Below are positions 1 to 64,000 of a DNA stretch of 64,000 bases, one piece after another. Every line of letters starts with the position of its first letter. The stretch's first letter is position 1. The translations under genes and the position numbers were made by a program. The notes under the pieces were generated by a model. The model was not told where the DNA came from and ran no database searches. It worked only from the letters and a program-made list of their open reading frames with translations. This DNA is from Lysobacterales bacterium 15-68-25 (GTDB lineage: Bacteria; Pseudomonadota; Gammaproteobacteria; Xanthomonadales; Rhodanobacteraceae), in NCBI GenBank assembly GCA_002279065.1, contig NCKB01000006.1:124001-188000 (forward strand), in the 5' to 3' direction.

Positions 1-465
1 CCGACTGGCGTACAGCGGCACCGCGATCGAGTTGACCAGCAGCCAGAACGGCCAGTTCTGCACGCGCCGGCGCATCATCAACAACTGCGCGACGATGCTG
101 AAGGCCAGCACGGTCGAGTCCAGGAACGGTGCGTAGGCGTTGGTGAACCGGCGCAGCAGCAGCCCGTAGAGCACGGCGCCCACGGCACCGGCGGCGAGTT
201 GCCCGAGCAGATGGTGCGGCGGCAGGTCGCTTACCGGCAGCTCCCCGCCGTCGCGGCCGTGCCGCCACTGCCACCAGCCCACCACGCTGGTGCCGACGAA
301 GAACGCCTGCAGCAGCACGTCGGCGTAAAGCCGGCTGTGCAGGAAGACGATCGCGAACAGGCTGCAGCCGACGATGCCGGTCCACCAGGTGTGCACGCTA
401 TTGCGTCCGGCCAGCAGGATCGATGCGCCGGCCAGCACGTTGGCGGCGATCTCCAGCGGACTCAC
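1..465 (-). CDS. pnuC: PnuC-type nicotinamide riboside transporter, 3' end cut by window edge
   Basis: Polytopic inner-membrane protein of the PnuC family, which imports nicotinamide riboside for NAD salvage. The first 155 codons are present. A WWQW motif about residue 60 and a C-proximal stretch ending WLLVNSIAVPLYASR match the family's Trp-rich helices and conserved end of the substrate path. The start is a GTG at 465 that overlaps the ribokinase stop in a GTGA, so translation is probably coupled. No ATG fits the membrane start better. The last part of the protein lies outside the window. Family assignment is from remembered motifs. Confidence 0.85.
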   Translation of the reverse strand, partial: MSPLEIAANVLAGASILLAGRNSVHTWWTGIVGCSLFAIVFLHSRLYADVLLQAFFVGTSVVGWWQWRHGRDGGELPVSDLPPHHLLGQLAAGAVGAVLYGLLLRRFTNAYAPFLDSTVLAFSIVAQLLMMRRRVQNWPFWLLVNSIAVPLYASR

Positions 466-1361
466 GCGCCGGCGCGTCCGGCGAGGAACGCCTCCAGCTC
501 GGCGCGGGTGGGCATGCCGCCCTGCGCGCCGAGCCGGGTCACCGACAGCGCCGCCGCGGCGCAGGCCTTGCGCACCGCCATCTCGAGGCCTTCGTGCAGA
601 TGCACGGCCAACGCGCCGTTGAAGGTGTCGCCGGCGCCGGTGGTATCCACCACGTCCACCGCGAAGCCACGCTGGTGCGAGGGCTCGCCCTGCTCGCGAT
701 ACCACGCGCCCTCACCGCCACGGGTCAGCACCACCGGACACGGCGCGCGTCCCATCAGCTCGCGGAAGTCTTCGTCGGCCCCGCCGCCGAGCACGGTCGC
801 CAGTTCGTGCTGGTTGGGAGTGAGGTAGCGCACCAGCGCCAGCCATTCCCCGGGCAGCCGCTGCGCCGGGGCGGGATTGAGGATCACCGGCACGCCGAGC
901 GCGTGGCCCAGCCGTACCGTCGCCTCGACGGTCTCCAGCGGAATCTCCATCTGCACCAGCACCGCGTCCGCGCGCTCGACCCGTGTCCGCGCAGCCTCGA
1001 CCTGCTCCGGCGTCACGCTGGCGTTGGCCGCCGGCACCACGATGATCTGGTTGTCGCCCTCGGCCACGATGATCGATGCGGTGCCGCTCCCCACGTTGTC
1101 GCGCGTCGCCACGTGGGTGATATCCACGCCTTCGTCGGCGAGACCGCGCAGCAGCAGTGCGCCGAACGCATCGCGTCCCACCGCGCCGACCAGCGTCACC
1201 TCTGCGCCGAGCCGCGCCGCTGCGACGGCCTGGTTGGCCCCCTTGCCACCCGGCACGGTGAGAAAGCGTTCGCCCAGCAGGGTTTCACCCGGCGCAGGGA
1301 AGCGCGGTGCGAGCGTCACCAGGTCCATGTTGATGCTGCCGACGACGACGATGCGGGCCAT
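462..1361 (-). CDS. rbsK: Ribokinase, PfkB family
   Basis: A 299-residue sugar kinase of the usual ribokinase length; the family phosphorylates D-ribose to ribose-5-phosphate in the cytoplasm. The first PfkB signature is visible as GGKGANQA at residues 38-45, and the second as DTTGAGDTFNGA from residue 239 with catalytic Asp245. It precedes pnuC and overlaps it by four bases. No ribose ABC transporter or RbsR is nearby. The pairing with a nicotinamide riboside carrier raises the possibility that it handles ribose from nucleoside breakdown, or the riboside itself; that is inference. Confidence 0.88.
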   Translation of the reverse strand: MARIVVVGSINMDLVTLAPRFPAPGETLLGERFLTVPGGKGANQAVAAARLGAEVTLVGAVGRDAFGALLLRGLADEGVDITHVATRDNVGSGTASIIVAEGDNQIIVVPAANASVTPEQVEAARTRVERADAVLVQMEIPLETVEATVRLGHALGVPVILNPAPAQRLPGEWLALVRYLTPNQHELATVLGGGADEDFRELMGRAPCPVVLTRGGEGAWYREQGEPSHQRGFAVDVVDTTGAGDTFNGALAVHLHEGLEMAVRKACAAAALSVTRLGAQGGMPTRAELEAFLAGRAGA

Positions 1362-1420
1362 GCGGACTCCGGAAAGCGATCAGGTCGGGCAGCATAAGCG
1401 ATGCTCGACCCGCGACGTGC

Positions 1421-1834
1421 TCACCCGCCGCTGCCGTCGTCTGCCGCTGCGTTTCGCTTCTGCTGGCGACGCTCCTGCAGCTGCTGCTTCCACTGCATGT
1501 ACTTCTGCTTCTGGCTGTCCGACAGCACCGCCTGGATCTGCGCGTCGGTATCGCGCTGGATCGAACGCAGGCGATCGCGGCGAACCCGTTTGTCCAGCGA
1601 GGTGTCCGAGCGCAGCTGGGCCAGCTGCTGCTGGCGTTGCGCGATGACCGGTGCCAGCGTCGCCGCCTGCTGCGGGGTCAGGTCGAGCAGGCGGCTGAGG
1701 TGCCGGACCTGGCGTTGCGGGTCCTTGCCGGCATGCATGCCGGCGGACGCGCTGACGGGTGCATCCTGCGCCAGTACCTGGGCGGATGCCAGGCCGAAAC
1801 CGACCAGTGCGAGAAACATCAACGGACGAGACAT
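1421..1834 (-). CDS. Spy/CpxP-like periplasmic protein with LTxxQ motif
   Basis: A 137-residue secreted protein with a signal peptide (residues 1-22, cleavage likely after VLA). The mature part is helical, Arg/Gln-rich, with LTPQQ at residues 52-56 followed by long amphipathic helices (residues 60-125). This resembles the LTxxQ family of Spy, CpxP and metal-resistance proteins, which act as periplasmic chaperones or envelope-stress modulators. A GCAGGAG ribosome binding site precedes ATG 1834. It stands alone, with no CpxR or ECF regulator beside it. The precise function is unknown. Confidence 0.7.
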   Translation of the reverse strand: MSRPLMFLALVGFGLASAQVLAQDAPVSASAGMHAGKDPQRQVRHLSRLLDLTPQQAATLAPVIAQRQQQLAQLRSDTSLDKRVRRDRLRSIQRDTDAQIQAVLSDSQKQKYMQWKQQLQERRQQKRNAAADDGSGG

Positions 1835-2065
1835 CGCCGGCTCCTGCGGGGAAGGTTCCCCCCCCGAACGCCTCTAGCCGCGGGCGGTTGACCTCCCGGG
1901 CCGCCGCGGAGAGCGCCACACCGACCCCATCTGCACGCACCTTCCCTCTCCAGGAGATCCCGATGATCGCGCCGGACCATTGGTCGGCTCCATCAGCCAC
2001 CGGATCGCGCCGATGCCAGCGACCGTTCTCATGGACATGGCCTCCCGCTTTTCCCGTCGGCCCAC

Positions 2066-2093
2066 GAAAAAGCCCACCGTTTCCGGTGGGCTT
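2066..2093 (-). terminator. Rho-independent terminator of the leftward hslVU operon
   Basis: A 10-base inverted repeat (2070-2079 with 2084-2093, loop of four) is followed on the minus strand by a run of T. It lies 20 bases after the stop of the 2114-2728 gene and is oriented to end transcription coming from hslVU. The 279 bases between 1835 and 2113 otherwise show no convincing gene. Confidence 0.85.
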
Positions 2094-2113
2094 CGCGTTT
2101 GGCCCGGAAGCGC

Positions 2114-2728
2114 TTACTGTGCGCGACCGACGCCGGAGTCGCCCTGCTCCAGTGGAGGCGGATCGCCCGCCACGGCCAGCAACGATTGCGCGTAGCCGTC
2201 CTGGATGCTGATGGTGGACACCTCGTCCCAGGCGAAGAACGACGGTTCGCGCAGCCACTCCGCGTCGGGGGTGATCTCCTGCATGTTGAAGCCGTCCTCT
2301 TCCACGCCCAGCACGCGGCCGACGTAGCAGACTTCCGACTCGTCCTCGCTGTCCACATGCACGCCGATGACCGGCGAGAGCAGCCCGGCGGCCTGGACGA
2401 CCTCGCGGATGCTGTCCAGCGGGAACTGGCGCGGTACCCGCGGCACGATGTGCTTGATCGCCAGCGCCCGCTCGATGAACGCATGGTGCGCGTCCGGCGC
2501 CTCCAGCTCGGTGACGTCGCGGTGGCGCATCACGTAGAGGCCGTCGTAGGTGATCGCATCGCCGACCACCCAGAGCAGGAAGAACTCCCGCCCCACGCCG
2601 GCCACGTAGCCGCAGAAGCTGCCGTGTTCCAGGTCGCCGCGCCACAGTCGGACCAGTTGCTGGCGCTGCTGCGCTTCACGCAGCTGCGCCCGCTGACCAG
2701 TGATCTTCAGTTCGATGACCTTGCCCAT
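2114..2728 (-). CDS. Conserved hypothetical protein downstream of hslU
   Basis: A 204-residue soluble acidic protein with no signal peptide or membrane segment. I do not recognise a named family. Residues 20-70 look like a beta-rich barrel-type domain (LWRGDLEHGSFCGYVAGVG), and the middle has HVDSEDESEVCYVGRVLGV. The gene lies 36 bases after hslU and before a terminator, so it may be co-transcribed with hslVU. The start at 2728 is chosen because a TAAAAT box (2736-2741) sits exactly seven bases upstream, suggesting a leaderless transcript from its own promoter. Starts at 2737 or 2761 would overlap or precede that box. Confidence 0.7.
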   Translation of the reverse strand: MGKVIELKITGQRAQLREAQQRQQLVRLWRGDLEHGSFCGYVAGVGREFFLLWVVGDAITYDGLYVMRHRDVTELEAPDAHHAFIERALAIKHIVPRVPRQFPLDSIREVVQAAGLLSPVIGVHVDSEDESEVCYVGRVLGVEEDGFNMQEITPDAEWLREPSFFAWDEVSTISIQDGYAQSLLAVAGDPPPLEQGDSGVGRAQ

Positions 2729-2735
2729 GGCTGCC

Positions 2736-2741
2736 ATTTTA
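2736..2741 (-). promoter_or_regulatory. -10-like TAAAAT box, possible leaderless promoter
   Basis: TAAAAT on the minus strand ends seven bases before ATG 2728, placing the predicted transcription start on the A of the start codon. No good -35 is visible 16-18 bases upstream. Confidence 0.4.
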
Positions 2742-2764
2742 CCAGAGGGGGGACCCAGCATTGT

Positions 2765-4105
<1,341 letters not shown>

Positions 4106-4177
4106 GGGGCACCGGACCGTGGGGACTGGCGGGTCCGCCGTCCCGGCCCGAGCCGGCACGGCGGCAGCGAGGAGCGC

Positions 4178-4711
4178 TCAGAGCTCCTCGATCACCGCGT
4201 TGTGGTTCGTGTAGATGCAGATGTCGCCGGCGATCTTCAGCGACTTCTCGACGATGCTGCGGGCATCGAGGTCGGAGTTCTCCAGCAGGGCCAGCGCGGC
4301 GGACTGCGCGTACGGGCCGCCGGAGCCGATCGCGATCAGGCCGTGCTCGGGCTCGAGCACGTCGCCGTTGCCGGAGATCAGCAGCGAGGTGTCCTTGTCG
4401 GCCACCGCGAGCATCGCTTCGAGCTTTCCGTAGCGGCGGTCGGTGCGCCAGTCCTTGGCCATCTCCACGGCGGCACGGGTGAGGTTGTTGCCGTGCTTCT
4501 CGAGCTTCTGCTCGAACAGTTCGAACAGGGTGAACGCATCGGCCGTGGCGCCGGCGAAACCCGCCAGCACGTCGCCCTTGCCCAGCCGACGGATCTTGCG
4601 GGCGTTGGCCTTCATCACCGTGTTGCCCAGGGTGACCTGGCCGTCGCCGCCGATCACGACCTTGCCGTTGCGGCGGACGGAAACGATGGTGGTGGCGTGG
4701 AACGATTCCAT
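4178..4711 (-). CDS. hslV: HslV (ClpQ), peptidase of the HslUV protease
   Basis: A 177-residue N-terminal-nucleophile threonine peptidase. The start MESFHA gives a six-residue propeptide, with the catalytic Thr being the first residue of [12 protein letters not shown] (Thr7 here). The motifs [23 protein letters not shown] and AIGSGGPYA match E. coli HslV closely, as does the ICIYTNH end. It heads the hslVU pair and is preceded by a sigma32-type promoter, consistent with heat-shock control. Confidence 0.97.
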
Positions 4712-4740
4712 GGCGGCTCCGCGAGACGATCGAACGGTCT

Positions 4741-4769
4741 CTGTGGGGATCGCCACCGGAGTTTGCAAG
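4741..4769 (-). promoter_or_regulatory. Sigma32-like heat-shock promoter of hslVU
   Basis: On the minus strand, CTTGCAAA (4762-4769) and CCCCACAG (4741-4748) match the sigma32 -35 CTTGAAA and -10 CCCCATNT elements with one or two differences and a 13-base gap between these blocks. The -10 lies 29 bases before the hslV start codon. Known RpoH control of hslVU in other proteobacteria supports this. Confidence 0.65.
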
Positions 4770-4795
4770 CGGGACCGAGCCCCGCGCGCGCCGGC

Positions 4796-5911
4796 TCAGG
4801 CCGCGGCCAGGGCTTCGGGCAGCGCGGCGAGGAAGGCCGTGGCGGCCGCGACCGCAGGCGTCACGTCGGAGGGGTCGACGGCGACCGCGCCATCGTGCGG
4901 GCCGTACGGGCGATAGCGTTCGAGGTTGGGCCGGGTGAACAGGCCCAGGGTGGGCGTGCCACTGGCGCAGGCCAGGTGCATCACGCCGCAGTCGCCGCTG
5001 ATGTAGGCGTCGCACTGGCGGACCAAGGCGGCCATGCGGCGTACGTCGCTGGAAAAATACGCCGGCAGGCGCCCTTCCAGCTGCGAGCGGCCATGGGCAG
5101 CGACCATTTCGATGAAGCGCAGCGAGGGGTCGCGCTGTTGCAGCGACTCGATGAACCGCTGCCACCACTCGCTGGGCAATCGCTTGTTGCCGGTGGCGTT
5201 GGGGAAGATCGCTATCACACGGCCGCCGTGGTCGATCCCGCCGCTATCGACGAGCAGATCGTCGAGCGTGTCGCGAGCTTCCTGAAGCTCGTCTTCGCGC
5301 AGCTTGATGCGCAGGCGTGGCATTGGCCACTCTTGCACGGCGCGGCCGCCACTGAGCGCGTGCCGCAGCGCATGCACCGCGTCCAGCGCAAAGTGCCCGG
5401 GCGCCTGCGCCCAGACCGCCTGCCAGGCGGGACCGGCGTCACGCTCATCGTTGTCGTCGAAGGGCGGGGCGACCCACTGGCGCGCGCCGCTCCAGCGAAT
5501 CAGCATGCGCGCCGAGCGCGATCCCTTCGCACAATCGATGGCCAAGTCGTAGCGCGCCCGGCGCATGGCCCGGATCATGCGCCACAACCGCCAGGGATGG
5601 TGGCCTGGACGACGGGTGACCTGGTAGATCCGGCGCACCTGCCGGAAGCCCGCGAAGATGTCCGTTGCCGCCTCGCAGCCGGTGACCACGTCGACCTCGG
5701 CGCCCGGGAATTGCCGCTCGAGCTCGCACAGCAGCGGGGTGACCAGCAGCGTGTTGCCCAGCCGGTGGTTGGGTCGCAGCACCAGGATGCGGTGCACGCC
5801 CCGCGCCGACAGTCCGCCCACCGGCACCCGGCCGCCAGCCGCGACCGTCTCCACGCCAGACGTCGAACGGGGCGGAACAAGCGAGTTGTCGGGTGAGACG
5901 ACGGGAACCAT
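4796..5911 (-). CDS. Glycosyltransferase family 9 (heptosyltransferase-like)
   Basis: A 371-residue GT9 protein, the family of ADP-heptose:LPS heptosyltransferases. The N-terminal Rossmann half starts at HRILVLRPNHRLGNTLLVTPLL (about residues 40-60), where the usual RLGD is RLGN. The C-terminal donor-binding half has IFPNATGNKRLP, CDAYISGDCGVMHLA and GTPTLGLF. The first 38 residues are not typical, so translation may begin at GTG 5797 (VHRILVL). It sits between xerC and hslV, which adjoin in related genomes. The likely role is adding a sugar to LPS core or another glycolipid; the substrate is unknown. Confidence 0.82.
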   Translation of the reverse strand: MVPVVSPDNSLVPPRSTSGVETVAAGGRVPVGGLSARGVHRILVLRPNHRLGNTLLVTPLLCELERQFPGAEVDVVTGCEAATDIFAGFRQVRRIYQVTRRPGHHPWRLWRMIRAMRRARYDLAIDCAKGSRSARMLIRWSGARQWVAPPFDDNDERDAGPAWQAVWAQAPGHFALDAVHALRHALSGGRAVQEWPMPRLRIKLREDELQEARDTLDDLLVDSGGIDHGGRVIAIFPNATGNKRLPSEWWQRFIESLQQRDPSLRFIEMVAAHGRSQLEGRLPAYFSSDVRRMAALVRQCDAYISGDCGVMHLACASGTPTLGLFTRPNLERYRPYGPHDGAVAVDPSDVTPAVAAATAFLAALPEALAAA

Positions 5912-6009
5912 CGGCAGCCATGCTGGATACGGGATGCACGACAGTTTCGACGGCCGGTGCTTTCAGGCTGCTTACGCCATTCCCCCCGCCAGACCCGACC
6001 TTGCCGCGA

Positions 6010-6915
6010 TTACTTGCGACGGGCGCGCGGATGCGCTGCGTCGTAGACGCGGGACAGATGCTGGAAATCCAGGTGGGTGTAGATCTGCGTAGTGGCGATG
6101 TCGGCGTGGCCGAGCAGCTCCTGCACCGCGCGCAGGTCGCCGGAGGATTCGAGCATGTGGCTGGCGAAGGTGTGCCGCAGCAGGTGCGGATGGATGCGCT
6201 TGGCGCTGCCCTGCAGCAACGCCAGCGTCTTCAGCCGGGCCTGCACCGTGCGCGGGCTAATCGGCGCGCCGCCCCGGGCCCGGAACACCGGCGAGGCCGG
6301 GCTCATGCCTTCGGCCAGGCCCAGCGCGCGCAGCGCCTCCACCGCATGCCGGCCCACCGGCACGATGCGGGTCTTGCGGCCCTTGCCGAGCACGCGCACC
6401 TCGCCACCCTCCAGGTCCAGGTCCTGCCAGCGCAGCCCGCACAGCTCGGACAGGCGCAGCCCGGAGGAATAGAACAGCTCGAGCATCGCCCGGTCGCGCA
6501 GGCCCAGCGTGCCCTCGCCGCCGCCGTGTTCGACCAGGCTGGCAGCCTCGTCCACGTCGAGCACCTGCGGCAGCTTGCGGTGCACCTTGGGGCCGCGCAC
6601 GCCCAGCGCCGGATCGTGGTCGAGCCGTCCCTCGCGGATGAGGTGGCGGAACAGGCTGCGGCAGGCCGAAAGCAGCCGCTGCAGGCTTTTCGGCGACAGC
6701 CCGGCGCGGTGCTCGGCCGCGACGAACCGGCGCATCCCGTGCGCGTCCAATCCAGCGAAGTCGGCCAGCTGCTGCGCCTCCATGAAGCGCAGCAGTTTGT
6801 CCAGGTCGCGGCGATAGCCTGCCAGCGTATGGGGCGACGCCTGCCGCTCGTCGGCCAGCCGCACCAGCCAGGCCTCCACCTGCGCACGGGCGGCCGCGGC
6901 CGATGTCTGGCTCAC
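6010..6915 (-). CDS. xerC: Tyrosine recombinase XerC
   Basis: A 301-residue site-specific recombinase that with XerD resolves chromosome dimers at dif. It has an N-terminal SAM-like core-binding domain (residues 10-95) and a catalytic domain with Arg154 (SGLRLSEL), Lys178, His244 and Arg247 ([10 protein letters not shown]), His270 (LLGHA) and nucleophile Tyr279 (TQIYTH). It lies ten bases after the DUF484 gene, giving the conserved dapF-DUF484-xerC order. Confidence 0.96.
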
Positions 6916-6925
6916 GACGAGGCGC

Positions 6926-7609
6926 TCAGCCGATGTCGCGCGCCCGCGTCAGCGCGGCGGTGATGGTGGTGGCGATCATCTTCAGGAACAGCGTGCCCAT
7001 GCCCGGCTGGAAGTGGTCCTGGTTGCTCGATCCGATCGCCAGCAGGCCCAGTTCGCCCAGCGGCATCACGGCGGCCGAGCGCACGTTCTCCGCACGCTGG
7101 CCGAACAGCCGGTACAGGCGCTCGGCCGACAGGCGTCCGGCGATCGGCTCGTGATGGGCCAGGAAATCGGCGAACTCCGGCAAACCGGCGCGGCCTTCCG
7201 GCACGTGCACCAGCCAGTCCGCCGGCGGCAGCGTGGCCGGCCCGAACAGCACCAGGCGCACCTGTTCGGTCTGGAAATCGGCGCTGAGCTTGGCGATCAC
7301 GCTGCGCGCGGTGACCTCCGGCGTGTTGGCGCGCAGCAGGGCGATGGTCAGGTCGTGCACGCGCTTCATCAGCGACTCGTTCTCGCTGGCGATGGTGATC
7401 AGCTCCGCCAGCCGGCGTTCGAGTTCGGCATTCTTCTCGCGCAGGCTCTGCAACTGGTACACGGCCAGCGAGGCAGCGGCCCCCTGCTCGCGCGGCAGCG
7501 TGAGTTTCGCGGCGAGGTCGGGATAGTCGGCCAGGAAGCCAGGATGGCGACGCAGGTAGGCGGCCACCTGCTCGGGCTGCAGCGTCGGCTCGGTCGCGCT
7601 GTCGGTCAT
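6926..7609 (-). CDS. DUF484 family protein (YigA-like), GAF-fold
   Basis: A 227-residue soluble protein of the DUF484 family, whose C-terminal half has a GAF-like fold. The N-terminal QVAAYLRRHPGFLADYPDL pattern (residues 19-37) is the family signature, followed by a coiled coil (about residues 52-82) and a GAF-like domain ending near residue 220. It is found between dapF and xerC in many gammaproteobacteria, including E. coli. The function is not established. Confidence 0.88.
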   Translation of the reverse strand: MTDSATEPTLQPEQVAAYLRRHPGFLADYPDLAAKLTLPREQGAAASLAVYQLQSLREKNAELERRLAELITIASENESLMKRVHDLTIALLRANTPEVTARSVIAKLSADFQTEQVRLVLFGPATLPPADWLVHVPEGRAGLPEFADFLAHHEPIAGRLSAERLYRLFGQRAENVRSAAVMPLGELGLLAIGSSNQDHFQPGMGTLFLKMIATTITAALTRARDIG

Positions 7610-7708
7610 GCGGGTCGATCCTCGGGCACGGCATGGGAGAGGCGCAGCTTCTTTCGTCGCGCCGGCGCCCCGAGTCTGCGACCTGGGCGGGCGAACATCA
7701 ACGCCGCG

Positions 7709-8542
7709 TCACGCCAGCCACTCGCCCTCGAACACGAACGCGGCCGGGCCGCGCATCCACAGCGCATGTCCGGGACCCGGCCAGATGATCCCCAGCGAGC
7801 CGCCGGGCAGGTCGACCCGCACCTCGGCATCGACGGCATCGCGCCGCCGCAGTACCGCCATCGCCGCACAGGCGCCGGTGCCGCAGGCCAGCGTCCAGCC
7901 GGCACCGCGCTCGTGCACGCGCAGCCGCAGGTGGTCGCGCGCCAGCACCTGTACGAAACCGGCATTGGCCTGCTGCGGAAAGCGCGGGTGCGCAGTGACG
8001 GACGGTCCCAGCTCGGACACCCGGGCCGCGTCGACATCGTCGACGATGATCACCGCGTGCGGGTTGCCCATCGATGCCACGCCGATCGCCAGCATCGTGT
8101 CGTCCACCGCCAGCGCGTAGCTGTCGCCGGCAGTCGCGGCCTCGAACGGCACGCGTTTCGGATCGAACACCGGCTCGCCCATGTCCACCGCCACGTCGAG
8201 CGGGCCCTCCAGGCGCACGGCGACCGGGCCGGACGGACTCTCCAGGCGTGCCGTCGTGCCCAGCGGCAGCACACCGGCACGATGCAGCCAGGCGGCGACG
8301 CAGCGTGCACCGTTGCCGCACTGTCCGGACGGCGAGCCGTCGGCATTCCAGATCCCGTAGTAGAAGGCGCAGGAAGGATCGCGAGCGCGTTCGATCGTGA
8401 GCAGCTGGTCGAACCCGACCCCGGTGCGACGGTCGGCCATCGCGCGGATCAGGGCCGCATCCGGCGCGGTGGGATCGCTGCGGCGATCGAGTACGACGAA
8501 GTCGTTGCCGATGCCGTGCATCTTGGAAAAGCGCAGGGTCAT
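7709..8542 (-). CDS. dapF: Diaminopimelate epimerase
   Basis: A 277-residue enzyme interconverting LL- and meso-diaminopimelate, needed for lysine and peptidoglycan. It is a pyridoxal-independent racemase with two catalytic cysteines: Cys75 in GQCGNGARC and a second in LACGTGACAA. The start MTLRFSKMHGIGNDF at 8542 is the classic N-terminus; a longer in-frame extension upstream is not coding. It follows the small lipoprotein gene by 13 bases. Confidence 0.97.
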   Translation of the reverse strand: MTLRFSKMHGIGNDFVVLDRRSDPTAPDAALIRAMADRRTGVGFDQLLTIERARDPSCAFYYGIWNADGSPSGQCGNGARCVAAWLHRAGVLPLGTTARLESPSGPVAVRLEGPLDVAVDMGEPVFDPKRVPFEAATAGDSYALAVDDTMLAIGVASMGNPHAVIIVDDVDAARVSELGPSVTAHPRFPQQANAGFVQVLARDHLRLRVHERGAGWTLACGTGACAAMAVLRRRDAVDAEVRVDLPGGSLGIIWPGPGHALWMRGPAAFVFEGEWLA

Positions 8543-8555
8543 GCGCCGGCCCGCC

Positions 8556-8756
8556 TCAGCGGGAAGCGGCCGGCGCGGGAGCGCTCGTCGGGGCTGCCGG
8601 TAGCGTGCTGTTGGCAGCGGCGGGTGCCATCGGCGCGCTTGCCGCACTCGCGGGGGCGGCAGGCTTCGTGGGCAGCACCAGCGGCCCCTTGTTGCCGCAG
8701 CCGGCCAGCGCGGCGGCGGACAGGACGGCCAGGGTGGGCAGGAGCAGACGGCGCAT
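8556..8756 (-). CDS. lptM: LptM-like small lipoprotein (YifL family)
   Basis: A 66-residue lipoprotein. The signal peptide ends in LAGC (Cys20), followed at once by GNKGPLVLP, the conserved segment of YifL/LptM, which in E. coli helps the LPS translocon LptD/LptE mature. The rest is an Ala/Pro-rich tail. Position directly upstream of dapF matches E. coli. Gene symbol by motif and synteny. Confidence 0.85.
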   Translation of the reverse strand: MRRLLLPTLAVLSAAALAGCGNKGPLVLPTKPAAPASAASAPMAPAAANSTLPAAPTSAPAPAASR

Positions 8757-9288
8757 GCGGGGGTCCTCGACGAAGGGACCGCGAGTATAGCCCTGCGCCG
8801 TCGCGGGCCAGGGCTCGTCGGCAGCGTCCCGTTGCGCCGCGCCGACGGCGACCGGGTCCTCGTCCCGCGCATCGCTCGGCCACGAAGTGGATCATCGGGT
8901 TCCATGGCCCGGCCATGGCCATGTCGGCGCTGCCACGGCCCGCTCCGTGCAACCCGGCCCGCTGGTGCCCAGAGCGTTTCCGTCCCCGGTTTGCGACGGT
9001 CCGGCCGCCGCCGTGGGCACACCGGGATCGTCTCCGCGATGCGCGTCGGAGAGTCGGGTCCGATGGCAACGTGCATCTCCGAACACTCGCGGCTCGGCGT
9101 GCACGTCAGCATGGCTCGCGGCCGGCTCGACGCGGACAGCCAGCGTCTGCCGGCGCGGGATCTCGGACAGGCTCCTCCTGATCCCGACGCGGATCGCCAG
9201 GGAGCATCGGCTAACCTAAGCGCGCCAGCCGCGGCCGGTGACGCACCGATGGTCACGGCCCAAACCCGTCCCGCCCCTGGAGTGACCC
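8757..9288. other. Gene-free interval between lptM and a divergent membrane-protein gene
   Basis: About 530 bases with open frames on both strands but no convincing start, ribosome binding site or domain. It holds the lptM -10 box, an odd-centred perfect palindrome at 8902-8918 (CCATGGCC around C8910), and a TAACCT box near 9212 that could serve the rightward gene at 9289. A decayed gene cannot be excluded. Confidence 0.5.
8784..8789 (-). promoter_or_regulatory. -10 box upstream of lptM-dapF-DUF484-xerC
   Basis: TATACT on the minus strand, 27 bases before ATG 8756, is a near-consensus sigma70 -10. The -35 region at 17 bases is weak. Confidence 0.5.
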
Positions 9289-9975
9289 GTGAACTGGGAG
9301 CATCTGCTCGCTCTGCCCGCCACCCTACTGTTCGTGGTCGCTGCCGTGCTGCTGCTGCTGGCCTTGAGCACCGCCGCGGGAGGCCGTCGTCACTGGCGCG
9401 ACCGGCGGCACCTGCGTGCCTCGCTGGCGCTGGTGCTGACCTTGGCCTGGTTGGTGCTGGCGCTGGGCTCGTTCACGCTGGGCTGGAGCCTGCGTGGGTA
9501 CCGCAGGCTCGTCGCCGAGGTGCCGGTGGTGAGTATCGACGCGCGCATCCTGTCGCCGCAGCGCTGGGCGCTGACCCTGACCTGGCCGGACGGCAGCTCG
9601 CGGGTGGTCGACGTCGCCGGGGATGCCTTCCGGGTCGAGGCGATCGTGCTGAAGTGGAAGCTGCCGGCGCTGCTCGCCGGCGCCCCGCCGGTCTACCGGC
9701 TCGACCGCATCGACGGCCGCTACGACGACGCGCGCCAGGAGCTGGAAGCACCGCGCACGGTGATCGATTTCCGCCCGCCCGGCGGCTTCGACCTGCTGAC
9801 CCTGCGCAAGCAGCTGCCCGGCTGGCTGCCGGAGGTGGACGCCGTGTTCGGCAGCGGCGCTTTCCTGCCGCTGGTCGACCAGGGTCACTACGAGGTGAGC
9901 ATGATGCGCACCGGCGCGCTGGTGGCCCGTCCCGACGACGACACGGCGCGGCGGATGCAGGAACGGCTGCGCTAG
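9289..9975 (+). CDS. Membrane-anchored conserved hypothetical protein
   Basis: A 228-residue protein with two N-terminal transmembrane helices (about residues 5-25 and 42-65) followed by a soluble, probably extracytoplasmic beta-rich domain (WALTLTWPDGSSRVVDVAGDAF). The domain after residue 150 contains RTVIDFRPPGGFDLL. I do not recognise the family beyond similar unnamed proteins in Xanthomonadales, sometimes labelled multidrug transporter without evidence. It starts GTGAACTGG-proximal; the chosen start gives MNWEHLL. Its stop overlaps the end of the convergent GNAT gene. Confidence 0.7.
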   Translation: MNWEHLLALPATLLFVVAAVLLLLALSTAAGGRRHWRDRRHLRASLALVLTLAWLVLALGSFTLGWSLRGYRRLVAEVPVVSIDARILSPQRWALTLTWPDGSSRVVDVAGDAFRVEAIVLKWKLPALLAGAPPVYRLDRIDGRYDDARQELEAPRTVIDFRPPGGFDLLTLRKQLPGWLPEVDAVFGSGAFLPLVDQGHYEVSMMRTGALVARPDDDTARRMQERLR

Positions 9976-10538
9976 CTGGCGCGTCGCCCGTCCAGTGGCC
10001 GGGCGTAGCGCCAGGCGTCGGCGCCGTCCTCGTAGTAGCCGTCGATGCGGGCGAAGCGCTGGTAGCCGAGTCGCTCGTACAGGCGGATCGCGCTGGCGTT
10101 GTCGGTACGCACTTCCAGCCGCAGTTCGGTGCAGCCGCGCTGGCGCGCGGTGCGCTCGGCTGCTGCCAGCAGCGCCGAGCCGACCCCCTTGCCGCGCGCC
10201 TCGGGTCGGCTGGCCAGCGAATACAGCCGAGCGACCTGGCTGCCCTTGCGGAAGAACACCACGGCGGTGCCGAGGAAGCGCCGATGGTTGGCACTGGCCA
10301 CCAGCACGCTGGCGCTTCCGCTGTCCAGGTGGCGGCGGTACTGCGCCCGGCTCATGCGGTCGCTGTCGAAGGTGGCGTCTTCCAGTGCCACCAGGTCGTC
10401 CAGGTCGGACAGCTCGGCGCGGCGCACGCGCACGTCAGCGGTGGCGGGCGCAGGCGCAGGCGCGGCGTCATGGGCGGGGCGGGTAGCTCTGTTCAGGGCG
10501 GTCGATCCAGACAGGGGAAGCGCGGAGGTTCGCGCCAC
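9972..10538 (-). CDS. GNAT-family N-acetyltransferase (RimI-like)
   Basis: A 188-residue acetyltransferase. The core starts near residue 36 (VRVRRAELSDLDDLVALEDATF). The acetyl-CoA loop is RPEARGKGVGSALL, and NASAIRLYERLGYQRF is motif B. The first 35 residues are Ala/Pro-rich and may be linker. It is divergent from a RimK-like ATP-grasp ligase; GNAT and RLAN-RimK genes are known neighbours in many bacteria and were proposed to act together in peptide or metabolite modification. The substrate is unknown. Confidence 0.82.
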   Translation of the reverse strand: MARTSALPLSGSTALNRATRPAHDAAPAPAPATADVRVRRAELSDLDDLVALEDATFDSDRMSRAQYRRHLDSGSASVLVASANHRRFLGTAVVFFRKGSQVARLYSLASRPEARGKGVGSALLAAAERTARQRGCTELRLEVRTDNASAIRLYERLGYQRFARIDGYYEDGADAWRYARPLDGRRAS

Positions 10539-10749
10539 GGGTGTGGGGCAGCCGTGACGAGCGCGGCACTTTAGTGCAGCGGCGCTTGCGCTGCACCGGT
10601 CCCGCTGGCCTGGCCACAGGCGGTTTAGTCGTCCTTCAGTGGACCGGCTTGTGCGCCCGCAGCGCTATGCCAAACTGCGCGCCTTGTGCCGCGCCGCCCG
10701 CACACGGCCCGCGACGGGGCCTTCCTCTCACGCGCGCTTTCGAGGTGTC

Positions 10750-12234
10750 ATGACCCGCCTGGTCATCGTTGTGGAAAAAGCCTCGGACTGGGGCTCGTAC
10801 TACCCGTCAGTGGACGTGGTCAGCGCGATGGACTACCTGCGCGAGCCGATCGGCGCCGACGAGGAGCGCACCCACGTCATCAATCTGTGCCGCAGCTACA
10901 AGTACCTGGGCACCGGCTACTACGTCTCGCTGCTGGCCGAGGCCCGCGGGCACCGGGTGATGCCCTCGGTGCGCACCATCAACGACCTGCGCCGCCGCTC
11001 GCTGTACGGCCTGGACATCGACGACCTCAACGGCAAGCTGACCCGCTTCCTGCCGGCCGGCGGTCGCGACACCACCGACTTCGGCATCCTGGTCTACTTC
11101 GGCGAGACCGCCTACCCGGCGCTGCAGGACCTGGCGCGCCAGGTGTTCGAGATGTTCCCCTGCCCGCTGCTGCGGATCGAGTTCGAGCGCGAGCGCATGT
11201 GGCAGATCGCCTCGATCAAGCCGGTCGGCCTGCACACGCTGGACGACGCCCAGGAAGACGCCTTCGCCGCCGAGCTGGACCGTTTCTCCAAGAAACTCTG
11301 GCGCAAGCCGCGGGCGCGCAAGCGCTATCGCTACGACATCGCCATGCTGGTCGATCCGAACGAGGCGATGCCGCCGTCGAACAAGAAGGCGCTGAAGTCC
11401 TTCATCGAGGCCGGCAAGGAGCTGGGCATCGAGGTCGATCCGATCGGCAAGAACGACTACCCGCGGCTGGCCGAGTACGACGGCCTGTTCATCCGCGAGA
11501 CCACCGCCAGCGACAACCACACCTACCGCTTCGCCCATCGCGCCGAGCGCGAGGGCATGGTGGTGATCGACGACCCGGCCTCGATCCTGCGCTGCACGAA
11601 CAAGATCTTCCTCAACGACCTGATGGTCTCGCGCAAGCTCGCCGTGCCTCGCACCGAGATCCTCTACCGCGACAACACGAAAGGGCTGAAGGAAGTCGGC
11701 GAGAAGCTCGGCTTCCCGATCGTGCTGAAGATCCCGGACGGCTCGTTCTCGCGCGGCGTGGTCAAGGTGGAGGACGCCGCGGCGCTGGAGAAGGCGGCCG
11801 GCGAGCTGTTCCAGCACAGCGCCCTGCTGCTGGCGCAGGAGTTCCTCTACACCGAGTTCGACTGGCGCATCGGCGTGCTCAACCGCGAGCCGCTGTACGC
11901 CTGCAAGTACTACATGTCGCGCGGCCACTGGCAGATCTACAACCACGGCGCCAAGGGCACGGCCAAGTCCGGCGGGTTCGAGACGATCCCGGTGCGCGAC
12001 GTGCCGTCGGACGTCCTGAAGCTGGCGCTCAAGGCCACCCACGCGGTCGGCGACGGCCTCTACGGCGTGGACCTGAAGCAGGTCAACGGCAAGCCGGTGG
12101 TGATCGAGGTGAACGACAATCCGTCGATCGACGCCGGCGTGGAAGACGTCTACCTCGGCGAGGACCTGTACCGCCGGGTCATGCAGGAATTCCTGCGCCG
12201 GTTGGAACACAAGCGGCTGGGCATCGGCCGCTGA
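10750..12234 (+). CDS. RimK-like ATP-grasp ligase with N-terminal RLAN domain
   Basis: A 494-residue protein. Residues 1-160 are the RLAN domain found only ahead of RimK-like enzymes (MTRLVIVVEKASDW start, RSYKYLGTGYYVSLLAEARGH). Residues 200-490 are an ATP-grasp ligase core with FPIVLKIPDGSFSRGV, LAQEFLYTEFDWRIGVL and metal-binding VVIEVNDNPSID. This class is predicted to form amide bonds on amino acids or peptides rather than to be true ribosomal S6 glutamate ligase. ATG 10750 is the family start. The divergent GNAT gene supports a shared pathway. Confidence 0.88.
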   Translation: MTRLVIVVEKASDWGSYYPSVDVVSAMDYLREPIGADEERTHVINLCRSYKYLGTGYYVSLLAEARGHRVMPSVRTINDLRRRSLYGLDIDDLNGKLTRFLPAGGRDTTDFGILVYFGETAYPALQDLARQVFEMFPCPLLRIEFERERMWQIASIKPVGLHTLDDAQEDAFAAELDRFSKKLWRKPRARKRYRYDIAMLVDPNEAMPPSNKKALKSFIEAGKELGIEVDPIGKNDYPRLAEYDGLFIRETTASDNHTYRFAHRAEREGMVVIDDPASILRCTNKIFLNDLMVSRKLAVPRTEILYRDNTKGLKEVGEKLGFPIVLKIPDGSFSRGVVKVEDAAALEKAAGELFQHSALLLAQEFLYTEFDWRIGVLNREPLYACKYYMSRGHWQIYNHGAKGTAKSGGFETIPVRDVPSDVLKLALKATHAVGDGLYGVDLKQVNGKPVVIEVNDNPSIDAGVEDVYLGEDLYRRVMQEFLRRLEHKRLGIGR

Positions 12235-12244
12235 GCCGGCCGGC

Positions 12245-14254
12245 TCAGGCGCCGACGGGTGCGGTGGCGAATCCCACGGCCAGCAGCCGCGCCGTCTCGC
12301 CCGGCGGCAGCGGCCGTCCGAACAGGTAACCCTGGCCGATGTCGCAGCCGGCCTGCACCAGCCAGCTTGCCTGCTGCTCGCTCTCCACGCCCTCGGCCAC
12401 GGTGTGCAGCCGCAGCTTGCGGGCCAGCGCGATGATCGCCTCGGTGATCTCGCGGTCGTGGTGCGAGGCATCTGCGCCGTGCACGAACGACTGGTCGATC
12501 TTGATCGTGCGCGCCGGCAGCTGGCGCAGGTGGCTGAGGCTGGAGAAGCCGGTGCCGAAGTCGTCGATGGCGATGCGGAAGCCGAGCGCCTCCAGCTCGC
12601 GCAGGTGGCGCAGCGTGGTGTGCACGTCGGTCATCGCCGCGGTCTCGGTGATCTCGAACTCGATCGCGTGGCGGTCCAGTCCGGTTTCGGCCAGCGTGCG
12701 CAGCAGCGACGGCACGAAGTTGGCGCCCTGGATCTCCTGCATCGACAGGTTGATCGCCACCGGCACCAGCGGCAGGCCTTCGGCGCGCCAGCGCGCGATC
12801 TGCCCGGCCACCTCGCGCACCACGCGTTCGCCGAGGCGGGCGATCAGGCCGCAGTCCTCGGCCAGCGGGATGAACATCGACGGCGGCAGGTGTCCACGGG
12901 TCGGATGCGCCCAGCGCGCCAGCGCCTCCAGCCCGACCAGCCGGCGCGAGCGCAGGTCCACCTTCGGCTGGTAGCACACGCGCAGCTCGTCGCGGCCCAG
13001 ACCCTCGCGCAGGTCGGTGGACAGCGCCAGCCGCTCGCTGGCGCGGGCGATCATCTGCGGCTCGTAGAAGCAGAAGCCGGCCTTGCCCCGCTCCTTGGCC
13101 GCGTACATGGCGATGTCGGCGTGGCGCAGCAGCTCGGTGGGCTCGTCGCCGTCGTCGGGGAACACCGCCACGCCGATGCTGGGCGTGGCGGTCACCTTCT
13201 GTCCGCCCACCAGCACCGGGGCGCCGACGCGGGCGAGGATCTTCTCGCAGATCGCGCCGAGATTCTCGCGGCTGCGGAACCGCTCCAGCACCACCACGAA
13301 CTCGTCGCCGCCGAAGCGTGCGACGGTGTCGCGCGGCCGCACGCTGGCGCTCAGCGCCTCGGCGACGCGGCGCAGGAACTCGTCGCCGGCCTCGTGGCCG
13401 AGCGTGTCGTTGATCGACTTGAAGCCGTCCAGGTCGATGAACATCACCGCCACGTCCAGCCCCTCGCGCCCGGCCGCGGGCAACAGCTCCTGCAGCTGCG
13501 CCAGCACCTTGGCGCGGTTGGGCAGGGACGTGAGCGCGTCGTGGAAGGCCTGGTGCACCAGCGCCTGGCGCGCCGATTCCAGTTCGCCGCGGATCTGCGC
13601 CGCCTGCCGCGCCAGCTCGCGCTGCGCGCGCTGCACCACCGCGGCCAGCAGCAGTACCAGCGCGGAGATCACGAACGCCGCGGCGCCCGGCGCCTGCACC
13701 GCGGCCGGCGCCATGGTGGTTGGCGCGAGGGCGTTGCCGGCCACCGGCAGGGCGGCAATGGTCAGGCCGAGCAGGGCCGCGGCGCCCCACACGCGCGGCA
13801 GGGACGGCCGCGGTCGCCGCGCGAGCCACCCCAGCGCGAGCAACGTGCCGGTGGCGCCCAGCAGCATCATGCATGCGATGCCGCCGGCCGCGCCCGGGCG
13901 GTCCAGCTGCTGGTCGAATGTGGTCGCCAGCGCGAGGCCCGCGCCGAGCAGCACGCCCGCCAGCCAGGCCCGCCGGCGGGCGGCCTGGCACAGCGCCAGC
14001 ACGGAGCTCAGCCAGGCGATGCCGCCGGCCACGGCCGCATGGACGCCGCCCGGAGCGGAGGCGCCGGCATGGCCGAGGTATTGGGTGGTCCACACGCCGA
14101 CCGCAAGTACCGCGGCGCCGAACGCGAGCCACAGCGCGGCGATGGCCCCGCGCGCCGCAGCGACGCGGGGGACCGTGTCCAGCGCAAGGTAGGCGTGCAA
14201 GGTGGCAAGCGCCCCCAGCAGCGCGGGCAACCAGAGGTTGTCAGGTAGTGCCAT
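12245..14254 (-). CDS. GGDEF/EAL cyclic-di-GMP protein with degenerate MHYT-like membrane domain
   Basis: A 669-residue membrane protein. About residues 1-200 form some seven hydrophobic segments resembling an MHYT sensor (GVWTTQYLGH where MHYT has GIWxMHFIGM). A coiled region leads to a GGDEF domain with intact RFGGDEF and then an EAL domain with intact GLEALARW, EITET, DDFGTGFSSL and EGVE. Both active-site motifs are preserved, so it could make or break cyclic-di-GMP. ATG 14254 is preferred over 14284 on ribosome binding site spacing. It is convergent with the RimK-like gene. Confidence 0.9.
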   Translation of the reverse strand: MALPDNLWLPALLGALATLHAYLALDTVPRVAAARGAIAALWLAFGAAVLAVGVWTTQYLGHAGASAPGGVHAAVAGGIAWLSSVLALCQAARRRAWLAGVLLGAGLALATTFDQQLDRPGAAGGIACMMLLGATGTLLALGWLARRPRPSLPRVWGAAALLGLTIAALPVAGNALAPTTMAPAAVQAPGAAAFVISALVLLLAAVVQRAQRELARQAAQIRGELESARQALVHQAFHDALTSLPNRAKVLAQLQELLPAAGREGLDVAVMFIDLDGFKSINDTLGHEAGDEFLRRVAEALSASVRPRDTVARFGGDEFVVVLERFRSRENLGAICEKILARVGAPVLVGGQKVTATPSIGVAVFPDDGDEPTELLRHADIAMYAAKERGKAGFCFYEPQMIARASERLALSTDLREGLGRDELRVCYQPKVDLRSRRLVGLEALARWAHPTRGHLPPSMFIPLAEDCGLIARLGERVVREVAGQIARWRAEGLPLVPVAINLSMQEIQGANFVPSLLRTLAETGLDRHAIEFEITETAAMTDVHTTLRHLRELEALGFRIAIDDFGTGFSSLSHLRQLPARTIKIDQSFVHGADASHHDREITEAIIALARKLRLHTVAEGVESEQQASWLVQAGCDIGQGYLFGRPLPPGETARLLAVGFATAPVGA

Positions 14255-14361
14255 GCGGCCCCGTGCAAACGCCCAGGGCCGCATCCCCAGGCACTGTCGA
14301 CGATCAAGTGAGCGCGTCTTTTAGCACAGATGCAGGCGCCGCAGCGCGGGCCGGGCCGGTG

Positions 14362-14571
14362 TCAGCCCCGGCGCAGGCGCAACCCGGCCAGCGCGCAGGC
14401 CGGTGCCAGTACCAGCCAGAACAGGGGCGACCAGCCGGCGCCGGCGGTGCGCGCCGGCAGTGGAGTCAGCACCAGCGCGAAGGCGCCGACCAGCAGCCAG
14501 CACAGGCCGATGGCAGCGGCGTACTGGGAAAACGACGGGGTGGCGGCGAGCGAGGACGACGAACGGGACAT
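14362..14571 (-). CDS. Small two-helix membrane protein
   Basis: A 69-residue hypothetical protein with two hydrophobic helices (about residues 15-36 and 44-64) and an RLRRG end. There are no recognisable motifs. Codon bias and position in an otherwise empty interval make it plausible. It may be a small inner-membrane protein of unknown role. Confidence 0.5.
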
Positions 14572-14725
14572 GGCGGACTCCGGTGGCGGAACGGCTGCCG
14601 CGAAGCTTCCGGCGCGCCCGTCTCACCGGCTGCGATGGTCCCTGCCGCGCGCCCGTCGCTGCATCGGTTCGGTGCATCAGGCCGTACGCCAGTGCATGTC
14701 CCGACACTCCCGCGAGGCCATTCCC

Positions 14726-15283
14726 ATGCAACGCCAATCCCGGTCGCTTGCCCTGTTGCTCGGCATCGCCCTGCTCGGCGGCTGCGCCAGCCAGCCGCCG
14801 CTGCGCGAGGCGAAGTCGGTCGACCTGCAGCGCTACATGGGCACCTGGTACGTCATCGCCCACGTGCCCTACTTCGCCGAGCGCGGCGACGTGGCCACCG
14901 CCGACGAGTACCAGCTCAAGCCGGACGGCACCATCGCCGTCACCTACCACTACCGCAAGGGCTTCGACGCGCCGGAAAAGACCTGGGACGGCAAGGCCTG
15001 GCTGCCGGATCCGTCCAACGCGGCGCACTGGAAGGTGCAGCTGCTCTGGCCGTTCCGCTCCGACTACATCATCGTCGACCTGTCGCCCGACTACCGCTCG
15101 GTGCTGGTCGGCCTGCCCTCGCGCAAGCTCATGTGGATCATGGCGCGCGAGCGGCAGCTGCCCGATGCCGAGTACCGTCGCCTGCTCGACGTGGCGAAGG
15201 CGCAGGGCTTCCCGGTCGACGAGGTGCGCAAGGTGCCGCAGGAGCCGGAGGACCTCGGCCAGCCGGGCTTCGACACACCCTGA
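14726..15283 (+). CDS. blc: Outer-membrane lipocalin (Blc family)
   Basis: A 185-residue bacterial lipocalin. The signal peptide ends in the lipobox LGGC with Cys20, followed by Ala, which favours outer-membrane sorting. The lipocalin signature [13 protein letters not shown] is at residues 38-50. [17 protein letters not shown] and WIMARER are the other conserved strands. Blc binds fatty acids or lysophospholipids. A GAGG ribosome binding site lies upstream of ATG 14726. Confidence 0.9.
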
Positions 15284-15312
15284 GCCGGGTCGGAACGCCG
15301 CCGCGGCCCGGT

Positions 15313-15318
15313 TAGAAT
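15313..15318 (+). promoter_or_regulatory. -10 box upstream of aroE
   Basis: TAGAAT lies 29 bases before the aroE start, which has a GAAGGA ribosome binding site of its own. The -35 is not clear. Confidence 0.45.
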
Positions 15319-15347
15319 CGTCGCCCGTTTCCACCGAAGGACCCGCC

Positions 15348-16169
15348 ATGACCGACCGCCGCTACGCCGTGTTCGGCCATCCGATCGGCCACTCGCTGTC
15401 GCCGCGCATCCACGAGGCCTTCGGGCGGCAGTTCGGCCTCGCCGTCGACTACCGCACCATCGACGCGGCACCGGCGGACTTCCCGGAGGCCGTGCACGCG
15501 TTCTTCGCCGACCGCGGCCACGGCGCCAACGTCACCCTGCCGCACAAGGCCGCGGCGCTGGCGTTGGCCGACACCGCCAGCGAGGCGGCGCACCGCGCCG
15601 GTACCGCCAACGTGCTGACCCGGCTGGAGGACGGCCGGCTGGCCGCGCACAACACCGACGGCGCTGGCCTGGTGCGCGACCTCGCCGACCGTCACCGCGT
15701 CGACCTGCGCGGCCACGATGCGCTGCTGCTCGGCGCCGGCGGCGCGGCGCGTGGCGTGGCCTGGTCGCTGCTGGACGCCGGCGTACAGAGCCTGACCATC
15801 GTCAACCGCAGCCCGGAGCCGGCCGACGCACTGGCCGACGCCATCGGCGAGCCGGCCCGTGTCCACACCCGCTACTGGGAAGACCTCGCCGACATCGGCA
15901 GCTACAACCTGATCCTCAACGCCACCTCGGCCGGCGTGCTGGGCAAGGCGCTGGACCTGCCGTCGGCGCTGGTCGGTTCGCGGGCGCTCTGCTACGACCT
16001 CAGCTACGGCACTGCGGCGATCGGCTTCCTCGCCTGGGCGAAGAGCGCCGGCGCACTGTTCGCCTTCGACGGGCTGGGCATGCTGGTGGAGACCGCGGCC
16101 GACGCGTTCGAGCTGTGGCACGGGCGTCGTCCGGACACCGATCCGGTCTACGCCATGCTGCGCGGGTGA
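15348..16169 (+). CDS. aroE: Shikimate dehydrogenase
   Basis: A 273-residue NADPH-dependent enzyme reducing 3-dehydroshikimate in aromatic amino-acid synthesis. The substrate-binding motif [10 protein letters not shown] is at residues 10-19, catalytic Lys67 is in NVTLPHK, and Asp105 is in HNTDGAG. The nucleotide-binding [12 protein letters not shown] and NRSPE follow. Its TGA overlaps the GTG start of the next gene, so the two are translated together. Confidence 0.96.
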
Positions 16170-16429
16170 GCGAGCCGATGGACTGCCGCGCCGGCTGCGG
16201 CGCGTGCTGCATCGCTCCGTCGATCAGCTCGACGATCCCCGGCATGCCGCACGGCAAGCCGGCCGGCGTGCGCTGCGTGCAGCTGGACGAAGCCAACCGT
16301 TGCCGGCTGTTCGGCCGGCCCGAACGTCCCGCGGTATGTGCGAGCCTGCGTCCCGAACCGGCGATGTGCGGTCCCGACCGCGGGCACGCCCTGCGCTGGC
16401 TCGCGCAGCTGGAGCAGGCGACGGGCTGA
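16166..16429 (+). CDS. YkgJ-type cysteine-cluster protein
   Basis: An 87-residue protein with eight Cys, most in the YkgJ/CxxCxxCC-type pattern ([15 protein letters not shown] near the start; [28 protein letters not shown]). These proteins are thought to bind zinc or an iron-sulfur cluster; the function is unknown. GTG 16166 overlaps the aroE stop in GTGA; ATG 16178 is the alternative. Confidence 0.8.
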
Positions 16430-16516
16430 CGGGCAGTCGCCACGCGATCGCAACATCGGCTGACTACCCTGCGCGCCGCCGGCATGCCTGCCGGTGCCGA
16501 CGATCCCCGGTCTGCC

Positions 16517-17488
16517 ATGCTCCGAATGCCCCTTTCCGCGCAGCGCCAGCGCCAGCGCGGCGTCACCCGTCCCGCGCTCGCGGTGGTCGTGCTGCTGCTC
16601 GCGCTGGCCGGCGCGTTCGTCTTCGCGTGGTGGCAGCGGGTCCATCGCGATGCCGCGCTGCCGTCGCCCGCCGCGGTGCCCGTCGCCGCCGGGACGGTGG
16701 CGCGTCCGGCCGATCCGCTGCCGGCCGACGCGCTGCTGCGCGCCGCCCGCGCCGCCGTGGCCGCCCAGCACCTGCTGGCGCCGGCCGGCGACAACGCGTT
16801 CGAGCGCTACCTCGCGCTGCGCACCCGGCCATCCTCGCGCGCGATCGCGGACGATGCGCTGCGTGAACTGTTTCCCTATGCCGCCGACCAGGTGGGCGCG
16901 ACGATCCGCGAGGGCCAGCTCGACGAGGCGCGCCGCCAGCTCGACCTGCTCGCCGAGGCCGACCCGGCCAACTACACGCTGACCCTGCTGCGCAACCAGC
17001 TGGCCGCGCAGGAGGGGCAGCTCGCCGCGCAAGTGGCGGCGGCCGCATCCCGTGCTGGCGCGAGCGCGCCGCTCACGCCCCGTGCGGCGGTGGTTCCGGC
17101 CGTGGCGACCGTGGCCGTTGCCACACCTCCGTCCGGGTCGCCGGCGTCCGCGCCCGCGCCCATCGTGCGCGCGCCGGATCCGCAGAAGCCGGACACAATG
17201 GCCGCCGCGCCGCCGCCCCGCGTGACGGCCCCCGTGTTGCTCCACCGGGTCGAGCCCTACTATCCCCAGGCCGCACGGCGCGCTCGTCGCGAGGGCTGGG
17301 TGGAGGTGGCCTTTACCGTGCTGCCGGACGGCCGGGTCGATGCCGTGCGCGTGCTGCAGGCCGAGCCGGGCAGCGTGTTCGACCTCGCCGCGACCACCGC
17401 GGTGCGCCGCTGGGCCTTCAAGCCGGCGACACGCAACGGCCAGCCCATCGCGATGGACCTGCGCCAGCGGCTCGACTTCCGGCTGTAA
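16517..17488 (+). CDS. TonB C-terminal domain protein (energy-transducer-like)
   Basis: A 323-residue inner-membrane protein: cytoplasmic N-terminus, one helix (about residues 17-37), a helical periplasmic domain (about residues 60-180), a Pro/Ala linker and a TonB C-terminal domain (about 240-323, RVEPYYPQAARRARREGWVEVAFTV). TonB proteins couple the proton motive force to outer-membrane receptors. The helical insert (HLLAPAGDNAFERYLALR, QLDEARRQLDLLAEAD) is repeated in the adjacent lipoprotein. No exbBD is nearby. The start is uncertain between 16484, 16517 and 16526. Confidence 0.82.
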   Translation: MLRMPLSAQRQRQRGVTRPALAVVVLLLALAGAFVFAWWQRVHRDAALPSPAAVPVAAGTVARPADPLPADALLRAARAAVAAQHLLAPAGDNAFERYLALRTRPSSRAIADDALRELFPYAADQVGATIREGQLDEARRQLDLLAEADPANYTLTLLRNQLAAQEGQLAAQVAAAASRAGASAPLTPRAAVVPAVATVAVATPPSGSPASAPAPIVRAPDPQKPDTMAAAPPPRVTAPVLLHRVEPYYPQAARRARREGWVEVAFTVLPDGRVDAVRVLQAEPGSVFDLAATTAVRRWAFKPATRNGQPIAMDLRQRLDFRL

Positions 17489-17562
17489 CGAAACCGCTTC
17501 CGGTCGTCACGCCGATGACATGTGACCGCCGCACCATGCCGGGCTGGTCCCGACCACGAGTG

Positions 17563-18096
17563 ATGTCCATGTTGCCTTCCGTGCCGGCCGCGTGCCGCGA
17601 ACTCCCGCGCCGCGTCGCGCTGATCGTCCTGGCCGCCGCGCTGGCCGCCTGCGGTTCCACGCACGGCGGCGCGACGTCGAAGACCGGCGACGGCGCGGGC
17701 AGCTCCGGCAACGACGGCGTGAGCATCCTGCTCAACCTGGCCGACGAGGCGCTCAAGGACCACCGGCTGATCGCGCCGGCGGGTGCGAACGCCGTCGAGT
17801 TCTACCTCAGCGTGCTCGAGCTCGATCCGGCCAATGCCACCGCGCATCAGAACCTCGCCAGCTCCATGCCGCAGGCCACCGAGGCGGTCGAGCAGGCGAT
17901 CAACACCCGTCAGCTGGACGAAGCGGCGCGCGAACTGCGGCTGCTGCGCGAGGTGGACAACAACAACTTCACCGTGCAGCTGCTTGCCGGCAAGCTCGAT
18001 GCGAAGCGCGCGATCGTGGTGCGCGAGGACGAGGCACGTGCCGCGGCGATCCGGGCCAGGGCCGAGGCCGCCGCGGAAGGCGCGGCCACCCGCTGA
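17563..18096 (+). CDS. Lipoprotein sharing the periplasmic domain of the TonB-like neighbour
   Basis: A 177-residue lipoprotein with lipobox LAAC (Cys30), a Gly/Ser-rich spacer, then a helical domain (about residues 50-160) clearly related to the insert of the preceding protein: HRLIAPAGANAVEFYLSVL and QLDEAARELRLLREVD correspond to HLLAPAGDNAFERYLALR and QLDEARRQLDLLAEAD. The TonB C-terminal domain is absent. Function unknown; it may be a membrane-tethered partner of the TonB-like protein. Start 17569 is also possible. Confidence 0.75.
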   Translation: MSMLPSVPAACRELPRRVALIVLAAALAACGSTHGGATSKTGDGAGSSGNDGVSILLNLADEALKDHRLIAPAGANAVEFYLSVLELDPANATAHQNLASSMPQATEAVEQAINTRQLDEAARELRLLREVDNNNFTVQLLAGKLDAKRAIVVREDEARAAAIRARAEAAAEGAATR

Positions 18097-18103
18097 GGCG
18101 GCC

Positions 18104-18433
18104 TCAGCGCAGCAGCGGGCCGACGCGCCGCTCCAGCAGCGCCACCAGCTCCGGTTGCATGAAGTCGTAGCGGTCGGGGATGTCCACGCTCACCACGCGC
18201 TTGCCCTTGAGCCGCGGACCGAAGCGTCGGCGCAGCCGGCGGGCGTGCTGCGCCTCCATCACCACGATGAGCCCTGCCCAGTCCAGCTGCGCGGGATCCA
18301 GCGGCGTCTCCGCGTCGTCGGCGAGGCCCGCCGAGTCGACTTCCAGGCCGGGCCAGGCGGCGAACACCGCCGCCGCGGTGGGACTACGCAGCCGGTGCCG
18401 GCTGCACAGGAACAGCACGCGCCGGGGCGTCAT
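18104..18433 (-). CDS. Low-molecular-weight protein-tyrosine-phosphatase-like protein
   Basis: A 109-residue small phosphatase-like protein. The CX5R loop is CSRHRLRS (Cys10, Arg16) right after the first strand, as in the LMW-PTP family, and PDRYDFM supplies a possible general acid. It is shorter than classical LMW-PTPs (about 150). The ATG at 18433 overlaps the gamma-carbonic-anhydrase-like stop by four bases. Substrate unknown. Confidence 0.75.
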   Translation of the reverse strand: MTPRRVLFLCSRHRLRSPTAAAVFAAWPGLEVDSAGLADDAETPLDPAQLDWAGLIVVMEAQHARRLRRRFGPRLKGKRVVSVDIPDRYDFMQPELVALLERRVGPLLR

Positions 18434-18966
18434 CCGGCCTCGGCCAGGTAACCGTCCTTGATCCGCACGTAGTGATCGGCGGAGTAGTGCAGCTGCTCGA
18501 TCTGTTTGTCGCTGAGCAGGCGCACGCAGCGGGCCGGGTTGCCCAGCCACAGCTCGCGCTCGCCGACCACCTTGCCCGGCGGGATCAGGCTGCCGGCGCC
18601 GACGAAGCCGTACTTTTCAACCACCGCGCCGTCGAGCACGGTGGCGTGCATGCCGATCAGGCAGTAGTCGCCGATGGTGCAGGCGTGGATCACCGCGCCG
18701 TGGCCGACGGTGACACCCTCGCCGATCACCGTGGGAAAGCCGCCGGGCGAGTAAGGGCCGTCGTGGGTGACGTGCACGATGGCGCCGTCCTGCACGTTGC
18801 TGCGCGCGCCCACGCGGATGAAATGCACGTCCCCGCGCAGCACCGCGCCGGGCCAGATCGACACGTCGTCGGCCAGCTCGACGCGGCCGATCACGGTGGC
18901 GGCCGGATCGACGTAGACGCGCTGGCCGAGGGTGGGGGTGTGGTTCTGGTAGGTGCGGATGCTCAT
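18430..18966 (-). CDS. Gamma-carbonic-anhydrase-like hexapeptide-repeat protein (YrdA family)
   Basis: A 178-residue left-handed beta-helix protein with hexapeptide repeats throughout (residues 25-145). His residues in HVTHDG (65-70) and in GHGAVIHAC (89, 94) match the zinc ligands of the YrdA/CaiE gamma-CA-like family. Whether it hydrates CO2 is not known. It is translationally coupled to the small phosphatase gene. Confidence 0.88.
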   Translation of the reverse strand: MSIRTYQNHTPTLGQRVYVDPAATVIGRVELADDVSIWPGAVLRGDVHFIRVGARSNVQDGAIVHVTHDGPYSPGGFPTVIGEGVTVGHGAVIHACTIGDYCLIGMHATVLDGAVVEKYGFVGAGSLIPPGKVVGERELWLGNPARCVRLLSDKQIEQLHYSADHYVRIKDGYLAEAG

Positions 18967-18979
18967 GCGGGCATTCTAG

Positions 18980-19109
18980 GAGCGGGGGAAGAGAAGTGAG
19001 GAATGGGAGAGAGCAAAGGCGGCGGAATGACCGAATCCGTTGCGCCGAGGTGGACTACCGCAGCTTTTCTCTCACTCCTCACTCCTCTCCACTCACTTCT
19101 CGCTCTCCA
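18980..19109. repeat. GA-rich/CT-rich inverted arms built of a heptamer-like repeat
   Basis: A purine arm (18980-19018, with GAAGTGAGGAATGGGAGAG) and a pyrimidine arm (19066-19109, with CTCACTCCTCACTCCTC) flank about 50 bases. Read on the minus strand the second arm contains GAGTGAG twice in tandem. The arms are imperfectly complementary and could form a long hairpin. The second arm runs into the patatin stop codon. Confidence 0.55.
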
Positions 19110-20793
19110 GCACCTCCACCGTCGCCCGATAGCCCGCTTCCACCGCGCGGCGCCAGTCCTTCCAGTCCAGCACGCCGACGTGGTCGAGCGCGGGGGTGAC
19201 CAGCCGGTGGGCCAGCGCCCGGCGTTCCAGCGCCGCCGCCTCGCCGCTGACCATGCCCGCACGCACCAGGCTGGACACCAGTCCGGGGCGCCGATCGCGG
19301 TCGAGCAGCACGCGCCACCAGGGCGGTGTGACCGCTTCGTCCACGCCGGCACGCAGGGTGATCTCGGCGCGGATGTCCAGCGCCGTGATGTGTGCCAGCC
19401 CGTCGGCCGCCATCACGTCGGTCGGCAGGTTGTTTGCCAGCGCGCCGTCCACCAGCACCTCGCCGCCCTGCAGCACCGGCGGCAGCACGCCGGGGATCGC
19501 GCTGGACGCGCGCAGCGCCAGCCACAGTGGTCCCTGCCGCAGCACCCGCGGGCCGGCGCCGGACAGGCTGGTCGCGGTGGCGAAGAACGGCACCGGCAGG
19601 TCCTCGATTGCCAGCGCGCCAAATGTGCCGCGTAGGGTGCGCGTGGCGCGCGCGCCGCGGGTCAAGGCCACCAGCGGCACGGTCCAGTCCGACAGCAGCC
19701 GCCCGCGCAGGAACGCGTTCACGCAGCGCGACTGCCACTCGTCGACGTTCCATCCGGCGGCCATGCCGGCGCCGACGATGGCGCCGATGCTGCTGCCGCC
19801 GACCGCATCGAATTGCAGGCCCGCTTCGGCCAGCGCACGCAGGGCACCGAGATGTGCCAGGCCGCGCGCGCCACCACCGGCCAGCACCAGGCCGTGGCCG
19901 TGGCCGCTGACCAGCCGCGCCACGCGCATCATGTCGGCGGACCGGCAGACGTGGTGGTGCATCAGCTCGCCGCTGAAGCCGGCGCGCCAGCGCGCGGCAC
20001 TGCCCAGCGCGACCCGGTGGCCGGGATGCACCAGCAGCAGGTGGCGCGGGCGGTGGCGTGCCGCTGCCGGATGGGCCAGCTCCGGCCAGGGGCGGGCCGC
20101 GTCGTTGGCGCGGGCCGCCGGCAGCAGCACGTCCGCCTGGCGCAGGCAGCGCTGTCGCCAGGCCGCGTCCTTCGCCTCGTCCAGATAGATGACGAAGCGC
20201 GCCTGCGCCTCGCGCTCGGCGAACCAGTCGGCGCCGCGATCGCGTCCCTGCTGCGCGTCGATCACCGCGCTGCTGCCGAAGGCTTCCAGCTCGCGTGCCA
20301 GCTGCATCGCCAGCGTGCGTGCCGGCACCGCGGCGTCGGCCGGCAGCAGGGCGAAGGTGCGCGGTGAATCGGCGACCCGCTCTTCCCGCACCCGCGGTTG
20401 CATCCGTGCCACCGTGTCGCGCGCCAGCTGCAGCAGCAGGTCCGGATGCCGGCGCAGCAGCGCCTCGAAGACGGAGCGGTCCAGTCGCAGCAGCTCGCTG
20501 TCGCGCAGCGCGCGCACCGTGCGGTGCCGGGTGCCGTCGCCGAGCAGGCTGGATTCGCCCACGCTCATGCCGGCGCCGAGCTGGCGCAGCAGGGTGGTCG
20601 GTCCGTCGAACACGCCGAGGCTGCCGCTGGCGACCAGGTACAGCGCGTCGGCCGCTTCGCCGGCCTTGAACAGCGGCCGGCCGCCGGGCAGTCCGACCGG
20701 CACCATGTCGGCCGCCAGCGCGCTGCGCGTCGCCGCGTCGAGGCGGCCGAACAGGGGGTGCTCGAGCAGGAGGTCGGCAGGGGCGCGGGCCAT
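19093..20793 (-). CDS. Cyclic-nucleotide-binding domain plus patatin-like phospholipase
   Basis: A 566-residue protein like the bacterial NTE/RssA-related esterases. Residues 10-130 are a CNB domain (LFKAGEAADALYLVASGSL, GESSLLGDG). Residues 300-480 are a patatin domain with the oxyanion loop AGGGARGLAHLG (305-316), nucleophile Ser335 in GSSIG and Asp in VDGALANN. It probably hydrolyses phospholipids at the inner membrane, with activity possibly tuned by a nucleotide or other ligand. The start has a TAGCAT box seven bases upstream and no ribosome binding site, suggesting leaderless translation. Confidence 0.9.
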   Translation of the reverse strand: MARAPADLLLEHPLFGRLDAATRSALAADMVPVGLPGGRPLFKAGEAADALYLVASGSLGVFDGPTTLLRQLGAGMSVGESSLLGDGTRHRTVRALRDSELLRLDRSVFEALLRRHPDLLLQLARDTVARMQPRVREERVADSPRTFALLPADAAVPARTLAMQLARELEAFGSSAVIDAQQGRDRGADWFAEREAQARFVIYLDEAKDAAWRQRCLRQADVLLPAARANDAARPWPELAHPAAARHRPRHLLLVHPGHRVALGSAARWRAGFSGELMHHHVCRSADMMRVARLVSGHGHGLVLAGGGARGLAHLGALRALAEAGLQFDAVGGSSIGAIVGAGMAAGWNVDEWQSRCVNAFLRGRLLSDWTVPLVALTRGARATRTLRGTFGALAIEDLPVPFFATATSLSGAGPRVLRQGPLWLALRASSAIPGVLPPVLQGGEVLVDGALANNLPTDVMAADGLAHITALDIRAEITLRAGVDEAVTPPWWRVLLDRDRRPGLVSSLVRAGMVSGEAAALERRALAHRLVTPALDHVGVLDWKDWRRAVEAGYRATVEVLESEK

Positions 20794-20800
20794 CCGGCGG

Positions 20801-20806
20801 ATGCTA
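20801..20806 (-). promoter_or_regulatory. -10-like TAGCAT box, possible leaderless promoter of the patatin gene
   Basis: TAGCAT on the minus strand ends seven bases before ATG 20793. The -35 is weak. Confidence 0.4.
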
Positions 20807-20900
20807 GGCCGCGGATGTGACAGCACGGTGCCGCAGCCCGCGCCGCCGCTTGATTTCACCCCCGGCGGTCGCCACGCTGGACCACCACGTAGGAGATCCC

Positions 20901-22976
20901 ATGGCTTCCGATACCGCCCCCACCGGCAACCCCCTGCTGTCCGACGCGCCGCTGCCGCCGTTCTCGGCGATCCGTCCCGAGCACGTGGGCCCGGCGGTCG
21001 ATGCGCTGCTGGCCGACTACCGTGCCGCCATCGCCGCGATGACCGCGCCTGGCGCGCCGCACGATTTCGACACGGTGATGCTCGGCCAGGAGCGGCTGGA
21101 GCAGCGGGTGGCGCGGGCGTGGGCACCGGTCGGCCACCTGCATTCGGTGGCGGACACGCCAGCGTTGCGCGAAGCCTACGGTCCGGCCGAGGAAAAGCTC
21201 ACCGACCACGCGCTTGAGCTGGGGCAGAACCGCGACCTCTACGCCGCCGTGCAGGCGCTGGCCGACGCGCCGGAGTTCGCCACCCTGCCGCGCGCGAAGC
21301 GGGCGCTGGTCGAGCACGCGCTGCGCGACTTCCGCCTCTCCGGCGTGGCGCTGGAGGAGCCGGCGCGCAGCCGCTTCCGCGAGATCGGCGTGGCGCTGTC
21401 CAAGCTCGGCACCGAGTTCTCCAACGCCGTGCTCGACGCCACCGATGCGTGGCACGAGCACATCACCGACGAGCGCGATCTCGCCGGCGTGCCCGAGTCC
21501 GGCCGCGCCGTGCTGCGCCAGTACGCGAAGGAACAGGAGCTGGAGGGTTTCCTGGTCACGCTCAAGCAGCCCAGCGTGCAGGCGGTGCTCACCTATGCCG
21601 ACAACCGCGACCTGCGCGAGCGCGTGTACTGGGCCTACCAGACTCGCGCCTCCGACCAGGGTCCGGATGCCGGCAAGTTCGACAACTCCGCGCGCATCGA
21701 CCAGATCATGGCGCTGCGCCACGAGGCCGCGCAGCTGCTCGGCTTCGCCAACGCGGCAGAGGAATCGCTGGCGACCAAGATGGCCGGTTCCACCGACGAG
21801 GTGCTGGTTTTCCTGCGCGACCTCGGCGCGCGTGCCAAGCCGGTCGCACGCAAGGAGCTCGACACGCTGCGCGACTTCGCCAGCCGGGAGCTCAAGCTCG
21901 ACAACCTCGAGCCCTGGGACGTGCCCTACGCCTCGGAAAAGCTGCGCCAGGAGAACTTCGACCTCGACGAGGAACAGCTCAAACCGTACTTCCCGCTGCC
22001 CGCGGTGATCGACGGCCTGTGGGCGATCACCCGCAAGCTCTACGGCATCACCCTGGCCGCGCGCGACGACGTCGACGTGTGGCATCCGGACGTGCGCTAT
22101 TTCGACGTGGTCGACGCCGACGGCCGGGTGTTCGCCGGCGCCTACGTCGACCTGTACGCGCGCAGCGGCAAGCGCGGCGGTGCGTGGATGGACGTGTGCC
22201 GCGCCCGCTTCGATGACGGCACGGCGAAGCAGCTGCCGGTGGCCTTCCTCACCTGCAATTTCGCGCCGCCCACCGAGGGACGGCCCGCCCTGCTCACCCA
22301 CGACGACGTGCTTACCCTGTTCCACGAGTTCGGCCACGGCCTGCACCACCTGCTGACCGAGGTGGACCTGCCCTCGATCGGCGGCATCGACGGGGTGGAA
22401 TGGGATGCGGTGGAACTGCCCAGCCAGTTCATGGAGAACTTCGGCTGGAACCGCGAGGCGCTGGACCTGTTCGCGCGCCACTGGCAGACAGGCGAGAAGC
22501 TGCCGGAGGAACTGTTCCAGCGCATGCTCGCCGCGCGGCATTTCCACGCCGGCCTGTTCCTGGTGCGCCAGCTGGAGTTCGCGCTGTTCGACTTCCTGCT
22601 GCACCGCGACTACGACCCGGCGCAGGGCGCGCGGCCGATGGCCGTGCTCGAGCAGGCGCGCAAGGAGGTGGCGGTGCTGCACCCGCCGGCCTGGCAGCGC
22701 TTCCCGCACGCCTTCAGCCACATCTTCGCTGGCGGCTACGCGGCGGGTTACTACAGCTACCTGTGGGCGGAGCTGCTCAGCGCCGATGCCTTCGGCGCGT
22801 TCGAGGAGGCGGCGAAGGCGGGCGGCAGCGTGATCGATCCGGCCATCGGCGCGCGCTTCCGCCAGGAGATCCTCGCCGTCGGCGCCAGCCGCCCGGCGCT
22901 GGAGAGCTTCGTCGCCTTCCGCGGCCGCAAGCCCGAGCCGGAAGCGCTGCTGCGCAGTCATGGCCTGATCGACTGA
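20901..22976 (+). CDS. prlC: Oligopeptidase A, M3 family metallopeptidase
   Basis: A 691-residue cytoplasmic zinc oligopeptidase that degrades short peptides, including signal-peptide remnants. The zinc site is HEFGHGLHH (His475, Glu476, His479) with the downstream VELPSQFMENF segment providing the third ligand. The length matches E. coli PrlC. A GGAG ribosome binding site precedes ATG 20901. Transcribed away from the patatin gene. Confidence 0.95.
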   Translation: MASDTAPTGNPLLSDAPLPPFSAIRPEHVGPAVDALLADYRAAIAAMTAPGAPHDFDTVMLGQERLEQRVARAWAPVGHLHSVADTPALREAYGPAEEKLTDHALELGQNRDLYAAVQALADAPEFATLPRAKRALVEHALRDFRLSGVALEEPARSRFREIGVALSKLGTEFSNAVLDATDAWHEHITDERDLAGVPESGRAVLRQYAKEQELEGFLVTLKQPSVQAVLTYADNRDLRERVYWAYQTRASDQGPDAGKFDNSARIDQIMALRHEAAQLLGFANAAEESLATKMAGSTDEVLVFLRDLGARAKPVARKELDTLRDFASRELKLDNLEPWDVPYASEKLRQENFDLDEEQLKPYFPLPAVIDGLWAITRKLYGITLAARDDVDVWHPDVRYFDVVDADGRVFAGAYVDLYARSGKRGGAWMDVCRARFDDGTAKQLPVAFLTCNFAPPTEGRPALLTHDDVLTLFHEFGHGLHHLLTEVDLPSIGGIDGVEWDAVELPSQFMENFGWNREALDLFARHWQTGEKLPEELFQRMLAARHFHAGLFLVRQLEFALFDFLLHRDYDPAQGARPMAVLEQARKEVAVLHPPAWQRFPHAFSHIFAGGYAAGYYSYLWAELLSADAFGAFEEAAKAGGSVIDPAIGARFRQEILAVGASRPALESFVAFRGRKPEPEALLRSHGLID

Positions 22977-22996
22977 GTCCTGCCGGACTGCGTCGA

Positions 22997-23048
22997 AGGT
23001 CACGCTCGCGTCGTGACCTCTGGGGCGTGCGCGGCACGGCGCACGCCC
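22997..23048. terminator. Tandem hairpins after prlC
   Basis: Two perfect inverted repeats: 22997-23004 with 23012-23019 (8 bp), and 23023-23032 with 23039-23048 (10 bp). There is no T-run, so they may be intrinsic-like stops or mRNA-stabilising structures. Confidence 0.4.
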
Positions 23049-23084
23049 GTCCAATGGAGGCCCGTTCGACAGGCAAGGATGACG

Positions 23085-24767
23085 ATGAAGCCGTGGCTTC
23101 TGGGCATGATTCCGGTGCTGGCGCTCCTCGCGCTGCGCACCCACGCCGCCTGCGTGCCGGTGGACGTGCGCTACGACGCGACCATGCAGGCCGTCGAGGC
23201 TACCGTCGCCCTGCCGGAAGGTGTCGACAGCATTGCGCTGCGCGACCTGGCGCCCTACCACCGGACGAAGCTGTGGACCTCGCCGGACGGCTCGGCGCGG
23301 ATCGGTGAGACCTCGCTGGCGCCGGCCCGCCCCGGGCAGCGCGTCCTGCACCTGCGCATGGACGTGCGGGCCGATGCGCCCATGAAAGACCGCGCGTATG
23401 CGCCTTATCTGCGCTTCGCCGATGGCACGGTGGCCGTCTACTCGCCGCTGTTCCTCGCGGCGGAAACCTCCGGCACTCTGCTTTGCCCGCGCTGGACTCC
23501 GCCGCCCGGTGAACAGGTGATCGGTTACGGTCGGGCCCAGACCGCGCCGCTCGCCACCGACATGGCGCACGCGGAAGGCTACGTGGTGTTCGGTCACCCG
23601 GAGGTGCTGCGGCACGGCGGTCTGGTGCTGGTGAGCGATCGCCGGGCGCCGGCATGGATCCGCGAGCGCATCGCCGCGCAGGCGCCGGCGCTGGTCGACC
23701 GGTACACCCGCGCCATGGGCCCGGCGACCGTGCCGATGCTGATGCTCTATACCCGTCCCACGCCGGCCCAGGCGCACGATTTCCGCGGCGACCACCTGGA
23801 CGCATCGATCACGCTCGGCCTGTTCGGTGCCACCTGGGACGCTGTGGACGAGGCGACGGCGGACCAGCTCACCCGCTTCCTCGCGCACGAGCTGTTCCAC
23901 AGCTGGGACGGCGATGCGGTCACCGGCTCGCCCGAGGGCGAGGCCCTGCTGGCCAAGGAGGGTGGCGCCGACCTGGCCAAGATCTTCGCCACCGCCACCA
24001 TGCTGAAAGAGTCGCCGCAGGCGGTGCTGGACGCCGTCGCACAGGCCTACAACGCCTGCCTGCTCGAGCTGCCGGCGAAGACCGGCGTGGCGGCAGCGCT
24101 GGCTGGGCGCGAGCCGGGCAAGCTGCCCTACGACTGCGGCGTGCCGTTGATGTACGCGCTGGCCGTCGCCGCCGACCGTGACGATCCCGGCCCGGCTTAC
24201 TTCCGACTCTGGCGGACCTTGCGCGAGGCGCATCGCCGCCATCCGACGGACGGCTACCGCTGGCAGGACCTGATCCCCGCCACGATCGCCCCGGCCGTGC
24301 GCGCGGACCTGGCCCGCGCCATCGCCGAGCCGGGCGCATATCCGGTGGCGATGCGCGCGGCCTGGTCGGCGTTGGGTCTGGACGTCCGCAGCGAAACCCT
24401 CCTGGATGCCGCGACCCGGCGCGCCTGGGCCGGCAAGCTGATGGGCCACCTGATGGCGCAGGACTGCGGTGGCTCGATCAGTTTCTGGAACAACCCCGGC
24501 GGCATCCTGCTCGATAGCCCGCTGCCCCGTTGCCGCACGTTGCGGCCCGGGGCGACAGTGACCTCGATCCTCGGCCAGGCGCTGGAGCGCGCGGACATGC
24601 AGGCGCTGACACGGCAGGTGCGTGCCTTGTGCGCCAAGGGGAACCCGGTCACGGTCGGTTACGCCGCCGGAGCCGGCCGGCCGGCTCCCGCAGTCTCGCC
24701 AGTGCGCTGCACCGCGGCGCTGCCGGACTGGAGCACGCCGGTACGGCTGATTGCACCCGCCCGCTGA
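23085..24767 (+). CDS. Secreted gluzincin-like metallopeptidase
   Basis: A 560-residue protein with a signal peptide (residues 1-22, cleavage near THA). The zinc motif HELFHSWDGD (His268, Glu269, His272) and a following Glu in AKEGGADL recall M61 glycyl aminopeptidases and M1 enzymes. The N-terminal beta-rich domain (about 25-160) also fits M61/M1 layout. Four or more Cys in the C-terminal third suggest disulfides and a periplasmic or secreted location. AAGGA precedes ATG 23085; 23079 is an alternative. The substrate is unknown. Confidence 0.72.
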   Translation: MKPWLLGMIPVLALLALRTHAACVPVDVRYDATMQAVEATVALPEGVDSIALRDLAPYHRTKLWTSPDGSARIGETSLAPARPGQRVLHLRMDVRADAPMKDRAYAPYLRFADGTVAVYSPLFLAAETSGTLLCPRWTPPPGEQVIGYGRAQTAPLATDMAHAEGYVVFGHPEVLRHGGLVLVSDRRAPAWIRERIAAQAPALVDRYTRAMGPATVPMLMLYTRPTPAQAHDFRGDHLDASITLGLFGATWDAVDEATADQLTRFLAHELFHSWDGDAVTGSPEGEALLAKEGGADLAKIFATATMLKESPQAVLDAVAQAYNACLLELPAKTGVAAALAGREPGKLPYDCGVPLMYALAVAADRDDPGPAYFRLWRTLREAHRRHPTDGYRWQDLIPATIAPAVRADLARAIAEPGAYPVAMRAAWSALGLDVRSETLLDAATRRAWAGKLMGHLMAQDCGGSISFWNNPGGILLDSPLPRCRTLRPGATVTSILGQALERADMQALTRQVRALCAKGNPVTVGYAAGAGRPAPAVSPVRCTAALPDWSTPVRLIAPAR

Positions 24768-24792
24768 GGGGGCGACGTTCCGGCCGCTCCCT

Positions 24793-24798
24793 TACAAT
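24793..24798 (+). promoter_or_regulatory. -10 box of xth, possible leaderless start
   Basis: TACAAT ends six bases before ATG 24805, so the transcript would begin at or next to the start codon. There is no ribosome binding site. Confidence 0.5.
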
Positions 24799-24804
24799 GC
24801 GTGG

Positions 24805-25584
24805 ATGAAGATCGCCAGCTGGAACGTCAACTCGCTCAACGTGCGCCTGCCGCACCTCACCCAGTGGCTGGCCGATGCGCAGCCGGACGTGGTGGCGCTG
24901 CAGGAAACCAAGCTGGAGGACGCCAAGTTCCCGGTCGATGCGCTGGCCGCCGCCGGTTACCGTGCGGTGTATTCGGGCCAGAAGACCTACAACGGCGTCG
25001 CCCTGCTTGCCCGCACGGACGGCCAGCCCGAGTTCGCCGACGTGGTCACCGACATCCCCGGGCTGGACGACCCGCAGCGGCGCATCCTTGCCGCCAGCAT
25101 CGGCGAGCTGCGCGTGGTCGACCTGTATGTGGTCAACGGCAAGGCGGTCGGCGACGAGAAGTACGACTACAAGCTCGACTGGATGGCGCGCGTGCGCGAG
25201 TTCCTCGCCGGCGAGCTGGAACGTCACCCGAACCTGGTGGTGCTGGGCGATTTCAACATCTGCCCGGATGACCGCGACGTCTACGACCCGGTGGCTTGGG
25301 GCGAGGACATCCTTTGCTCGCCGCCCGAGCGCGCCGCGCTGAAGGCGATCACCGACCTCGGCCTCACCGACAGCTTCCGCCTGTTCGAGCAGGACGCCGG
25401 CCACTTCAGCTGGTGGGACTACCGGCAGGCGGCGTTCCGGCGCAACATGGGCCTGCGCATCGACCTGATCCTGATCGGCGAGGCGCTCAAGCCGCGCGCG
25501 CGCGCCGCCGCGATCGACCGCGAACCGCGCCGCTGGGAGCGCCCTTCCGACCACACGCCGGTCACGCTGGACCTGGATATCTGA
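24805..25584 (+). CDS. xth: Exodeoxyribonuclease III
   Basis: A 259-residue AP endonuclease and 3'-5' exonuclease of base-excision repair. It starts MKIASWNVNSLNVR; LQETKLED holds the metal-binding Glu, VLGDFNICPDDRDVYDP the catalytic Asp/Asn pair, and SDHTPV the catalytic His. The length and all motifs are standard. Likely expressed from the TACAAT promoter as a leaderless message. Confidence 0.95.
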   Translation: MKIASWNVNSLNVRLPHLTQWLADAQPDVVALQETKLEDAKFPVDALAAAGYRAVYSGQKTYNGVALLARTDGQPEFADVVTDIPGLDDPQRRILAASIGELRVVDLYVVNGKAVGDEKYDYKLDWMARVREFLAGELERHPNLVVLGDFNICPDDRDVYDPVAWGEDILCSPPERAALKAITDLGLTDSFRLFEQDAGHFSWWDYRQAAFRRNMGLRIDLILIGEALKPRARAAAIDREPRRWERPSDHTPVTLDLDI

Positions 25585-25589
25585 CACGC

Positions 25590-26270
25590 ATGAGCAACGC
25601 ATCGAACGACTGGCCCAGCTCGCTGGACGACAGCGAACTGGACGAACTGGACCGCTACCTGCGCGCCCACGCCGAAGGCGACCATCTGCTGCTGGACGGC
25701 GTGCATGGCCTGCTCTCCGCGCTGGCGGTGGGGCCGATCCTGGTGACGCCGGAGGAGTGGCTGCCGGAGGTGCTGCACCAGCCCTTCGAGGACGAAGAAG
25801 AGGGCAACCGGGTGCTGGCCCTGCTGGCCAAGCTCAACGACTCGATCGAGGCCGAACTGGACGTGGACGCCTACGAGCCGATCCTCGGCGAGATCGACAC
25901 CGAGATGGGTCCGGCGCTCAGTGCCGCTGGCTGGTGCGAGGGCTTCAGCCGCGGCATCGATCTGCGCGCGGGACTGTGGGAAACGCGCCTGGCCGAAGAT
26001 CCCGCGCTGATGGAACTGCTCGGCCCGGTGATGGCGCTGGCGGTGGACGAGGGCGTGCTCAACGCCGACGCCGAGTTCGAGAAGCTCAGCGACGAGGAGT
26101 ACGACGAGTGCCTGGCGCAGCTGCCGGCCGTGCTCGGTGCAGTCAGCCGCTACTGGCAGGAGCACCCGGCCACCGAAGCGGAGCTGGAGGCGCTGGCGCG
26201 CACGGCCGTCGCGCAGGAGGACGAGCCGTCGACCCCGCCGCGCCAGCGCAGCGGTCACTGGGTGCACTGA
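25590..26270 (+). CDS. UPF0149 (YecA/YgfB-like) family protein
   Basis: A 226-residue acidic, helical protein. The N-terminal pattern LDDSELDELDRYL and LLDGVHGLLSALAVGP (residues 34-49) and the later GWCEGFSRGID (about 108-118) are UPF0149/YecA hallmarks. It lacks the C-terminal SEC-C zinc motif some members have. Function unknown. It starts five bases after xth. Confidence 0.85.
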   Translation: MSNASNDWPSSLDDSELDELDRYLRAHAEGDHLLLDGVHGLLSALAVGPILVTPEEWLPEVLHQPFEDEEEGNRVLALLAKLNDSIEAELDVDAYEPILGEIDTEMGPALSAAGWCEGFSRGIDLRAGLWETRLAEDPALMELLGPVMALAVDEGVLNADAEFEKLSDEEYDECLAQLPAVLGAVSRYWQEHPATEAELEALARTAVAQEDEPSTPPRQRSGHWVH

Positions 26271-26285
26271 GGTTTCGGGGCGGGC

Positions 26286-27032
26286 GTGATCCCGGTCGGC
26301 CTGTACGAACCGCTCAACGCCCTCAAGCCGGTGGCACCCGGTCTCTGGCTGGCGGATGGCCCGGCGATCCGCATGGCCATTCCCGGTGGCCATATCCCCT
26401 TCCCCACCCGTATGACCGTGGTCCGGCTCGCCGATGGCGGGCTGTGGTGCCATTCGCCGATCGCCCCTGACGCTGGCCTGTTCGCGGCGATCGACGCGCT
26501 GGGACCGGTGCGTCATCTGGTGTCGCCGAACATGCTGCACTACGCGCACATCGCGGCGTGGAAGCAGCGTTACCCCGATGCCGTGGCGTGGGCCTCGCCC
26601 GGCGTGCGCGAACGCGCCGCCGGCCAGCACATCGCGGTGGCGTTCGACGCCGACCTCGACGATGCACCGCCGCCGGACTGGGCCGAAACGCTGGACCAGC
26701 TGCATTTCCGCGGCAGCCGCGTGCTGGAGGAGATCGTGTTCCTGCACCGCGACAGCGGCACGCTGATCCTCACCGACCTGATCGAGAACTTCGAGCCGTC
26801 CCGCCTGCCCGCCGGGATGCGGCTGCTGGTGCGCCTGGCCGGTTCGCTCGACCCCGACGGCAAGGCGCCGGTGGACATGCGCCTGACCTATTTCGGCCGC
26901 AAGCGCCTCGCGCGCGCCTGCCTGGCGCGGATGCTGGCGTGGCGGCCACGCCGGGTGATCCTGGCGCACGGCCGTTGCTATCTGCAGGACGGCGAGGCCG
27001 AGCTGCGCCGTGCCTTCCGCTGGCTGGCTTGA
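26286..27032 (+). CDS. DUF4336 domain protein
   Basis: A 248-residue protein of the DUF4336 family, which resembles a metallo-beta-lactamase fold but without a full metal-binding signature. The segment LVSPNMLHYAHIAAWKQRYPDA is typical, as are FLHRDSGTLILTDLIEN and VILAHGRCY. GTG 26286 is the start, 15 bases after the UPF0149 gene. Function unknown; possibly a hydrolase. Confidence 0.8.
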   Translation: MIPVGLYEPLNALKPVAPGLWLADGPAIRMAIPGGHIPFPTRMTVVRLADGGLWCHSPIAPDAGLFAAIDALGPVRHLVSPNMLHYAHIAAWKQRYPDAVAWASPGVRERAAGQHIAVAFDADLDDAPPPDWAETLDQLHFRGSRVLEEIVFLHRDSGTLILTDLIENFEPSRLPAGMRLLVRLAGSLDPDGKAPVDMRLTYFGRKRLARACLARMLAWRPRRVILAHGRCYLQDGEAELRRAFRWLA

Positions 27033-27126
27033 GCCATTGGCGGAACAATCCGTTCGCCGCTGTGCTCTTGGCGAGCCGCGCGCCGGCGCGCATCTTGGCG
27101 CCATCCCTTTCCGCATGGAGTCCGTC

Positions 27127-27960
27127 ATGACCGAGCGCCGCATCTTCCGCCGCATCCGCGGCATGGACACCGCCGATGGCGCGGGCGTGAAGCTCAAGCG
27201 CGTCATCGGCCAGCCGGCGCTGGACATGCTCGATCCGTTCCTGCTGCTGGACGAGTTCCGCTCCGACCGGGCCGGCGACTACATCGCCGGCTTTCCCGAG
27301 CATCCGCACCGCGGCTTCGAGACGGTCACCTACATGCTGGCCGGCCACATGCAGCACGGCGACAACCAGGGCAACCGGGGCGATCTCGGGCCCGGCAGCG
27401 TGCAGTGGATGACCGCCGGCCGCGGCATCCTGCATTCGGAAATGCCGCAGCAGGAGAATGGCCTGATGTGGGGCTTCCAGCTGTGGGTGAACCTGCCGGC
27501 GAAGGACAAGATGACCGCGCCTCGCTACCAGGACATCGCGCCGGAGCGCATCCCGGTGGTGCAGCCGGCGCCCGGTGTCGAGGTGCGCGTGGTCGCCGGC
27601 GAACTCGGTGGCGCCACCGGCCCGGTCAGCGGCGTGGCCACCGCGCCGATCTATCTCGATATCGCCGTGCAGGCGGGCGCGACGATCACCGTGCCGTTGC
27701 CGGAAGGCCACAGCGCCTTCGCCTATGTGTTCGAGGGTACGTCGGCGCAGGTCGCCGGCGAGTCGCTGGCGCGCAGCGAGCTGGCGGTGCTGACCCACGG
27801 CGACGCGGTGACCATCGCCGGCGGCGATGTCGCGGCGCGCGTGCTGCTGGTCGCCGGCCAGCCGCTGAAGGAGCCGGTCGCCCGCTACGGCCCGTTCGTG
27901 ATGAACACGCCCGAGCAGATCCACGAGGCGATCGCGGATTTCCGCGCCGGCAAGTTCTGA
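27127..27960 (+). CDS. Pirin family protein
   Basis: A 277-residue bicupin. The N-terminal cupin has the pirin iron-binding motif PHRGFETVTYMLAG with HxH, and GRGILHSEMP with the further His. In bacteria several pirins act as quercetinase-like dioxygenases or redox-sensitive regulators. Start ATG 27127, with an upstream 94-base gap. Confidence 0.93.
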   Translation: MTERRIFRRIRGMDTADGAGVKLKRVIGQPALDMLDPFLLLDEFRSDRAGDYIAGFPEHPHRGFETVTYMLAGHMQHGDNQGNRGDLGPGSVQWMTAGRGILHSEMPQQENGLMWGFQLWVNLPAKDKMTAPRYQDIAPERIPVVQPAPGVEVRVVAGELGGATGPVSGVATAPIYLDIAVQAGATITVPLPEGHSAFAYVFEGTSAQVAGESLARSELAVLTHGDAVTIAGGDVAARVLLVAGQPLKEPVARYGPFVMNTPEQIHEAIADFRAGKF

Positions 27961-27963
27961 GCC

Positions 27964-28491
27964 CTAGCCCTTCGTCGCGCGTCGCGTGGGCAGCCACGCC
28001 TCGACGCGCGTGATGTTCGCCGCAAGCGCCCGCGTGCCGTCCAGCGTGCAGGCGTCTTCGTCTGTGGTGGGCGGTTCCAGCGTGGCGAGCTGGCTGTCGA
28101 GCAGGGCCGGCGGCATGAAATGGCTGCGCGTGTGCATCCGCCGCGCCAGCTCCTGCCGCGGCACGGCCAGGTAAACGAAGCCCAGGCCGCGAGAGCCGCC
28201 GCGCAGCCGGTCGCGGTAACGGCGGCGCAGGGCGGAGCAGGCCACCACGCCGCCCTCTCCGGCCGCCTGCCGCGCGGCGATCCAGGTCGCCACGGCATCC
28301 AGCCACGGCGCACGGTCGCTGTCGTCCAGCGGCATGCCCGATGCCATCTTGCGCAGGTTGCCTTCCGGATGCAGCTCGTCGGCATCGAGGAAGCGCGCGC
28401 CTAACGCCTGCGCCAGCGCTGCGCCGAAGCGGCTCTTGCCGGCGCCGGACGCGCTCATCACCACCAGCGCCGGGGCCGCCGGGTCGATCAC
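27964..28491 (-). CDS. gntK: Gluconokinase
   Basis: A 175-residue kinase phosphorylating gluconate to 6-phosphogluconate. The P-loop is SASGAGKS (residues 13-20), in which the usual first Gly is Ser. DADELHPEGNLRKMASGMPLDD and the ACSALRRRYRD motif are characteristic. GTG 28491 overlaps the stop of the small membrane protein gene (GTGA), so it is the last gene of the glycan locus. It may link uptake of glucose units to the Entner-Doudoroff or pentose-phosphate route; that is inference. Confidence 0.9.
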   Translation of the reverse strand: MIDPAAPALVVMSASGAGKSRFGAALAQALGARFLDADELHPEGNLRKMASGMPLDDSDRAPWLDAVATWIAARQAAGEGGVVACSALRRRYRDRLRGGSRGLGFVYLAVPRQELARRMHTRSHFMPPALLDSQLATLEPPTTDEDACTLDGTRALAANITRVEAWLPTRRATKG

Positions 28492-28730
28492 GGCTGGCGG
28501 AACGCCGTTTCGCCGGGTCCGCCGCCTGCGCGCGGGCCCGGCACGGCCGGATCGTCGCCTCCGCCGCGGGCGTGGTCCGGACGATGCCGTTGCGCGCCGA
28601 AGGTCGCCGGCGGCCCGGCGCGGTGCGGTTGCCCGGCCGACCAGGCCAGCGCGCCCAAGAGGGCAAACCACAGCAGCAGCCAGGCCAGCCGGTGGCGCCG
28701 CGGCAGCAGCGGGGGAAGTATCTCGGTCAT
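28488..28730 (-). CDS. Small membrane protein coupled between ABC permease and gntK
   Basis: An 80-residue ORF with one hydrophobic helix (about residues 15-32, LAWLLLWFALLGALAWSAG) and a Pro/Gly/Arg-rich, probably periplasmic tail. Its ATG overlaps the upstream permease stop (ATGA) and its TGA overlaps the gntK GTG (GTGA). This double overlap is the main evidence that it is translated. There is no recognisable family. Confidence 0.65.
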   Translation of the reverse strand: MTEILPPLLPRRHRLAWLLLWFALLGALAWSAGQPHRAGPPATFGAQRHRPDHARGGGDDPAVPGPRAGGGPGETAFRQP

Positions 28731-29548
28731 CGTTTCATGCTGCCCAGGAGCAGCCCTTGCAGGTAGTAGCGCTGCAGTGCCAGGAACAGCACCAGCACCG
28801 GGAGGACGGTAATGACCGCGCCGGCCATCATCAGTTCGGTGTCGCGTGCGTGCTCGCGGGCCAGCGAGGCCAGACCGATCGGCAGCGTGTAGTGGTCCTG
28901 GCCGGTCAGCACGATCAGCGGCCACATGAAGTCGTTCCAGGCGGTGAGGAAGGTAATGATCGCCAGCGTCACCACGATGGGCCTGAGCAGCGGCAGCACG
29001 ATCTGCACGAAGATGCGCGCCTCGCCGGCACCGTCCATCCGCGCCGCCTCCAGCAGCTCGCGCGGGATGCCGCGGGCGTACTCGCGCACCAGGAAAATGC
29101 CGAACACGCTGGCCAGCGCCGGCAGCACCACGCCCGCGTAGCTGTTCACCAGCCCCAGGTATTTCAGCAGCAGGAACAGCGGCAGCATGGCGACTTGGGC
29201 GGGGATCACCAGGCCGCCGATCAGCGCCCGGAACACCGCCGTGCGCCCGCGGAAACGCAGCTTGGCGAAGGCGTAGCCGGCCATCAGGTTGAACGCCAGC
29301 GACAGCACGGTGATCGCGGTGGACACGGCCAGGCTGTTGGCCAGGTAGCCGCCGATGCCCACCCGCAGGAACAGCGTGCGGTAGTTGCCCAGCGTGGCGT
29401 CGGCGGGCAGCAGCGGCGGCGGCAGGCTGCCGGTATCGCCGGGGTGCATGAACGATACCGACAGCATCCACGCCAGCGGGAACAGCGCCACCGCGCTGCC
29501 TGCAAGCAGCAGGCCGTTGATCGTCCAGCGCGCCAGTCGCGTGCTCAT
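28727..29548 (-). CDS. Carbohydrate ABC transporter permease (MalG-like)
   Basis: A 273-residue inner-membrane permease with about six helices. The EAA loop is EAARMDGAGEARIFVQIVLP, which contacts the ATPase. The N-terminus (residues 10-28) and the LQRYYLQGLLLGSMKR end are typical of CUT1 MalG-type subunits. It overlaps both neighbours by four bases. No ATPase gene is in the window, so it must borrow an MsmK/UgpC-type ATPase encoded elsewhere. Confidence 0.92.
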   Translation of the reverse strand: MSTRLARWTINGLLLAGSAVALFPLAWMLSVSFMHPGDTGSLPPPLLPADATLGNYRTLFLRVGIGGYLANSLAVSTAITVLSLAFNLMAGYAFAKLRFRGRTAVFRALIGGLVIPAQVAMLPLFLLLKYLGLVNSYAGVVLPALASVFGIFLVREYARGIPRELLEAARMDGAGEARIFVQIVLPLLRPIVVTLAIITFLTAWNDFMWPLIVLTGQDHYTLPIGLASLAREHARDTELMMAGAVITVLPVLVLFLALQRYYLQGLLLGSMKR

Positions 29549-30435
29549 GCCCACTCTCCCTCGCGCAGGCTGCGTCGCGACAGCCTCAGCATCAGCGCGG
29601 TGACCGCGAACATCACGATGAACAGCGCGAACGCCACCGCCGAGGCCGAGCCCAGGTTCCACCAGGTGAAGCCCTCGTCGTACATCAGGTAGAGCACGCT
29701 CACCGTGCTCTGCAGCGGGCCGCCCTCGGTGATCACGTAGGGCTCGGCGAACAGCTGGAAATAGCCCGACACGGTTAGGATCGCCACCATCAGCAGGGTC
29801 GGCTGCAGCAACGGCAGGGTGATGTGGCGCAGCTGCCGCCAAGGCGAGGCGCCGTCCATGCGCGCGGCCTCGTAAAGCTCGGCGGGGATCGCCTGCAGGC
29901 CGGCCATGAAGATGATCATGTTGTAGCCGAAGTTCTTCCACACCGCGAACAGGATGATCGTCGGCATCGCCCAGTGCGGGTCGCCGAGCCAGTCCACCGG
30001 ATGCAGGCCGAGTCCCTCGAGCAGCGCGTTGACCACGCCGTACTTGGTGGCGAACAGGTAGCGCCAGACGATCGCCACCGCCACCACCGTGGTGACCACC
30101 GGCGCGAACAGCGCGGTGCGGAAGAATGCCCGCGCCCGCGCCAGCGGCGAGTTGAGCAACAAGGCGGCGCCCAGCGACACCGCCATCGACAGCGGCACGC
30201 CCACCGCGACGAAGTAGGCGGTATGTCCCAGTGCCGCCCAGAACACCGGCCGGTGCAGCAGCGCCCAGTAGTTGTCCAGGCCGACGAAGCGCACGTTGTG
30301 CGGGTCGGCCAGTGCGTAAAGATCGTAGTCGGTGAAGCTCAGCGCCAGCGCACCGAGCACCGGCAGCAGGAAGAACACGCCGAGCACGGCCAGCGCCGGT
30401 GCGAGGAACAGCCAGGCGACGCGCTGCCGGTTCAT
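29545..30435 (-). CDS. Carbohydrate ABC transporter permease (MalF-like)
   Basis: A 296-residue permease with six predicted helices. The EAA motif is EAARMDGASPWRQLRHITLP, and GLQAIPAELYEAA is typical of CUT1 MalF/UgpA subunits. ATG 30435 follows a GGAGG ribosome binding site. Overlaps the next permease by four bases and the binding-protein gene upstream by four. Confidence 0.92.
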   Translation of the reverse strand: MNRQRVAWLFLAPALAVLGVFFLLPVLGALALSFTDYDLYALADPHNVRFVGLDNYWALLHRPVFWAALGHTAYFVAVGVPLSMAVSLGAALLLNSPLARARAFFRTALFAPVVTTVVAVAIVWRYLFATKYGVVNALLEGLGLHPVDWLGDPHWAMPTIILFAVWKNFGYNMIIFMAGLQAIPAELYEAARMDGASPWRQLRHITLPLLQPTLLMVAILTVSGYFQLFAEPYVITEGGPLQSTVSVLYLMYDEGFTWWNLGSASAVAFALFIVMFAVTALMLRLSRRSLREGEWA

Positions 30436-31745
30436 CGCGCCTCCTTCCGGTGATCGAGCACCCAGCGACGCTTCTCCAGGATCGCGTCGACGCGGCGGTC
30501 CAGTTCGGCGCAGGCCTGATCGACGCTCAGCTCGCCGGCGATCACGCGGGCGGCGGCCAGCTGCATCTCGTTGGCGATGCGCTCCCACTCCGGCACCGGC
30601 GGCGTCGGCTTCACGTGCTCGAGCTGCAGACGGAAGGCCTGTGCCTTGGGGTCCCGGCTCAGCGCGCCGCCGGCCCAGGCGCTGCGCCGCGGCGGCATGT
30701 CGCCGACCAGCTCGTAGAAGCGTCGCTGCACCACCGGGTCGGACAGGTACTGGACCAGCGCCCAGGCGGCGTCCTTGTGCGCCGAACCGCGGAAGATCAC
30801 CAGGCTGGCGCCGCCCGCGGCACCGGTGCCGGGCGGACCGTCCGGGCCGGGCAACGGCGCGGTATCCCAGCTCGCCTGCGCGCTGGCCGGCAGGCGGCTG
30901 CGGAACTCGCCGATGTTCCACGGGCCGGAGAAGTAGAAGGCGTACACGCCGCGTCCGAACTCCTCCCACGGATTGCCGGCCACCACGTTGCTGATCGCCG
31001 GCGCCTGGTGCAGGCGGAAGGTGTCGACGTAGAAGGTCAGCGCGCGCTTGAAGCCGGCGCTCTCGAAATTGCCGTAGCGGTTGCCGTCGCGCAGCAGCGG
31101 GTCGGGTTGCTCCAGCGCCAGCGACATCAGCTGCTCGTACTCGTTGGTCGGCAGCAGGATGCCGTAGCGGTGCGCGGCCGGGTCGCTGAGCGCGGCGAGC
31201 ATGCGGCGCCACTCGGCCCAGTCGCGCGGCGGATGGTCGAAGCCGGCCTGGCGCAGCAGGTCGACGCGGTAGAAAAGCAGGCGGGTGTCGACGTACCACG
31301 GCACGCCGTAGGTACGGCCGTCGATACGATTGGTGGCCCAGATGCTGTCGAAGTAGTCCGCCGGCCGGATCGCCGCCGAGCGGGCGATGCGCGCGTCGAG
31401 CGGCTCCACCGCGTCCAGCGCCACCATCTCCGGCAGCCAGGTGTTGCCCAGCTGCATCAGGTCCGGCATCGAGCCGCCGGCGTAGGCGGTGAGCAGCTTC
31501 TGGTGCGCGGCGCTGAGCGGCAGCTGCTGCACGCGCACGTCGATCTCCGGATGGGCCTGCTCGAACGGCGGCAGCAGTGCCTGCATCGCCTCGCCCTCGC
31601 GGCCGAAGGTCCAGAAGGTCAGCGACTGTCGCCCCGGGGCTTCCTCGTGACAGCCGGCCAGCAGGCCGGCGGCGAGACCCAGCGTGGCGAGGCCGCGCAG
31701 CACGGCCCGCTGCGCCAGGCGCAGGGGCCGTGCGCGCGCGTTCAC
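30432..31745 (-). CDS. ABC transporter sugar-binding lipoprotein
   Basis: A 437-residue solute-binding protein (cluster B, CUT1). The signal peptide ends LAGC, with lipid Cys near residue 32. The mature part has FWTFGREGEAM, LPPFEQAHPEIDVRV and DLMQLGNTWLPEM, matching binding proteins for oligosaccharides. GTG 31745 overlaps the glucanase stop in GTGA. It delivers the sugar to the two permeases that follow. Confidence 0.9.
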   Translation of the reverse strand: MNARARPLRLAQRAVLRGLATLGLAAGLLAGCHEEAPGRQSLTFWTFGREGEAMQALLPPFEQAHPEIDVRVQQLPLSAAHQKLLTAYAGGSMPDLMQLGNTWLPEMVALDAVEPLDARIARSAAIRPADYFDSIWATNRIDGRTYGVPWYVDTRLLFYRVDLLRQAGFDHPPRDWAEWRRMLAALSDPAAHRYGILLPTNEYEQLMSLALEQPDPLLRDGNRYGNFESAGFKRALTFYVDTFRLHQAPAISNVVAGNPWEEFGRGVYAFYFSGPWNIGEFRSRLPASAQASWDTAPLPGPDGPPGTGAAGGASLVIFRGSAHKDAAWALVQYLSDPVVQRRFYELVGDMPPRRSAWAGGALSRDPKAQAFRLQLEHVKPTPPVPEWERIANEMQLAAARVIAGELSVDQACAELDRRVDAILEKRRWVLDHRKEAR

Positions 31746-33232
31746 GGCGTGGCCGGCTCCGCCGCCAGCCAGCCGCCGCTGAAGCCGGCGCGCTCCAGGC
31801 CCCTGCGGATGTACGGGTTTTTCTTCATCACGTTCCACACGAAGCCGCTGCGCCAGTTTTCGATCATCAGCAGGATCGGGCCCTGGTCGATACCCAGTTG
31901 CTCGGTATCGACCCAGCCCACGCCAGGCACCAGTTTGCCCGTACGCAGCTGGGTCTGGGTATGGAAGCTGGGGTTGAAGGCGTCGACGAAGCCGTACTGG
32001 TCGTAGATGTACTGGCCGTAGTGCTGCTTCATGGCCATCAGCGCCGGCAGCGCGATCTCCGGGGCGAAGGCGATCGAGCCACCCGCGGCGGTCGGCGCGA
32101 TGGTGCCGTCGTCGGAGATGTAGTCCAGCCCGGCGCCGCGGGCCGTGTAGCCCTCGAACTTCCGCTCGCCGTGGGCGCTTTTGACGACGAAGCCGCCCGG
32201 GCCGTTGCTGGCGGTCAGGCCCCACACGTCCTTGCCGTAGCCGGTCCAGCCGCCGGGATTGGCGATCGCGTAGTTGCGCTGGGCGTAGGTGGCGCGGCGG
32301 CCGTTCTCGAAATAGTCGAGGTTGTGGCGGCGATTCCAGTCGTCGCGGATGCCGCGGAAGTCCACCCACGACTCGGTGTACTGATGGCCGAACATCGGCG
32401 CGAAGTTGAGGAAGGTCTCGCCGTAGAAGCGGCCCCAGGTGGTGTCGTAGGTGGAGCACCAGGCCTTCCACGCGTCCGGCTTGACCGGGTGGGTCGGTGA
32501 GCCCAGCGCCAGCAGGTAGACCAGCTTGCCCTCGTTGTAGCCTTTCCAGTCGCTGGGGATGAACTTGCCGCCCGGGGTCCAGCCCATCGAGAGCAGCGGA
32601 TAGCGCACCTGCATCCACGGCCAGTCCACCGCCCGGTAGATGGCGTCGGCGAGCTGGCGGATCTGCTGCTCCTGCGGGGTGTCGCGGTCGTAGTAGGACT
32701 GCGCGAACAGCACGCCGCCGAGCAGCAGCGTGGTGTCGACGCTGGACAGCTCGGTCCAGCGGCCCTCGCGCTTGCCGGTGCGCATGTCGAGGAAGTGGTA
32801 GAAGAAGCCGTGGTAGCCGGCCGCGTCGTCCTCGCTGGCGTTCTGCGGTGCGTCGTGGAAGAACTTCAGCGTGGCCAGCGTGCGCTCGACCGCCTGGTCG
32901 CGGGTGATGTAGCCGCGCTCCACGCCGATGCCGTAGGCGGTCAGTCCGAAACCTACCGCGGCGATGCTGGAGAACGACTCGCCCGGGTAGTGGTCCGGCA
33001 CCAGGCCGGTGGCCGGGTCGGCGCTGTCCCAGAACCAGCGGAAGGTGCGCTGCTCCAGGTCGTCGATCATCGCCTGCTGGGCGGCCGGCGCTTCCTGGAA
33101 GGTGTGGATGGCCCGCGTCGGCGGCTGCGCGCGAACGGTCGCGCCGACGGGTGCAGCGGTCAGCGCCAGCGCAGCGCCGAGCGCGACAGTGAGAAGATGG
33201 ACCCGGGACAATCTCTTGGTGGCAGCCTGCAT
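31742..33232 (-). CDS. Glycoside hydrolase, GH144-like glucoamylase-type domain
   Basis: A 496-residue secreted protein (signal peptide about residues 1-32). The fold is an (alpha/alpha)6 barrel with the family motifs FRWFWDSADPATGLVPDH, SSIAAVGFGLTAY, GFFYHFLDM, TELSSVDTTLLLGG, WGLTASNGPGGF and SIAFAPEIALPAL. This is the PF10091 group that includes GH144 endo-beta-1,2-glucanases. It probably cleaves a beta-1,2- or related glucan in the periplasm; the exact linkage is inference. Its stop overlaps the binding-protein start. Confidence 0.85.
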   Translation of the reverse strand: MQAATKRLSRVHLLTVALGAALALTAAPVGATVRAQPPTRAIHTFQEAPAAQQAMIDDLEQRTFRWFWDSADPATGLVPDHYPGESFSSIAAVGFGLTAYGIGVERGYITRDQAVERTLATLKFFHDAPQNASEDDAAGYHGFFYHFLDMRTGKREGRWTELSSVDTTLLLGGVLFAQSYYDRDTPQEQQIRQLADAIYRAVDWPWMQVRYPLLSMGWTPGGKFIPSDWKGYNEGKLVYLLALGSPTHPVKPDAWKAWCSTYDTTWGRFYGETFLNFAPMFGHQYTESWVDFRGIRDDWNRRHNLDYFENGRRATYAQRNYAIANPGGWTGYGKDVWGLTASNGPGGFVVKSAHGERKFEGYTARGAGLDYISDDGTIAPTAAGGSIAFAPEIALPALMAMKQHYGQYIYDQYGFVDAFNPSFHTQTQLRTGKLVPGVGWVDTEQLGIDQGPILLMIENWRSGFVWNVMKKNPYIRRGLERAGFSGGWLAAEPATP

Positions 33233-33275
33233 CGGGAAGCGGTCTCGTCGAACGATGGGGAGAGGAAACGACGCG

Positions 33276-33293
33276 TGGCGCCAGCAGGCGCCA
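33276..33293. repeat. Inverted repeat between halogenase and glucanase genes
   Basis: TGGCGCC and GGCGCCA flank a four-base loop in the 82-base gap. There is no T-run; it may be a processing or stability hairpin. Confidence 0.35.
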
Positions 33294-33314
33294 GGGCACG
33301 CCGGTGGGAACGAC

Positions 33315-34841
33315 TCAGGCGGGCATCGGTGTACCCGGGGATGTGCAGTACCTCGCGATGAACCCCTCGTGGGGGGGCATCGCCTGCACGCAGTCCGCGA
33401 TCACGCGCTGGACGTGCTGCATGAACGCCTGCAGCTCACGCGGCGACAGCTGGTCCACCAGCGGGTGGTAACCGGTCGGCACGATGCCCTGGCCGATCAT
33501 CACCTGCACCCAGCTCACCAGCGCGAACATCTCCTCGCCTTCGCGGAAGAACCTTCCGCTGTCGCGGAACAGCGCGATGTTGTCCTTCAGCGAGGCGGGG
33601 ATGTCCATGGTCCGGCACTGGTCCCAGAACGGCGTGTCGGTGCGTTGCGTGGCGTGGTAGTGCAGGATCAGGAAATCGCGGATGCGCTCGCATTCGAAGC
33701 GCGTCTGCGCGTTGTAGCGCTCGGTCAGCACCGGACTGAAGCCCTGTCGCGGAAACAGGTTCAGCAGTCGCGAGATGCCCGACTGGATCAGGAAGATGCT
33801 GGTCGACTCCAGCGGCTCCATGAAGCCGCTGGCCAGCCCCAGCGCCACCACGTTGCGGTCCCAGACCTTGCGGCGCAGGCCGGTGGTGAAGCGCAGCGGG
33901 CGCGGATCGCCCAGCGGCCGGCCGTCGAGGTGGGCCAGCAGCGTGGCGGCGGCCTCGTCGTCGCTGACGTGCGCGCTGGCATACACGTAGCCGTTGCCGG
34001 TGCGGTGCTGCAGCGGGATGCGCCACTGCCAGCCGGCCGGGCGCGCGGTGGAACGGGTATAGGGCGTGGGCGGGCCGACCGTCTCGCAGCCGACCGCCAG
34101 CGCGCGGTCGCAGGGCAGCCAGTGGGTCCAGTCGTCGTAACCGGCGTGCAGGGTCTGCTCGATCAGCAGGCCGCGGAAGCCGGAGCAGTCGATGAACAGC
34201 TCACCGGCGACGGTCTCGCCACTCTCCAGCACCACCGACTCGACGAAGCCGTCTTCCGGCCGCTGGCGCACCTGCGCGATCCGGCCCTCGGTGCGGCGCA
34301 CGCCGCGCGCTTCGGCGTACTCGCGCAGCAGCTTTGCGTACAGGCCGGAGTCGAAATGGTAGGCATAGGCGATGTTCGCCAGCGGCGAATTGGCCGGCGC
34401 GTCGCTGGCCGCGGCCATGAACCGGCCGCGCGGCGCTGCCAGCGTGTTGAGCGAGTAGTCGCCCAGGTCCCCAGCCAGCCCGAGCTGGGCGGCGCGGATC
34501 CAGTACTGATGGAACGGCAGCAGGCCGAGCAAGGTGCCCAGCTCGCCGAAGCCATGGATGTAGGACTCGCCCAGCTGCCCCCAGTCGTTGAACTGGATGC
34601 CGAGCTTGAACGTGCCCTGCACGCGGCGGACGAATTCGATCTCGTCGATGCCGAGCAGGTTGTTGAACAGCTTCAGGTGCGGCACGGTGGCCTCGCCGAC
34701 ACCGACGGTGCCGATCTGCTCGGATTCCACCAGCCGGATCGCGATGTCCGGTCCCAGCACCTTGGCGAACGCGGCGGCGGCCATCCAGCCGGCGGTGCCG
34801 CCGCCGACGATGACGATGTTCCTGATGCGCGAGTCGCTCAT
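33315..34841 (-). CDS. Flavin-dependent halogenase, tryptophan-halogenase family
   Basis: A 508-residue FAD-dependent enzyme. The nucleotide site is GGGTAGW (residues 13-19), the catalytic Lys is Lys79 in GTFKLGIQFNDW, the halogenase signature is WQWRIP (271-276), and Glu345 sits in EPLESTSI. These are the residues that matter in PrnA-type halogenases. Enzymes of this group next to TonB receptors in Xanthomonas brominate indoles in vitro. It lies between the TonB receptor and glucanase genes, so its natural substrate may be the imported compound. A free-flavin reductase is not seen here. Confidence 0.9.
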   Translation of the reverse strand: MSDSRIRNIVIVGGGTAGWMAAAAFAKVLGPDIAIRLVESEQIGTVGVGEATVPHLKLFNNLLGIDEIEFVRRVQGTFKLGIQFNDWGQLGESYIHGFGELGTLLGLLPFHQYWIRAAQLGLAGDLGDYSLNTLAAPRGRFMAAASDAPANSPLANIAYAYHFDSGLYAKLLREYAEARGVRRTEGRIAQVRQRPEDGFVESVVLESGETVAGELFIDCSGFRGLLIEQTLHAGYDDWTHWLPCDRALAVGCETVGPPTPYTRSTARPAGWQWRIPLQHRTGNGYVYASAHVSDDEAAATLLAHLDGRPLGDPRPLRFTTGLRRKVWDRNVVALGLASGFMEPLESTSIFLIQSGISRLLNLFPRQGFSPVLTERYNAQTRFECERIRDFLILHYHATQRTDTPFWDQCRTMDIPASLKDNIALFRDSGRFFREGEEMFALVSWVQVMIGQGIVPTGYHPLVDQLSPRELQAFMQHVQRVIADCVQAMPPHEGFIARYCTSPGTPMPA

Positions 34842-34856
34842 GCGTGGCCCAGACCG

Positions 34857-34922
34857 AAAAAAGTCGGCGCGGCGTACGCCGCGCCGGGGGAGAAGCGGCA
34901 CTCCGTGGACGCGGAGTGCCGC
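34857..34922 (-). terminator. Tandem hairpins and T-run between TonB receptor and halogenase genes
   Basis: After the receptor stop, a 10-bp hairpin (34895-34904 with 34913-34922) is followed by a perfect 20-base palindrome (34866-34885) and, three bases on, six T on the minus strand (34857-34862). This is a good intrinsic terminator, or an attenuator that lowers expression of the downstream genes. Confidence 0.8.
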
Positions 34923-34932
34923 AAGGACAACC

Positions 34933-37900
34933 TCAGAACTTCATGCCCACTTCGAACTTGAAGGTGCGCGGCACGAAGGTGATGTTGCCGGTGGTGTTGT
35001 AGACCGTGGTCAGCTGCCCCGGATTCGCTCCGGCGGTGAAGATCACGTCCGAGTAGTTGCGGAAGTTGAAGACGTTCAGCACGTCGAAGCGGCCGTACAG
35101 CGTAATCCCGTGGCCCAGGTTGAAGTCCTTGGTCGCCTGGAAATCGACGTCGCGGTAGCCGAAGAACTTGCCACCGACCAGGAACCTGCCGGTCGCCTGC
35201 GGCGTCCCCGCCGCCGGCGTGCAGTGGCTGCCGGTGGGGTAGGTGTAGGTCCAGTAGCAGGCGATCGTGTTGCCCGGGGTCGGCGTGGCCAGCGTGACCT
35301 TGGCCGACATCGTGATGCCCCACGGACCGTCGATCACGCCAGTGGCCACGAGGCGGTGGCGCGGCGCCGCGTTCGAGTCGATGAACGGATAGTTGCCGAC
35401 GGTCGCCTCGTCGAACGAGTAGTGCTCGTTGATGTCGCGGTTCTGCTTGGCGCTGGTGTAGGTGTAGGCGAACGTGGTGCCCCAGCCCGATTCCTTGTCG
35501 TACGGCTTGTTCACCGACAGCAGGAACTGGGTGCTGCGGGTCTGGATACCGTTGTTGCCGATGATCAGCGCGCCGAAGCCCGGAACGGGGTTGCCCCACG
35601 GCTGGCTGCCGTTCTGGAAGAAGTCGCCGTTCGGGTAGCGGTTGCCCAGGGTGAAGGCGAAGCCGTCGTAGGTCAGCACGCGGGCCACGGTGGCGTCGGT
35701 CTGCCAGTCGCCGATGCGGTTGGACATGCCGATGCTGAACTGGTCCGAATGCGGCGCCTTCAGCTTGTTGTTGAGCATGTCGACCTCGGTGCCGGCGTTG
35801 CTGGCCTGCAGCAGACTCTGCAGGTTCGGCAGTCCGTTGAGGTAGGACGGATCCCAGTCGAAGCAGGGGGAAGCGTCGCGATAGCAGGTGCCGGTGGCCG
35901 GGTCGCGGAAGTTGACCGTGAACTGCGGCAGCGCGGCCTTGGTCGTCTCCAGCTGCAGGTAGTCGAACAGGTTGCGGTCGTAGGCCCGTCCCACGCCGCC
36001 GTGGATCACATGGTCCTCGTCGCCGTTGAGGTCGTAGGAGAAGCCCAGGCGCGGCTGCCACTCGCCCTTGTAGTTCTTCCGGTTGTGGCCGTTGCTGATG
36101 TAGTCGTTGATGTTGATGCCGCCCAGCGCCAGGCTCTGCGCGTAGGTCTGGCCGGCCGGGCCGTTGGGATCCTGCGAGTTCAGTGCGGCGATCACGTTCT
36201 GCGGCGTGACGAAGCCGGTGTAGGCCGGGTTCTTCTCGTAGTCCCAGCGCACGCCCAGGTTCAGCGTGAGCTTGTCGTTGACCGCCCAGTCGTCCTGCAC
36301 GTAGACGCCGAACTGCTTGGCCTTGGTCTCCACCGTCGGGCTCAGGCCAAGACCGGTCACCGGCTTGGTGAAGAAGGCCTTGTACGGAATCGCGCCGACG
36401 CCCGCGCTGGTGACGTTGTAGTAGAACTGCGGGTTGATGTCCCGGGCATCGGCTGCCTTCAGCGTGATGTCCTTGTACTTGAAGCCGGTCTTGACGACGT
36501 GGTCGCCGTTCCACTCCAGGTCGTTGAAGGTCAGGTCGTCCTGGATCGACGGACCCTTCTGGCCCTTGTTCTGCGTAGCCAGCGGATTGGCCGAGCCGAC
36601 ATGGATGATGGTCGGGTCGCTGGTGCCGTTGGCGTAGGTGTAGATCGAACCGTTGCCGATGTTGGCGGCGACCGGAGCGTTGAACGCGTCCTCGTGGGCC
36701 AGCAGCAGTTCGTTGAAGTACGCCTCGCCGCTGTGCTGCCAGCGCAGCACGTAGCGCTTGTCGTCGTTCTTGGTGTTGTATTCGGCCGAGGCGGCATCCA
36801 CCCCGCCTACGCCGCCGACCTGCTTCTCCTTGCGGATCTGCGCGCTCAGCTCGAAGCGGTCGCGGTCGGTCGGTTCCCAGTCGATCTTGCCGAAGTACAG
36901 GTTCTCCTGGAACGGCAGGTTGGCCGGGCCGAGCTGAGCGGCCACGTCGGCCGGCAGGTAGGGTACGCCGGCAGTGGCGTTCGGATCGGCGACCACGGTG
37001 GTCGGCGTGTTGAAACGCTTGCCCTCGTAGGTCATGAAGAAGTGCATCTTGTCCTGGATGATCGGGCCGCCCAGTGCGAAGCCGTATTCCTTCTCCTTGG
37101 ACGAGGTCTTCCTGTTGGCGTCTTCCTCGGCCGGCGTCTTGGCACGGAACGAATCGTTGGTGTAGCGCCCGAACACCTCGCCGTGGAATTCGTTGGTGCC
37201 CGACTTGGTCTGCGCGGTCACCGCGGCGGAGGAAATCTGGTCGTACTCGGCCTTGTAGTTGGAGGTGATGACCTTGTACTCACCAATCGCCAGCTGCGGG
37301 AACGGGTTGCCCTGGGTGCCGATCTGGCCGCTGATGCCGCCTTCCTTCACGTAGCTCTTCTGACCGACGCCGTCGATGTAGACGTTGGTGGAGCTCTTGT
37401 TCTGCGCGCCGCCGCGCAGCGTGGTGTTGCCGTTGCTGTCGACCTGGAAAATCATGCCCGGCACGGTGTCGGCGAATTCCAGGAAGTTGCGCGAGATCTG
37501 CGGAATGGTGTCGATCTGGTGCAGCGAGATGGTGCCGCCGACTTCCGGCGTCTTCACTTCCTGCAGGGTGGTTGCCGATACGGTCACCCCGCCCAGCGTG
37601 GTGGCGTTGGCCGTCGACGGTGCCTGGGCCCCCGCGACCAGGTCCAGGGTGGACGTGGACGCCACGGTGAGGATCACGTTGCGCTGCGTGCCCGGACCGG
37701 CGTCGACCTGGTACGTGCCCGGCTGCAGACCGGTCAGCGTGTAGCTGCCGTCGCCGCTGGCGGTGGTGCGCCGGGTGGTGCCGGTGGCCGGATTGAACGC
37801 GGTGACCGTCGCGCCGGGCGCGGCCTTGCCGCGCAGGGTCGCGTACGCCGACTGGGTCCAGGCCGTGGTTGGGGCCGCGCCGATCGCCACCACCGAGGTG

Positions 37901-37950
37901 GCGATGACGCTCGCGAGCAGTTTCTTCTTGAGTTGCAGTGGCGCCTTCAT
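34933..37950 (-). CDS. Oar-type TonB-dependent outer-membrane receptor
   Basis: A 1005-residue receptor. Signal peptide about residues 1-33, then a carboxypeptidase-regulatory-like beta domain (about 35-110, ATLRGKAAPGATVTAFN), a plug with TLRGGAQNKSSTNVYIDGV and a 22-strand barrel ending in KFEVGMKF with terminal Phe. The 110-140 region lacks an obvious ferric-type TonB box. It probably takes up an oligosaccharide or a glycan-linked compound. A GGGAGG ribosome binding site precedes ATG. It follows lacI by 33 bases. Confidence 0.93.
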   Translation of the reverse strand: MKAPLQLKKKLLASVIATSVVAIGAAPTTAWTQSAYATLRGKAAPGATVTAFNPATGTTRRTTASGDGSYTLTGLQPGTYQVDAGPGTQRNVILTVASTSTLDLVAGAQAPSTANATTLGGVTVSATTLQEVKTPEVGGTISLHQIDTIPQISRNFLEFADTVPGMIFQVDSNGNTTLRGGAQNKSSTNVYIDGVGQKSYVKEGGISGQIGTQGNPFPQLAIGEYKVITSNYKAEYDQISSAAVTAQTKSGTNEFHGEVFGRYTNDSFRAKTPAEEDANRKTSSKEKEYGFALGGPIIQDKMHFFMTYEGKRFNTPTTVVADPNATAGVPYLPADVAAQLGPANLPFQENLYFGKIDWEPTDRDRFELSAQIRKEKQVGGVGGVDAASAEYNTKNDDKRYVLRWQHSGEAYFNELLLAHEDAFNAPVAANIGNGSIYTYANGTSDPTIIHVGSANPLATQNKGQKGPSIQDDLTFNDLEWNGDHVVKTGFKYKDITLKAADARDINPQFYYNVTSAGVGAIPYKAFFTKPVTGLGLSPTVETKAKQFGVYVQDDWAVNDKLTLNLGVRWDYEKNPAYTGFVTPQNVIAALNSQDPNGPAGQTYAQSLALGGININDYISNGHNRKNYKGEWQPRLGFSYDLNGDEDHVIHGGVGRAYDRNLFDYLQLETTKAALPQFTVNFRDPATGTCYRDASPCFDWDPSYLNGLPNLQSLLQASNAGTEVDMLNNKLKAPHSDQFSIGMSNRIGDWQTDATVARVLTYDGFAFTLGNRYPNGDFFQNGSQPWGNPVPGFGALIIGNNGIQTRSTQFLLSVNKPYDKESGWGTTFAYTYTSAKQNRDINEHYSFDEATVGNYPFIDSNAAPRHRLVATGVIDGPWGITMSAKVTLATPTPGNTIACYWTYTYPTGSHCTPAAGTPQATGRFLVGGKFFGYRDVDFQATKDFNLGHGITLYGRFDVLNVFNFRNYSDVIFTAGANPGQLTTVYNTTGNITFVPRTFKFEVGMKF

Positions 37951-37983
37951 GACTACCCTCCCAAAGGGATGTTCTGTATGCCC

Positions 37984-39024
37984 TCAGCGGGCTTTGTTGG
38001 TTGATGTCTTGCCGTGCGGACGAGCGCCGCAGCTGTCGCGCACCACGATCTCGCAGCCGAGGATGTCGGCGTCCGGCGTGGTGGCCTGGTCGGTTGCATC
38101 CAGCAGAGCGGCCAGTCGCTCGAGGGCACTCCGTCCCAGGTCCACGATGCGTACCTGCACCGTGGTCAAAGCGGGTGTGACGTAACGCGCGATGGGGATG
38201 TCATCGAAGCCGGTCACCGCGACTTCGCCGGGGACGTCCACGCCGCCCTCGCGCAGGGCGAGCAGGCAGCCGATCGCCATCATGTCGTTGGCCGCGAAAA
38301 CCGCCCGCGGAAGCCGTCCCGACGCCAGCAGCTCGCGGCCGGCGCGGTAGCCCGATTCCTCGGTGAATTCGCCGCGGATGACGCGCAGCGGCGCACCCGG
38401 TGCGAATTCGGCCATCGCGGCGCGGTATCCGTCTTCGCGCTGCTGCGCGTCGAAGTTGTCCTGCGGGCCGGCCACGAGGGCGATGTCGCGATAGCCGCAG
38501 GTCACCGCCAGGTGCCGCACCATGGCGTGGGCGCCGCCGTAGTTGTCGATATTGAGCACCGGATAGCGCCGGCCCCGCAGCGGGCTGTTCAGCAGCACCG
38601 TGGGCAGCGATTCGGGCAGGTTCGCGTGCAGGAATGAGGCATCGGCGCGTGGCGACAGGATGATCATCCCGTCGACCCGACCGCGCATGGTGCGCAGCGC
38701 GGCGGCCCCGTCGTCCACGCCGTCGTGCGCGCTGGACACCAGCAGGTGCAGCCCGCGGGCACGTGCGGCCAGATCGATGCCGCGGATCAGTTCGGAGAAG
38801 AACTCGCCGTACATGTCCGGCAGCAGCGCACCGATGGTGTGCGTGCGCCGAGTGATCAGGCTGCGCGCCGCTCCGTGCGGCATGTAGCGCAGGCGCGCCG
38901 CGACCTCGCGGATCCGCTTCTCGGTCTCGGCGGTGACGCCGCCCGTGCCATTGAGCGCGCGCGACACCGAAGCCACGGACACACCGGCTTCCCGCGCCAC
39001 GTCTTTGATGGTCACTGTCGTCAC
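37984..39024 (-). CDS. LacI-family transcriptional repressor
   Basis: A 346-residue regulator. HTH with TIKDVAREAGVSVASVSRAL at residues 4-23, then a periplasmic-binding-protein-like sensor (IGALLPDMYGEFF, AVTGFDDIPIARYV, TTVQ). GTG 39024 gives the normal LacI start; the longer upstream frame is not conserved-looking. It is first in the leftward glycan locus, with palindromes upstream consistent with autorepression. The effector is likely a sugar from the imported glycan. Confidence 0.92.
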   Translation of the reverse strand: MTTVTIKDVAREAGVSVASVSRALNGTGGVTAETEKRIREVAARLRYMPHGAARSLITRRTHTIGALLPDMYGEFFSELIRGIDLAARARGLHLLVSSAHDGVDDGAAALRTMRGRVDGMIILSPRADASFLHANLPESLPTVLLNSPLRGRRYPVLNIDNYGGAHAMVRHLAVTCGYRDIALVAGPQDNFDAQQREDGYRAAMAEFAPGAPLRVIRGEFTEESGYRAGRELLASGRLPRAVFAANDMMAIGCLLALREGGVDVPGEVAVTGFDDIPIARYVTPALTTVQVRIVDLGRSALERLAALLDATDQATTPDADILGCEIVVRDSCGARPHGKTSTNKAR

Positions 39025-39068
39025 GATTCCGCCTTTTTCGTTGCGCCGGGCCCCCGCGCAGGGCGGAA

Positions 39069-39107
39069 CGTAAACGTTTTCATCGCGGCTTGTAAAGCTT
39101 TTGCAAA
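39069..39107. promoter_or_regulatory. Two LacI-type operator candidates upstream of lacI
   Basis: GTAAACGTTTTC (39070-39081) has the AAACGTTT core typical of LacI-family operators. TTGTAAAGCTTTTGCAA (39090-39106) is a second imperfect palindrome 20 bases away. Both lie 45-85 bases upstream of the lacI GTG, suited to repressing the whole locus. Confidence 0.6.
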
Positions 39108-39331
39108 ACAAAGATTTGCTGCACCGCGAAAGGAAAAATCCACAACCAGAAGCTGGTTTCTCCGGAATTCGCGCGGCTACTGGCTCTCGACCTGGGTTGC
39201 GCGCCGGCCGTGTCGTCATGCGGTGCAGCAAGCATCGGTTTCCCGGCTGGGCATGACTCGCGGTCCGACGCCTCAAGGGCGGCGCGGGCACGCCGATAAG
39301 CGCTTGAAAGTCCCCACCTGTCGTTCGGGGC

Positions 39332-39347
39332 TGTGGTGCAGATCACA
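39332..39347. promoter_or_regulatory. CRP/Clp-like binding site
   Basis: TGTGG-TGCAGA-TCACA matches TGTGA-N6-TCACA with one change. Its centre is about 47 bases before the start predicted from TAAAAT at 39375-39380. In Xanthomonas the homologue Clp responds to cyclic-di-GMP; CRP in other groups to cyclic AMP. Confidence 0.6.
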
Positions 39348-39425
39348 GTCCGACGGCTGGACGGAGAGCGTCGTTAAAATTAAATTAATCAAAGCGCGCA
39401 CATGCATCTGTATTCTTATCTTGCA

Positions 39426-39460
39426 AATTCAGATAGAAAAGTTACGTAAGCAACTGAATT
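39426..39460 (+). promoter_or_regulatory. Hairpin next to the start codon of the SPFH gene
   Basis: AATTCAG (39426-39432) and CTGAATT (39454-39460) flank a 21-base loop and end three bases before ATG 39464. No Shine-Dalgarno is visible, so the stem may control access to the start. Confidence 0.35.
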
Positions 39461-39463
39461 GAA

Positions 39464-39922
39464 ATGAACACCACCTTGGCCATCGTCATCCTTGCTGCCG
39501 TCGCCGCGCTCGTCGCCGCGGCGATGCGGCGGGTGCCGGCCGGCCAGGTGCACAGCCTCTACCGTCGCGGCCAGCCGCTGCGATTGCTGGAGCCGGGCAC
39601 GCACTGGGTGGTGCCTGGCCTGGATCGCATCGGTCACCGCATCGATCTCGGTGGACAGGTGCTGCGTTTCGAGCAGCCGCAGGCCGACAGCCACGAGTTG
39701 CGCGGCACCGTCTACTGGCAGGTGCTCGAGCCGGAGCGCGCCGAGGCGACCATCGACGAAGCGCCGCAACTGATCCGTCGCGGGGCGCTCGCTGCGCTTG
39801 GTGAGTCGCCGGTGGCCACCGCCGACCGCCGCGACCTCGGCAGTCGCATGAAGCAGGCCCTCAACGGCGCCCTGCGCGAGCGTGGCCTGATGGTCACCCG
39901 GGTGGAATTGGAAATCGCATGA
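39464..39922 (+). CDS. Short SPFH/band-7 domain protein
   Basis: A 152-residue protein with one N-terminal helix (about residues 4-21) followed by an SPFH core (VPAGQVHSLYRRGQPLRLLEPGTHWVVPGLDR). It lacks the coiled coil and oligomerisation tail of HflK, HflC or flotillins, so it is a mini member. Role unknown, perhaps membrane microdomain or proteolysis control. It is divergent from lacI. Confidence 0.75.
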   Translation: MNTTLAIVILAAVAALVAAAMRRVPAGQVHSLYRRGQPLRLLEPGTHWVVPGLDRIGHRIDLGGQVLRFEQPQADSHELRGTVYWQVLEPERAEATIDEAPQLIRRGALAALGESPVATADRRDLGSRMKQALNGALRERGLMVTRVELEIA

Positions 39923-39982
39923 ATCCGTAGCGCGCCGAGCCGCCTCCAGAGCGGCTGCGCGAAGGGGACTTGCGTGATCGCG

Positions 39983-40007
39983 AACCCGCTTCGGCGGGTT
40001 TTCTTTT
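39983..40007 (+). terminator. Rho-independent terminator before rsmG
   Basis: Stem AACCCGC/GCGGGTT (39983-39989 with 39994-40000), loop TTCG, then a T-rich tail. It ends the SPFH transcript and isolates rsmG-parA-parB. Confidence 0.85.
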
Positions 40008-40058
40008 GCCCGTGACGCGCCCGATACTGATCGGCCGAACCGTCCGTGTGGAATCGAG

Positions 40059-40715
40059 ATGACTGACCGCGCCGCCCTGCAACATCGCCTGGAACAGGGC
40101 ATCGCCGCGCTCGGCCTGCGGCTGCCGGACAACGCCGAGGGGCGCCTGCTCGACTACCTGGATCTGCTGGTGCGTTGGAACGCCACCTACAACCTCACCG
40201 CGGTGCGTGATCCGGCCGAGATGGTGACCCGTCACCTGCTCGATTCGCTGGCGATCCTGCCGTTCGTGTCGGGAGCGACCCTGGCCGACCTCGGCACCGG
40301 ACCGGGGCTGCCCGGCATCGTGCTGGCGATCGCCGCACCGGGACGGGCGATCACCCTGGTCGACTCCAACGGCAAGAAGGTCCGCTTCCTGCGCGAAGCG
40401 ATCCGCAGCCTGAAGCTGGAAGGCGTGCAGGCGGTGCAGTCGCGGGTGGAGGATGTGCAGGGCCAGTTCGACTGCATCACCGCCCGCGCCTTCGCCACGC
40501 TGGCGGATATGCTGGGCTGGGGCGGGCATCTGCTTGCCCCCGATGGCCGCTGGCTGGCCATGAAGGGGCGCCGGCCGGACGACGAGCTGGAGGCGCTGCC
40601 GCCGGGCTTCGTGCTCGATTCGATGCACGCGCTGGCGGTGCCCGGGCTCGAGGGCGAGCGCCACCTGGCGGTGATCCGTCGTGCCGGGGCCGCCCCGGGC
40701 CCGGCAGCCTGTTAA
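40059..40715 (+). CDS. rsmG: 16S rRNA m7G527 methyltransferase RsmG (GidB)
   Basis: A 218-residue SAM-dependent enzyme methylating G527 of 16S rRNA. Features are RWNATYNLTAVRDPAEMVTRHLLDSL, the SAM motif ADLGTGPGLPGIVLA and ITARAFATLADML. It precedes parA and parB as in many chromosomes, but mnmG is not adjacent. Confidence 0.95.
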   Translation: MTDRAALQHRLEQGIAALGLRLPDNAEGRLLDYLDLLVRWNATYNLTAVRDPAEMVTRHLLDSLAILPFVSGATLADLGTGPGLPGIVLAIAAPGRAITLVDSNGKKVRFLREAIRSLKLEGVQAVQSRVEDVQGQFDCITARAFATLADMLGWGGHLLAPDGRWLAMKGRRPDDELEALPPGFVLDSMHALAVPGLEGERHLAVIRRAGAAPGPAAC

Positions 40716-40754
40716 TCTACCTGCCTTTTCGGCCGCGCACGGTAACGACCACTC

Positions 40755-41603
40755 ATGGCTCGCATCATCGCTGTCGCCAACCAGAAGGGCGGCGTCGGCA
40801 AGACCACCACCGCCGTCAACCTTGCCGCCGCACTGGCCGCGGCGAAGCGCAAGGTGCTGCTGGTCGACCTCGATCCGCAGGGCAACGCGACGATGGCCTC
40901 GGGCGTGGACAAGAACCTGGCCAAGCCGAACGGCTGCGAGGTGCTGCTGGACGAGGCGCCGATCGAGCGGGCGATCGTCACCACCGAGGCGCACTATGAC
41001 CTGCTGCCCGGCAACGGCGACCTCACCGCCGCCGAGCTCAAGCTGATGGACGCGCTGGCGCGCGAGAGCCGGCTCAAGGAACAGCTGGCCAAGGTGGCCG
41101 GCAAGTACGACACGATCCTGATCGACTGCCCGCCCTCGCTGCACCTGCTCACGCTAAACGCGCTGACCGCGGCCGATGGGCTGCTGATACCGGTGCAGTG
41201 CGAGTATTTCGCGCTGGAGGGCCTGTCCAGCCTGCTCGACACGGTCAAGGCGGTGCGGGCACGGCTGAACCCGGGGCTGGAGATCGAGGGCCTGCTGCGC
41301 ACCATGTACGACGTGCGCAACAACCTGGGCAACGAGGTCTCGGCGCAGCTCACCCAGCACTTCGGCGACAAGGTGCTGCGTTCGATCATCCCTCGCAACG
41401 TGCGCCTGGCCGAGGCGCCCAGCCACGGCCAGCCGATTCACCTTTATGACCGCAGCTCGCGCGGCGCGATCGCCTACATCGGCCTGGCCGGCGAGATCAT
41501 CCGCCGCGAGCGCGGCGCCCAGGCGGCGCTCGCCGCGCTGGGCGAAATGCACGACGATCCGACCGCCGCGCACGACGCGACGATCGATCTTCACCAGGAG
41601 TAA
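40755..41603 (+). CDS. parA: Chromosome-partitioning ATPase ParA (Soj)
   Basis: A 282-residue P-loop ATPase. The deviant Walker A is KGGVGKTT (residues 11-18), Walker A' is LVDLDPQGN, and Walker B is ILIDCPPSLHLLTLNAL. It drives segregation of origin regions together with ParB. Chromosomal type, starting MARIIAVANQKGG. Followed two bases later by parB. Confidence 0.96.
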   Translation: MARIIAVANQKGGVGKTTTAVNLAAALAAAKRKVLLVDLDPQGNATMASGVDKNLAKPNGCEVLLDEAPIERAIVTTEAHYDLLPGNGDLTAAELKLMDALARESRLKEQLAKVAGKYDTILIDCPPSLHLLTLNALTAADGLLIPVQCEYFALEGLSSLLDTVKAVRARLNPGLEIEGLLRTMYDVRNNLGNEVSAQLTQHFGDKVLRSIIPRNVRLAEAPSHGQPIHLYDRSSRGAIAYIGLAGEIIRRERGAQAALAALGEMHDDPTAAHDATIDLHQE

Positions 41604-41605
41604 GC

Positions 41606-42475
41606 ATGGCTGCGAAGAAGCGTGGACTGGGACGCGGGCTCGATGCCCTGCTGGGCGGCGACGGGGCCGGCACTCCGTCGGTGATCGAGCAGGAGGGCGA
41701 GCTGCGCACCCTGCCGATCCAGCAGATCCAGCCCGGCAAGTACCAGCCGCGGCGCCACTGGAACGACGAGGCGCTGGACGAGCTTGCCGCCTCGATCAAG
41801 GCGCAGGGCCTGATCCAGCCGGTGGTGGTCCGCGCGCTGGGCAAGGGCAGCTACGAGCTGATCGCCGGCGAGCGCCGCTGGCGCGCCGCGCAGCGGGCGC
41901 AGATGAGCGAGATCCCGGCGCTGGTGAAGGACGTACCGGAAGTCGCCGTGCCGGCGATGGCGCTGATCGAGAACATCCAGCGCCAGGACCTCACTCCGCT
42001 GGAGGAGGCCGACGCGCTGAAGCGGCTGATCGAGGATTTCGAGCTCACCCACCAGCAGGCCGCCGACGCGGTCGGTCGCTCGCGCGCTGCGGTGTCCAAC
42101 CTGCTGCGCCTGACCGACCTGCCCGCGGCGATCAAGAAGTTGCTGGACGAGGGCAAGCTGGAGATGGGCCACGCGCGCTGCCTGCTCACCCTGGACGAGG
42201 CGGTCGCCGTGCCGCTGGCGCGCCAGGCCTCCACCCTGGGCTGGACCGTGCGCGAGCTGGAGGATGCGGCACGCAAGGCGCAGAGCGCGCCCAAGGGCAA
42301 GGCCAAGGCGGCCGCCGGCGCGCGCGATCCCAACATCGATGCGCTGGAGCGCGAGCTGGCCGAGCGCTTCTCCACCCGCGTGGAGCTGGCGCAGGGTCGC
42401 GGCGGCCGCGGCAAGCTGGTGATCCACTACCACAGCCACGACGAGCTCGACGGCATCCTCGGCAAGATCCGCTGA
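41606..42475 (+). CDS. parB: Chromosome-partitioning protein ParB (Spo0J)
   Basis: A 289-residue CTPase and parS-binding protein. RGLGRGLDALLG at the start, then the ParB N domain with GERRWRAAQRA and IENIQRQDLTPLEEA, an HTH with DAVGRSRAAVSNLLRL, and a C-terminal dimerisation domain. I saw no clear TGTTTCACGTGAAACA parS site in the window. Confidence 0.96.
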   Translation: MAAKKRGLGRGLDALLGGDGAGTPSVIEQEGELRTLPIQQIQPGKYQPRRHWNDEALDELAASIKAQGLIQPVVVRALGKGSYELIAGERRWRAAQRAQMSEIPALVKDVPEVAVPAMALIENIQRQDLTPLEEADALKRLIEDFELTHQQAADAVGRSRAAVSNLLRLTDLPAAIKKLLDEGKLEMGHARCLLTLDEAVAVPLARQASTLGWTVRELEDAARKAQSAPKGKAKAAAGARDPNIDALERELAERFSTRVELAQGRGGRGKLVIHYHSHDELDGILGKIR

Positions 42476-42477
42476 CC

Positions 42478-42531
42478 GTCCGGCACTTCGCGCCGGACTG
42501 CGGCTCCACTGCCGCGTGCCGGGCGGCAGTG
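42478..42531 (+). terminator. Two hairpins after parB
   Basis: GTCCGGC/GCCGGAC (42478-42484 with 42492-42498) and CACTGCCGC/GCGGCAGTG (42507-42515 with 42523-42531). There is no T-run; the pair may end or protect the rsmG-parAB message. Confidence 0.45.
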
Positions 42532-42543
42532 CGCGCTTGGCGG

Positions 42544-42549
42544 TAAACT
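42544..42549 (+). promoter_or_regulatory. -10 box upstream of GT2 gene
   Basis: TAAACT 45 bases before ATG 42595. The -35 is weak. Confidence 0.35.
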
Positions 42550-42594
42550 CTTGCGCCGCCTATCGCCGCGGCGCGTTTTTCCAAGGCCCGACCC

Positions 42595-43311
42595 ATGCCC
42601 CAGCTTTCCGTCGTCGTCCCCGTCTTCAACGAGCGCGACAACATCCCGCCCCTGCTCGCCGAGATCGCCACCGCACTCCGCGGCAAGGTCGATTACGAAG
42701 TGATCTACGTCGACGACGATTCCACCGACGACAGCCGGCAGGTACTGGCCGCGCAGAAGGCGCTTCACCCTGAGCTGCGCGTCCTGCACCACGTCACCCG
42801 CTCCGGCCAGAGCACGGCAGTGTGGAACGGCGTGCGCGCCGCGACCGCACCATGGATCGCCACGCTGGACGGCGACGGCCAGAACGACCCGGCCGACATC
42901 CCCAAGCTGCTGGCCGCGCGCGACTCCGCTGCGCCGGCGGTGCGGCTGTTCGCCGGCTGGCGTACCACGCGCCGGGACAGTTTCAACAAGCGCATCTCCT
43001 CCAAGGTCGCCAATGCGGTGCGCTCGCGCATGCTCAAGGACGCCACGCCGGACACCGGCTGCGGCCTGAAACTGTTCGAGCGGGAGGTGTTCCTGCGCCT
43101 GCCCTACTTCGACCACATGCATCGCTACCTGCCGGCGCTGGTCAAGCGTGCCGGGTTCCAGAGCACCAGCGTGCCGGTTGGGCACCGGCCGCGCACGGCG
43201 GGCACCTCCAAGTACGGCATGCTCGATCGCCTGTGGGTGGGCCTGGCGGACCTGCGCGGCGTGGCCTGGCTGATGCGCCGGGGCAAGGTGACCGCCGTCG
43301 AAGAGCTGTAA
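42595..43311 (+). CDS. Glycosyltransferase family 2, dolichol-phosphate-mannosyltransferase-like
   Basis: A 238-residue GT2 enzyme with a GT-A fold: LSVVVPVFNERDN, VDDDSTDDS, ATLDGDGQNDP and GWRTTRRD. No membrane helices, so similar to soluble Dpm1-type enzymes that charge polyprenyl phosphate with a sugar. The substrate is likely undecaprenyl phosphate, possibly for lipid or glycan decoration. Confidence 0.85.
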   Translation: MPQLSVVVPVFNERDNIPPLLAEIATALRGKVDYEVIYVDDDSTDDSRQVLAAQKALHPELRVLHHVTRSGQSTAVWNGVRAATAPWIATLDGDGQNDPADIPKLLAARDSAAPAVRLFAGWRTTRRDSFNKRISSKVANAVRSRMLKDATPDTGCGLKLFEREVFLRLPYFDHMHRYLPALVKRAGFQSTSVPVGHRPRTAGTSKYGMLDRLWVGLADLRGVAWLMRRGKVTAVEEL

Positions 43312-43389
43312 CGGCGTTCACGCCGCCTTAGCCCGACCCGGCTTGCCGGGGGCGTAAGCTTGGGCTTTCCCGAGCGCACGGAGCGGCGC

Positions 43390-43758
43390 ATGGGCATCCG
43401 GGTCAAGCGCATCTATCTTCCTCCCGATCCTGCCGACGGCCGGCGGGTGCTGGTCGATCGGCTGTGGCCGCGCGGCCTGCGCAAGGAGGCGGCCGCGCTC
43501 GACGGCTGGGTTCGCGAAGTGGCCCCCTCGCCGACGCTGCGCCGCTGGTTCGGCCACGATCCCTCGCGCTGGGAGGCGTTCCGCCATCGCTATGCCGCGG
43601 AGTTGGACGGCCTGGCCGAGTTCTGGCGGCCACTGGCCGGGCAGGCCATGCGCCGGCGATTGACTCTCCTGTACGCCGCGCGCGACGAGGAACACAACCA
43701 CGCGCTGGTGCTCAAGGCCTATCTGGAGCACTGGCTGCATGGTCACGGACCGCGCTGA
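43390..43758 (+). CDS. DUF488 family protein
   Basis: A 122-residue protein with the DUF488 signature VKRIYLPPD, VLVDRLWPRGL and WFGHDPSRWEAFRHRY. Found widely in bacteria; function unknown. Convergent with the patatin gene; start ATG 43390 within GGAGCGGCGC context. Confidence 0.9.
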   Translation: MGIRVKRIYLPPDPADGRRVLVDRLWPRGLRKEAAALDGWVREVAPSPTLRRWFGHDPSRWEAFRHRYAAELDGLAEFWRPLAGQAMRRRLTLLYAARDEEHNHALVLKAYLEHWLHGHGPR

Positions 43759-43764
43759 GCCGGA

Positions 43765-44730
43765 CTAGTCGGCGGTCTCCGCAGGAGGTGACCCCTCGCG
43801 TTCGTGCCAGAGGCGCAGCGCCTCGCGTGCGCGGTGGCGCCCCAGCTCGATCAGCTCTCTCGCGCGATGGAACTCGAATGCGGTGGAGACGTTGCGCGGC
43901 ATCTGGATCAGCAGGTCCGGCACGTACGCCGCCAGGCGCAGGCGCGACAGGTTGGCCTGCATCAGGTCCATCGACTGGTTGAGCAGCTCCAGCGCGCCGG
44001 GTGCGGCCTCTCGCGGGACACCGGAGCCGGCAGGCAGCAGCTTGCCGAGCCACTCGCCAATCCGCCCGCGGTGGCTCTCGTCGTCGTGCGCCTCCTGGGG
44101 CTCCGCCTGGGCGCGTTCGGCCGGGCCATCCACGCTCACGGCGAACAGGTAGTCCGCGTGCTCGCGGATCAGCGGCGTCACCGGCACCGGGTTGAGCAGG
44201 GCGCCATCGACCAGCAACCGGCCGCCGAGGCGGTGCGGGCGGAAGATGGTGGGAATGGCGATCGACGCCCGGATCGCGTCGAACAGCGAGCCACGGGTGA
44301 TCCAGACCTCGCGCTCGCGATCCAGGTCGGTAGCCACCGCCGTGAACGCCAGTGGCAGGTCCTCGATATGCACGTCGCCGATCAGTTGGCGCAGCGTGCC
44401 GATGATCTTCTCGCCTTTGATCAGGCCGCCGCCGGTGAAGGTCCAGTCCAGCAGGCGCAGCACGTCGAGCTTGGCCAGGGTGGAAACCCAGTCGCGGTAG
44501 ACGTCGAGCTTGCCCATGGCGTAGATGCCGCCGATCAGGGCCCCCATCGAGCTGCCGGCGATCGCCACGACCTCATATCCGGCCGCTTCGATCTCCTCGA
44601 TCGCACCGATGTGGGCCAGTCCCTTGGCGCCCCCGGCCCCGAGCGCCAGCGCGACTGTGGGGCGGCCCGAGGGGCCGCCGGCCGGCGCGGTGGTCTGGAT
44701 GTCGTGCTCGGGGGGATCGATGTCGGCCAT
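43765..44730 (-). CDS. RssA-like patatin family protein
   Basis: A 321-residue patatin. Oxyanion loop ALGAGGAKGLAHIGAI, nucleophile in AGSSMGALIGG, DGALLNPVPV for the Asp. A 40-residue Ala/Pro-rich N-terminus precedes the domain. It lacks the CNB domain of the larger patatin at 19093. The long in-frame extension upstream of ATG 44730 is not coding. Likely a phospholipase or esterase of unknown substrate. Confidence 0.9.
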   Translation of the reverse strand: MADIDPPEHDIQTTAPAGGPSGRPTVALALGAGGAKGLAHIGAIEEIEAAGYEVVAIAGSSMGALIGGIYAMGKLDVYRDWVSTLAKLDVLRLLDWTFTGGGLIKGEKIIGTLRQLIGDVHIEDLPLAFTAVATDLDREREVWITRGSLFDAIRASIAIPTIFRPHRLGGRLLVDGALLNPVPVTPLIREHADYLFAVSVDGPAERAQAEPQEAHDDESHRGRIGEWLGKLLPAGSGVPREAAPGALELLNQSMDLMQANLSRLRLAAYVPDLLIQMPRNVSTAFEFHRARELIELGRHRAREALRLWHEREGSPPAETAD

Positions 44731-44961
44731 GGTGTCGCGGCGTAAGGGCGCTCCATAACATTGTGAAAACGCCCGGTTTCCGTACGATGCCAGAAAGGCG
44801 CCGCAGCGGCGACCGCGTCGACCGCCGGCTGGCGGGACGCCGCGGATGCTCCGCGCGAGGCGCCGGCCTGTCTCCCTGGGAAGTTCTGTCTCGATGCGAT
44901 ACCTCATGCGACGACCGCTCCGCGCGGCTGCCCGGCGATCCGCTGTCCCTGGGGAGGGCGC

Positions 44962-46725
44962 ATGACCTGGCAGGCCTGGGCCACGGTGGCGGTGATCGTC
45001 GCCGCGATGGCGCTGTTCGCCAGCGAGAAGGTGCGCATCGACCTGGTTGCGCTGATGGCGCTGGCGGCGCTGGTGATCCTCGGCGTGGTGAGTCCCGCCG
45101 AGGCGCTGAGCGGCTTCAGCAACGAGGCGACGGTGACCGTGGCGGCGATGTTCGCGCTGAGCATGGGGATCGAGCGCTCCGGCGCGCTGGAACCGCTGAG
45201 CCGGCTGCTGGTGAAGATCCGCCGGCCCTGGCTGCTGACCCTGGCGCTGATGCTGGCGATCGCCCCGCTGGGTGCGTTCATCAAGAACATCGCCCTGGTG
45301 GCCACCTTCCTGCCGCTGGCGCTGAAGGTGTGCCAGCGTACCGGCACGTCCCCCGGGCGCGTGCTCATGCCGATGGCGTTCGCCGCGCAGATGGGCGGCG
45401 TGTGCACCCTGATCGGCACCTCGTCCAACCTGCTCGCCGACACCCTGGCGCAGAAGCACGGACTGCCGCCGTTCGGCGTATTCGAGTTCACCGAACTGGG
45501 CGCCATCCTTGCCGTGGTCGGTATCGTCTACCTGATGCTGGTGGGCCGCTGGCTGCTGCCGCGGCACATCCACACCGACCTGCCGGTGCAGGTGGAGATC
45601 GGCAAGTACGTCACCGAACTGGAGGTGACCGAAAGCTCCTCGCTGCTGGGCAAGAGCATCGCCGATGCGGGCTTGGGCGAGCGCTACGGCGTGTACCCGC
45701 TGGAGCTGCTGCGCGGCGATCGCCGCACCTGGTCGCCGCGTTCGCAGCAGATCGCCCGCGGCGACGTGCTGCTGGTCCGCGGCGACTGGGACAAGATCGA
45801 GGAGTTCCGCCGCCAGGCCGGGCTGCGCAACGCACCGGAAGGCCACTACGCGCATACCGACGACCGCCAGCGTGTGCTGGCCGAGATCATGGTCGCGCCG
45901 GCCAGCGCGCTGGAGGGCCGGCGCTTCGGCGAGACCGGCATCGGCTGGCGCTACGACGCGGTGGCGCTGGCGATCCACCGTCGTGGCCAGGTGCTGCGCG
46001 AGAAGCTCAGTGACGTGGCACTCGCGGTCGGCGACGTGCTGCTGGTGCTGGTGCCGGAAGAGGCGATGGCGAACCTGCGCAACGACGAGTCGCTGATCGT
46101 GCTGAGCGAACGGGAAAACGCGCGCAGCACGCCGCGCAAGGCGCTCTACGCGGTGGGCATCATGGCTGCAGTGATCATTGCCTCCGGCATGCGCTGGCTG
46201 CCGATCCCGATCGCCGCGATCTGCGGTGCCACGGCAATGGCGTTGGCCGGCTGCTTCGGCCGCAAGGACGTCTACGAGGGCATGGACTGGAAGATCGTGA
46301 TCCTGCTCGGCGCGATCCTGCCGCTGGGCGTGGCGATCGAGAAGAGCGGGCTGTCCACCGCGGTGGTGCACGCCGGGATGGCCGTGGTCGGCAGCCACGG
46401 ACCGCTGGCGGCGTTGTTCATGGTGTACCTGCTCACCGCCCTGCTCACCGAACTGATGGGGCACAACCCATCGGTGGTGCTGATGGTCGGCATCGCCGCC
46501 TCGGTGGCGCACGCGATACATGTGGATCCGCGCCCGTTCGTGGTGGCGGTGGCGTTTGCTGCGGCGACCTCGTTCGCCACGCCGGTCGGCTACCCGACCA
46601 ATACCATGGTGTATTACGCCGGTGGCTACCGTTTCACCGATTTCATGAAGGTCGGCATTCCGCTGATCCTGCTGTTCTGCGCACTGTCGATGTGGCTCAT
46701 CCCCCGCTTCTGGCCGTTCCACTAG
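44962..46725 (+). CDS. SLC13/DASS-type transporter with two TrkA-C domains
   Basis: A 587-residue membrane carrier. Some five helices, then two TrkA-C (RCK-C) domains (about residues 210-375, ELEVTESSSLLGKSI and EIMVAPASALEGRRFGE), then further helices. GTSSNLL and GYPTNTMVY are the paired SNT/PTN motifs of anion carriers. Substrate unknown (dicarboxylate, sulfate or other anion). The upstream 231-base region between it and the patatin gene holds hairpins at 44822-44835 and 44841-44855. Confidence 0.88.
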   Translation: MTWQAWATVAVIVAAMALFASEKVRIDLVALMALAALVILGVVSPAEALSGFSNEATVTVAAMFALSMGIERSGALEPLSRLLVKIRRPWLLTLALMLAIAPLGAFIKNIALVATFLPLALKVCQRTGTSPGRVLMPMAFAAQMGGVCTLIGTSSNLLADTLAQKHGLPPFGVFEFTELGAILAVVGIVYLMLVGRWLLPRHIHTDLPVQVEIGKYVTELEVTESSSLLGKSIADAGLGERYGVYPLELLRGDRRTWSPRSQQIARGDVLLVRGDWDKIEEFRRQAGLRNAPEGHYAHTDDRQRVLAEIMVAPASALEGRRFGETGIGWRYDAVALAIHRRGQVLREKLSDVALAVGDVLLVLVPEEAMANLRNDESLIVLSERENARSTPRKALYAVGIMAAVIIASGMRWLPIPIAAICGATAMALAGCFGRKDVYEGMDWKIVILLGAILPLGVAIEKSGLSTAVVHAGMAVVGSHGPLAALFMVYLLTALLTELMGHNPSVVLMVGIAASVAHAIHVDPRPFVVAVAFAAATSFATPVGYPTNTMVYYAGGYRFTDFMKVGIPLILLFCALSMWLIPRFWPFH

Positions 46726-46813
46726 AAAGCCGGTCAGGAGTCGGGGCGAAAGAGCCACCAAGAAATCAGGGTTTTCCTTCAGGTGATTATCGGGCGGCAG
46801 GCTAGGCTTGCCC

Positions 46814-46835
46814 GGCGCCCATGTACTCGGGCGCC
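46814..46835 (+). promoter_or_regulatory. Stem-loop in the leader of the peptide gene
   Basis: GGCGCCC (46814-46820) and GGGCGCC (46829-46835) with an eight-base loop, 22 bases before the peptide start codon and ahead of its ribosome binding site. A TAGGCT box (46803-46808) lies just upstream. Confidence 0.45.
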
Positions 46836-46857
46836 ATTGCCATCACAAGGAAGAACC

Positions 46858-46971
46858 ATGAAGCAATTGAAGCTTGGGAATCTGGAAACCACGGTCTCTC
46901 CCGTGGGTGCGGCCGAGAGTCCGCTGATCATCGTGCTCGTCGTGCGCGGCGTGATGATTCTGCTGGCGTAA
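46858..46971 (+). CDS. 37-residue peptide with hydrophobic C-terminus, candidate modified-peptide precursor
   Basis: The peptide starts MKQLKLGNLETTVSP, then VGAAE, and ends in the hydrophobic segment SPLIIVLVVRGVMILLA. The polar first half and short apolar second half look like a leader and core, with Ala-Glu or Gly-Ala-Ala as possible cleavage sites, but no family is recognised. AAGGA sits at an ideal distance before ATG 46858. An 11-bp hairpin follows its stop. An alternative is a small single-helix membrane peptide or toxin. Confidence 0.6.
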   Translation: MKQLKLGNLETTVSPVGAAESPLIIVLVVRGVMILLA

Positions 46972-46980
46972 CCATCGCCG

Positions 46981-47010
46981 GTGATTGGCCCTTTCCGGGC
47001 CAATCACTTT
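46981..47010 (+). terminator. Perfect 11-bp hairpin between peptide gene and downstream operon
   Basis: GTGATTGGCCC (46981-46991) pairs fully with GGGCCAATCAC (46997-47007) around a five-base loop, followed by only TTT then GGGG. It probably acts as partial terminator or attenuator so that the peptide is made in excess, and it directly precedes the ribosome binding site of the next gene. Confidence 0.6.
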
Positions 47011-47025
47011 GGGGAGGGAATCCCG

Positions 47026-47841
47026 ATGAAAATACTGAATTCGCCTGTGCATCCGTGCATCGCGGATGCATTCACGCACTTCGCGCGCTCGAGCCCGCAC
47101 TTTTCAATCGATGCTGCCGCGGAGTTCATCGAATCGGTGGTCACCGGTGGACAGATCCGGGATGCGGTGAACCATGAATTGCGAACCACATTGGCGAACA
47201 ACCTTTACGAGAGTCCGTTCTGGACGACCAGGGGACTGGTGCTGGTAGCGGCGCCCTCGTTGATCCTGGCAGTGGACAAAGTGCCCGCGCATCAGTCCCG
47301 AGTGCTCAGCTCGCTCTCGCAAGACGCCGTGGTGATGTCGCTCACGGAGGGTGTGCATTACGACCGCTATGCGATGCCGGCGGATACGCGCCTGGACGTG
47401 CTCGACCCGGACGTGCAGCTGGTCATGAACGGCCATGCCATGCTGGATCGCGGGACGCCGCTGGCCGTCAGGGCGGAAGTGGATGTGATCGACTTCTACG
47501 CCCCCGGTGAACAGCGCTATCTCGTCAAGGCCATGTCGCCCGTGAGGCTGGACTTCACATGGTCCTTCGACCGGACCTCACTGAAGCCCTGGAACATCTC
47601 AGGCGCGCACCTGCTCGATGATCAGATCATGACCGCGCTGGAAGCTCTCGAGCATCTCGGCGGCGTCGAACATGCCGGCACCATCGAGCATTACCTTGAT
47701 GCGCGTAGTCACCACGTGCGGTGGAAGGCGCTGCAGACATTGAACGCGGTAGCGCCGGAAAGAGCGCTCTTGGCATTCGACCGCTTCTTGACCGATCCAC
47801 ATCCCCACATCCGTAAAGCCGCATCCGAAGCGCTGAACTAA
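47026..47841 (+). CDS. Unknown protein with beta-rich middle and HEAT-like end
   Basis: A 271-residue protein of no family I recognise. Residues 1-60 are helical, 65-180 beta-rich (FWTTRGLVLVAAP, RLDVLDPDVQLVMNG, AEVDVIDFYAPGEQRYLVK), and 215-271 look like HEAT-type helical repeats (HHVRWKALQTLNA, PHIRKAASEALN). This plan recurs in the next gene. GGGGAGGG precedes ATG 47026. First of three coupled genes; GC is lower than around it. Possibly a peptide-modifying enzyme or scaffold, by context only. Confidence 0.75.
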   Translation: MKILNSPVHPCIADAFTHFARSSPHFSIDAAAEFIESVVTGGQIRDAVNHELRTTLANNLYESPFWTTRGLVLVAAPSLILAVDKVPAHQSRVLSSLSQDAVVMSLTEGVHYDRYAMPADTRLDVLDPDVQLVMNGHAMLDRGTPLAVRAEVDVIDFYAPGEQRYLVKAMSPVRLDFTWSFDRTSLKPWNISGAHLLDDQIMTALEALEHLGGVEHAGTIEHYLDARSHHVRWKALQTLNAVAPERALLAFDRFLTDPHPHIRKAASEALN

Positions 47842-47843
47842 AC

Positions 47844-48719
47844 ATGGCGATTACCCTTTTCCCCGAAACAACCGAACAAATGACGCCTGTCGAGTTCTTG
47901 GACCACGTTGCCCGCAACGTGGACCCCTACTCCGACGAAAGCATCATGTCGGCTTCTCATGCGCTTGCGAAACTGGCGAGGAACCGTTCTTTCCTCGTGG
48001 ACTTCGTCAATTCGTATCTCCTTGCAGAGGCAGGAGGACCGCGAAGCGGCTTCTACAGCATGCAAAGCGCACTGCTTGGGCAGACTGACGACGGCGTCTT
48101 CAAACTTCGAGCAAATTTCTGGGCGCCGGTAAGAACCTCGGGCCGTGCGGCCCGCGACGAAGCGGCGCTGCTCTCCTACGAACTGGCCCATGACCACAAT
48201 TTCCCGTTCCTAACGATTGGATATTTTGGTCCTGGCTACGACACTCTCATTTACGAATACGACAAAAGCACGGTTGCAGGGTACGAGGGCGAGAGAGTCG
48301 AGCTGAGATTTCTTGAAAAGGCTCGGCTGGAAGTCAACAAGGTGCTCTTCTTTAGGCCGAGCACCGACATCCACATCCAACTGCCGCCGAAGTCATTCTC
48401 CATCTCGCTCAACCTTCTGGTTCATCGCAAGGACAACCCGCTGATTCCCCAGTACGTTTTCGACGTCGAGCGGGGAAACATCGCCGGTTTCGTCGATTCG
48501 ATCGATAACCTGCGCATCAAGTTTCTCCAGTTGGCCGGCCATGTGTTCGACGCCGACACACCTGACTTGCTTCGCGAAATCGCGAAAACGCATCGCTGTG
48601 TACGCACGCGGCAGATGGCTCTTCGAAGCCTGGCTCTGGCGTCACCCGAGGCAAAAGAGCAGGTCATGGCCATGGCGAAGGATCTACCCGAGCATTTGCG
48701 AGCCGAGCTGAGGACATGA
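47844..48719 (+). CDS. Unknown cupin-like protein with helical C-terminus
   Basis: A 291-residue protein. A helical N-part (1-60), then a beta-rich region with HDH at residues 116-118, GYFGPGYDTLIYEYD (126-140) and STDIHIQLPP with His177, which could be a cupin-type 2- or 3-His metal site. SISLNLLVHR follows. The C-terminal 230-290 is HEAT-like, as in the preceding protein. It starts two bases after the first gene and ends in a four-base overlap with the third. A metal-dependent oxygenase role is an inference. Confidence 0.75.
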   Translation: MAITLFPETTEQMTPVEFLDHVARNVDPYSDESIMSASHALAKLARNRSFLVDFVNSYLLAEAGGPRSGFYSMQSALLGQTDDGVFKLRANFWAPVRTSGRAARDEAALLSYELAHDHNFPFLTIGYFGPGYDTLIYEYDKSTVAGYEGERVELRFLEKARLEVNKVLFFRPSTDIHIQLPPKSFSISLNLLVHRKDNPLIPQYVFDVERGNIAGFVDSIDNLRIKFLQLAGHVFDADTPDLLREIAKTHRCVRTRQMALRSLALASPEAKEQVMAMAKDLPEHLRAELRT

Positions 48720-49570
48720 CACGCCGCCGGATCATTGGCATCGCCTTGCTGGGAGCCTCGTTAGGCATTTATGGCCTTTCCAGGACTTTCCCAGGAAGCC
48801 ATTTTTTTGCTTTGCTCCGTCTGCTCAAGTGGTTGCCGGCAGTTGTGTTCCTGCTGGTGGAGCTCGTGGCTGTCCTTTGGGTGTTCCGCCTGATCTTCTC
48901 GGAAACCACTCAGGAAAGCGAAATGCGAATCACCAGGGAGCTCCGCTGGATACCTGGTGCTCCCACCCGCAGCTTGCTGTTCGCCGAGATGCGGGTCTGG
49001 CTCTACGGTCTCAAGCCGCGCCGGCTAACGGGCTGGAAAGGCCAGTTGTTCACCTACGCGCGGCAAGGGGACAACGCCAAGATGCAGAAAATATTCCTCT
49101 ATCTGATGTGCATCGAGCTTCCGATCGCCCATTTGTTCCTTCGATTGTGGCTGACGCCGATGGCGCGATGGATCGTCACGCTCCTGTCCGCATACGTCGC
49201 GTTATGGATGTATGCGGAATTTCGTACCACCACGATGAGGCCGGTGTCGCTGGATGGTGACCTCTTGCAGATACGCTACGGCATCCTGCACACGTACGAG
49301 ATCCCCGTTGCCGTCATCCAGTCGGTCGCTCGGGTCGGTGTTCTTGAAGCAGGTGCGTATGACCTGAAGCTCGTTGGCTTTGGTGCGCCGAATGTTGGAC
49401 TTACATTGAAGATGCCAACAAGAACTCTGTTCGGTCGCCGGGTCACCTCGATAGCGCTCGCCGTTGACGAGCCTGCGCAACTTTTCGATGTGTTGCGCCA
49501 GGCACTCGCGCGCGCCGAAGTCGCCCGCAACGGCCACCTGTGCCCGCCAGAGCACGCAGGTTTCGTCTGA
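48716..49570 (+). CDS. Unknown membrane protein with PH-like domain
   Basis: A 284-residue protein with four predicted helices (about 4-20, 28-61 as one or two, 121-144 and 150-167) and a C-terminal bacterial PH-like segment (SLDGDLLQIRYGILHTYEIPV, residues about 177-197). It overlaps the previous gene by four bases (ATGA). Context suggests a membrane partner, for instance for export, immunity or anchoring; nothing in the sequence proves which. Confidence 0.7.
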   Translation: MTRRRIIGIALLGASLGIYGLSRTFPGSHFFALLRLLKWLPAVVFLLVELVAVLWVFRLIFSETTQESEMRITRELRWIPGAPTRSLLFAEMRVWLYGLKPRRLTGWKGQLFTYARQGDNAKMQKIFLYLMCIELPIAHLFLRLWLTPMARWIVTLLSAYVALWMYAEFRTTTMRPVSLDGDLLQIRYGILHTYEIPVAVIQSVARVGVLEAGAYDLKLVGFGAPNVGLTLKMPTRTLFGRRVTSIALAVDEPAQLFDVLRQALARAEVARNGHLCPPEHAGFV

Positions 49571-49699
49571 ATTCAGACGCCCGAGCCGGTGCGATGTCCA
49601 CTGCAGGCACTCGCGTCAGGTGCCCGTGCGCCGATCGTAGACATGCAGACACGTGTGCCTCGCGCCGGTCGGCTGCTCATCGAGACAAGATGAGCGGCT

Positions 49700-50680
49700 T
49701 CAGTGCGGCGCCATGTAGCCACTGAGGGCCAGCTGCAGCATGATCTTCATTTCCTCGCGCAGCGGCAGCGGCGCCACGATTTCCGCGTCCGGGCCGTACT
49801 TGAGCACGTCCATCAGCAACTCGCGCGAGTTCGAATACGGCACCTGCAGCTCGTAACGGCCGTCCGGCAGCCATTCGCCCTTCTGCTGCGAATGCCAGTG
49901 TTCGTCGGCTACCCAGCGCGCCGCGTGCGCGGAAAAGCGGATCGTCGCCCAGGCCTTGGGCTTGCCGGCGAAGATGCCGTAGCTGGAAGAGAGCATCTCG
50001 TTGAGGTCGCTGTCGGCGACGTCGATGGCCCGCTCGTCCTGTGCTTGCGGCTCGAGGATGCGATCCACCGCGAAGCTGCGCAGCGCTTCGCGGTCATGGT
50101 CCCAGGCGTCGAGGTACCAGTTGTCGCGGTAGTGGGTCAGCCGCTGCGGCGAAACGGTGCGTCTGCTGTCCGAATTGGTCGTGCGCGCGCGGTAGCGAAA
50201 GCGCAGCTGGCGACGCTCGAGCACCGCGCCGGCGGTGATCCGGAATACCTGCTGGTCGAGCTTGCGTTCGCCCCAGGCGATCACGCGGATGCGCTCGATC
50301 GGCAACGCCTTGCCGCTGCCCTGGTCGGACAGCAATCCCTCGATGCGTGCCTTGAACGGTGCCAGCGCACCGGCCAGCACGCCCGGTCCGCTGCGCCCGA
50401 TCAGCTCGTTGAGCGCGAGCAGGGCGGCCAACTCGTCGGAGGTCAGCCACAACCCTGGCAGCTCGAACCGTTCCCCCTCGCCGACCTCGTAACGGAACGC
50501 GGCCTGCTCGCCGCCGCCGCTCTCGATCGGCGCACCCAGTGCATCGCGCAGGAAGGCGATGTCGCGATAAAGCGTGGCGCGCGAACACTCCAGTTCGTCC
50601 ATCAGCCGCGGCAGCGGCACCGGGTAATGCGCGGATTTGAGCAACCGGTGCAGGGTGAGAATGCGCTCGTAACGGTCCAT
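49700..50680 (-). CDS. HTH-WYL transcriptional regulator (YafY/PafBC type)
   Basis: A 326-residue regulator. N-terminal winged HTH (MDRYERILTLHRLLKS, LERSRATLYRD-type segment) and a WYL domain with RDNWYLDAWDHDREALRSF (about 200-220). The C-terminal WCX extension is present (YELQVPYSNSRELLMDVL). WYL proteins sense ligands such as single-stranded DNA or nucleotides. Start ATG 50680 is chosen; 19 upstream codons are unlikely. Divergent from the membrane-protein gene at 50800. Confidence 0.9.
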   Translation of the reverse strand: MDRYERILTLHRLLKSAHYPVPLPRLMDELECSRATLYRDIAFLRDALGAPIESGGGEQAAFRYEVGEGERFELPGLWLTSDELAALLALNELIGRSGPGVLAGALAPFKARIEGLLSDQGSGKALPIERIRVIAWGERKLDQQVFRITAGAVLERRQLRFRYRARTTNSDSRRTVSPQRLTHYRDNWYLDAWDHDREALRSFAVDRILEPQAQDERAIDVADSDLNEMLSSSYGIFAGKPKAWATIRFSAHAARWVADEHWHSQQKGEWLPDGRYELQVPYSNSRELLMDVLKYGPDAEIVAPLPLREEMKIMLQLALSGYMAPH

Positions 50681-50799
50681 GGCATATCGTCGAGGAAAGG
50701 CGTTGTGTAGCATGGGCACGCCCAGTGACGGCCGCAAGCCCGAGTCCCCCGGCGCATATTCCGCGCGCCCGCTCCGCTTCCCCGCCCGAGAAACCCGCG

Positions 50800-51705
50800 A
50801 TGCAAGCTCCCCTCGACGCGCCTGAAACCGGCTCGGCCACCCACCCGCCCGCGGTCTCCCGCGCGCCGCGGGCGATGGCAGTGAGCCTGCAGGTGGCCGC
50901 CGATACCGGATATGGCATCTGGGCCCTGCAGGGCATCGGCCTGGCCCTCGGCATCTATCGCAGTGGCCGGGGCGAGTCGCTGGTACCGCTACTGATCGGG
51001 CTGGTGCTGGTCAGCGCGGGACTGCTGGTGGCTGGGGTGCGTCGTCCCGGGTGGCCGGACTGGTACGGCTGGCGGCCCGGGCGCCAAGCTCGCCCGACGC
51101 GTGAGGCGCTGACTGCGCTGGCGACCTACCTGCCGATGCTCGCTGTGGCGGGGCTGACCCGTGGCGACAACGATTTCTGGGCCACGCGCCTGGCCGGCGC
51201 CGTCCTGATGATGGCCTGCCTGGGCCACCTGCTCTACAGCACGCATCGGCTACCCGGGCGTGTGGCCAGCGCGGCGCCAACGGCTGCCCTGCCGGTGGGA
51301 CGGGTGATGTCTGCATTGTTCGGCGGCGGTCTGTGGCTGTGGCTTTGCGTGGCGGCGGACAGCAACATGACCCCGGGCCCCGCCTTGCCCGAACACCAGT
51401 CCTGGCTGTTGCTGCTGATGATCATGGCCCTGCTGCTGGGGCTGATCGAGGGCATGCGCTGGCACGCGTTGCGACTGGGGACCACGGCCGCCGCAAAGGA
51501 ACCGTCCTGGCCGCCAAAGGGGAGATTCGCCGCGGCCGTGTTCAGCCACGCATTGCCGTGTCTGGCCTTGCTGCTGGCGGACCGCTGGCAGGCGAGCGGC
51601 TTGTTGGCGGGTGCCGCCGCGGCCAGCAACCTCGTCGGTCGCGCGTGGGAGCAGTGGCTCTATCGGCGCGAATGTGCCCGCAGTCTCGAAGGGTGTACGG
51701 GGTGA
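50800..51705 (+). CDS. Polytopic membrane protein of unknown function
   Basis: A 301-residue protein with about eight hydrophobic segments and a conserved-looking LVGRAWEQWLYRRECARS end (about residues 280-297). It slightly resembles dimethyl-sulfoxide-reductase anchor subunits, but without the partner genes. Start ATG 50800 is weakly supported. Function unknown. Confidence 0.65.
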   Translation: MQAPLDAPETGSATHPPAVSRAPRAMAVSLQVAADTGYGIWALQGIGLALGIYRSGRGESLVPLLIGLVLVSAGLLVAGVRRPGWPDWYGWRPGRQARPTREALTALATYLPMLAVAGLTRGDNDFWATRLAGAVLMMACLGHLLYSTHRLPGRVASAAPTAALPVGRVMSALFGGGLWLWLCVAADSNMTPGPALPEHQSWLLLLMIMALLLGLIEGMRWHALRLGTTAAAKEPSWPPKGRFAAAVFSHALPCLALLLADRWQASGLLAGAAAASNLVGRAWEQWLYRRECARSLEGCTG

Positions 51706-51725
51706 GTCGTTCCGCCATCGATTCA

Positions 51726-51763
51726 TAACGGATTCAACGCGATCCGTTAAGGTAATCGATTAC
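51726..51763. promoter_or_regulatory. Two stacked palindromes upstream of the DUF481 gene
   Basis: TAACGGAT (51726-51733) pairs with ATCCGTTA (51742-51749) over an eight-base loop, and GTAATCGATTAC (51752-51763) is a perfect 12-base palindrome directly after. Both lie 30-70 bases before ATG 51795, in an AT-rich patch, and look like operators for one or two dimeric regulators. Confidence 0.55.
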
Positions 51764-51794
51764 GTTTGTTTAACAATCGGACTGTCACACCTCG

Positions 51795-52628
51795 ATGAAC
51801 AAGATCTCTCTTGCCTTCCTGCTGGCCGCCACGACGCTGGCCTCCCACGTCCATGCCCAGGACACCACCGGCGGTGCATCCACCGGTTCCGACACCAGTG
51901 CGACCGACAATGGCGGCTGGAGCGGCTCGGGCGAATTCGGCTTCGCCTCGACCCGCGGCAACTCCCGTTCGGAAAACCTCAATGCCAAGCTCGGGCTCAG
52001 TCAGGAGAACGAGTTGTGGCGCAACAACTTCTTCCTCAATGGTCTGCGTTCGAAGGGCGACGTGAGCGTCACCGACGCCGCCGGCAAGACCGTCGACCGC
52101 TTCACCACCACGGCCAACCGCTACGACAGCGGGGCCTCGGTGGGCTACAAGCTGGATCCGCGCAGCTACATCGTGGGCGCGGTGCGCTACGAGCATGACG
52201 ACTTCGGCGCGAATCTCTGGCAGGGCACCGTGTCGCTCGGCTACGGCTACATCGCGTTGAAGAACCAGCGCACCGAGCTGTCGTTCGAAATCGGCCCCGG
52301 CTACAAGCGCTACCGCCCGGCCGACGAGATGCAGAACGTGAACGGCGCCACCGTGCCGGTGCGCCAGCCGACGCAGGGCGAGGCGGTCGCGCGCGGCCTG
52401 GCCAACTTCAAGTACCGCCTGACCGACAACACCGCCTTCGAGGACACCCTGCTGACCGAAGCCGGCTCGAAGAACAAGTACTACCAGAACGACGCCGGCC
52501 TCTCGGTCAGCATGACCCGGAAGATGGCGCTCAAGCTTGGTTTCCAGGTGCGCTACAACAGCGACACCCAGCCGGGTACCAAGAGCACCGACACGCTCAC
52601 CACGACCAACCTCGTCTACAACTTCTGA
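51795..52628 (+). CDS. DUF481 outer-membrane beta-barrel protein (YdiY-like)
   Basis: A 277-residue protein with a signal peptide (residues 1-21, cleavage at HVHA/Q) and a repeated amphipathic beta-strand pattern ending in LVYNF with terminal Phe. WSGSGEFGFASTRGNSRSENLNAKLGLS is the DUF481 start. Members are salt-induced or of unknown function outer-membrane proteins. Followed by a terminator. Confidence 0.88.
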   Translation: MNKISLAFLLAATTLASHVHAQDTTGGASTGSDTSATDNGGWSGSGEFGFASTRGNSRSENLNAKLGLSQENELWRNNFFLNGLRSKGDVSVTDAAGKTVDRFTTTANRYDSGASVGYKLDPRSYIVGAVRYEHDDFGANLWQGTVSLGYGYIALKNQRTELSFEIGPGYKRYRPADEMQNVNGATVPVRQPTQGEAVARGLANFKYRLTDNTAFEDTLLTEAGSKNKYYQNDAGLSVSMTRKMALKLGFQVRYNSDTQPGTKSTDTLTTTNLVYNF

Positions 52629-52650
52629 CGAGCGGCGGGTGCGTGAATAA

Positions 52651-52681
52651 AGCCGGCGGCCTCCGGGCCGCCGGCTTTTTC
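52651..52681. terminator. Bidirectional terminator between DUF481 gene and hemC
   Basis: Stem AGCCGGCGGCC/GGCCGCCGGCT (52651-52661 with 52666-52676), four-base loop, then T-run. It serves both convergent genes. Confidence 0.88.
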
Positions 52682-52697
52682 GTGCCGCGTACCGCGA

Positions 52698-53618
52698 TCA
52701 GTGCTTGCCGAGGAAGGCCGCGGCGCCCTGCGCCAGCAGCGACTCGGCGACAGTGCGGCCGAGCGCTTCCGGTGACTGTTCCGGGCCGTCGGCCTGTGCG
52801 TGCAGCAGGTTGCCGCCCCGTGGATCGCCGACCAGCCCGCGCAGGTGCAGCCCGCGCTCGGTACGCATGCACCAGGCACCGACCGGGACCGAGCAGCTGC
52901 CGCCCAGCGCGTGGTTCATCGCGCGCTCGGCGGTCACCGTCAGCCGGGTGTCCTGATCGTCGAGCGCGCGGAGCAGGTCGAGCACCTCGGGCCGATCGTC
53001 GCGTGCCTCGATCGCGATGGCCGCCTGGCCGGGCGCGGGCAGCCAATCCGGCGCCACCAGCAGGCTGCGGATGCGCCCGGACAGGCCGAGCCGGTCCAGG
53101 CCCGCGCAGGCCAGCAGGATCGCGTCGTAGTCGCCGGCATCGAGCTTGGCCAGTCGGGTGCCTACGTTGCCGCGCAGGTCGAGCAACTGGAGGTCTGGCC
53201 GCGCCGCGCGCAGCTGCGCTTGCCGGCGCAGCGAGGACGTACCGACCCGGGCGCCCTGCGGCAGCGCGGCCAGGTCCTGGAAATGATTGCTCACGAACGC
53301 ATCCGCGCAGTCCGCGCGGGCCAGGATCGCCGGCAGGGCGAAGCCGGGCTCGAGCTCGGCCGGGACGTCCTTGAGCGAGTGCACGGCAAGGTCGGCGCGA
53401 TCCTCGAGCATCGCCACCTCCAGCTCCTTGAGGAACAGCCCCTTGCCACCGATGGTCGCCAGCGGCCGGTCGAGGATCTCGTCGCCACGCGTACTCATCG
53501 GCACGAGCTCCACCCCCAGCCCGGGGTGCGCGGCACGCAGCTGCGCGGCGACGTGCTCGGCCTGCCACAGCGCGAGCGCGCTCTTGCGGGTGGCGATACG
53601 CAGCGTGGTCGGGGTCAT
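52698..53618 (-). CDS. hemC: Hydroxymethylbilane synthase
   Basis: A 306-residue heme-pathway enzyme joining four porphobilinogens. It has [13 protein letters not shown], the Arg-rich [18 protein letters not shown], and the dipyrromethane-cofactor Cys in [10 protein letters not shown]. The start [11 protein letters not shown] at 53618 fits family length. The order algZ-algR-hemC matches Pseudomonas, but hemD is not adjacent; a terminator follows. Confidence 0.96.
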
Positions 53619-53722
53619 GCGGGCCTCGGTCAGTGGTGGCAACGGCGCGGTCGAAGTGGGCATTGTCCCGCATTCGCGTCGACGGAGCAGTGCGGCGCAA
53701 GGTCCTCCCCGGCGCGAATGGC

Positions 53723-54454
53723 TCAGCCCATGCGCAGCAATCGGCGCACGGCCGGCAGGTTGCGCCGGCTGATCTCCGGCTGCAGCCCGCTGCCGGCCAG
53801 CCGGGCCAGCGTGCGTCCATCGGCCAGCGTCTTCAGCCCCACCAGTCGCGCCTGCGGCACCAGGCAGCTGCGGTGCAGGCGGATCAGCTGATCCGGATAG
53901 GCCTCCTCGAGCTGGCGCAGCGAATCCTCGATCAGCAGCTCGCCGCCGCTGTGCAGCACCACCACGTACTTGTCCTCGGCCTGCAGCGCGACCACCTCGT
54001 CCAGCGCGATGCGCACCTCTTCGCCGCGCTGGCGCGCGTGCAGGTAGCCGGGAGCATCCCGGGGCGCGGCTTCCAGTCGTTTGCCGGCGCGTGCCAGCGC
54101 CTCGCGCAGGCGATCGAGGCGCACGGGCTTGAGCAGGTAGTCGACGGCACCGAGTTCGAACGCGGTCACCGCGTGGTTCTCATAGGCGGTGCAGAACACC
54201 ACCTGCGGTTGCGCGCGTCCGCTCAGCCGGCGGGCCAGGGTGGTGCCTTCCAGGCCGGGCATGTTGATGTCCAGCAGCAGCACGTCCGGGGCGAGTTCGG
54301 CGACCGCCGCCAGCGCGGCCTCGCCGTCGCCGGCCTGGCCGACCACCTCGACCCCGTCGCACTGGCCGATCAGTGCCGCCAGGCGCGTGCGCGCCAGCGG
54401 TTCGTCGTCCACGATCAGTACGCGCATCGCCGCGCGGTCCTGCGACTCAGCCAT
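53723..54454 (-). CDS. algR: LytTR response regulator, AlgR-like
   Basis: A 243-residue regulator with an N-terminal receiver (VDDEPLART, phosphoacceptor Asp62 in [23 protein letters not shown]) and a C-terminal LytTR DNA-binding domain (residues about 140-240, [12 protein letters not shown]). ATG 54454 overlaps the kinase stop by eight bases; 54427 is an alternative. In Pseudomonas AlgR controls alginate and twitching; here only homology and synteny support the name. Confidence 0.88.
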
Positions 54455-55490
54455 GGTGTGCACCGGAAGCGGGCAGACGCAGCCGGACCACGAAGCGGTC
54501 GCCTGCCGGCCCGGCTTCGATGCGCGCCCCCGCACCATAGCGGTAAGCCACGCGTTGCCGCACGTTCTGAAGTCCCTGCCCGGTGCCGCCCGACGCAGGC
54601 GACCGCGGCAGCGGGTTGGTGATCTCGATGACCAGCATGCCTTGCTCGATGCGTCCTTCCAGCCGGATCTCGCCACCCTCGCGCAGCGGCTGGATGCCAT
54701 GACGCACCGCGTTCTCCACCAGCGGTTGCAGCAGCAGGCGCGGCAGCGGGAAGTCCGCCGGCAGCGCGTCGAGATCGCGGTGCACGCGCAGGCGATCGCC
54801 CAGCCGCAGCTGCTCGATCGCGAGGTAGCGATCCACCAGCGCCCATTCCTCGGCGAGGGTGTCGTCGCCGCCGCCCTGCTCGCCCAGCGCCGCGCGGAAC
54901 AGTTCGGACAGATCCTCGATGGTGCGCTCGGCCGCGTCCGGGTCGACCCGCACCAGCGCCGCCACGGTGTTCATGCTGTTGAACAGGAAATGCGGCCGGA
55001 TCCGCGCCTGCAGTGCGGCAATCTGCGCCTGTGCCGCGGCGGCCAGGCGCTGTTGCCACTGCCCGAGCACGTAGAAGTAGCGCAGCATCGCCGCGGCCAG
55101 CAGCGCCGCCACCAGCGCATTGGCACGTGCGAACCGCAGATAGCTGCCGTCCACGAGCGCCAGCCCCAGCACCTGGTCCAGCCAGCGGCCGACCAGGCTG
55201 GCACCGATCACTACCAGCACGATCACCAGCCACACGCCGGCATACGGCATCCAGCCCGACAGCCGCTCCAGCCACGGCCGTGCCTTGCACAGCGCGAGCG
55301 TCTCGAGCATGGCCAGCCAGGCCACGAACAGCATCGCCACGCTGTAGTCGTGCCAGCTGAAGCGGGTATCCGGCGCCAGCCACATCACGGTGGCCGCGAG
55401 CGCGCCGACCAGCAGGATCGCGAACAGCGCGGGCAGTCCGCAGAAATCCGGCAGCGGGCTGGCGGGACGGGACGAGGTCGCGGGCGGCAT
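54447..55490 (-). CDS. algZ: Sensor histidine kinase of the LytS/AlgZ (FimS) type
   Basis: A 347-residue membrane kinase. About four helices (residues 19-38, 51-68, 84-102, 122-140), then a His_kinase domain with His167 in RPHFLFNSMN and an ATPase domain (LVENAVRHGIQP, GTGQGLQNVRQRV). AlgZ-type kinases lack some motifs of classical HisKA proteins. It overlaps algR at its end. Confidence 0.88.
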   Translation of the reverse strand: MPPATSSRPASPLPDFCGLPALFAILLVGALAATVMWLAPDTRFSWHDYSVAMLFVAWLAMLETLALCKARPWLERLSGWMPYAGVWLVIVLVVIGASLVGRWLDQVLGLALVDGSYLRFARANALVAALLAAAMLRYFYVLGQWQQRLAAAAQAQIAALQARIRPHFLFNSMNTVAALVRVDPDAAERTIEDLSELFRAALGEQGGGDDTLAEEWALVDRYLAIEQLRLGDRLRVHRDLDALPADFPLPRLLLQPLVENAVRHGIQPLREGGEIRLEGRIEQGMLVIEITNPLPRSPASGGTGQGLQNVRQRVAYRYGAGARIEAGPAGDRFVVRLRLPASGAHHG

Positions 55491-55524
55491 CGGCGCAGTA
55501 TGCCGCAGCGTCGTGGCGGAAGGC

Positions 55525-56193
55525 TCAGCCGGCGAGGCGGGCGTCGAACCAGCGGCGCAGGTCGGCGATTTCCTCGGCGCAGACCGAGTGCGGCATCGGA
55601 TAGGTGTGCCAGTCCACCGCGTAGCCCAGTGCCTCGAGCGCGGCGCGCGAATCCAGCCCGCGCTGCAGGATCACCACCGGGTCCATCGTGCCGTGGCCCC
55701 AGAAGACCGGCACCTGAGCATTCGCGGTGCTGCGCTCGGCCGCCAGCGTGTCGGCCAGCGGCAGGTAAGTCGACAGTGCGACGATGCCGGCGAGCCGCTG
55801 CGCGTGGCGCAGGCCCGCCAGGAGCGCGATCGCGCCGCCCTGCGAGAAGCCAGCCAGCACGATGCGCTCGCTGGGCATGCCGCGCTCGTGTTCGCGGGCG
55901 ATCAGTGCTTCCACCGCGTCGATCGAGGCACGCATGCCGGTGGCGTCCTGGCGGCTCATCAGATCCATGCCCAGGATGTCGTACCAGGCGCGCATCGGCA
56001 TGCCGCCGTTGATCGTCACCGGTCGCACCGGCGCGTGCGGGAACACGAAGCGCAGCGCCGGCCACTGCGGCGATACCAGCTCCGGCACGATCGGCACGAA
56101 GTCGTTGCCGTCCGCGCCCAGGCCATGCAGCCAGATCACGCTGTGGGTGGGATCGGTACCGGTTTCGCGCTCGACGGTGGACAGCAGGCTCAT
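55525..56193 (-). CDS. Carboxylesterase/phospholipase of the EstB type
   Basis: A 222-residue alpha/beta hydrolase. The catalytic triad is visible as Ser117 (AGFSQGG), Asp in GTMDPVV and His in PMPHSV. WLHGLGADGNDF is the oxyanion segment. Similar to Pseudomonas carboxylesterase II. Start 56193 from MSLLSTVERE; longer in-frame extension is non-coding. Near the kinase gene but not clearly coupled (34-base gap). Confidence 0.92.
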   Translation of the reverse strand: MSLLSTVERETGTDPTHSVIWLHGLGADGNDFVPIVPELVSPQWPALRFVFPHAPVRPVTINGGMPMRAWYDILGMDLMSRQDATGMRASIDAVEALIAREHERGMPSERIVLAGFSQGGAIALLAGLRHAQRLAGIVALSTYLPLADTLAAERSTANAQVPVFWGHGTMDPVVILQRGLDSRAALEALGYAVDWHTYPMPHSVCAEEIADLRRWFDARLAG

Positions 56194-56276
56194 GCGTTGG
56201 ACTCGGGGAACGGGAAGACACTCAAGTCTCCACGATGCCCGTCCGTCCCGCCAGCCGGGAAAGCTGCCGCGGCGCC

Positions 56277-56921
56277 TCAGCCGGCCTGTCTCGATGCCAG
56301 CGCCCGCTGGTGTGAACCATGGATCGTGTCGCGTTCGGGCAGCCGCCCGTCGCGCACGCACGCGATCCATTCCGCCGTGGTGAGCACCGCGGCATAGCGC
56401 GACTGCTCCACCACGGCGAACACCCGGTGGATCTCCTCCGCCGTGGCTGCGCCGGCGCGGTTGGCGTAGGGCACGCTGCCGGACGCGTCCATCAGGAATT
56501 CCACCTGCAGCCCCGCGTCGAACGCGTGCTTGATGGTGGTGTCGTTGCAGTTGTGGGTCATGTAGCCGGCCACCACCAGCGTGTCGATGCGCCGCTGGCG
56601 CAGCCATTCCCCAAGGTCGGTGCCGGCGAAGGCACTGGGCAGTTGCTTGTGGACGAGGTGGTCATGCGGCCGACCAGCCACGGTCGGGTGCAACTGCCAG
56701 CCATGCGAGCCTTCGGCGAACAGCGGGGAGTCGGCGGGTGCCATCTGCTGCACCACCACGACCGGGATGCCGGCAGCCGCCGCGGCATCCATGGCCTCGC
56801 CGATCCGGGTCAGCGAAGCGTCCACCGGCGGGTACTCGATGCGCAGGTTGCCGGTGACGTATTCGTTCTGCACGTCGACGACGACGAGGGCACGGTGCGG
56901 CGTGTCCGGTCCGGTGTTCAT
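56277..56921 (-). CDS. Isochorismatase-family cysteine hydrolase
   Basis: A 214-residue enzyme with the Asp-Lys-Cys triad: Asp16 in VVDVQNE, Lys in VHKQLPSAF and Cys in MTHNCNDTT. The family hydrolyses nicotinamide, isochorismate or small amides. GGAGAG precedes ATG 56921. Divergent from a GlxA-type regulator, which may control it. Confidence 0.9.
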   Translation of the reverse strand: MNTGPDTPHRALVVVDVQNEYVTGNLRIEYPPVDASLTRIGEAMDAAAAAGIPVVVVQQMAPADSPLFAEGSHGWQLHPTVAGRPHDHLVHKQLPSAFAGTDLGEWLRQRRIDTLVVAGYMTHNCNDTTIKHAFDAGLQVEFLMDASGSVPYANRAGAATAEEIHRVFAVVEQSRYAAVLTTAEWIACVRDGRLPERDTIHGSHQRALASRQAG

Positions 56922-57003
56922 GATGTCTCTCCAGAGGTTTGGGGTGTGCCCATGTTCGGTCCCGGCGCTGCTGCCAGGGAGTGGCCCGAATGTCACATTT
57001 AGT

Positions 57004-57009
57004 TAAAAT
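57004..57009 (+). promoter_or_regulatory. -10 box of the GlxA-type regulator gene
   Basis: TAAAAT lies 24 bases before ATG 57034, with GGGGAGGA as ribosome binding site. No good -35. Confidence 0.45.
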
Positions 57010-57033
57010 CGGGCCAAGCTGGGGAGGACAGCC

Positions 57034-57990
57034 ATGGCCGGTAGGAAAATGCGCGTAGCCGTGGTTGCGTTCGACTGCATCGGCACGTTCCATCTCGCGG
57101 TGCCGTGTGCGGTGTTCGGTGCTGCGGCCGGCGGCGAGCCGCTGTTCGAGGTGCAGGTCTGCGCGGTCGAGCCCGGCGAGCTGCGCAGCGAGGCCGGATT
57201 CGGCATCGCGGTTCGCCACGGGCTGCGCGCGCTGGCGCGTGCCGACATCGTGGTGGTGCCGTCCTGGCGCGATCCACGCGTGCCGGCACCGGCAGCACTG
57301 GTGCGGGCGTTGCGATCCGCCCATAGGCGCGGCGCGCTGGTGGTGGGCCTGTGTCTGGGGGCATTCGCACTGGCCGACGCCGGGTTGCTCGATGGTCGCC
57401 GTGCCGCCACGCACTGGGCCAGCGCCGAACTGTTTGCGCGGCGCTTTCCCCGCGTAGCGCTAGAGCCCAACGTGCTCTACGTCGACGAAGGAACGGTCGT
57501 AACCTCGGCCGGAACCGCTGCCGGCATCGACTGCTGCCTGCACGTGGTGCGGCGCCTGTGCGGCGCCGAAGCTGCTGCGCGAATCGCACGCCGGATGGTG
57601 GTGCCGCCGCATCGACAGGGCGGGCAGGCGCAGTACATCGAACAACCAGTATCCGCTCGCGGCGAAGCCGGACCGCTGCAGCGCGCGCTGGATTGGGCGA
57701 CCGGCCATCTGGACCAGCCGCACAGCCTGGACACGCTCGCCACCCGCGCGGCGATGAGCCGGCGCAGCTTCACCCGACATTTCCGTCGCTACACCGGTAC
57801 CACCGTGAGCCAGTGGCTGCTGGCCCAGCGGCTGGCGCTGGCCCAACGGCTGCTCGAGACCACCGATCAACCGGTGGAGCGTATCGCCGAGCGCGCGGGT
57901 TTTGGCACGCCGCTGTCGATGCGCCAGCACTTCGCAGCGGCGTTCGACACCACGCCCTCGGCCTACCGACGCGAATTCCGCGGCCGCTGA
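57034..57990 (+). CDS. AraC/GlxA-type transcriptional regulator with DJ-1/PfpI domain
   Basis: A 318-residue regulator. N-terminal DJ-1/PfpI-like domain (VAVVAFDCIGTFHLAVPCAVFG, GLCLGAFALADAG with a nucleophile-elbow-type Cys) and C-terminal AraC HTH (SLDTLATRAAMSRRSFTRHF, RIAERAGFGTPLSMRQHF). It probably activates the divergent hydrolase gene. Effector unknown. Confidence 0.92.
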   Translation: MAGRKMRVAVVAFDCIGTFHLAVPCAVFGAAAGGEPLFEVQVCAVEPGELRSEAGFGIAVRHGLRALARADIVVVPSWRDPRVPAPAALVRALRSAHRRGALVVGLCLGAFALADAGLLDGRRAATHWASAELFARRFPRVALEPNVLYVDEGTVVTSAGTAAGIDCCLHVVRRLCGAEAAARIARRMVVPPHRQGGQAQYIEQPVSARGEAGPLQRALDWATGHLDQPHSLDTLATRAAMSRRSFTRHFRRYTGTTVSQWLLAQRLALAQRLLETTDQPVERIAERAGFGTPLSMRQHFAAAFDTTPSAYRREFRGR

Positions 57991-58096
57991 CGGGCGGTGA
58001 TCGCAATCCCTTGCGCGCGCCATCCATGACCTTGGGCGGTAGGCACGGTGTGTCGCGGCTGGGTACGCTCAGAGGATTGTCACCGTGGAGCCACCC

Positions 58097-60541
58097 ATGC
58101 ACCGAACCGTGCTCGCGGGCCTCGTCGCCCTGCTCGTGCTGCCCGCCCATGCCGCCAGTCCCGCCGCCAACGCCGGCCACCTGGACATGGAAACCATCAT
58201 GGCCAACCCGGACTGGATCGGGCATCCGGTCGAGTCGCCGTACTGGAGCGTCGACGGCCGCTCGCTGTACTACCAGGTGCAGCGCGACGGCAGCCCGGTG
58301 CGTGACCTGTACCGCGTCGATCCGGCCACCGGTCGCAGCGAAAAGCTGGATCCTGCCGCCGTCGCGCAGGCCGACGGCCCGGCGGTGTACGACCGCAGCC
58401 ACACGCACGCGGCCTTCATCCGCCACGGCGACGTGTTCGTGGTCGATCTGGCCAGCGGCCGGCGCACCCAGGTCACCCGCACGCCGGAAGAGGAGTCGGC
58501 GCCGCAGTTCTCCGCCGATGGTCGTGCGCTGCAGTACCGCCGGGGCAACGACTGGTACAGCTACGACCTTGCCAACGGCGTCAGCGGCCCGGCCGCGGTG
58601 CTGAAGTTCGCCGACGACCCGCATGCGGAGAAACCCGACACGCTGCGCGAGCACCAGCTCGACCTGTTCAGCACGCTGCGCCAGATCAAGGCCGACAAGG
58701 ATGCCGTGCGTACGCGCGAGAAGACGCTGGAAGCGGCCGATCCCGGTCGCGCGCCGGAACCGTTCTGGCTGGGCGACAAGATCACCGCGGTGGACACCGA
58801 GTTGTCTCCGGACGGCCGCTGGATGCTGGTGGTGACCGAGCCGAAGGATGCGCCCAAGGGCGAGGCGCCGAAGGTGATCCATTACGTCACCGACTCCGGC
58901 TACACCGAAGCCAAGGACGCGCGGACCTACGTCGGCCGCAACGATCCGATCGCGCAGTCGCTGCTGCTGCTCGACCTGGCGAAGCACGCCACCTACAACC
59001 TCGACACCGCGGTCCTGCCCGGCATCAAGGACGATCCGATCAAGGCGTTGCGCGCCCAGGCGATCGCCGCGCGTGAAAAGGCCGGCGACACCGCGGGTGC
59101 CGAAGCGCTGAAGGCGCCGAAGGTGCGCCCGGTGCACATCATCTCCGGCGACGACGACGGTTCCGGCGGCGGCATCGTATGGAGCGACGACGGTTCGCAG
59201 CTCGCGATCCAGCTGCGCGCGATCGACAACAAGGACCGCTGGATCGCCAGCGTCGATTTCACCAAACACGCCCTGGTGAACCAGCAGCGTCTGCACGACG
59301 ACGCCTGGATCAACTGGAACTTCAACGATTTCGGCTGGCTCAAGGACAACCGCACGCTGTGGTACCTCAGCGAGCAGACGGGCTACTCGCAGCTCTACAC
59401 CAAGCCGCTGGACGGCAAGGCCAGGCAGCTCACCGCGGGCAAGTTCGAGATCAGCCATCCGCAGCTGAGCGAGGACGGCCGCTGGTTCTACGTACGCTCC
59501 AACCGCGTGGCGCCCTACAGCTACGACGTCTATCGCGTACCCGCGAACGGCGGTGAACTCACCCGTATCACGCAGTACCAGGGCATGGACGAGTTCGCGC
59601 TCTCACCGGACGACAAGCAACTCGCCGTGCTGCATTCGGCGCCCTACGTGTTCGACCAGCTGGCCGTGCTGCCTGCCGCCGGCGGCACGCCGCGCGAGCT
59701 GACCGACACCATGAAGCCGGCCTACATGGCGCACGACTGGATCGCGCCGAAGATCGTCCAGGTGCCGTCCTCGCATGGCGCCGGGGTGATCTACGCCAAG
59801 TACTACGGCCCGGCGAACGAGACCGACGCGCCGGCCTCGCGCCCGGCGGTGATCTTCGTGCACGGCGCCGGCTACACCCAGGACGTGACGCTGGGTTCCA
59901 CCTACTACTTCCGCGAACAGATGTTCCACAACCTGCTGGTGCAGCAGGGCTACGTGGTGCTGGACATGGACTACCGTGCGTCGGAAGGCTACGGCCGCGC
60001 CTGGCGCACCGCGATCTACCAGCACATGGGCCATCCGGAGCTGGAGGACCTGCTCGACGGCAAGGCCTGGCTGGTGAAGCAACACGGCGTCGATCCGAAG
60101 CGCGTGGGCATCTATGGCGGCAGCTACGGCGGCTTCATGACCGAGATGGCGCTGCTGCGCGCGCCGGGCGAGTTCGCCGCGGGCGCGGCGCTGCGTCCGC
60201 CGTCGGACTGGGTCACCTACAACGCCGAGTACACCTCGAACATCCTCAACGATCCGCAGATCGACCCCGAGGCGTACAAGGTCAGCTCGCCGATCGAGTA
60301 CGCGGCGAACCTGAAGGACCCGCTGCTGATCGAGCATGGCCTGATCGACGACAACGTGATGACCGCCGATTCGATCCGCCTGTACCAGCGCCTGATCGAG
60401 CTGCACAAGAAGAACTTCTGGATCTCGCTCTACCCGCTGGAGCGGCACGGCTTCGTGCATCCGGACTCCTGGTACGACGAGTACCGCCGCATCGACGAAC
60501 TGTTCACCACCTACGTGAAGAACCGCCCGGCAACGCCGTGA
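58097..60541 (+). CDS. Prolyl oligopeptidase-type S9 peptidase, DPP-IV-like
   Basis: An 814-residue secreted serine peptidase (signal peptide about residues 1-22). The N-terminal beta-propeller (about 60-570) has repeated SPDGRW-type blades, and the C-terminal alpha/beta hydrolase has Ser676 (YGGSYGGF), Asp in LIDDNVM and His in LERHGF. Such periplasmic enzymes release N-terminal dipeptides. ATG 58097 has GGAG at the right distance. Confidence 0.93.
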   Translation: MHRTVLAGLVALLVLPAHAASPAANAGHLDMETIMANPDWIGHPVESPYWSVDGRSLYYQVQRDGSPVRDLYRVDPATGRSEKLDPAAVAQADGPAVYDRSHTHAAFIRHGDVFVVDLASGRRTQVTRTPEEESAPQFSADGRALQYRRGNDWYSYDLANGVSGPAAVLKFADDPHAEKPDTLREHQLDLFSTLRQIKADKDAVRTREKTLEAADPGRAPEPFWLGDKITAVDTELSPDGRWMLVVTEPKDAPKGEAPKVIHYVTDSGYTEAKDARTYVGRNDPIAQSLLLLDLAKHATYNLDTAVLPGIKDDPIKALRAQAIAAREKAGDTAGAEALKAPKVRPVHIISGDDDGSGGGIVWSDDGSQLAIQLRAIDNKDRWIASVDFTKHALVNQQRLHDDAWINWNFNDFGWLKDNRTLWYLSEQTGYSQLYTKPLDGKARQLTAGKFEISHPQLSEDGRWFYVRSNRVAPYSYDVYRVPANGGELTRITQYQGMDEFALSPDDKQLAVLHSAPYVFDQLAVLPAAGGTPRELTDTMKPAYMAHDWIAPKIVQVPSSHGAGVIYAKYYGPANETDAPASRPAVIFVHGAGYTQDVTLGSTYYFREQMFHNLLVQQGYVVLDMDYRASEGYGRAWRTAIYQHMGHPELEDLLDGKAWLVKQHGVDPKRVGIYGGSYGGFMTEMALLRAPGEFAAGAALRPPSDWVTYNAEYTSNILNDPQIDPEAYKVSSPIEYAANLKDPLLIEHGLIDDNVMTADSIRLYQRLIELHKKNFWISLYPLERHGFVHPDSWYDEYRRIDELFTTYVKNRPATP

Positions 60542-60569
60542 CGGCCCGGCGCGGCAGGCCAGGGATGGC

Positions 60570-61349
60570 CTAGCCGCGCAGCGAGCGCACAAGCATGTAG
60601 ATGGCGACGGCGACGATCACGCCGGCGAACACGATGTTGAGCGCGCCGCGGGTCTTGGCCAGGCGCTTCGCACCGAGCGCGCCGAGCCAGCCGCCGACCA
60701 CGCCGCCGCCGATAAAGGCGCCGGCGACCGGCCAGTCGATCAGGCCGGAGCGGGCGTAGTTCACCGCCGCGGTGAGACCGAACGAACCGACCGCGAACAG
60801 CGAGGTGCCGATGGCGTGGATGATCTCCATGCCGCTGGCCAGCATCAGCCCTGGCACGATCAGGAAGCCGCCGCCGATGCCGAAGAAGCCCGACAGCGCA
60901 CCCGCGCCCAGGCCGACCCCGGCCAGTCGCGGCCCGGCGTGCGGCAGCGGATAGCGGTCCGGTCCGCCGCCGCGCCGGCCGCGCAGCATCAGCACGGCGA
61001 CCACGATCATCAGCAGCGCGAACAGCACCAGCAGGCGCTGGCCGTTTACCGCCTTGCCGATGGTCGAGCCGATGAAGGCGCCGACCACGCCGGTGGCGGC
61101 GAAGATGAAGGCGGCCTTCCAGCGCACGTGGCCGGCGCGTGCGTGCGGGATCAGGTTGGCGAACGCGTTCACCGCCACCGCCAGCGCACTGGTGCCGATC
61201 GCCAGATGCGGATCGTGTACGCCGACCACGTAGAGCAGCAGCGGCACGGCGAGGATCGAGCCGCCGCCGCCGATCAGCGCCAGCGAAAAGCCCACGGCCG
61301 AACCGCAGGCGATCGCTACGAGGGTCTGGATCAGATCAGGCTGGAGCAT
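60570..61349 (-). CDS. TauE/SafE family sulfite exporter-like permease
   Basis: A 259-residue inner-membrane protein with eight helices in two halves, each with a TauE signature: LALIGGGGSILAVPLLLYVVG near the start and SGFFGIGGGFLIVPGLMLA near residue 158. The gene is last in the operon with DUF442 and persulfide-dioxygenase-like genes. It likely exports sulfite or another sulfur anion produced from sulfide. Confidence 0.92.
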   Translation of the reverse strand: MLQPDLIQTLVAIACGSAVGFSLALIGGGGSILAVPLLLYVVGVHDPHLAIGTSALAVAVNAFANLIPHARAGHVRWKAAFIFAATGVVGAFIGSTIGKAVNGQRLLVLFALLMIVVAVLMLRGRRGGGPDRYPLPHAGPRLAGVGLGAGALSGFFGIGGGFLIVPGLMLASGMEIIHAIGTSLFAVGSFGLTAAVNYARSGLIDWPVAGAFIGGGVVGGWLGALGAKRLAKTRGALNIVFAGVIVAVAIYMLVRSLRG

Positions 61350-61400
61350 CGGTACGGCCTCGCTGTCGGTTCCGGTGGTTTCCTGCCGATCCGTGCCGGC

Positions 61401-61826
61401 TCATGCGCCACGCATGGCGGCCAGCCGCGGCGCCAGCGCCGACAGGTCGTAGCCGGCACCGCGGGCGCGGGCTAGCACGGCGTCGGCCGGCTGCCGGCGG
61501 GCGGCCTGCAGCGCCCACAGGGTGGTCGAGCGGGTACCGGTGCGGCAGTAGGCCAGGGTCGGCCCGGGCAGGTCGGTCAGCGCCTCGGCGAAGCCGTCGA
61601 CCAGCGCGTCCTGCAGTTGGCCCGGCACCACTGGGATGTACCGGTACTCCAGGCCGGCGGCCGCGGCGGCCTGGGCCATCACGGCGGATGTGGGCTGGCC
61701 GGGTTCCTCGCCGTCGGGACGGTTGTTGATCACCGTGCGGAAACCCCTGGCGGCCAGCTCGGCCAGGTCGGACGGGGTGATCTGCGGGGACACGCTCAGC
61801 GTGTCGGTCAGCGGGCGGATATCCAT
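61401..61826 (-). CDS. DUF442/Blh-type rhodanese-like phosphatase-fold protein
   Basis: A 141-residue protein. FRTVINNRPDGEEPGQP is the DUF442 motif, and the Cys loop is YCRTGTRS with Cys94. In Xylella and Agrobacterium the same domain is fused to a metallo-beta-lactamase domain in Blh; here it is separate. It probably transfers sulfane sulfur to the dioxygenase. Twenty-one bases separate it from the dioxygenase gene. Confidence 0.9.
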   Translation of the reverse strand: MDIRPLTDTLSVSPQITPSDLAELAARGFRTVINNRPDGEEPGQPTSAVMAQAAAAAGLEYRYIPVVPGQLQDALVDGFAEALTDLPGPTLAYCRTGTRSTTLWALQAARRQPADAVLARARGAGYDLSALAPRLAAMRGA

Positions 61827-61847
61827 GGTGTCGTCTGCTCCGGCGCC

Positions 61848-62786
61848 TTACAGCGCATCGAGGGGAATCTTCAGGTAACTCACGCCGTTGGCTTCCGGCG
61901 GCGGCTTGTGTCCGGCGCGCATGTTGATCTGCACCGAAGGCAGGATCAGCTTGGGCATCGCCAGCGTGGCGTCGCGCGTGGTGCGCATGGTCACGAACTC
62001 GGCCTCGCTGACGCCTTCATGCACGTGCAGGTTGTCGCGCTTCTGCGCGCCCACCGTGGTCTCGAATGCATAGCGGTCGCGGCCCGGCGCCTTGTAGTCG
62101 TGGCAGAGGAAGATGCGCGTGGCATCCGGCAGCGCAAATATCTTCCGGATCGAGCGATACAGCGTGGCCGCATCGCCGCCGGGGAAATCGCAGCGCGCCG
62201 TGCCGTAGTCGGGCATGAACAGGGTGTCGCCGACGAAGGCAGCGTCGCCGATCACGTGGGTCATGCAGGCGGGCGTGTGGCCGGGTGTATGGATCGCCAC
62301 CGCGTCGATATCGCCGACCTTGTAGGCCTCGCCGTCGACGAACAGGTGGTCGAACTGGCTGCCGTCGCGGGCGAACTCGGTGCCCGCGTTGAACAGCTTG
62401 CCGAAGGTCTCCTGCACGGTGCGGATGTGCGCGCCGATGCCGAGCTTTCCGCCCAGTTGCTGCTGGATGTAGGGCGCGGCGGAGAGGTGGTCGGCGTGCA
62501 CGTGGGTATCGATCACCCAGTCGACGGTCAGATCATGCTCGCGGACCCAGGCGACGATGGCGTCGGCCGAATCGTGGCGGGTGCGCCCGGAAGCCGCGTC
62601 GTAGTCGAGCACGCTGTCGATCACCGCGGCGCGGCGGGTGCCCGGATCGGACACGACGTAGCTGAAGGTGTTGGACGGCTCGTCGAAGAACGCTCTCACA
62701 TCGGGGTGCTGGGAGGCCATTTCCTGCTCCTGGGCCGGCATCGGGTCATACATGGCGGGCGAGTTGCCTGACACGGAAGGCGCCAT
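61848..62786 (-). CDS. Persulfide dioxygenase-like metallo-beta-lactamase (ETHE1/Blh type)
   Basis: A 312-residue MBL-fold enzyme. The DTHVHADHLSAA metal motif, HTPGHTPACMTHVIGD and LCHDYKAPGR fit ETHE1-type iron dioxygenases oxidising glutathione persulfide to sulfite. ATG 62786 follows AAGGAG; GTG 62789 is possible since the promoter is very close. First gene of the sulfide-detoxification operon. Confidence 0.9.
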   Translation of the reverse strand: MAPSVSGNSPAMYDPMPAQEQEMASQHPDVRAFFDEPSNTFSYVVSDPGTRRAAVIDSVLDYDAASGRTRHDSADAIVAWVREHDLTVDWVIDTHVHADHLSAAPYIQQQLGGKLGIGAHIRTVQETFGKLFNAGTEFARDGSQFDHLFVDGEAYKVGDIDAVAIHTPGHTPACMTHVIGDAAFVGDTLFMPDYGTARCDFPGGDAATLYRSIRKIFALPDATRIFLCHDYKAPGRDRYAFETTVGAQKRDNLHVHEGVSEAEFVTMRTTRDATLAMPKLILPSVQINMRAGHKPPPEANGVSYLKIPLDAL

Positions 62787-62795
62787 CACCAACTC

Positions 62796-62823
62796 CTTAT
62801 ATTAGCACATTCGAATATTTCAA
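62796..62823 (-). promoter_or_regulatory. Promoter and AT-rich operator of the sulfide operon
   Basis: On the minus strand TTGAAA (62818-62823), 16 bases, TATAAG (62796-62801). Across this spacer lies ATATT-N10-AATAT (62799-62818), an imperfect palindrome. It sits where the ArsR-family, persulfide-sensing BigR binds the blh promoter in Xylella. No bigR is in the window. Confidence 0.6.
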
Positions 62824-62983
62824 GGCGGCCGCGAAGGTGCACGGGCATCGGTCTGGTCCTGCTCCGCGAGGGCCGCCAGCAGCGGCGCGTCGGGGCCGGG
62901 GTGGCGACTGGAGCGCGCTTGCGGAGCGTGAGCTTGGGACTTGAGCTCCTGAAATTTTGCCAGGCCAAAAACTGCGACATAGA

Positions 62984-63019
62984 TATTTGCCTTGACAAAT
63001 AAACTCATGGCAATAGAAT
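62984..63019 (+). promoter_or_regulatory. MarR-gene promoter with overlapping operator
   Basis: TTGACA (62992-62997), 16 bases, TAGAAT (63014-63019): a near-perfect sigma70 promoter. TATTTG (62984-62989) and CAAATA (62996-63001) form an inverted repeat over the -35, a likely MarR operator giving autorepression. The -10 is eight bases before ATG. Confidence 0.7.
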
Positions 63020-63027
63020 GCGCGTCC

Positions 63028-63495
63028 ATGAATGACGCTACGCACACCTGTTCCATCGCCAAGGGCCCCCCGGAAAGCCTTGGCGTGCTGCTGGGCCTGG
63101 TCCGCACCGAGATCGTCCGCGCGATGGAATCGGAGCTGGCAGCGCAGCAGATCGGCCTGCGCTTCACCCAGTTCCTGATCCTCAAGAAGCTGGCCAAGCT
63201 GGGCCCGATGAGCGCCAGTGAGCTGGCCCGCGCGGTCGAGCTCGATGGCGGTGCGATGACCCGCCAGCTCGACCAGCTCGAGGCCAAGGGCCTGCTGCGT
63301 CGCACCCCCCACGAGCAGGACCGGCGCGCGCTGCGCATCGAGCTGACCGAGGCCGGCGACGCGCTGTGGCAGCAGATGACCCCCTGCAACGAACGTGTGC
63401 TCGAAGCGGCCCAGCGCTCGCTGAGCACGACCGAACGCGAACAGCTCCACGACTACCTGGAGCGCGTGCTGCACGCGCTCCGCGACCGATCCTGA
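63028..63495 (+). CDS. MarR-family transcriptional repressor
   Basis: A 155-residue winged-helix regulator (LKKLAKLGPMSASELARAVEL, DGGAMTRQLDQLEAKGLLRRTPHEQDRRALRI). ATG 63028 is preferred because the promoter -10 ends eight bases earlier, so the transcript would start near the codon; the upstream TTG 62992 is within the -35. It precedes the efflux gene by 31 bases and likely represses it. Confidence 0.92.
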   Translation: MNDATHTCSIAKGPPESLGVLLGLVRTEIVRAMESELAAQQIGLRFTQFLILKKLAKLGPMSASELARAVELDGGAMTRQLDQLEAKGLLRRTPHEQDRRALRIELTEAGDALWQQMTPCNERVLEAAQRSLSTTEREQLHDYLERVLHALRDRS

Positions 63496-63526
63496 CCCCC
63501 CACACCTCTCCCCAGAGATCACGATC

Positions 63527-64000
63527 ATGCGCCTGCATCACCTCGCGGCCGGTATCGGGTTTTCGCTGTTGCTGGCCGCCTGTGCGACCAGCGGTGGCCT
63601 GCACCCGAACGGCACGCTGACCGACCCGTCCTCGCTGGCCACCAGCCAGAGCCTGGCGCGCGTACATGCTGCCGAGGCGACCTGGCCGAGCCAGGACTGG
63701 TGGACCGCGCTGGGCGATCCGCAACTCGACGCGCTGATCGCCGAGGCGCTGCGCGACAACCCCGGACTGGCCGTCGCCGATGCCCGCGCCCGCGAGGCGC
63801 AGTCGGCGGTGGTCGACGCCAACGCAGCGCGCGGTCCCAGCGTGAACGCGGGCGCCGCGGTGTCGGGCGCCCGTCTGCCGCCGACCGTCATGCCCGGTGG
63901 CCATTTCCTGCGGGCGGAGTACGGCTACGCCAGCTTCAACTGGGGACTGGACCTGTGGGGCGGCAATAAGGCCGCCTGGCAAGCGGCGGTCGGCGCGGCC
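63527..64000 (+). CDS. RND efflux outer-membrane lipoprotein, NodT family, 3' end outside window
   Basis: The first 158 codons of an outer-membrane factor. The lipobox is LAAC (Cys19). Then the OMF start W(W)TALGDPQLDALIAEAL and NPGLAVADARAREAQ typical of NodT/OprM. The membrane-fusion and pump genes are presumably downstream. Regulated by the adjacent MarR protein, by position. Confidence 0.92.
   Translation, partial: MRLHHLAAGIGFSLLLAACATSGGLHPNGTLTDPSSLATSQSLARVHAAEATWPSQDWWTALGDPQLDALIAEALRDNPGLAVADARAREAQSAVVDANAARGPSVNAGAAVSGARLPPTVMPGGHFLRAEYGYASFNWGLDLWGGNKAAWQAAVGAA

Follow-up and report, generated by a model that had tools for sequence, protein, structure and literature searches.

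What does a 37-residue peptide do when its gene stands at the head of three closely packed genes, and are those genes there to modify it? The question is raised by a cassette at 46722..49713 (+ strand) of the window, by which we mean the whole 64-kb stretch of DNA analyzed here; its limits were taken from flank BLAST and GC content, and its site is empty in three sister genomes. A first-pass annotation of this DNA described a peptide ORF with a ribosome binding site followed by three tightly coupled genes, and read them as a possible peptide-modification cluster. The layout was borne out: the precursor-like peptide P0001, MKQLKLGNLETTVSPVGAAESPLIIVLVVRGVMILLA, is encoded at 46858..46971 (+) with AAGGAA upstream, and is followed by B (P0002, 47026..47841, +), C (P0003, 47844..48719, +) and the membrane protein D (P0004, 48716..49570, +; hydrophobic segments judged by eye), with a 2-base gap between B and C and a 4-base overlap between C and D. 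Our results also support the annotation's reading, under which the peptide would be modified by products of the cassette. The explanation that we favor, with moderate confidence, is an undescribed RiPP-like class in which the B-C pair oxidizes a hydrophobic ribosomal peptide.

The GC content of the cassette was 0.588 vs. 0.694 for the 64-kb window, and 0.692 and 0.670 in the 3 kb on its two sides. The segment at 48181-48300, which had been counted by hand at 50 percent GC, measured 0.50, and equally low values occur in 0.5% of 120-base windows across the 64 kb. BLAST of the flanks against three genomes of the same genus (L121-L123) showed that both flanks align at 86-93% nucleotide identity and lie only ~50 bases apart, with no counterpart of positions 46722-49713 (~3 kb). 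The upstream permease is kept in these genomes at 96-97% protein identity, and the regulator gene downstream of the cassette is present in them too. By this comparison, the cassette is present or absent as one unit. It is more than a chance assembly of genes: the sister genomes are without the segment, and relatives of the short ORF adjoin relatives of the genes across families and phyla. A tree built from 45 C proteins contains seven Rhodanobacteraceae rows, whose placement requires three label changes that well-supported branches make unavoidable; in this tree, the window C groups next to Niveispirillum, at modest support (80/72). Together, cassette composition and the C tree point to horizontal movement of the cassette, with loss in the sisters as the alternative. 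A viral origin was rejected, only one IMG/VR contig being found; plasmid records with the system numbered two.

To describe the spread of the system, 84,980 species genomes were scanned with a pattern. The scan yielded 281 stretches, 228 of which encode relatives of C, and the best 80 of these 228 were kept. The kept 80 span five phyla, i.e., Pseudomonadota, Bacteroidota, Acidobacteriota, Actinomycetota (one Streptomyces) and Planctomycetota (one MAG). One record titled Bacillus (L066) has a Sphingomonas-like peptide and may be mislabelled. Within the host family, C was found in 13 of 233 genomes, the source genome included, and in none of the three sisters. P0002 had nine matches in other genomes of the family, two of which (L009, L010) were dropped, having no B or C by profile. 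The comparison set of 87 loci consisted of the kept 80, seven family loci and the window, minus duplicates of the window locus and L008, which seems identical to the locus L047 (Dyella monticola). In all but one of these 87 loci, thus in 86, B stands immediately upstream of C; the first profile with a distance rule gave this order in 74, and a larger profile added 12 of the other 13, finding no B upstream of C in L037. The B frame of L064 is a run-on. When other genomes were drawn evenly from the class, a single one of 368 had C, which makes the distribution of the system patchy.

For both B and C, AlphaFold predicted a thiol-dioxygenase-type cupin with a HEAT-like tail (pLDDT 94-95), each model ending in helices. 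The nearest folds were cysteine and mercaptosuccinate dioxygenases among 50 listed re-ranked Foldseek matches, other folds being possible. The annotation had noticed an HDH motif and a later His in one of the proteins and suggested that it could bind metal. These residues were located at 116-118 and 177 of P0003, and all three histidines (HxH...H) are invariant in 45/45 aligned relatives, which, with the confident fold prediction, supports a putative metal site. D175 and Q179 are likewise kept in 45/45. The description of two HEAT-tailed proteins was also right, with the amendment that B and C prove to be one family, C having the histidines and B being a paralogue without the three-histidine set. 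HEAT_2 was matched by 43 of 46 aligned B proteins at E<=0.01 and by 8 of 45 C proteins at E<=0.1, while P0002 alone fell under the Pfam cut-off for HEAT (E 2.7e-5). Sequence searches with B returned essentially HEAT only, and C had no usable family match in Pfam, NCBIfam or PDB sequences. As the annotation had stated for YcaO, radical SAM and LanM, no Pfam or NCBIfam domain for these enzymes, LanB or MNIO was found in P0001-P0004. Beside the peptide stands C, a putative modifying enzyme with a predicted metalloenzyme fold and invariant ligands. Because the three histidines, D175 and Q179 are kept throughout, catalysis by C is pointed to; C is likely the catalytic subunit and B likely a non-catalytic partner. 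A paralogue pair of which one member is probably dead suggests a B-C heterodimer in which B positions the substrate.

The fold neighbors of C raise a rival explanation, that C acts as an ordinary thiol dioxygenase on small molecules, with the short ORF being a passenger or an attenuator leader peptide. Indeed, B and C are like the thiol dioxygenases (cysteine, 3-mercaptopropionate and mercaptosuccinate dioxygenases, plant cysteine oxidases and ADO) in predicted fold, and C is like them in HxH plus a later His. However, C differs from them in its HEAT-like tail, its His-less paralogue partner and the adjoining peptide gene, and it was not recognized as CDO_I by either Pfam or hhalign: none of the 45 C members matched CDO_I (PF05995) at E<=0.1, and hhalign of C against a set of 20 rows taken from relatives' CDO_I loci, with the L165 row in a misread frame, gave a probability of 1.5. 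The direct sequence link between C and CDO_I that hhalign was used to seek was not found. Where the CDO_I rows read S[LIV]H[IV]Y, C instead reads S[LI]N followed by two aliphatic residues (equivalence by eye). We regard the small-molecule explanation as improbable, and further evidence on its leader-peptide part is given below.

A Ser-His-Tyr triad is a feature of the thiol dioxygenase family. In a comparison of motifs by eye, this triad, which active members of the family have, was not found in the 45 aligned C proteins, which have S188 in 40/45, N190 in 43/45 and mostly L or M at 192. This loss counts against the RiPP-like reading and favors a rival in which B-C would be a peptide-binding sensor or chaperone, with the three-His site sensing oxygen or redox state and the peptide serving as an unmodified membrane signal or regulator. 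We think this unlikely, since the conservation of the three metal histidines, D175 and Q179 points to catalysis instead; other observations for and against it come from the peptides and from the neighboring genes.

The annotation had named a lack of conservation of the short ORF beside these genes as a refutation of its proposal, and the proposal withstood this test. Short ORFs with a common pattern were seen by eye upstream of B across loci, and a profile built from 32 of them was run over 10,144 short ORFs. It placed a related peptide near C at E<=0.01 in 59 of the 87 loci (one on the opposite strand), a count that is partly circular because 27 loci supplied the profile seeds. With 12 weaker or by-eye cases, a peptide stands beside B-C in 71/87; these are L050, L059, L083, L092, L060, L090, L096, L099 and L088 (by eye or E>0.01) and L063 (E 0.021), L094 (0.045) and L098 (0.16). 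Two held-out tests were carried out, with some loci of the training clade in each test set. When its training set was 18 peptides from outside the Sphingomonadales, that of the window among them, the profile gave, on 74 loci that had not supplied training peptides, 14 near matches and no far match at E<=0.01 among 2257 near and 6296 far ORFs. When trained on 14 Sphingomonadales peptides and tested on 74 loci outside the training set, it gave 41 near matches in 40 loci and one far match at the same threshold among 2355 near and 5903 far ORFs. Neither profile nor eye found such a peptide in place in 16 of the 87 loci (L005, L006, L024, L025, L028-L033, L036-L038, L045, L074 and L081), which include 7/7 Nevskiaceae and 4/5 Bacteroidota. 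A different short ORF occupies the peptide position in L005 and L006, L029 has a weak match ~2.5 kb downstream, and L036 has a doubtful one (E 0.1).

The family has a conserved N-terminal part and a variable C-terminal core, and P0001 itself scores weakly. With a profile built without it, P0001 ranked first of 336 small ORFs in the window at E 0.023, the runner-up being at 0.025. This is a weak fit, and the assignment of P0001 to the family rests mainly on its position and its by-eye likeness to relatives. It resembles MQAIVLDDLEVNVAPTGASDAVGGPLCVGVFVVLMLVPM (L041, Xanthomonas), MKAIHLDDLEVSIAPTGASDAVGGAVCGGVFVVLLLVPM (L003) and MNTNFKRVRLNDLEVNVSPVQSEQSSQAVVSLVVVVIIAL (L063), and its N-terminal pattern is the same as in the peptides of L041, L003, L020 and L063. 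Peptide pN/pS was 0.00-0.37 in 23 non-independent pairs, chosen at >=75% amino-acid identity, a choice that favors low ratios; the pair L003/L041 had pS 0.80 and a ratio of 0.16, and P0001 is in none of the pairs. Because these ratios are low despite silent differences, the ORFs of the peptide family look translated and constrained. A common protein motif across phyla and purifying selection in close pairs argue against a mere leader ORF. So does gene position: in L003/L124 and L041 a copy of the peptide gene follows C, and in L047 one is found on the opposite strand, and thus the short ORF is not merely a leader. Elsewhere, three copies precede B in L021 and L085 and two in L126; by analogy, such multiple copies look like multi-precursor RiPP loci, which also weighs against an unmodified signal. 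In favor of that sensor or chaperone reading, the Sphingomonadales peptides are conserved through the C-terminus within subgroups.

The composition of the peptides bears on what could be oxidized. Among 69 peptides, a set that includes weak matches up to E 0.2 and one duplicate, 45 have no Cys and 11 have neither Cys nor an internal Met, so that sulfur in the peptide was rejected as a general target. No residue type is common to all cores. Candidate oxidation targets may be the near-invariant Gly of the motif or aliphatic residues of the core.

A hairpin lies between the peptide gene and B at 46980..47008 (+), 3′ of the short ORF, and its position favors the attenuator explanation. The annotation had reported it as an 11-bp stem; the hairpin is present, with 12 pairs rather than 11 and with no T-run. 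The surrounding stretch folds at -30.1 kcal/mol (z -3.47). A terminator scan of the region gave no match, because no T-run follows the hairpin, and on these grounds we rejected the idea that the peptide gene ends in a canonical intrinsic terminator. Of 68 relative peptides (some loci supplying more than one, and one locus being a duplicate), 38 are followed by a hairpin of the chosen score, compared with 105 of 1000 stretches drawn at random from these loci without matching for intergenic position. This frequency counts in favor of the RiPP-like reading.

Twelve loci have relatives of a single ABC-ATPase cluster no more than 6.5 kb from C; ten of these loci are from outside the Sphingomonadales (L020-L023, L041, L063, L071, L078, L081 and L085) and two from inside (L062 and L095). 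In L063 (Mucilaginibacter), the peptide-B-C genes are accompanied by a LanC-like gene, a MacB-type permease and a C39-peptidase ABC exporter. ABC and MacB genes occur in L085 (Lysobacter), an ABC exporter in L081 and an ABC ATPase in L124, and an ABC-exporter-like gene follows C in L129 and L130 (by eye). Such ABC and C39 exporters resemble RiPP loci and therefore argue against a sensor or chaperone. In a pattern test, however, an ABC-like ORF was found within 6.5 kb in only 2 of 53 Sphingomonadales loci, a scarcity that would fit a secreted weapon poorly and favors the sensor explanation. Genes for export or leader cleavage are frequent in RiPP systems; the window cassette has no exporter or protease gene, which counts against the RiPP-like reading.

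Another possibility, which we consider remote but which the peptide and its setting bring to mind, is a toxin-like small membrane peptide neutralized by B-C and/or D, in the manner of a toxin-antitoxin pair. The short hydrophobic C-terminus (maximum 15-residue hydropathy of 2.95), the compact cassette of foreign composition and the membrane protein within the unit would all suit it. A metal-enzyme fold with invariant ligands and the ABC genes that adjoin relatives speak against it, as does PADLOC-DB, which gave the cassette proteins a HEAT-repeat match only; its models cover defense systems and not toxin-antitoxin pairs generally.

The annotation had included the membrane gene in the cluster. 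D is indeed present inside the inserted segment and coupled to C, but we rejected it as an invariable component: relatives of P0004 occur in nine further genomes of the family, all without C, and in none of 12 other genomes with C. In eight regions examined around such relatives, no peptide-profile match was found nearby; by eye, the relative lies between ftsK-like and lolA-like genes in four of the eight and after an ftsK-like gene in two more. Protection of the producer is a possible role for D.

Returning to the RiPP-like reading, we propose that the cassette would make a ribosomal peptide that is modified before use. The first ~20 residues (L..LE..V.P.GA) would serve for recognition, and the core would consist of the last ~16, which are hydrophobic. 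The peptide may be bound through this leader by a complex of B and C, and the three-His metal center of C, probably with Fe(II) and O2, would oxidize it, with B, which has no metal site, and the HEAT tails holding or positioning the substrate. The hairpin after the peptide gene may keep the peptide above the enzymes in abundance. The hydrophobic product, once released, would act at or across a membrane, either in the manner of a bacteriocin or as a signal, with D perhaps protecting the producing cell. More specifically, and more tentatively, this may be a new RiPP class, one whose B-C pairs are spread over five phyla. In it, a thiol-dioxygenase-like enzyme would form a heterodimer with its dead twin, each having a HEAT-like tail, and this heterodimer would oxidize aliphatic or Gly residues of small membrane peptides in an O2-dependent reaction that does not involve sulfur. 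To our knowledge, such chemistry is not known for the thiol-dioxygenase fold.

Several known systems share features with the cassette. Bacteriocins with double-glycine leaders use C39 exporters. The likeness to these lies in the VGG that precedes the C-terminal part of some relative peptides and in the C39-ABC exporter of L063, whereas P0001 is without GG and the window cassette without a C39 exporter. Daptides are small hydrophobic ribosomal peptides, and the cassette peptides are alike in these properties; reports on daptides include PMC10036551 and PMC12670281. NCBIfam daptide_Mpa2 was matched weakly by 1 of 18 peptides (E 0.028), and P0001-P0004 had no NCBIfam daptide match. In the biphenomycin-like pathway, PbsQ is a JmjC-type cupin hydroxylase in RiPP biosynthesis, and there it is one of several enzymes, along with an MNIO, an arginase and a B12 radical SAM enzyme (PMC12257519). 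That pathway and the cassette are alike in having a cupin-fold oxygenase in a ribosomal peptide pathway, here a proposed one; unlike it, the cassette has the thiol-dioxygenase-type pair as its sole enzyme-like component. In the open-access literature searched, no paper joining "thiol dioxygenase" with "precursor peptide" was found, and among the matches listed, which included few subscription papers or bioRxiv preprints, no title or abstract start dealt with a B-C pair and a peptide. Within this literature, Pfam and NCBIfam, the class thus appears to be undescribed, with a putative product. It may have been overlooked because small peptides are easily missed in gene calling.

Should the proposal be true, ribosomal peptide biosynthesis would gain a maturation enzyme, and the motif HDHxFxF...DxHxQ in C, with B upstream, would serve as a search handle for hundreds of loci that have no family name in the libraries searched. 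The range of the thiol-dioxygenase fold, which covers small thiols and cysteines at the N-terminus, would then widen to include further positions within peptides.

Two distinct loci pairing B with C, the predicted three-histidine cupin encoded just downstream of it, were observed on the same contig of Mucilaginibacter endophyticus (L063 and L028), with approximately 50 kb between them, and one of the two is close to a LanC-like gene and a C39-peptidase ABC exporter. In Xanthomonas axonopodis DSM 3585 (L041, 7109-7997), B appears to be broken, because its homologue is split across two overlapping ORFs; the frames of C and of the peptide are open at this locus. Another record, titled Bacillus sp. 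2B10 (L066), carries a locus and a peptide of the Sphingomonas type, and it may be mislabelled.

Relatives of C were also found on two plasmids, one from Alteromonas and one from Vibrio (CP013927.1 and NZ_CP080241.1), where they are annotated as hypothetical proteins, and a single contig with a C relative (L154) was found in IMG/VR.

The lowest GC content of the window, 0.375-0.483 in 120-base intervals starting at 39321-39401, lies outside the cassette (46722-49713).

Finally, we examined by eye the surroundings of genes related to that for the membrane protein D. These relatives are flanked by ftsK-like and lolA-like genes in four genomes of the family (L146, L147, L148 and L150), and in two further family genomes (L149 and L152) the D relative lies 3' of an ftsK-like gene.
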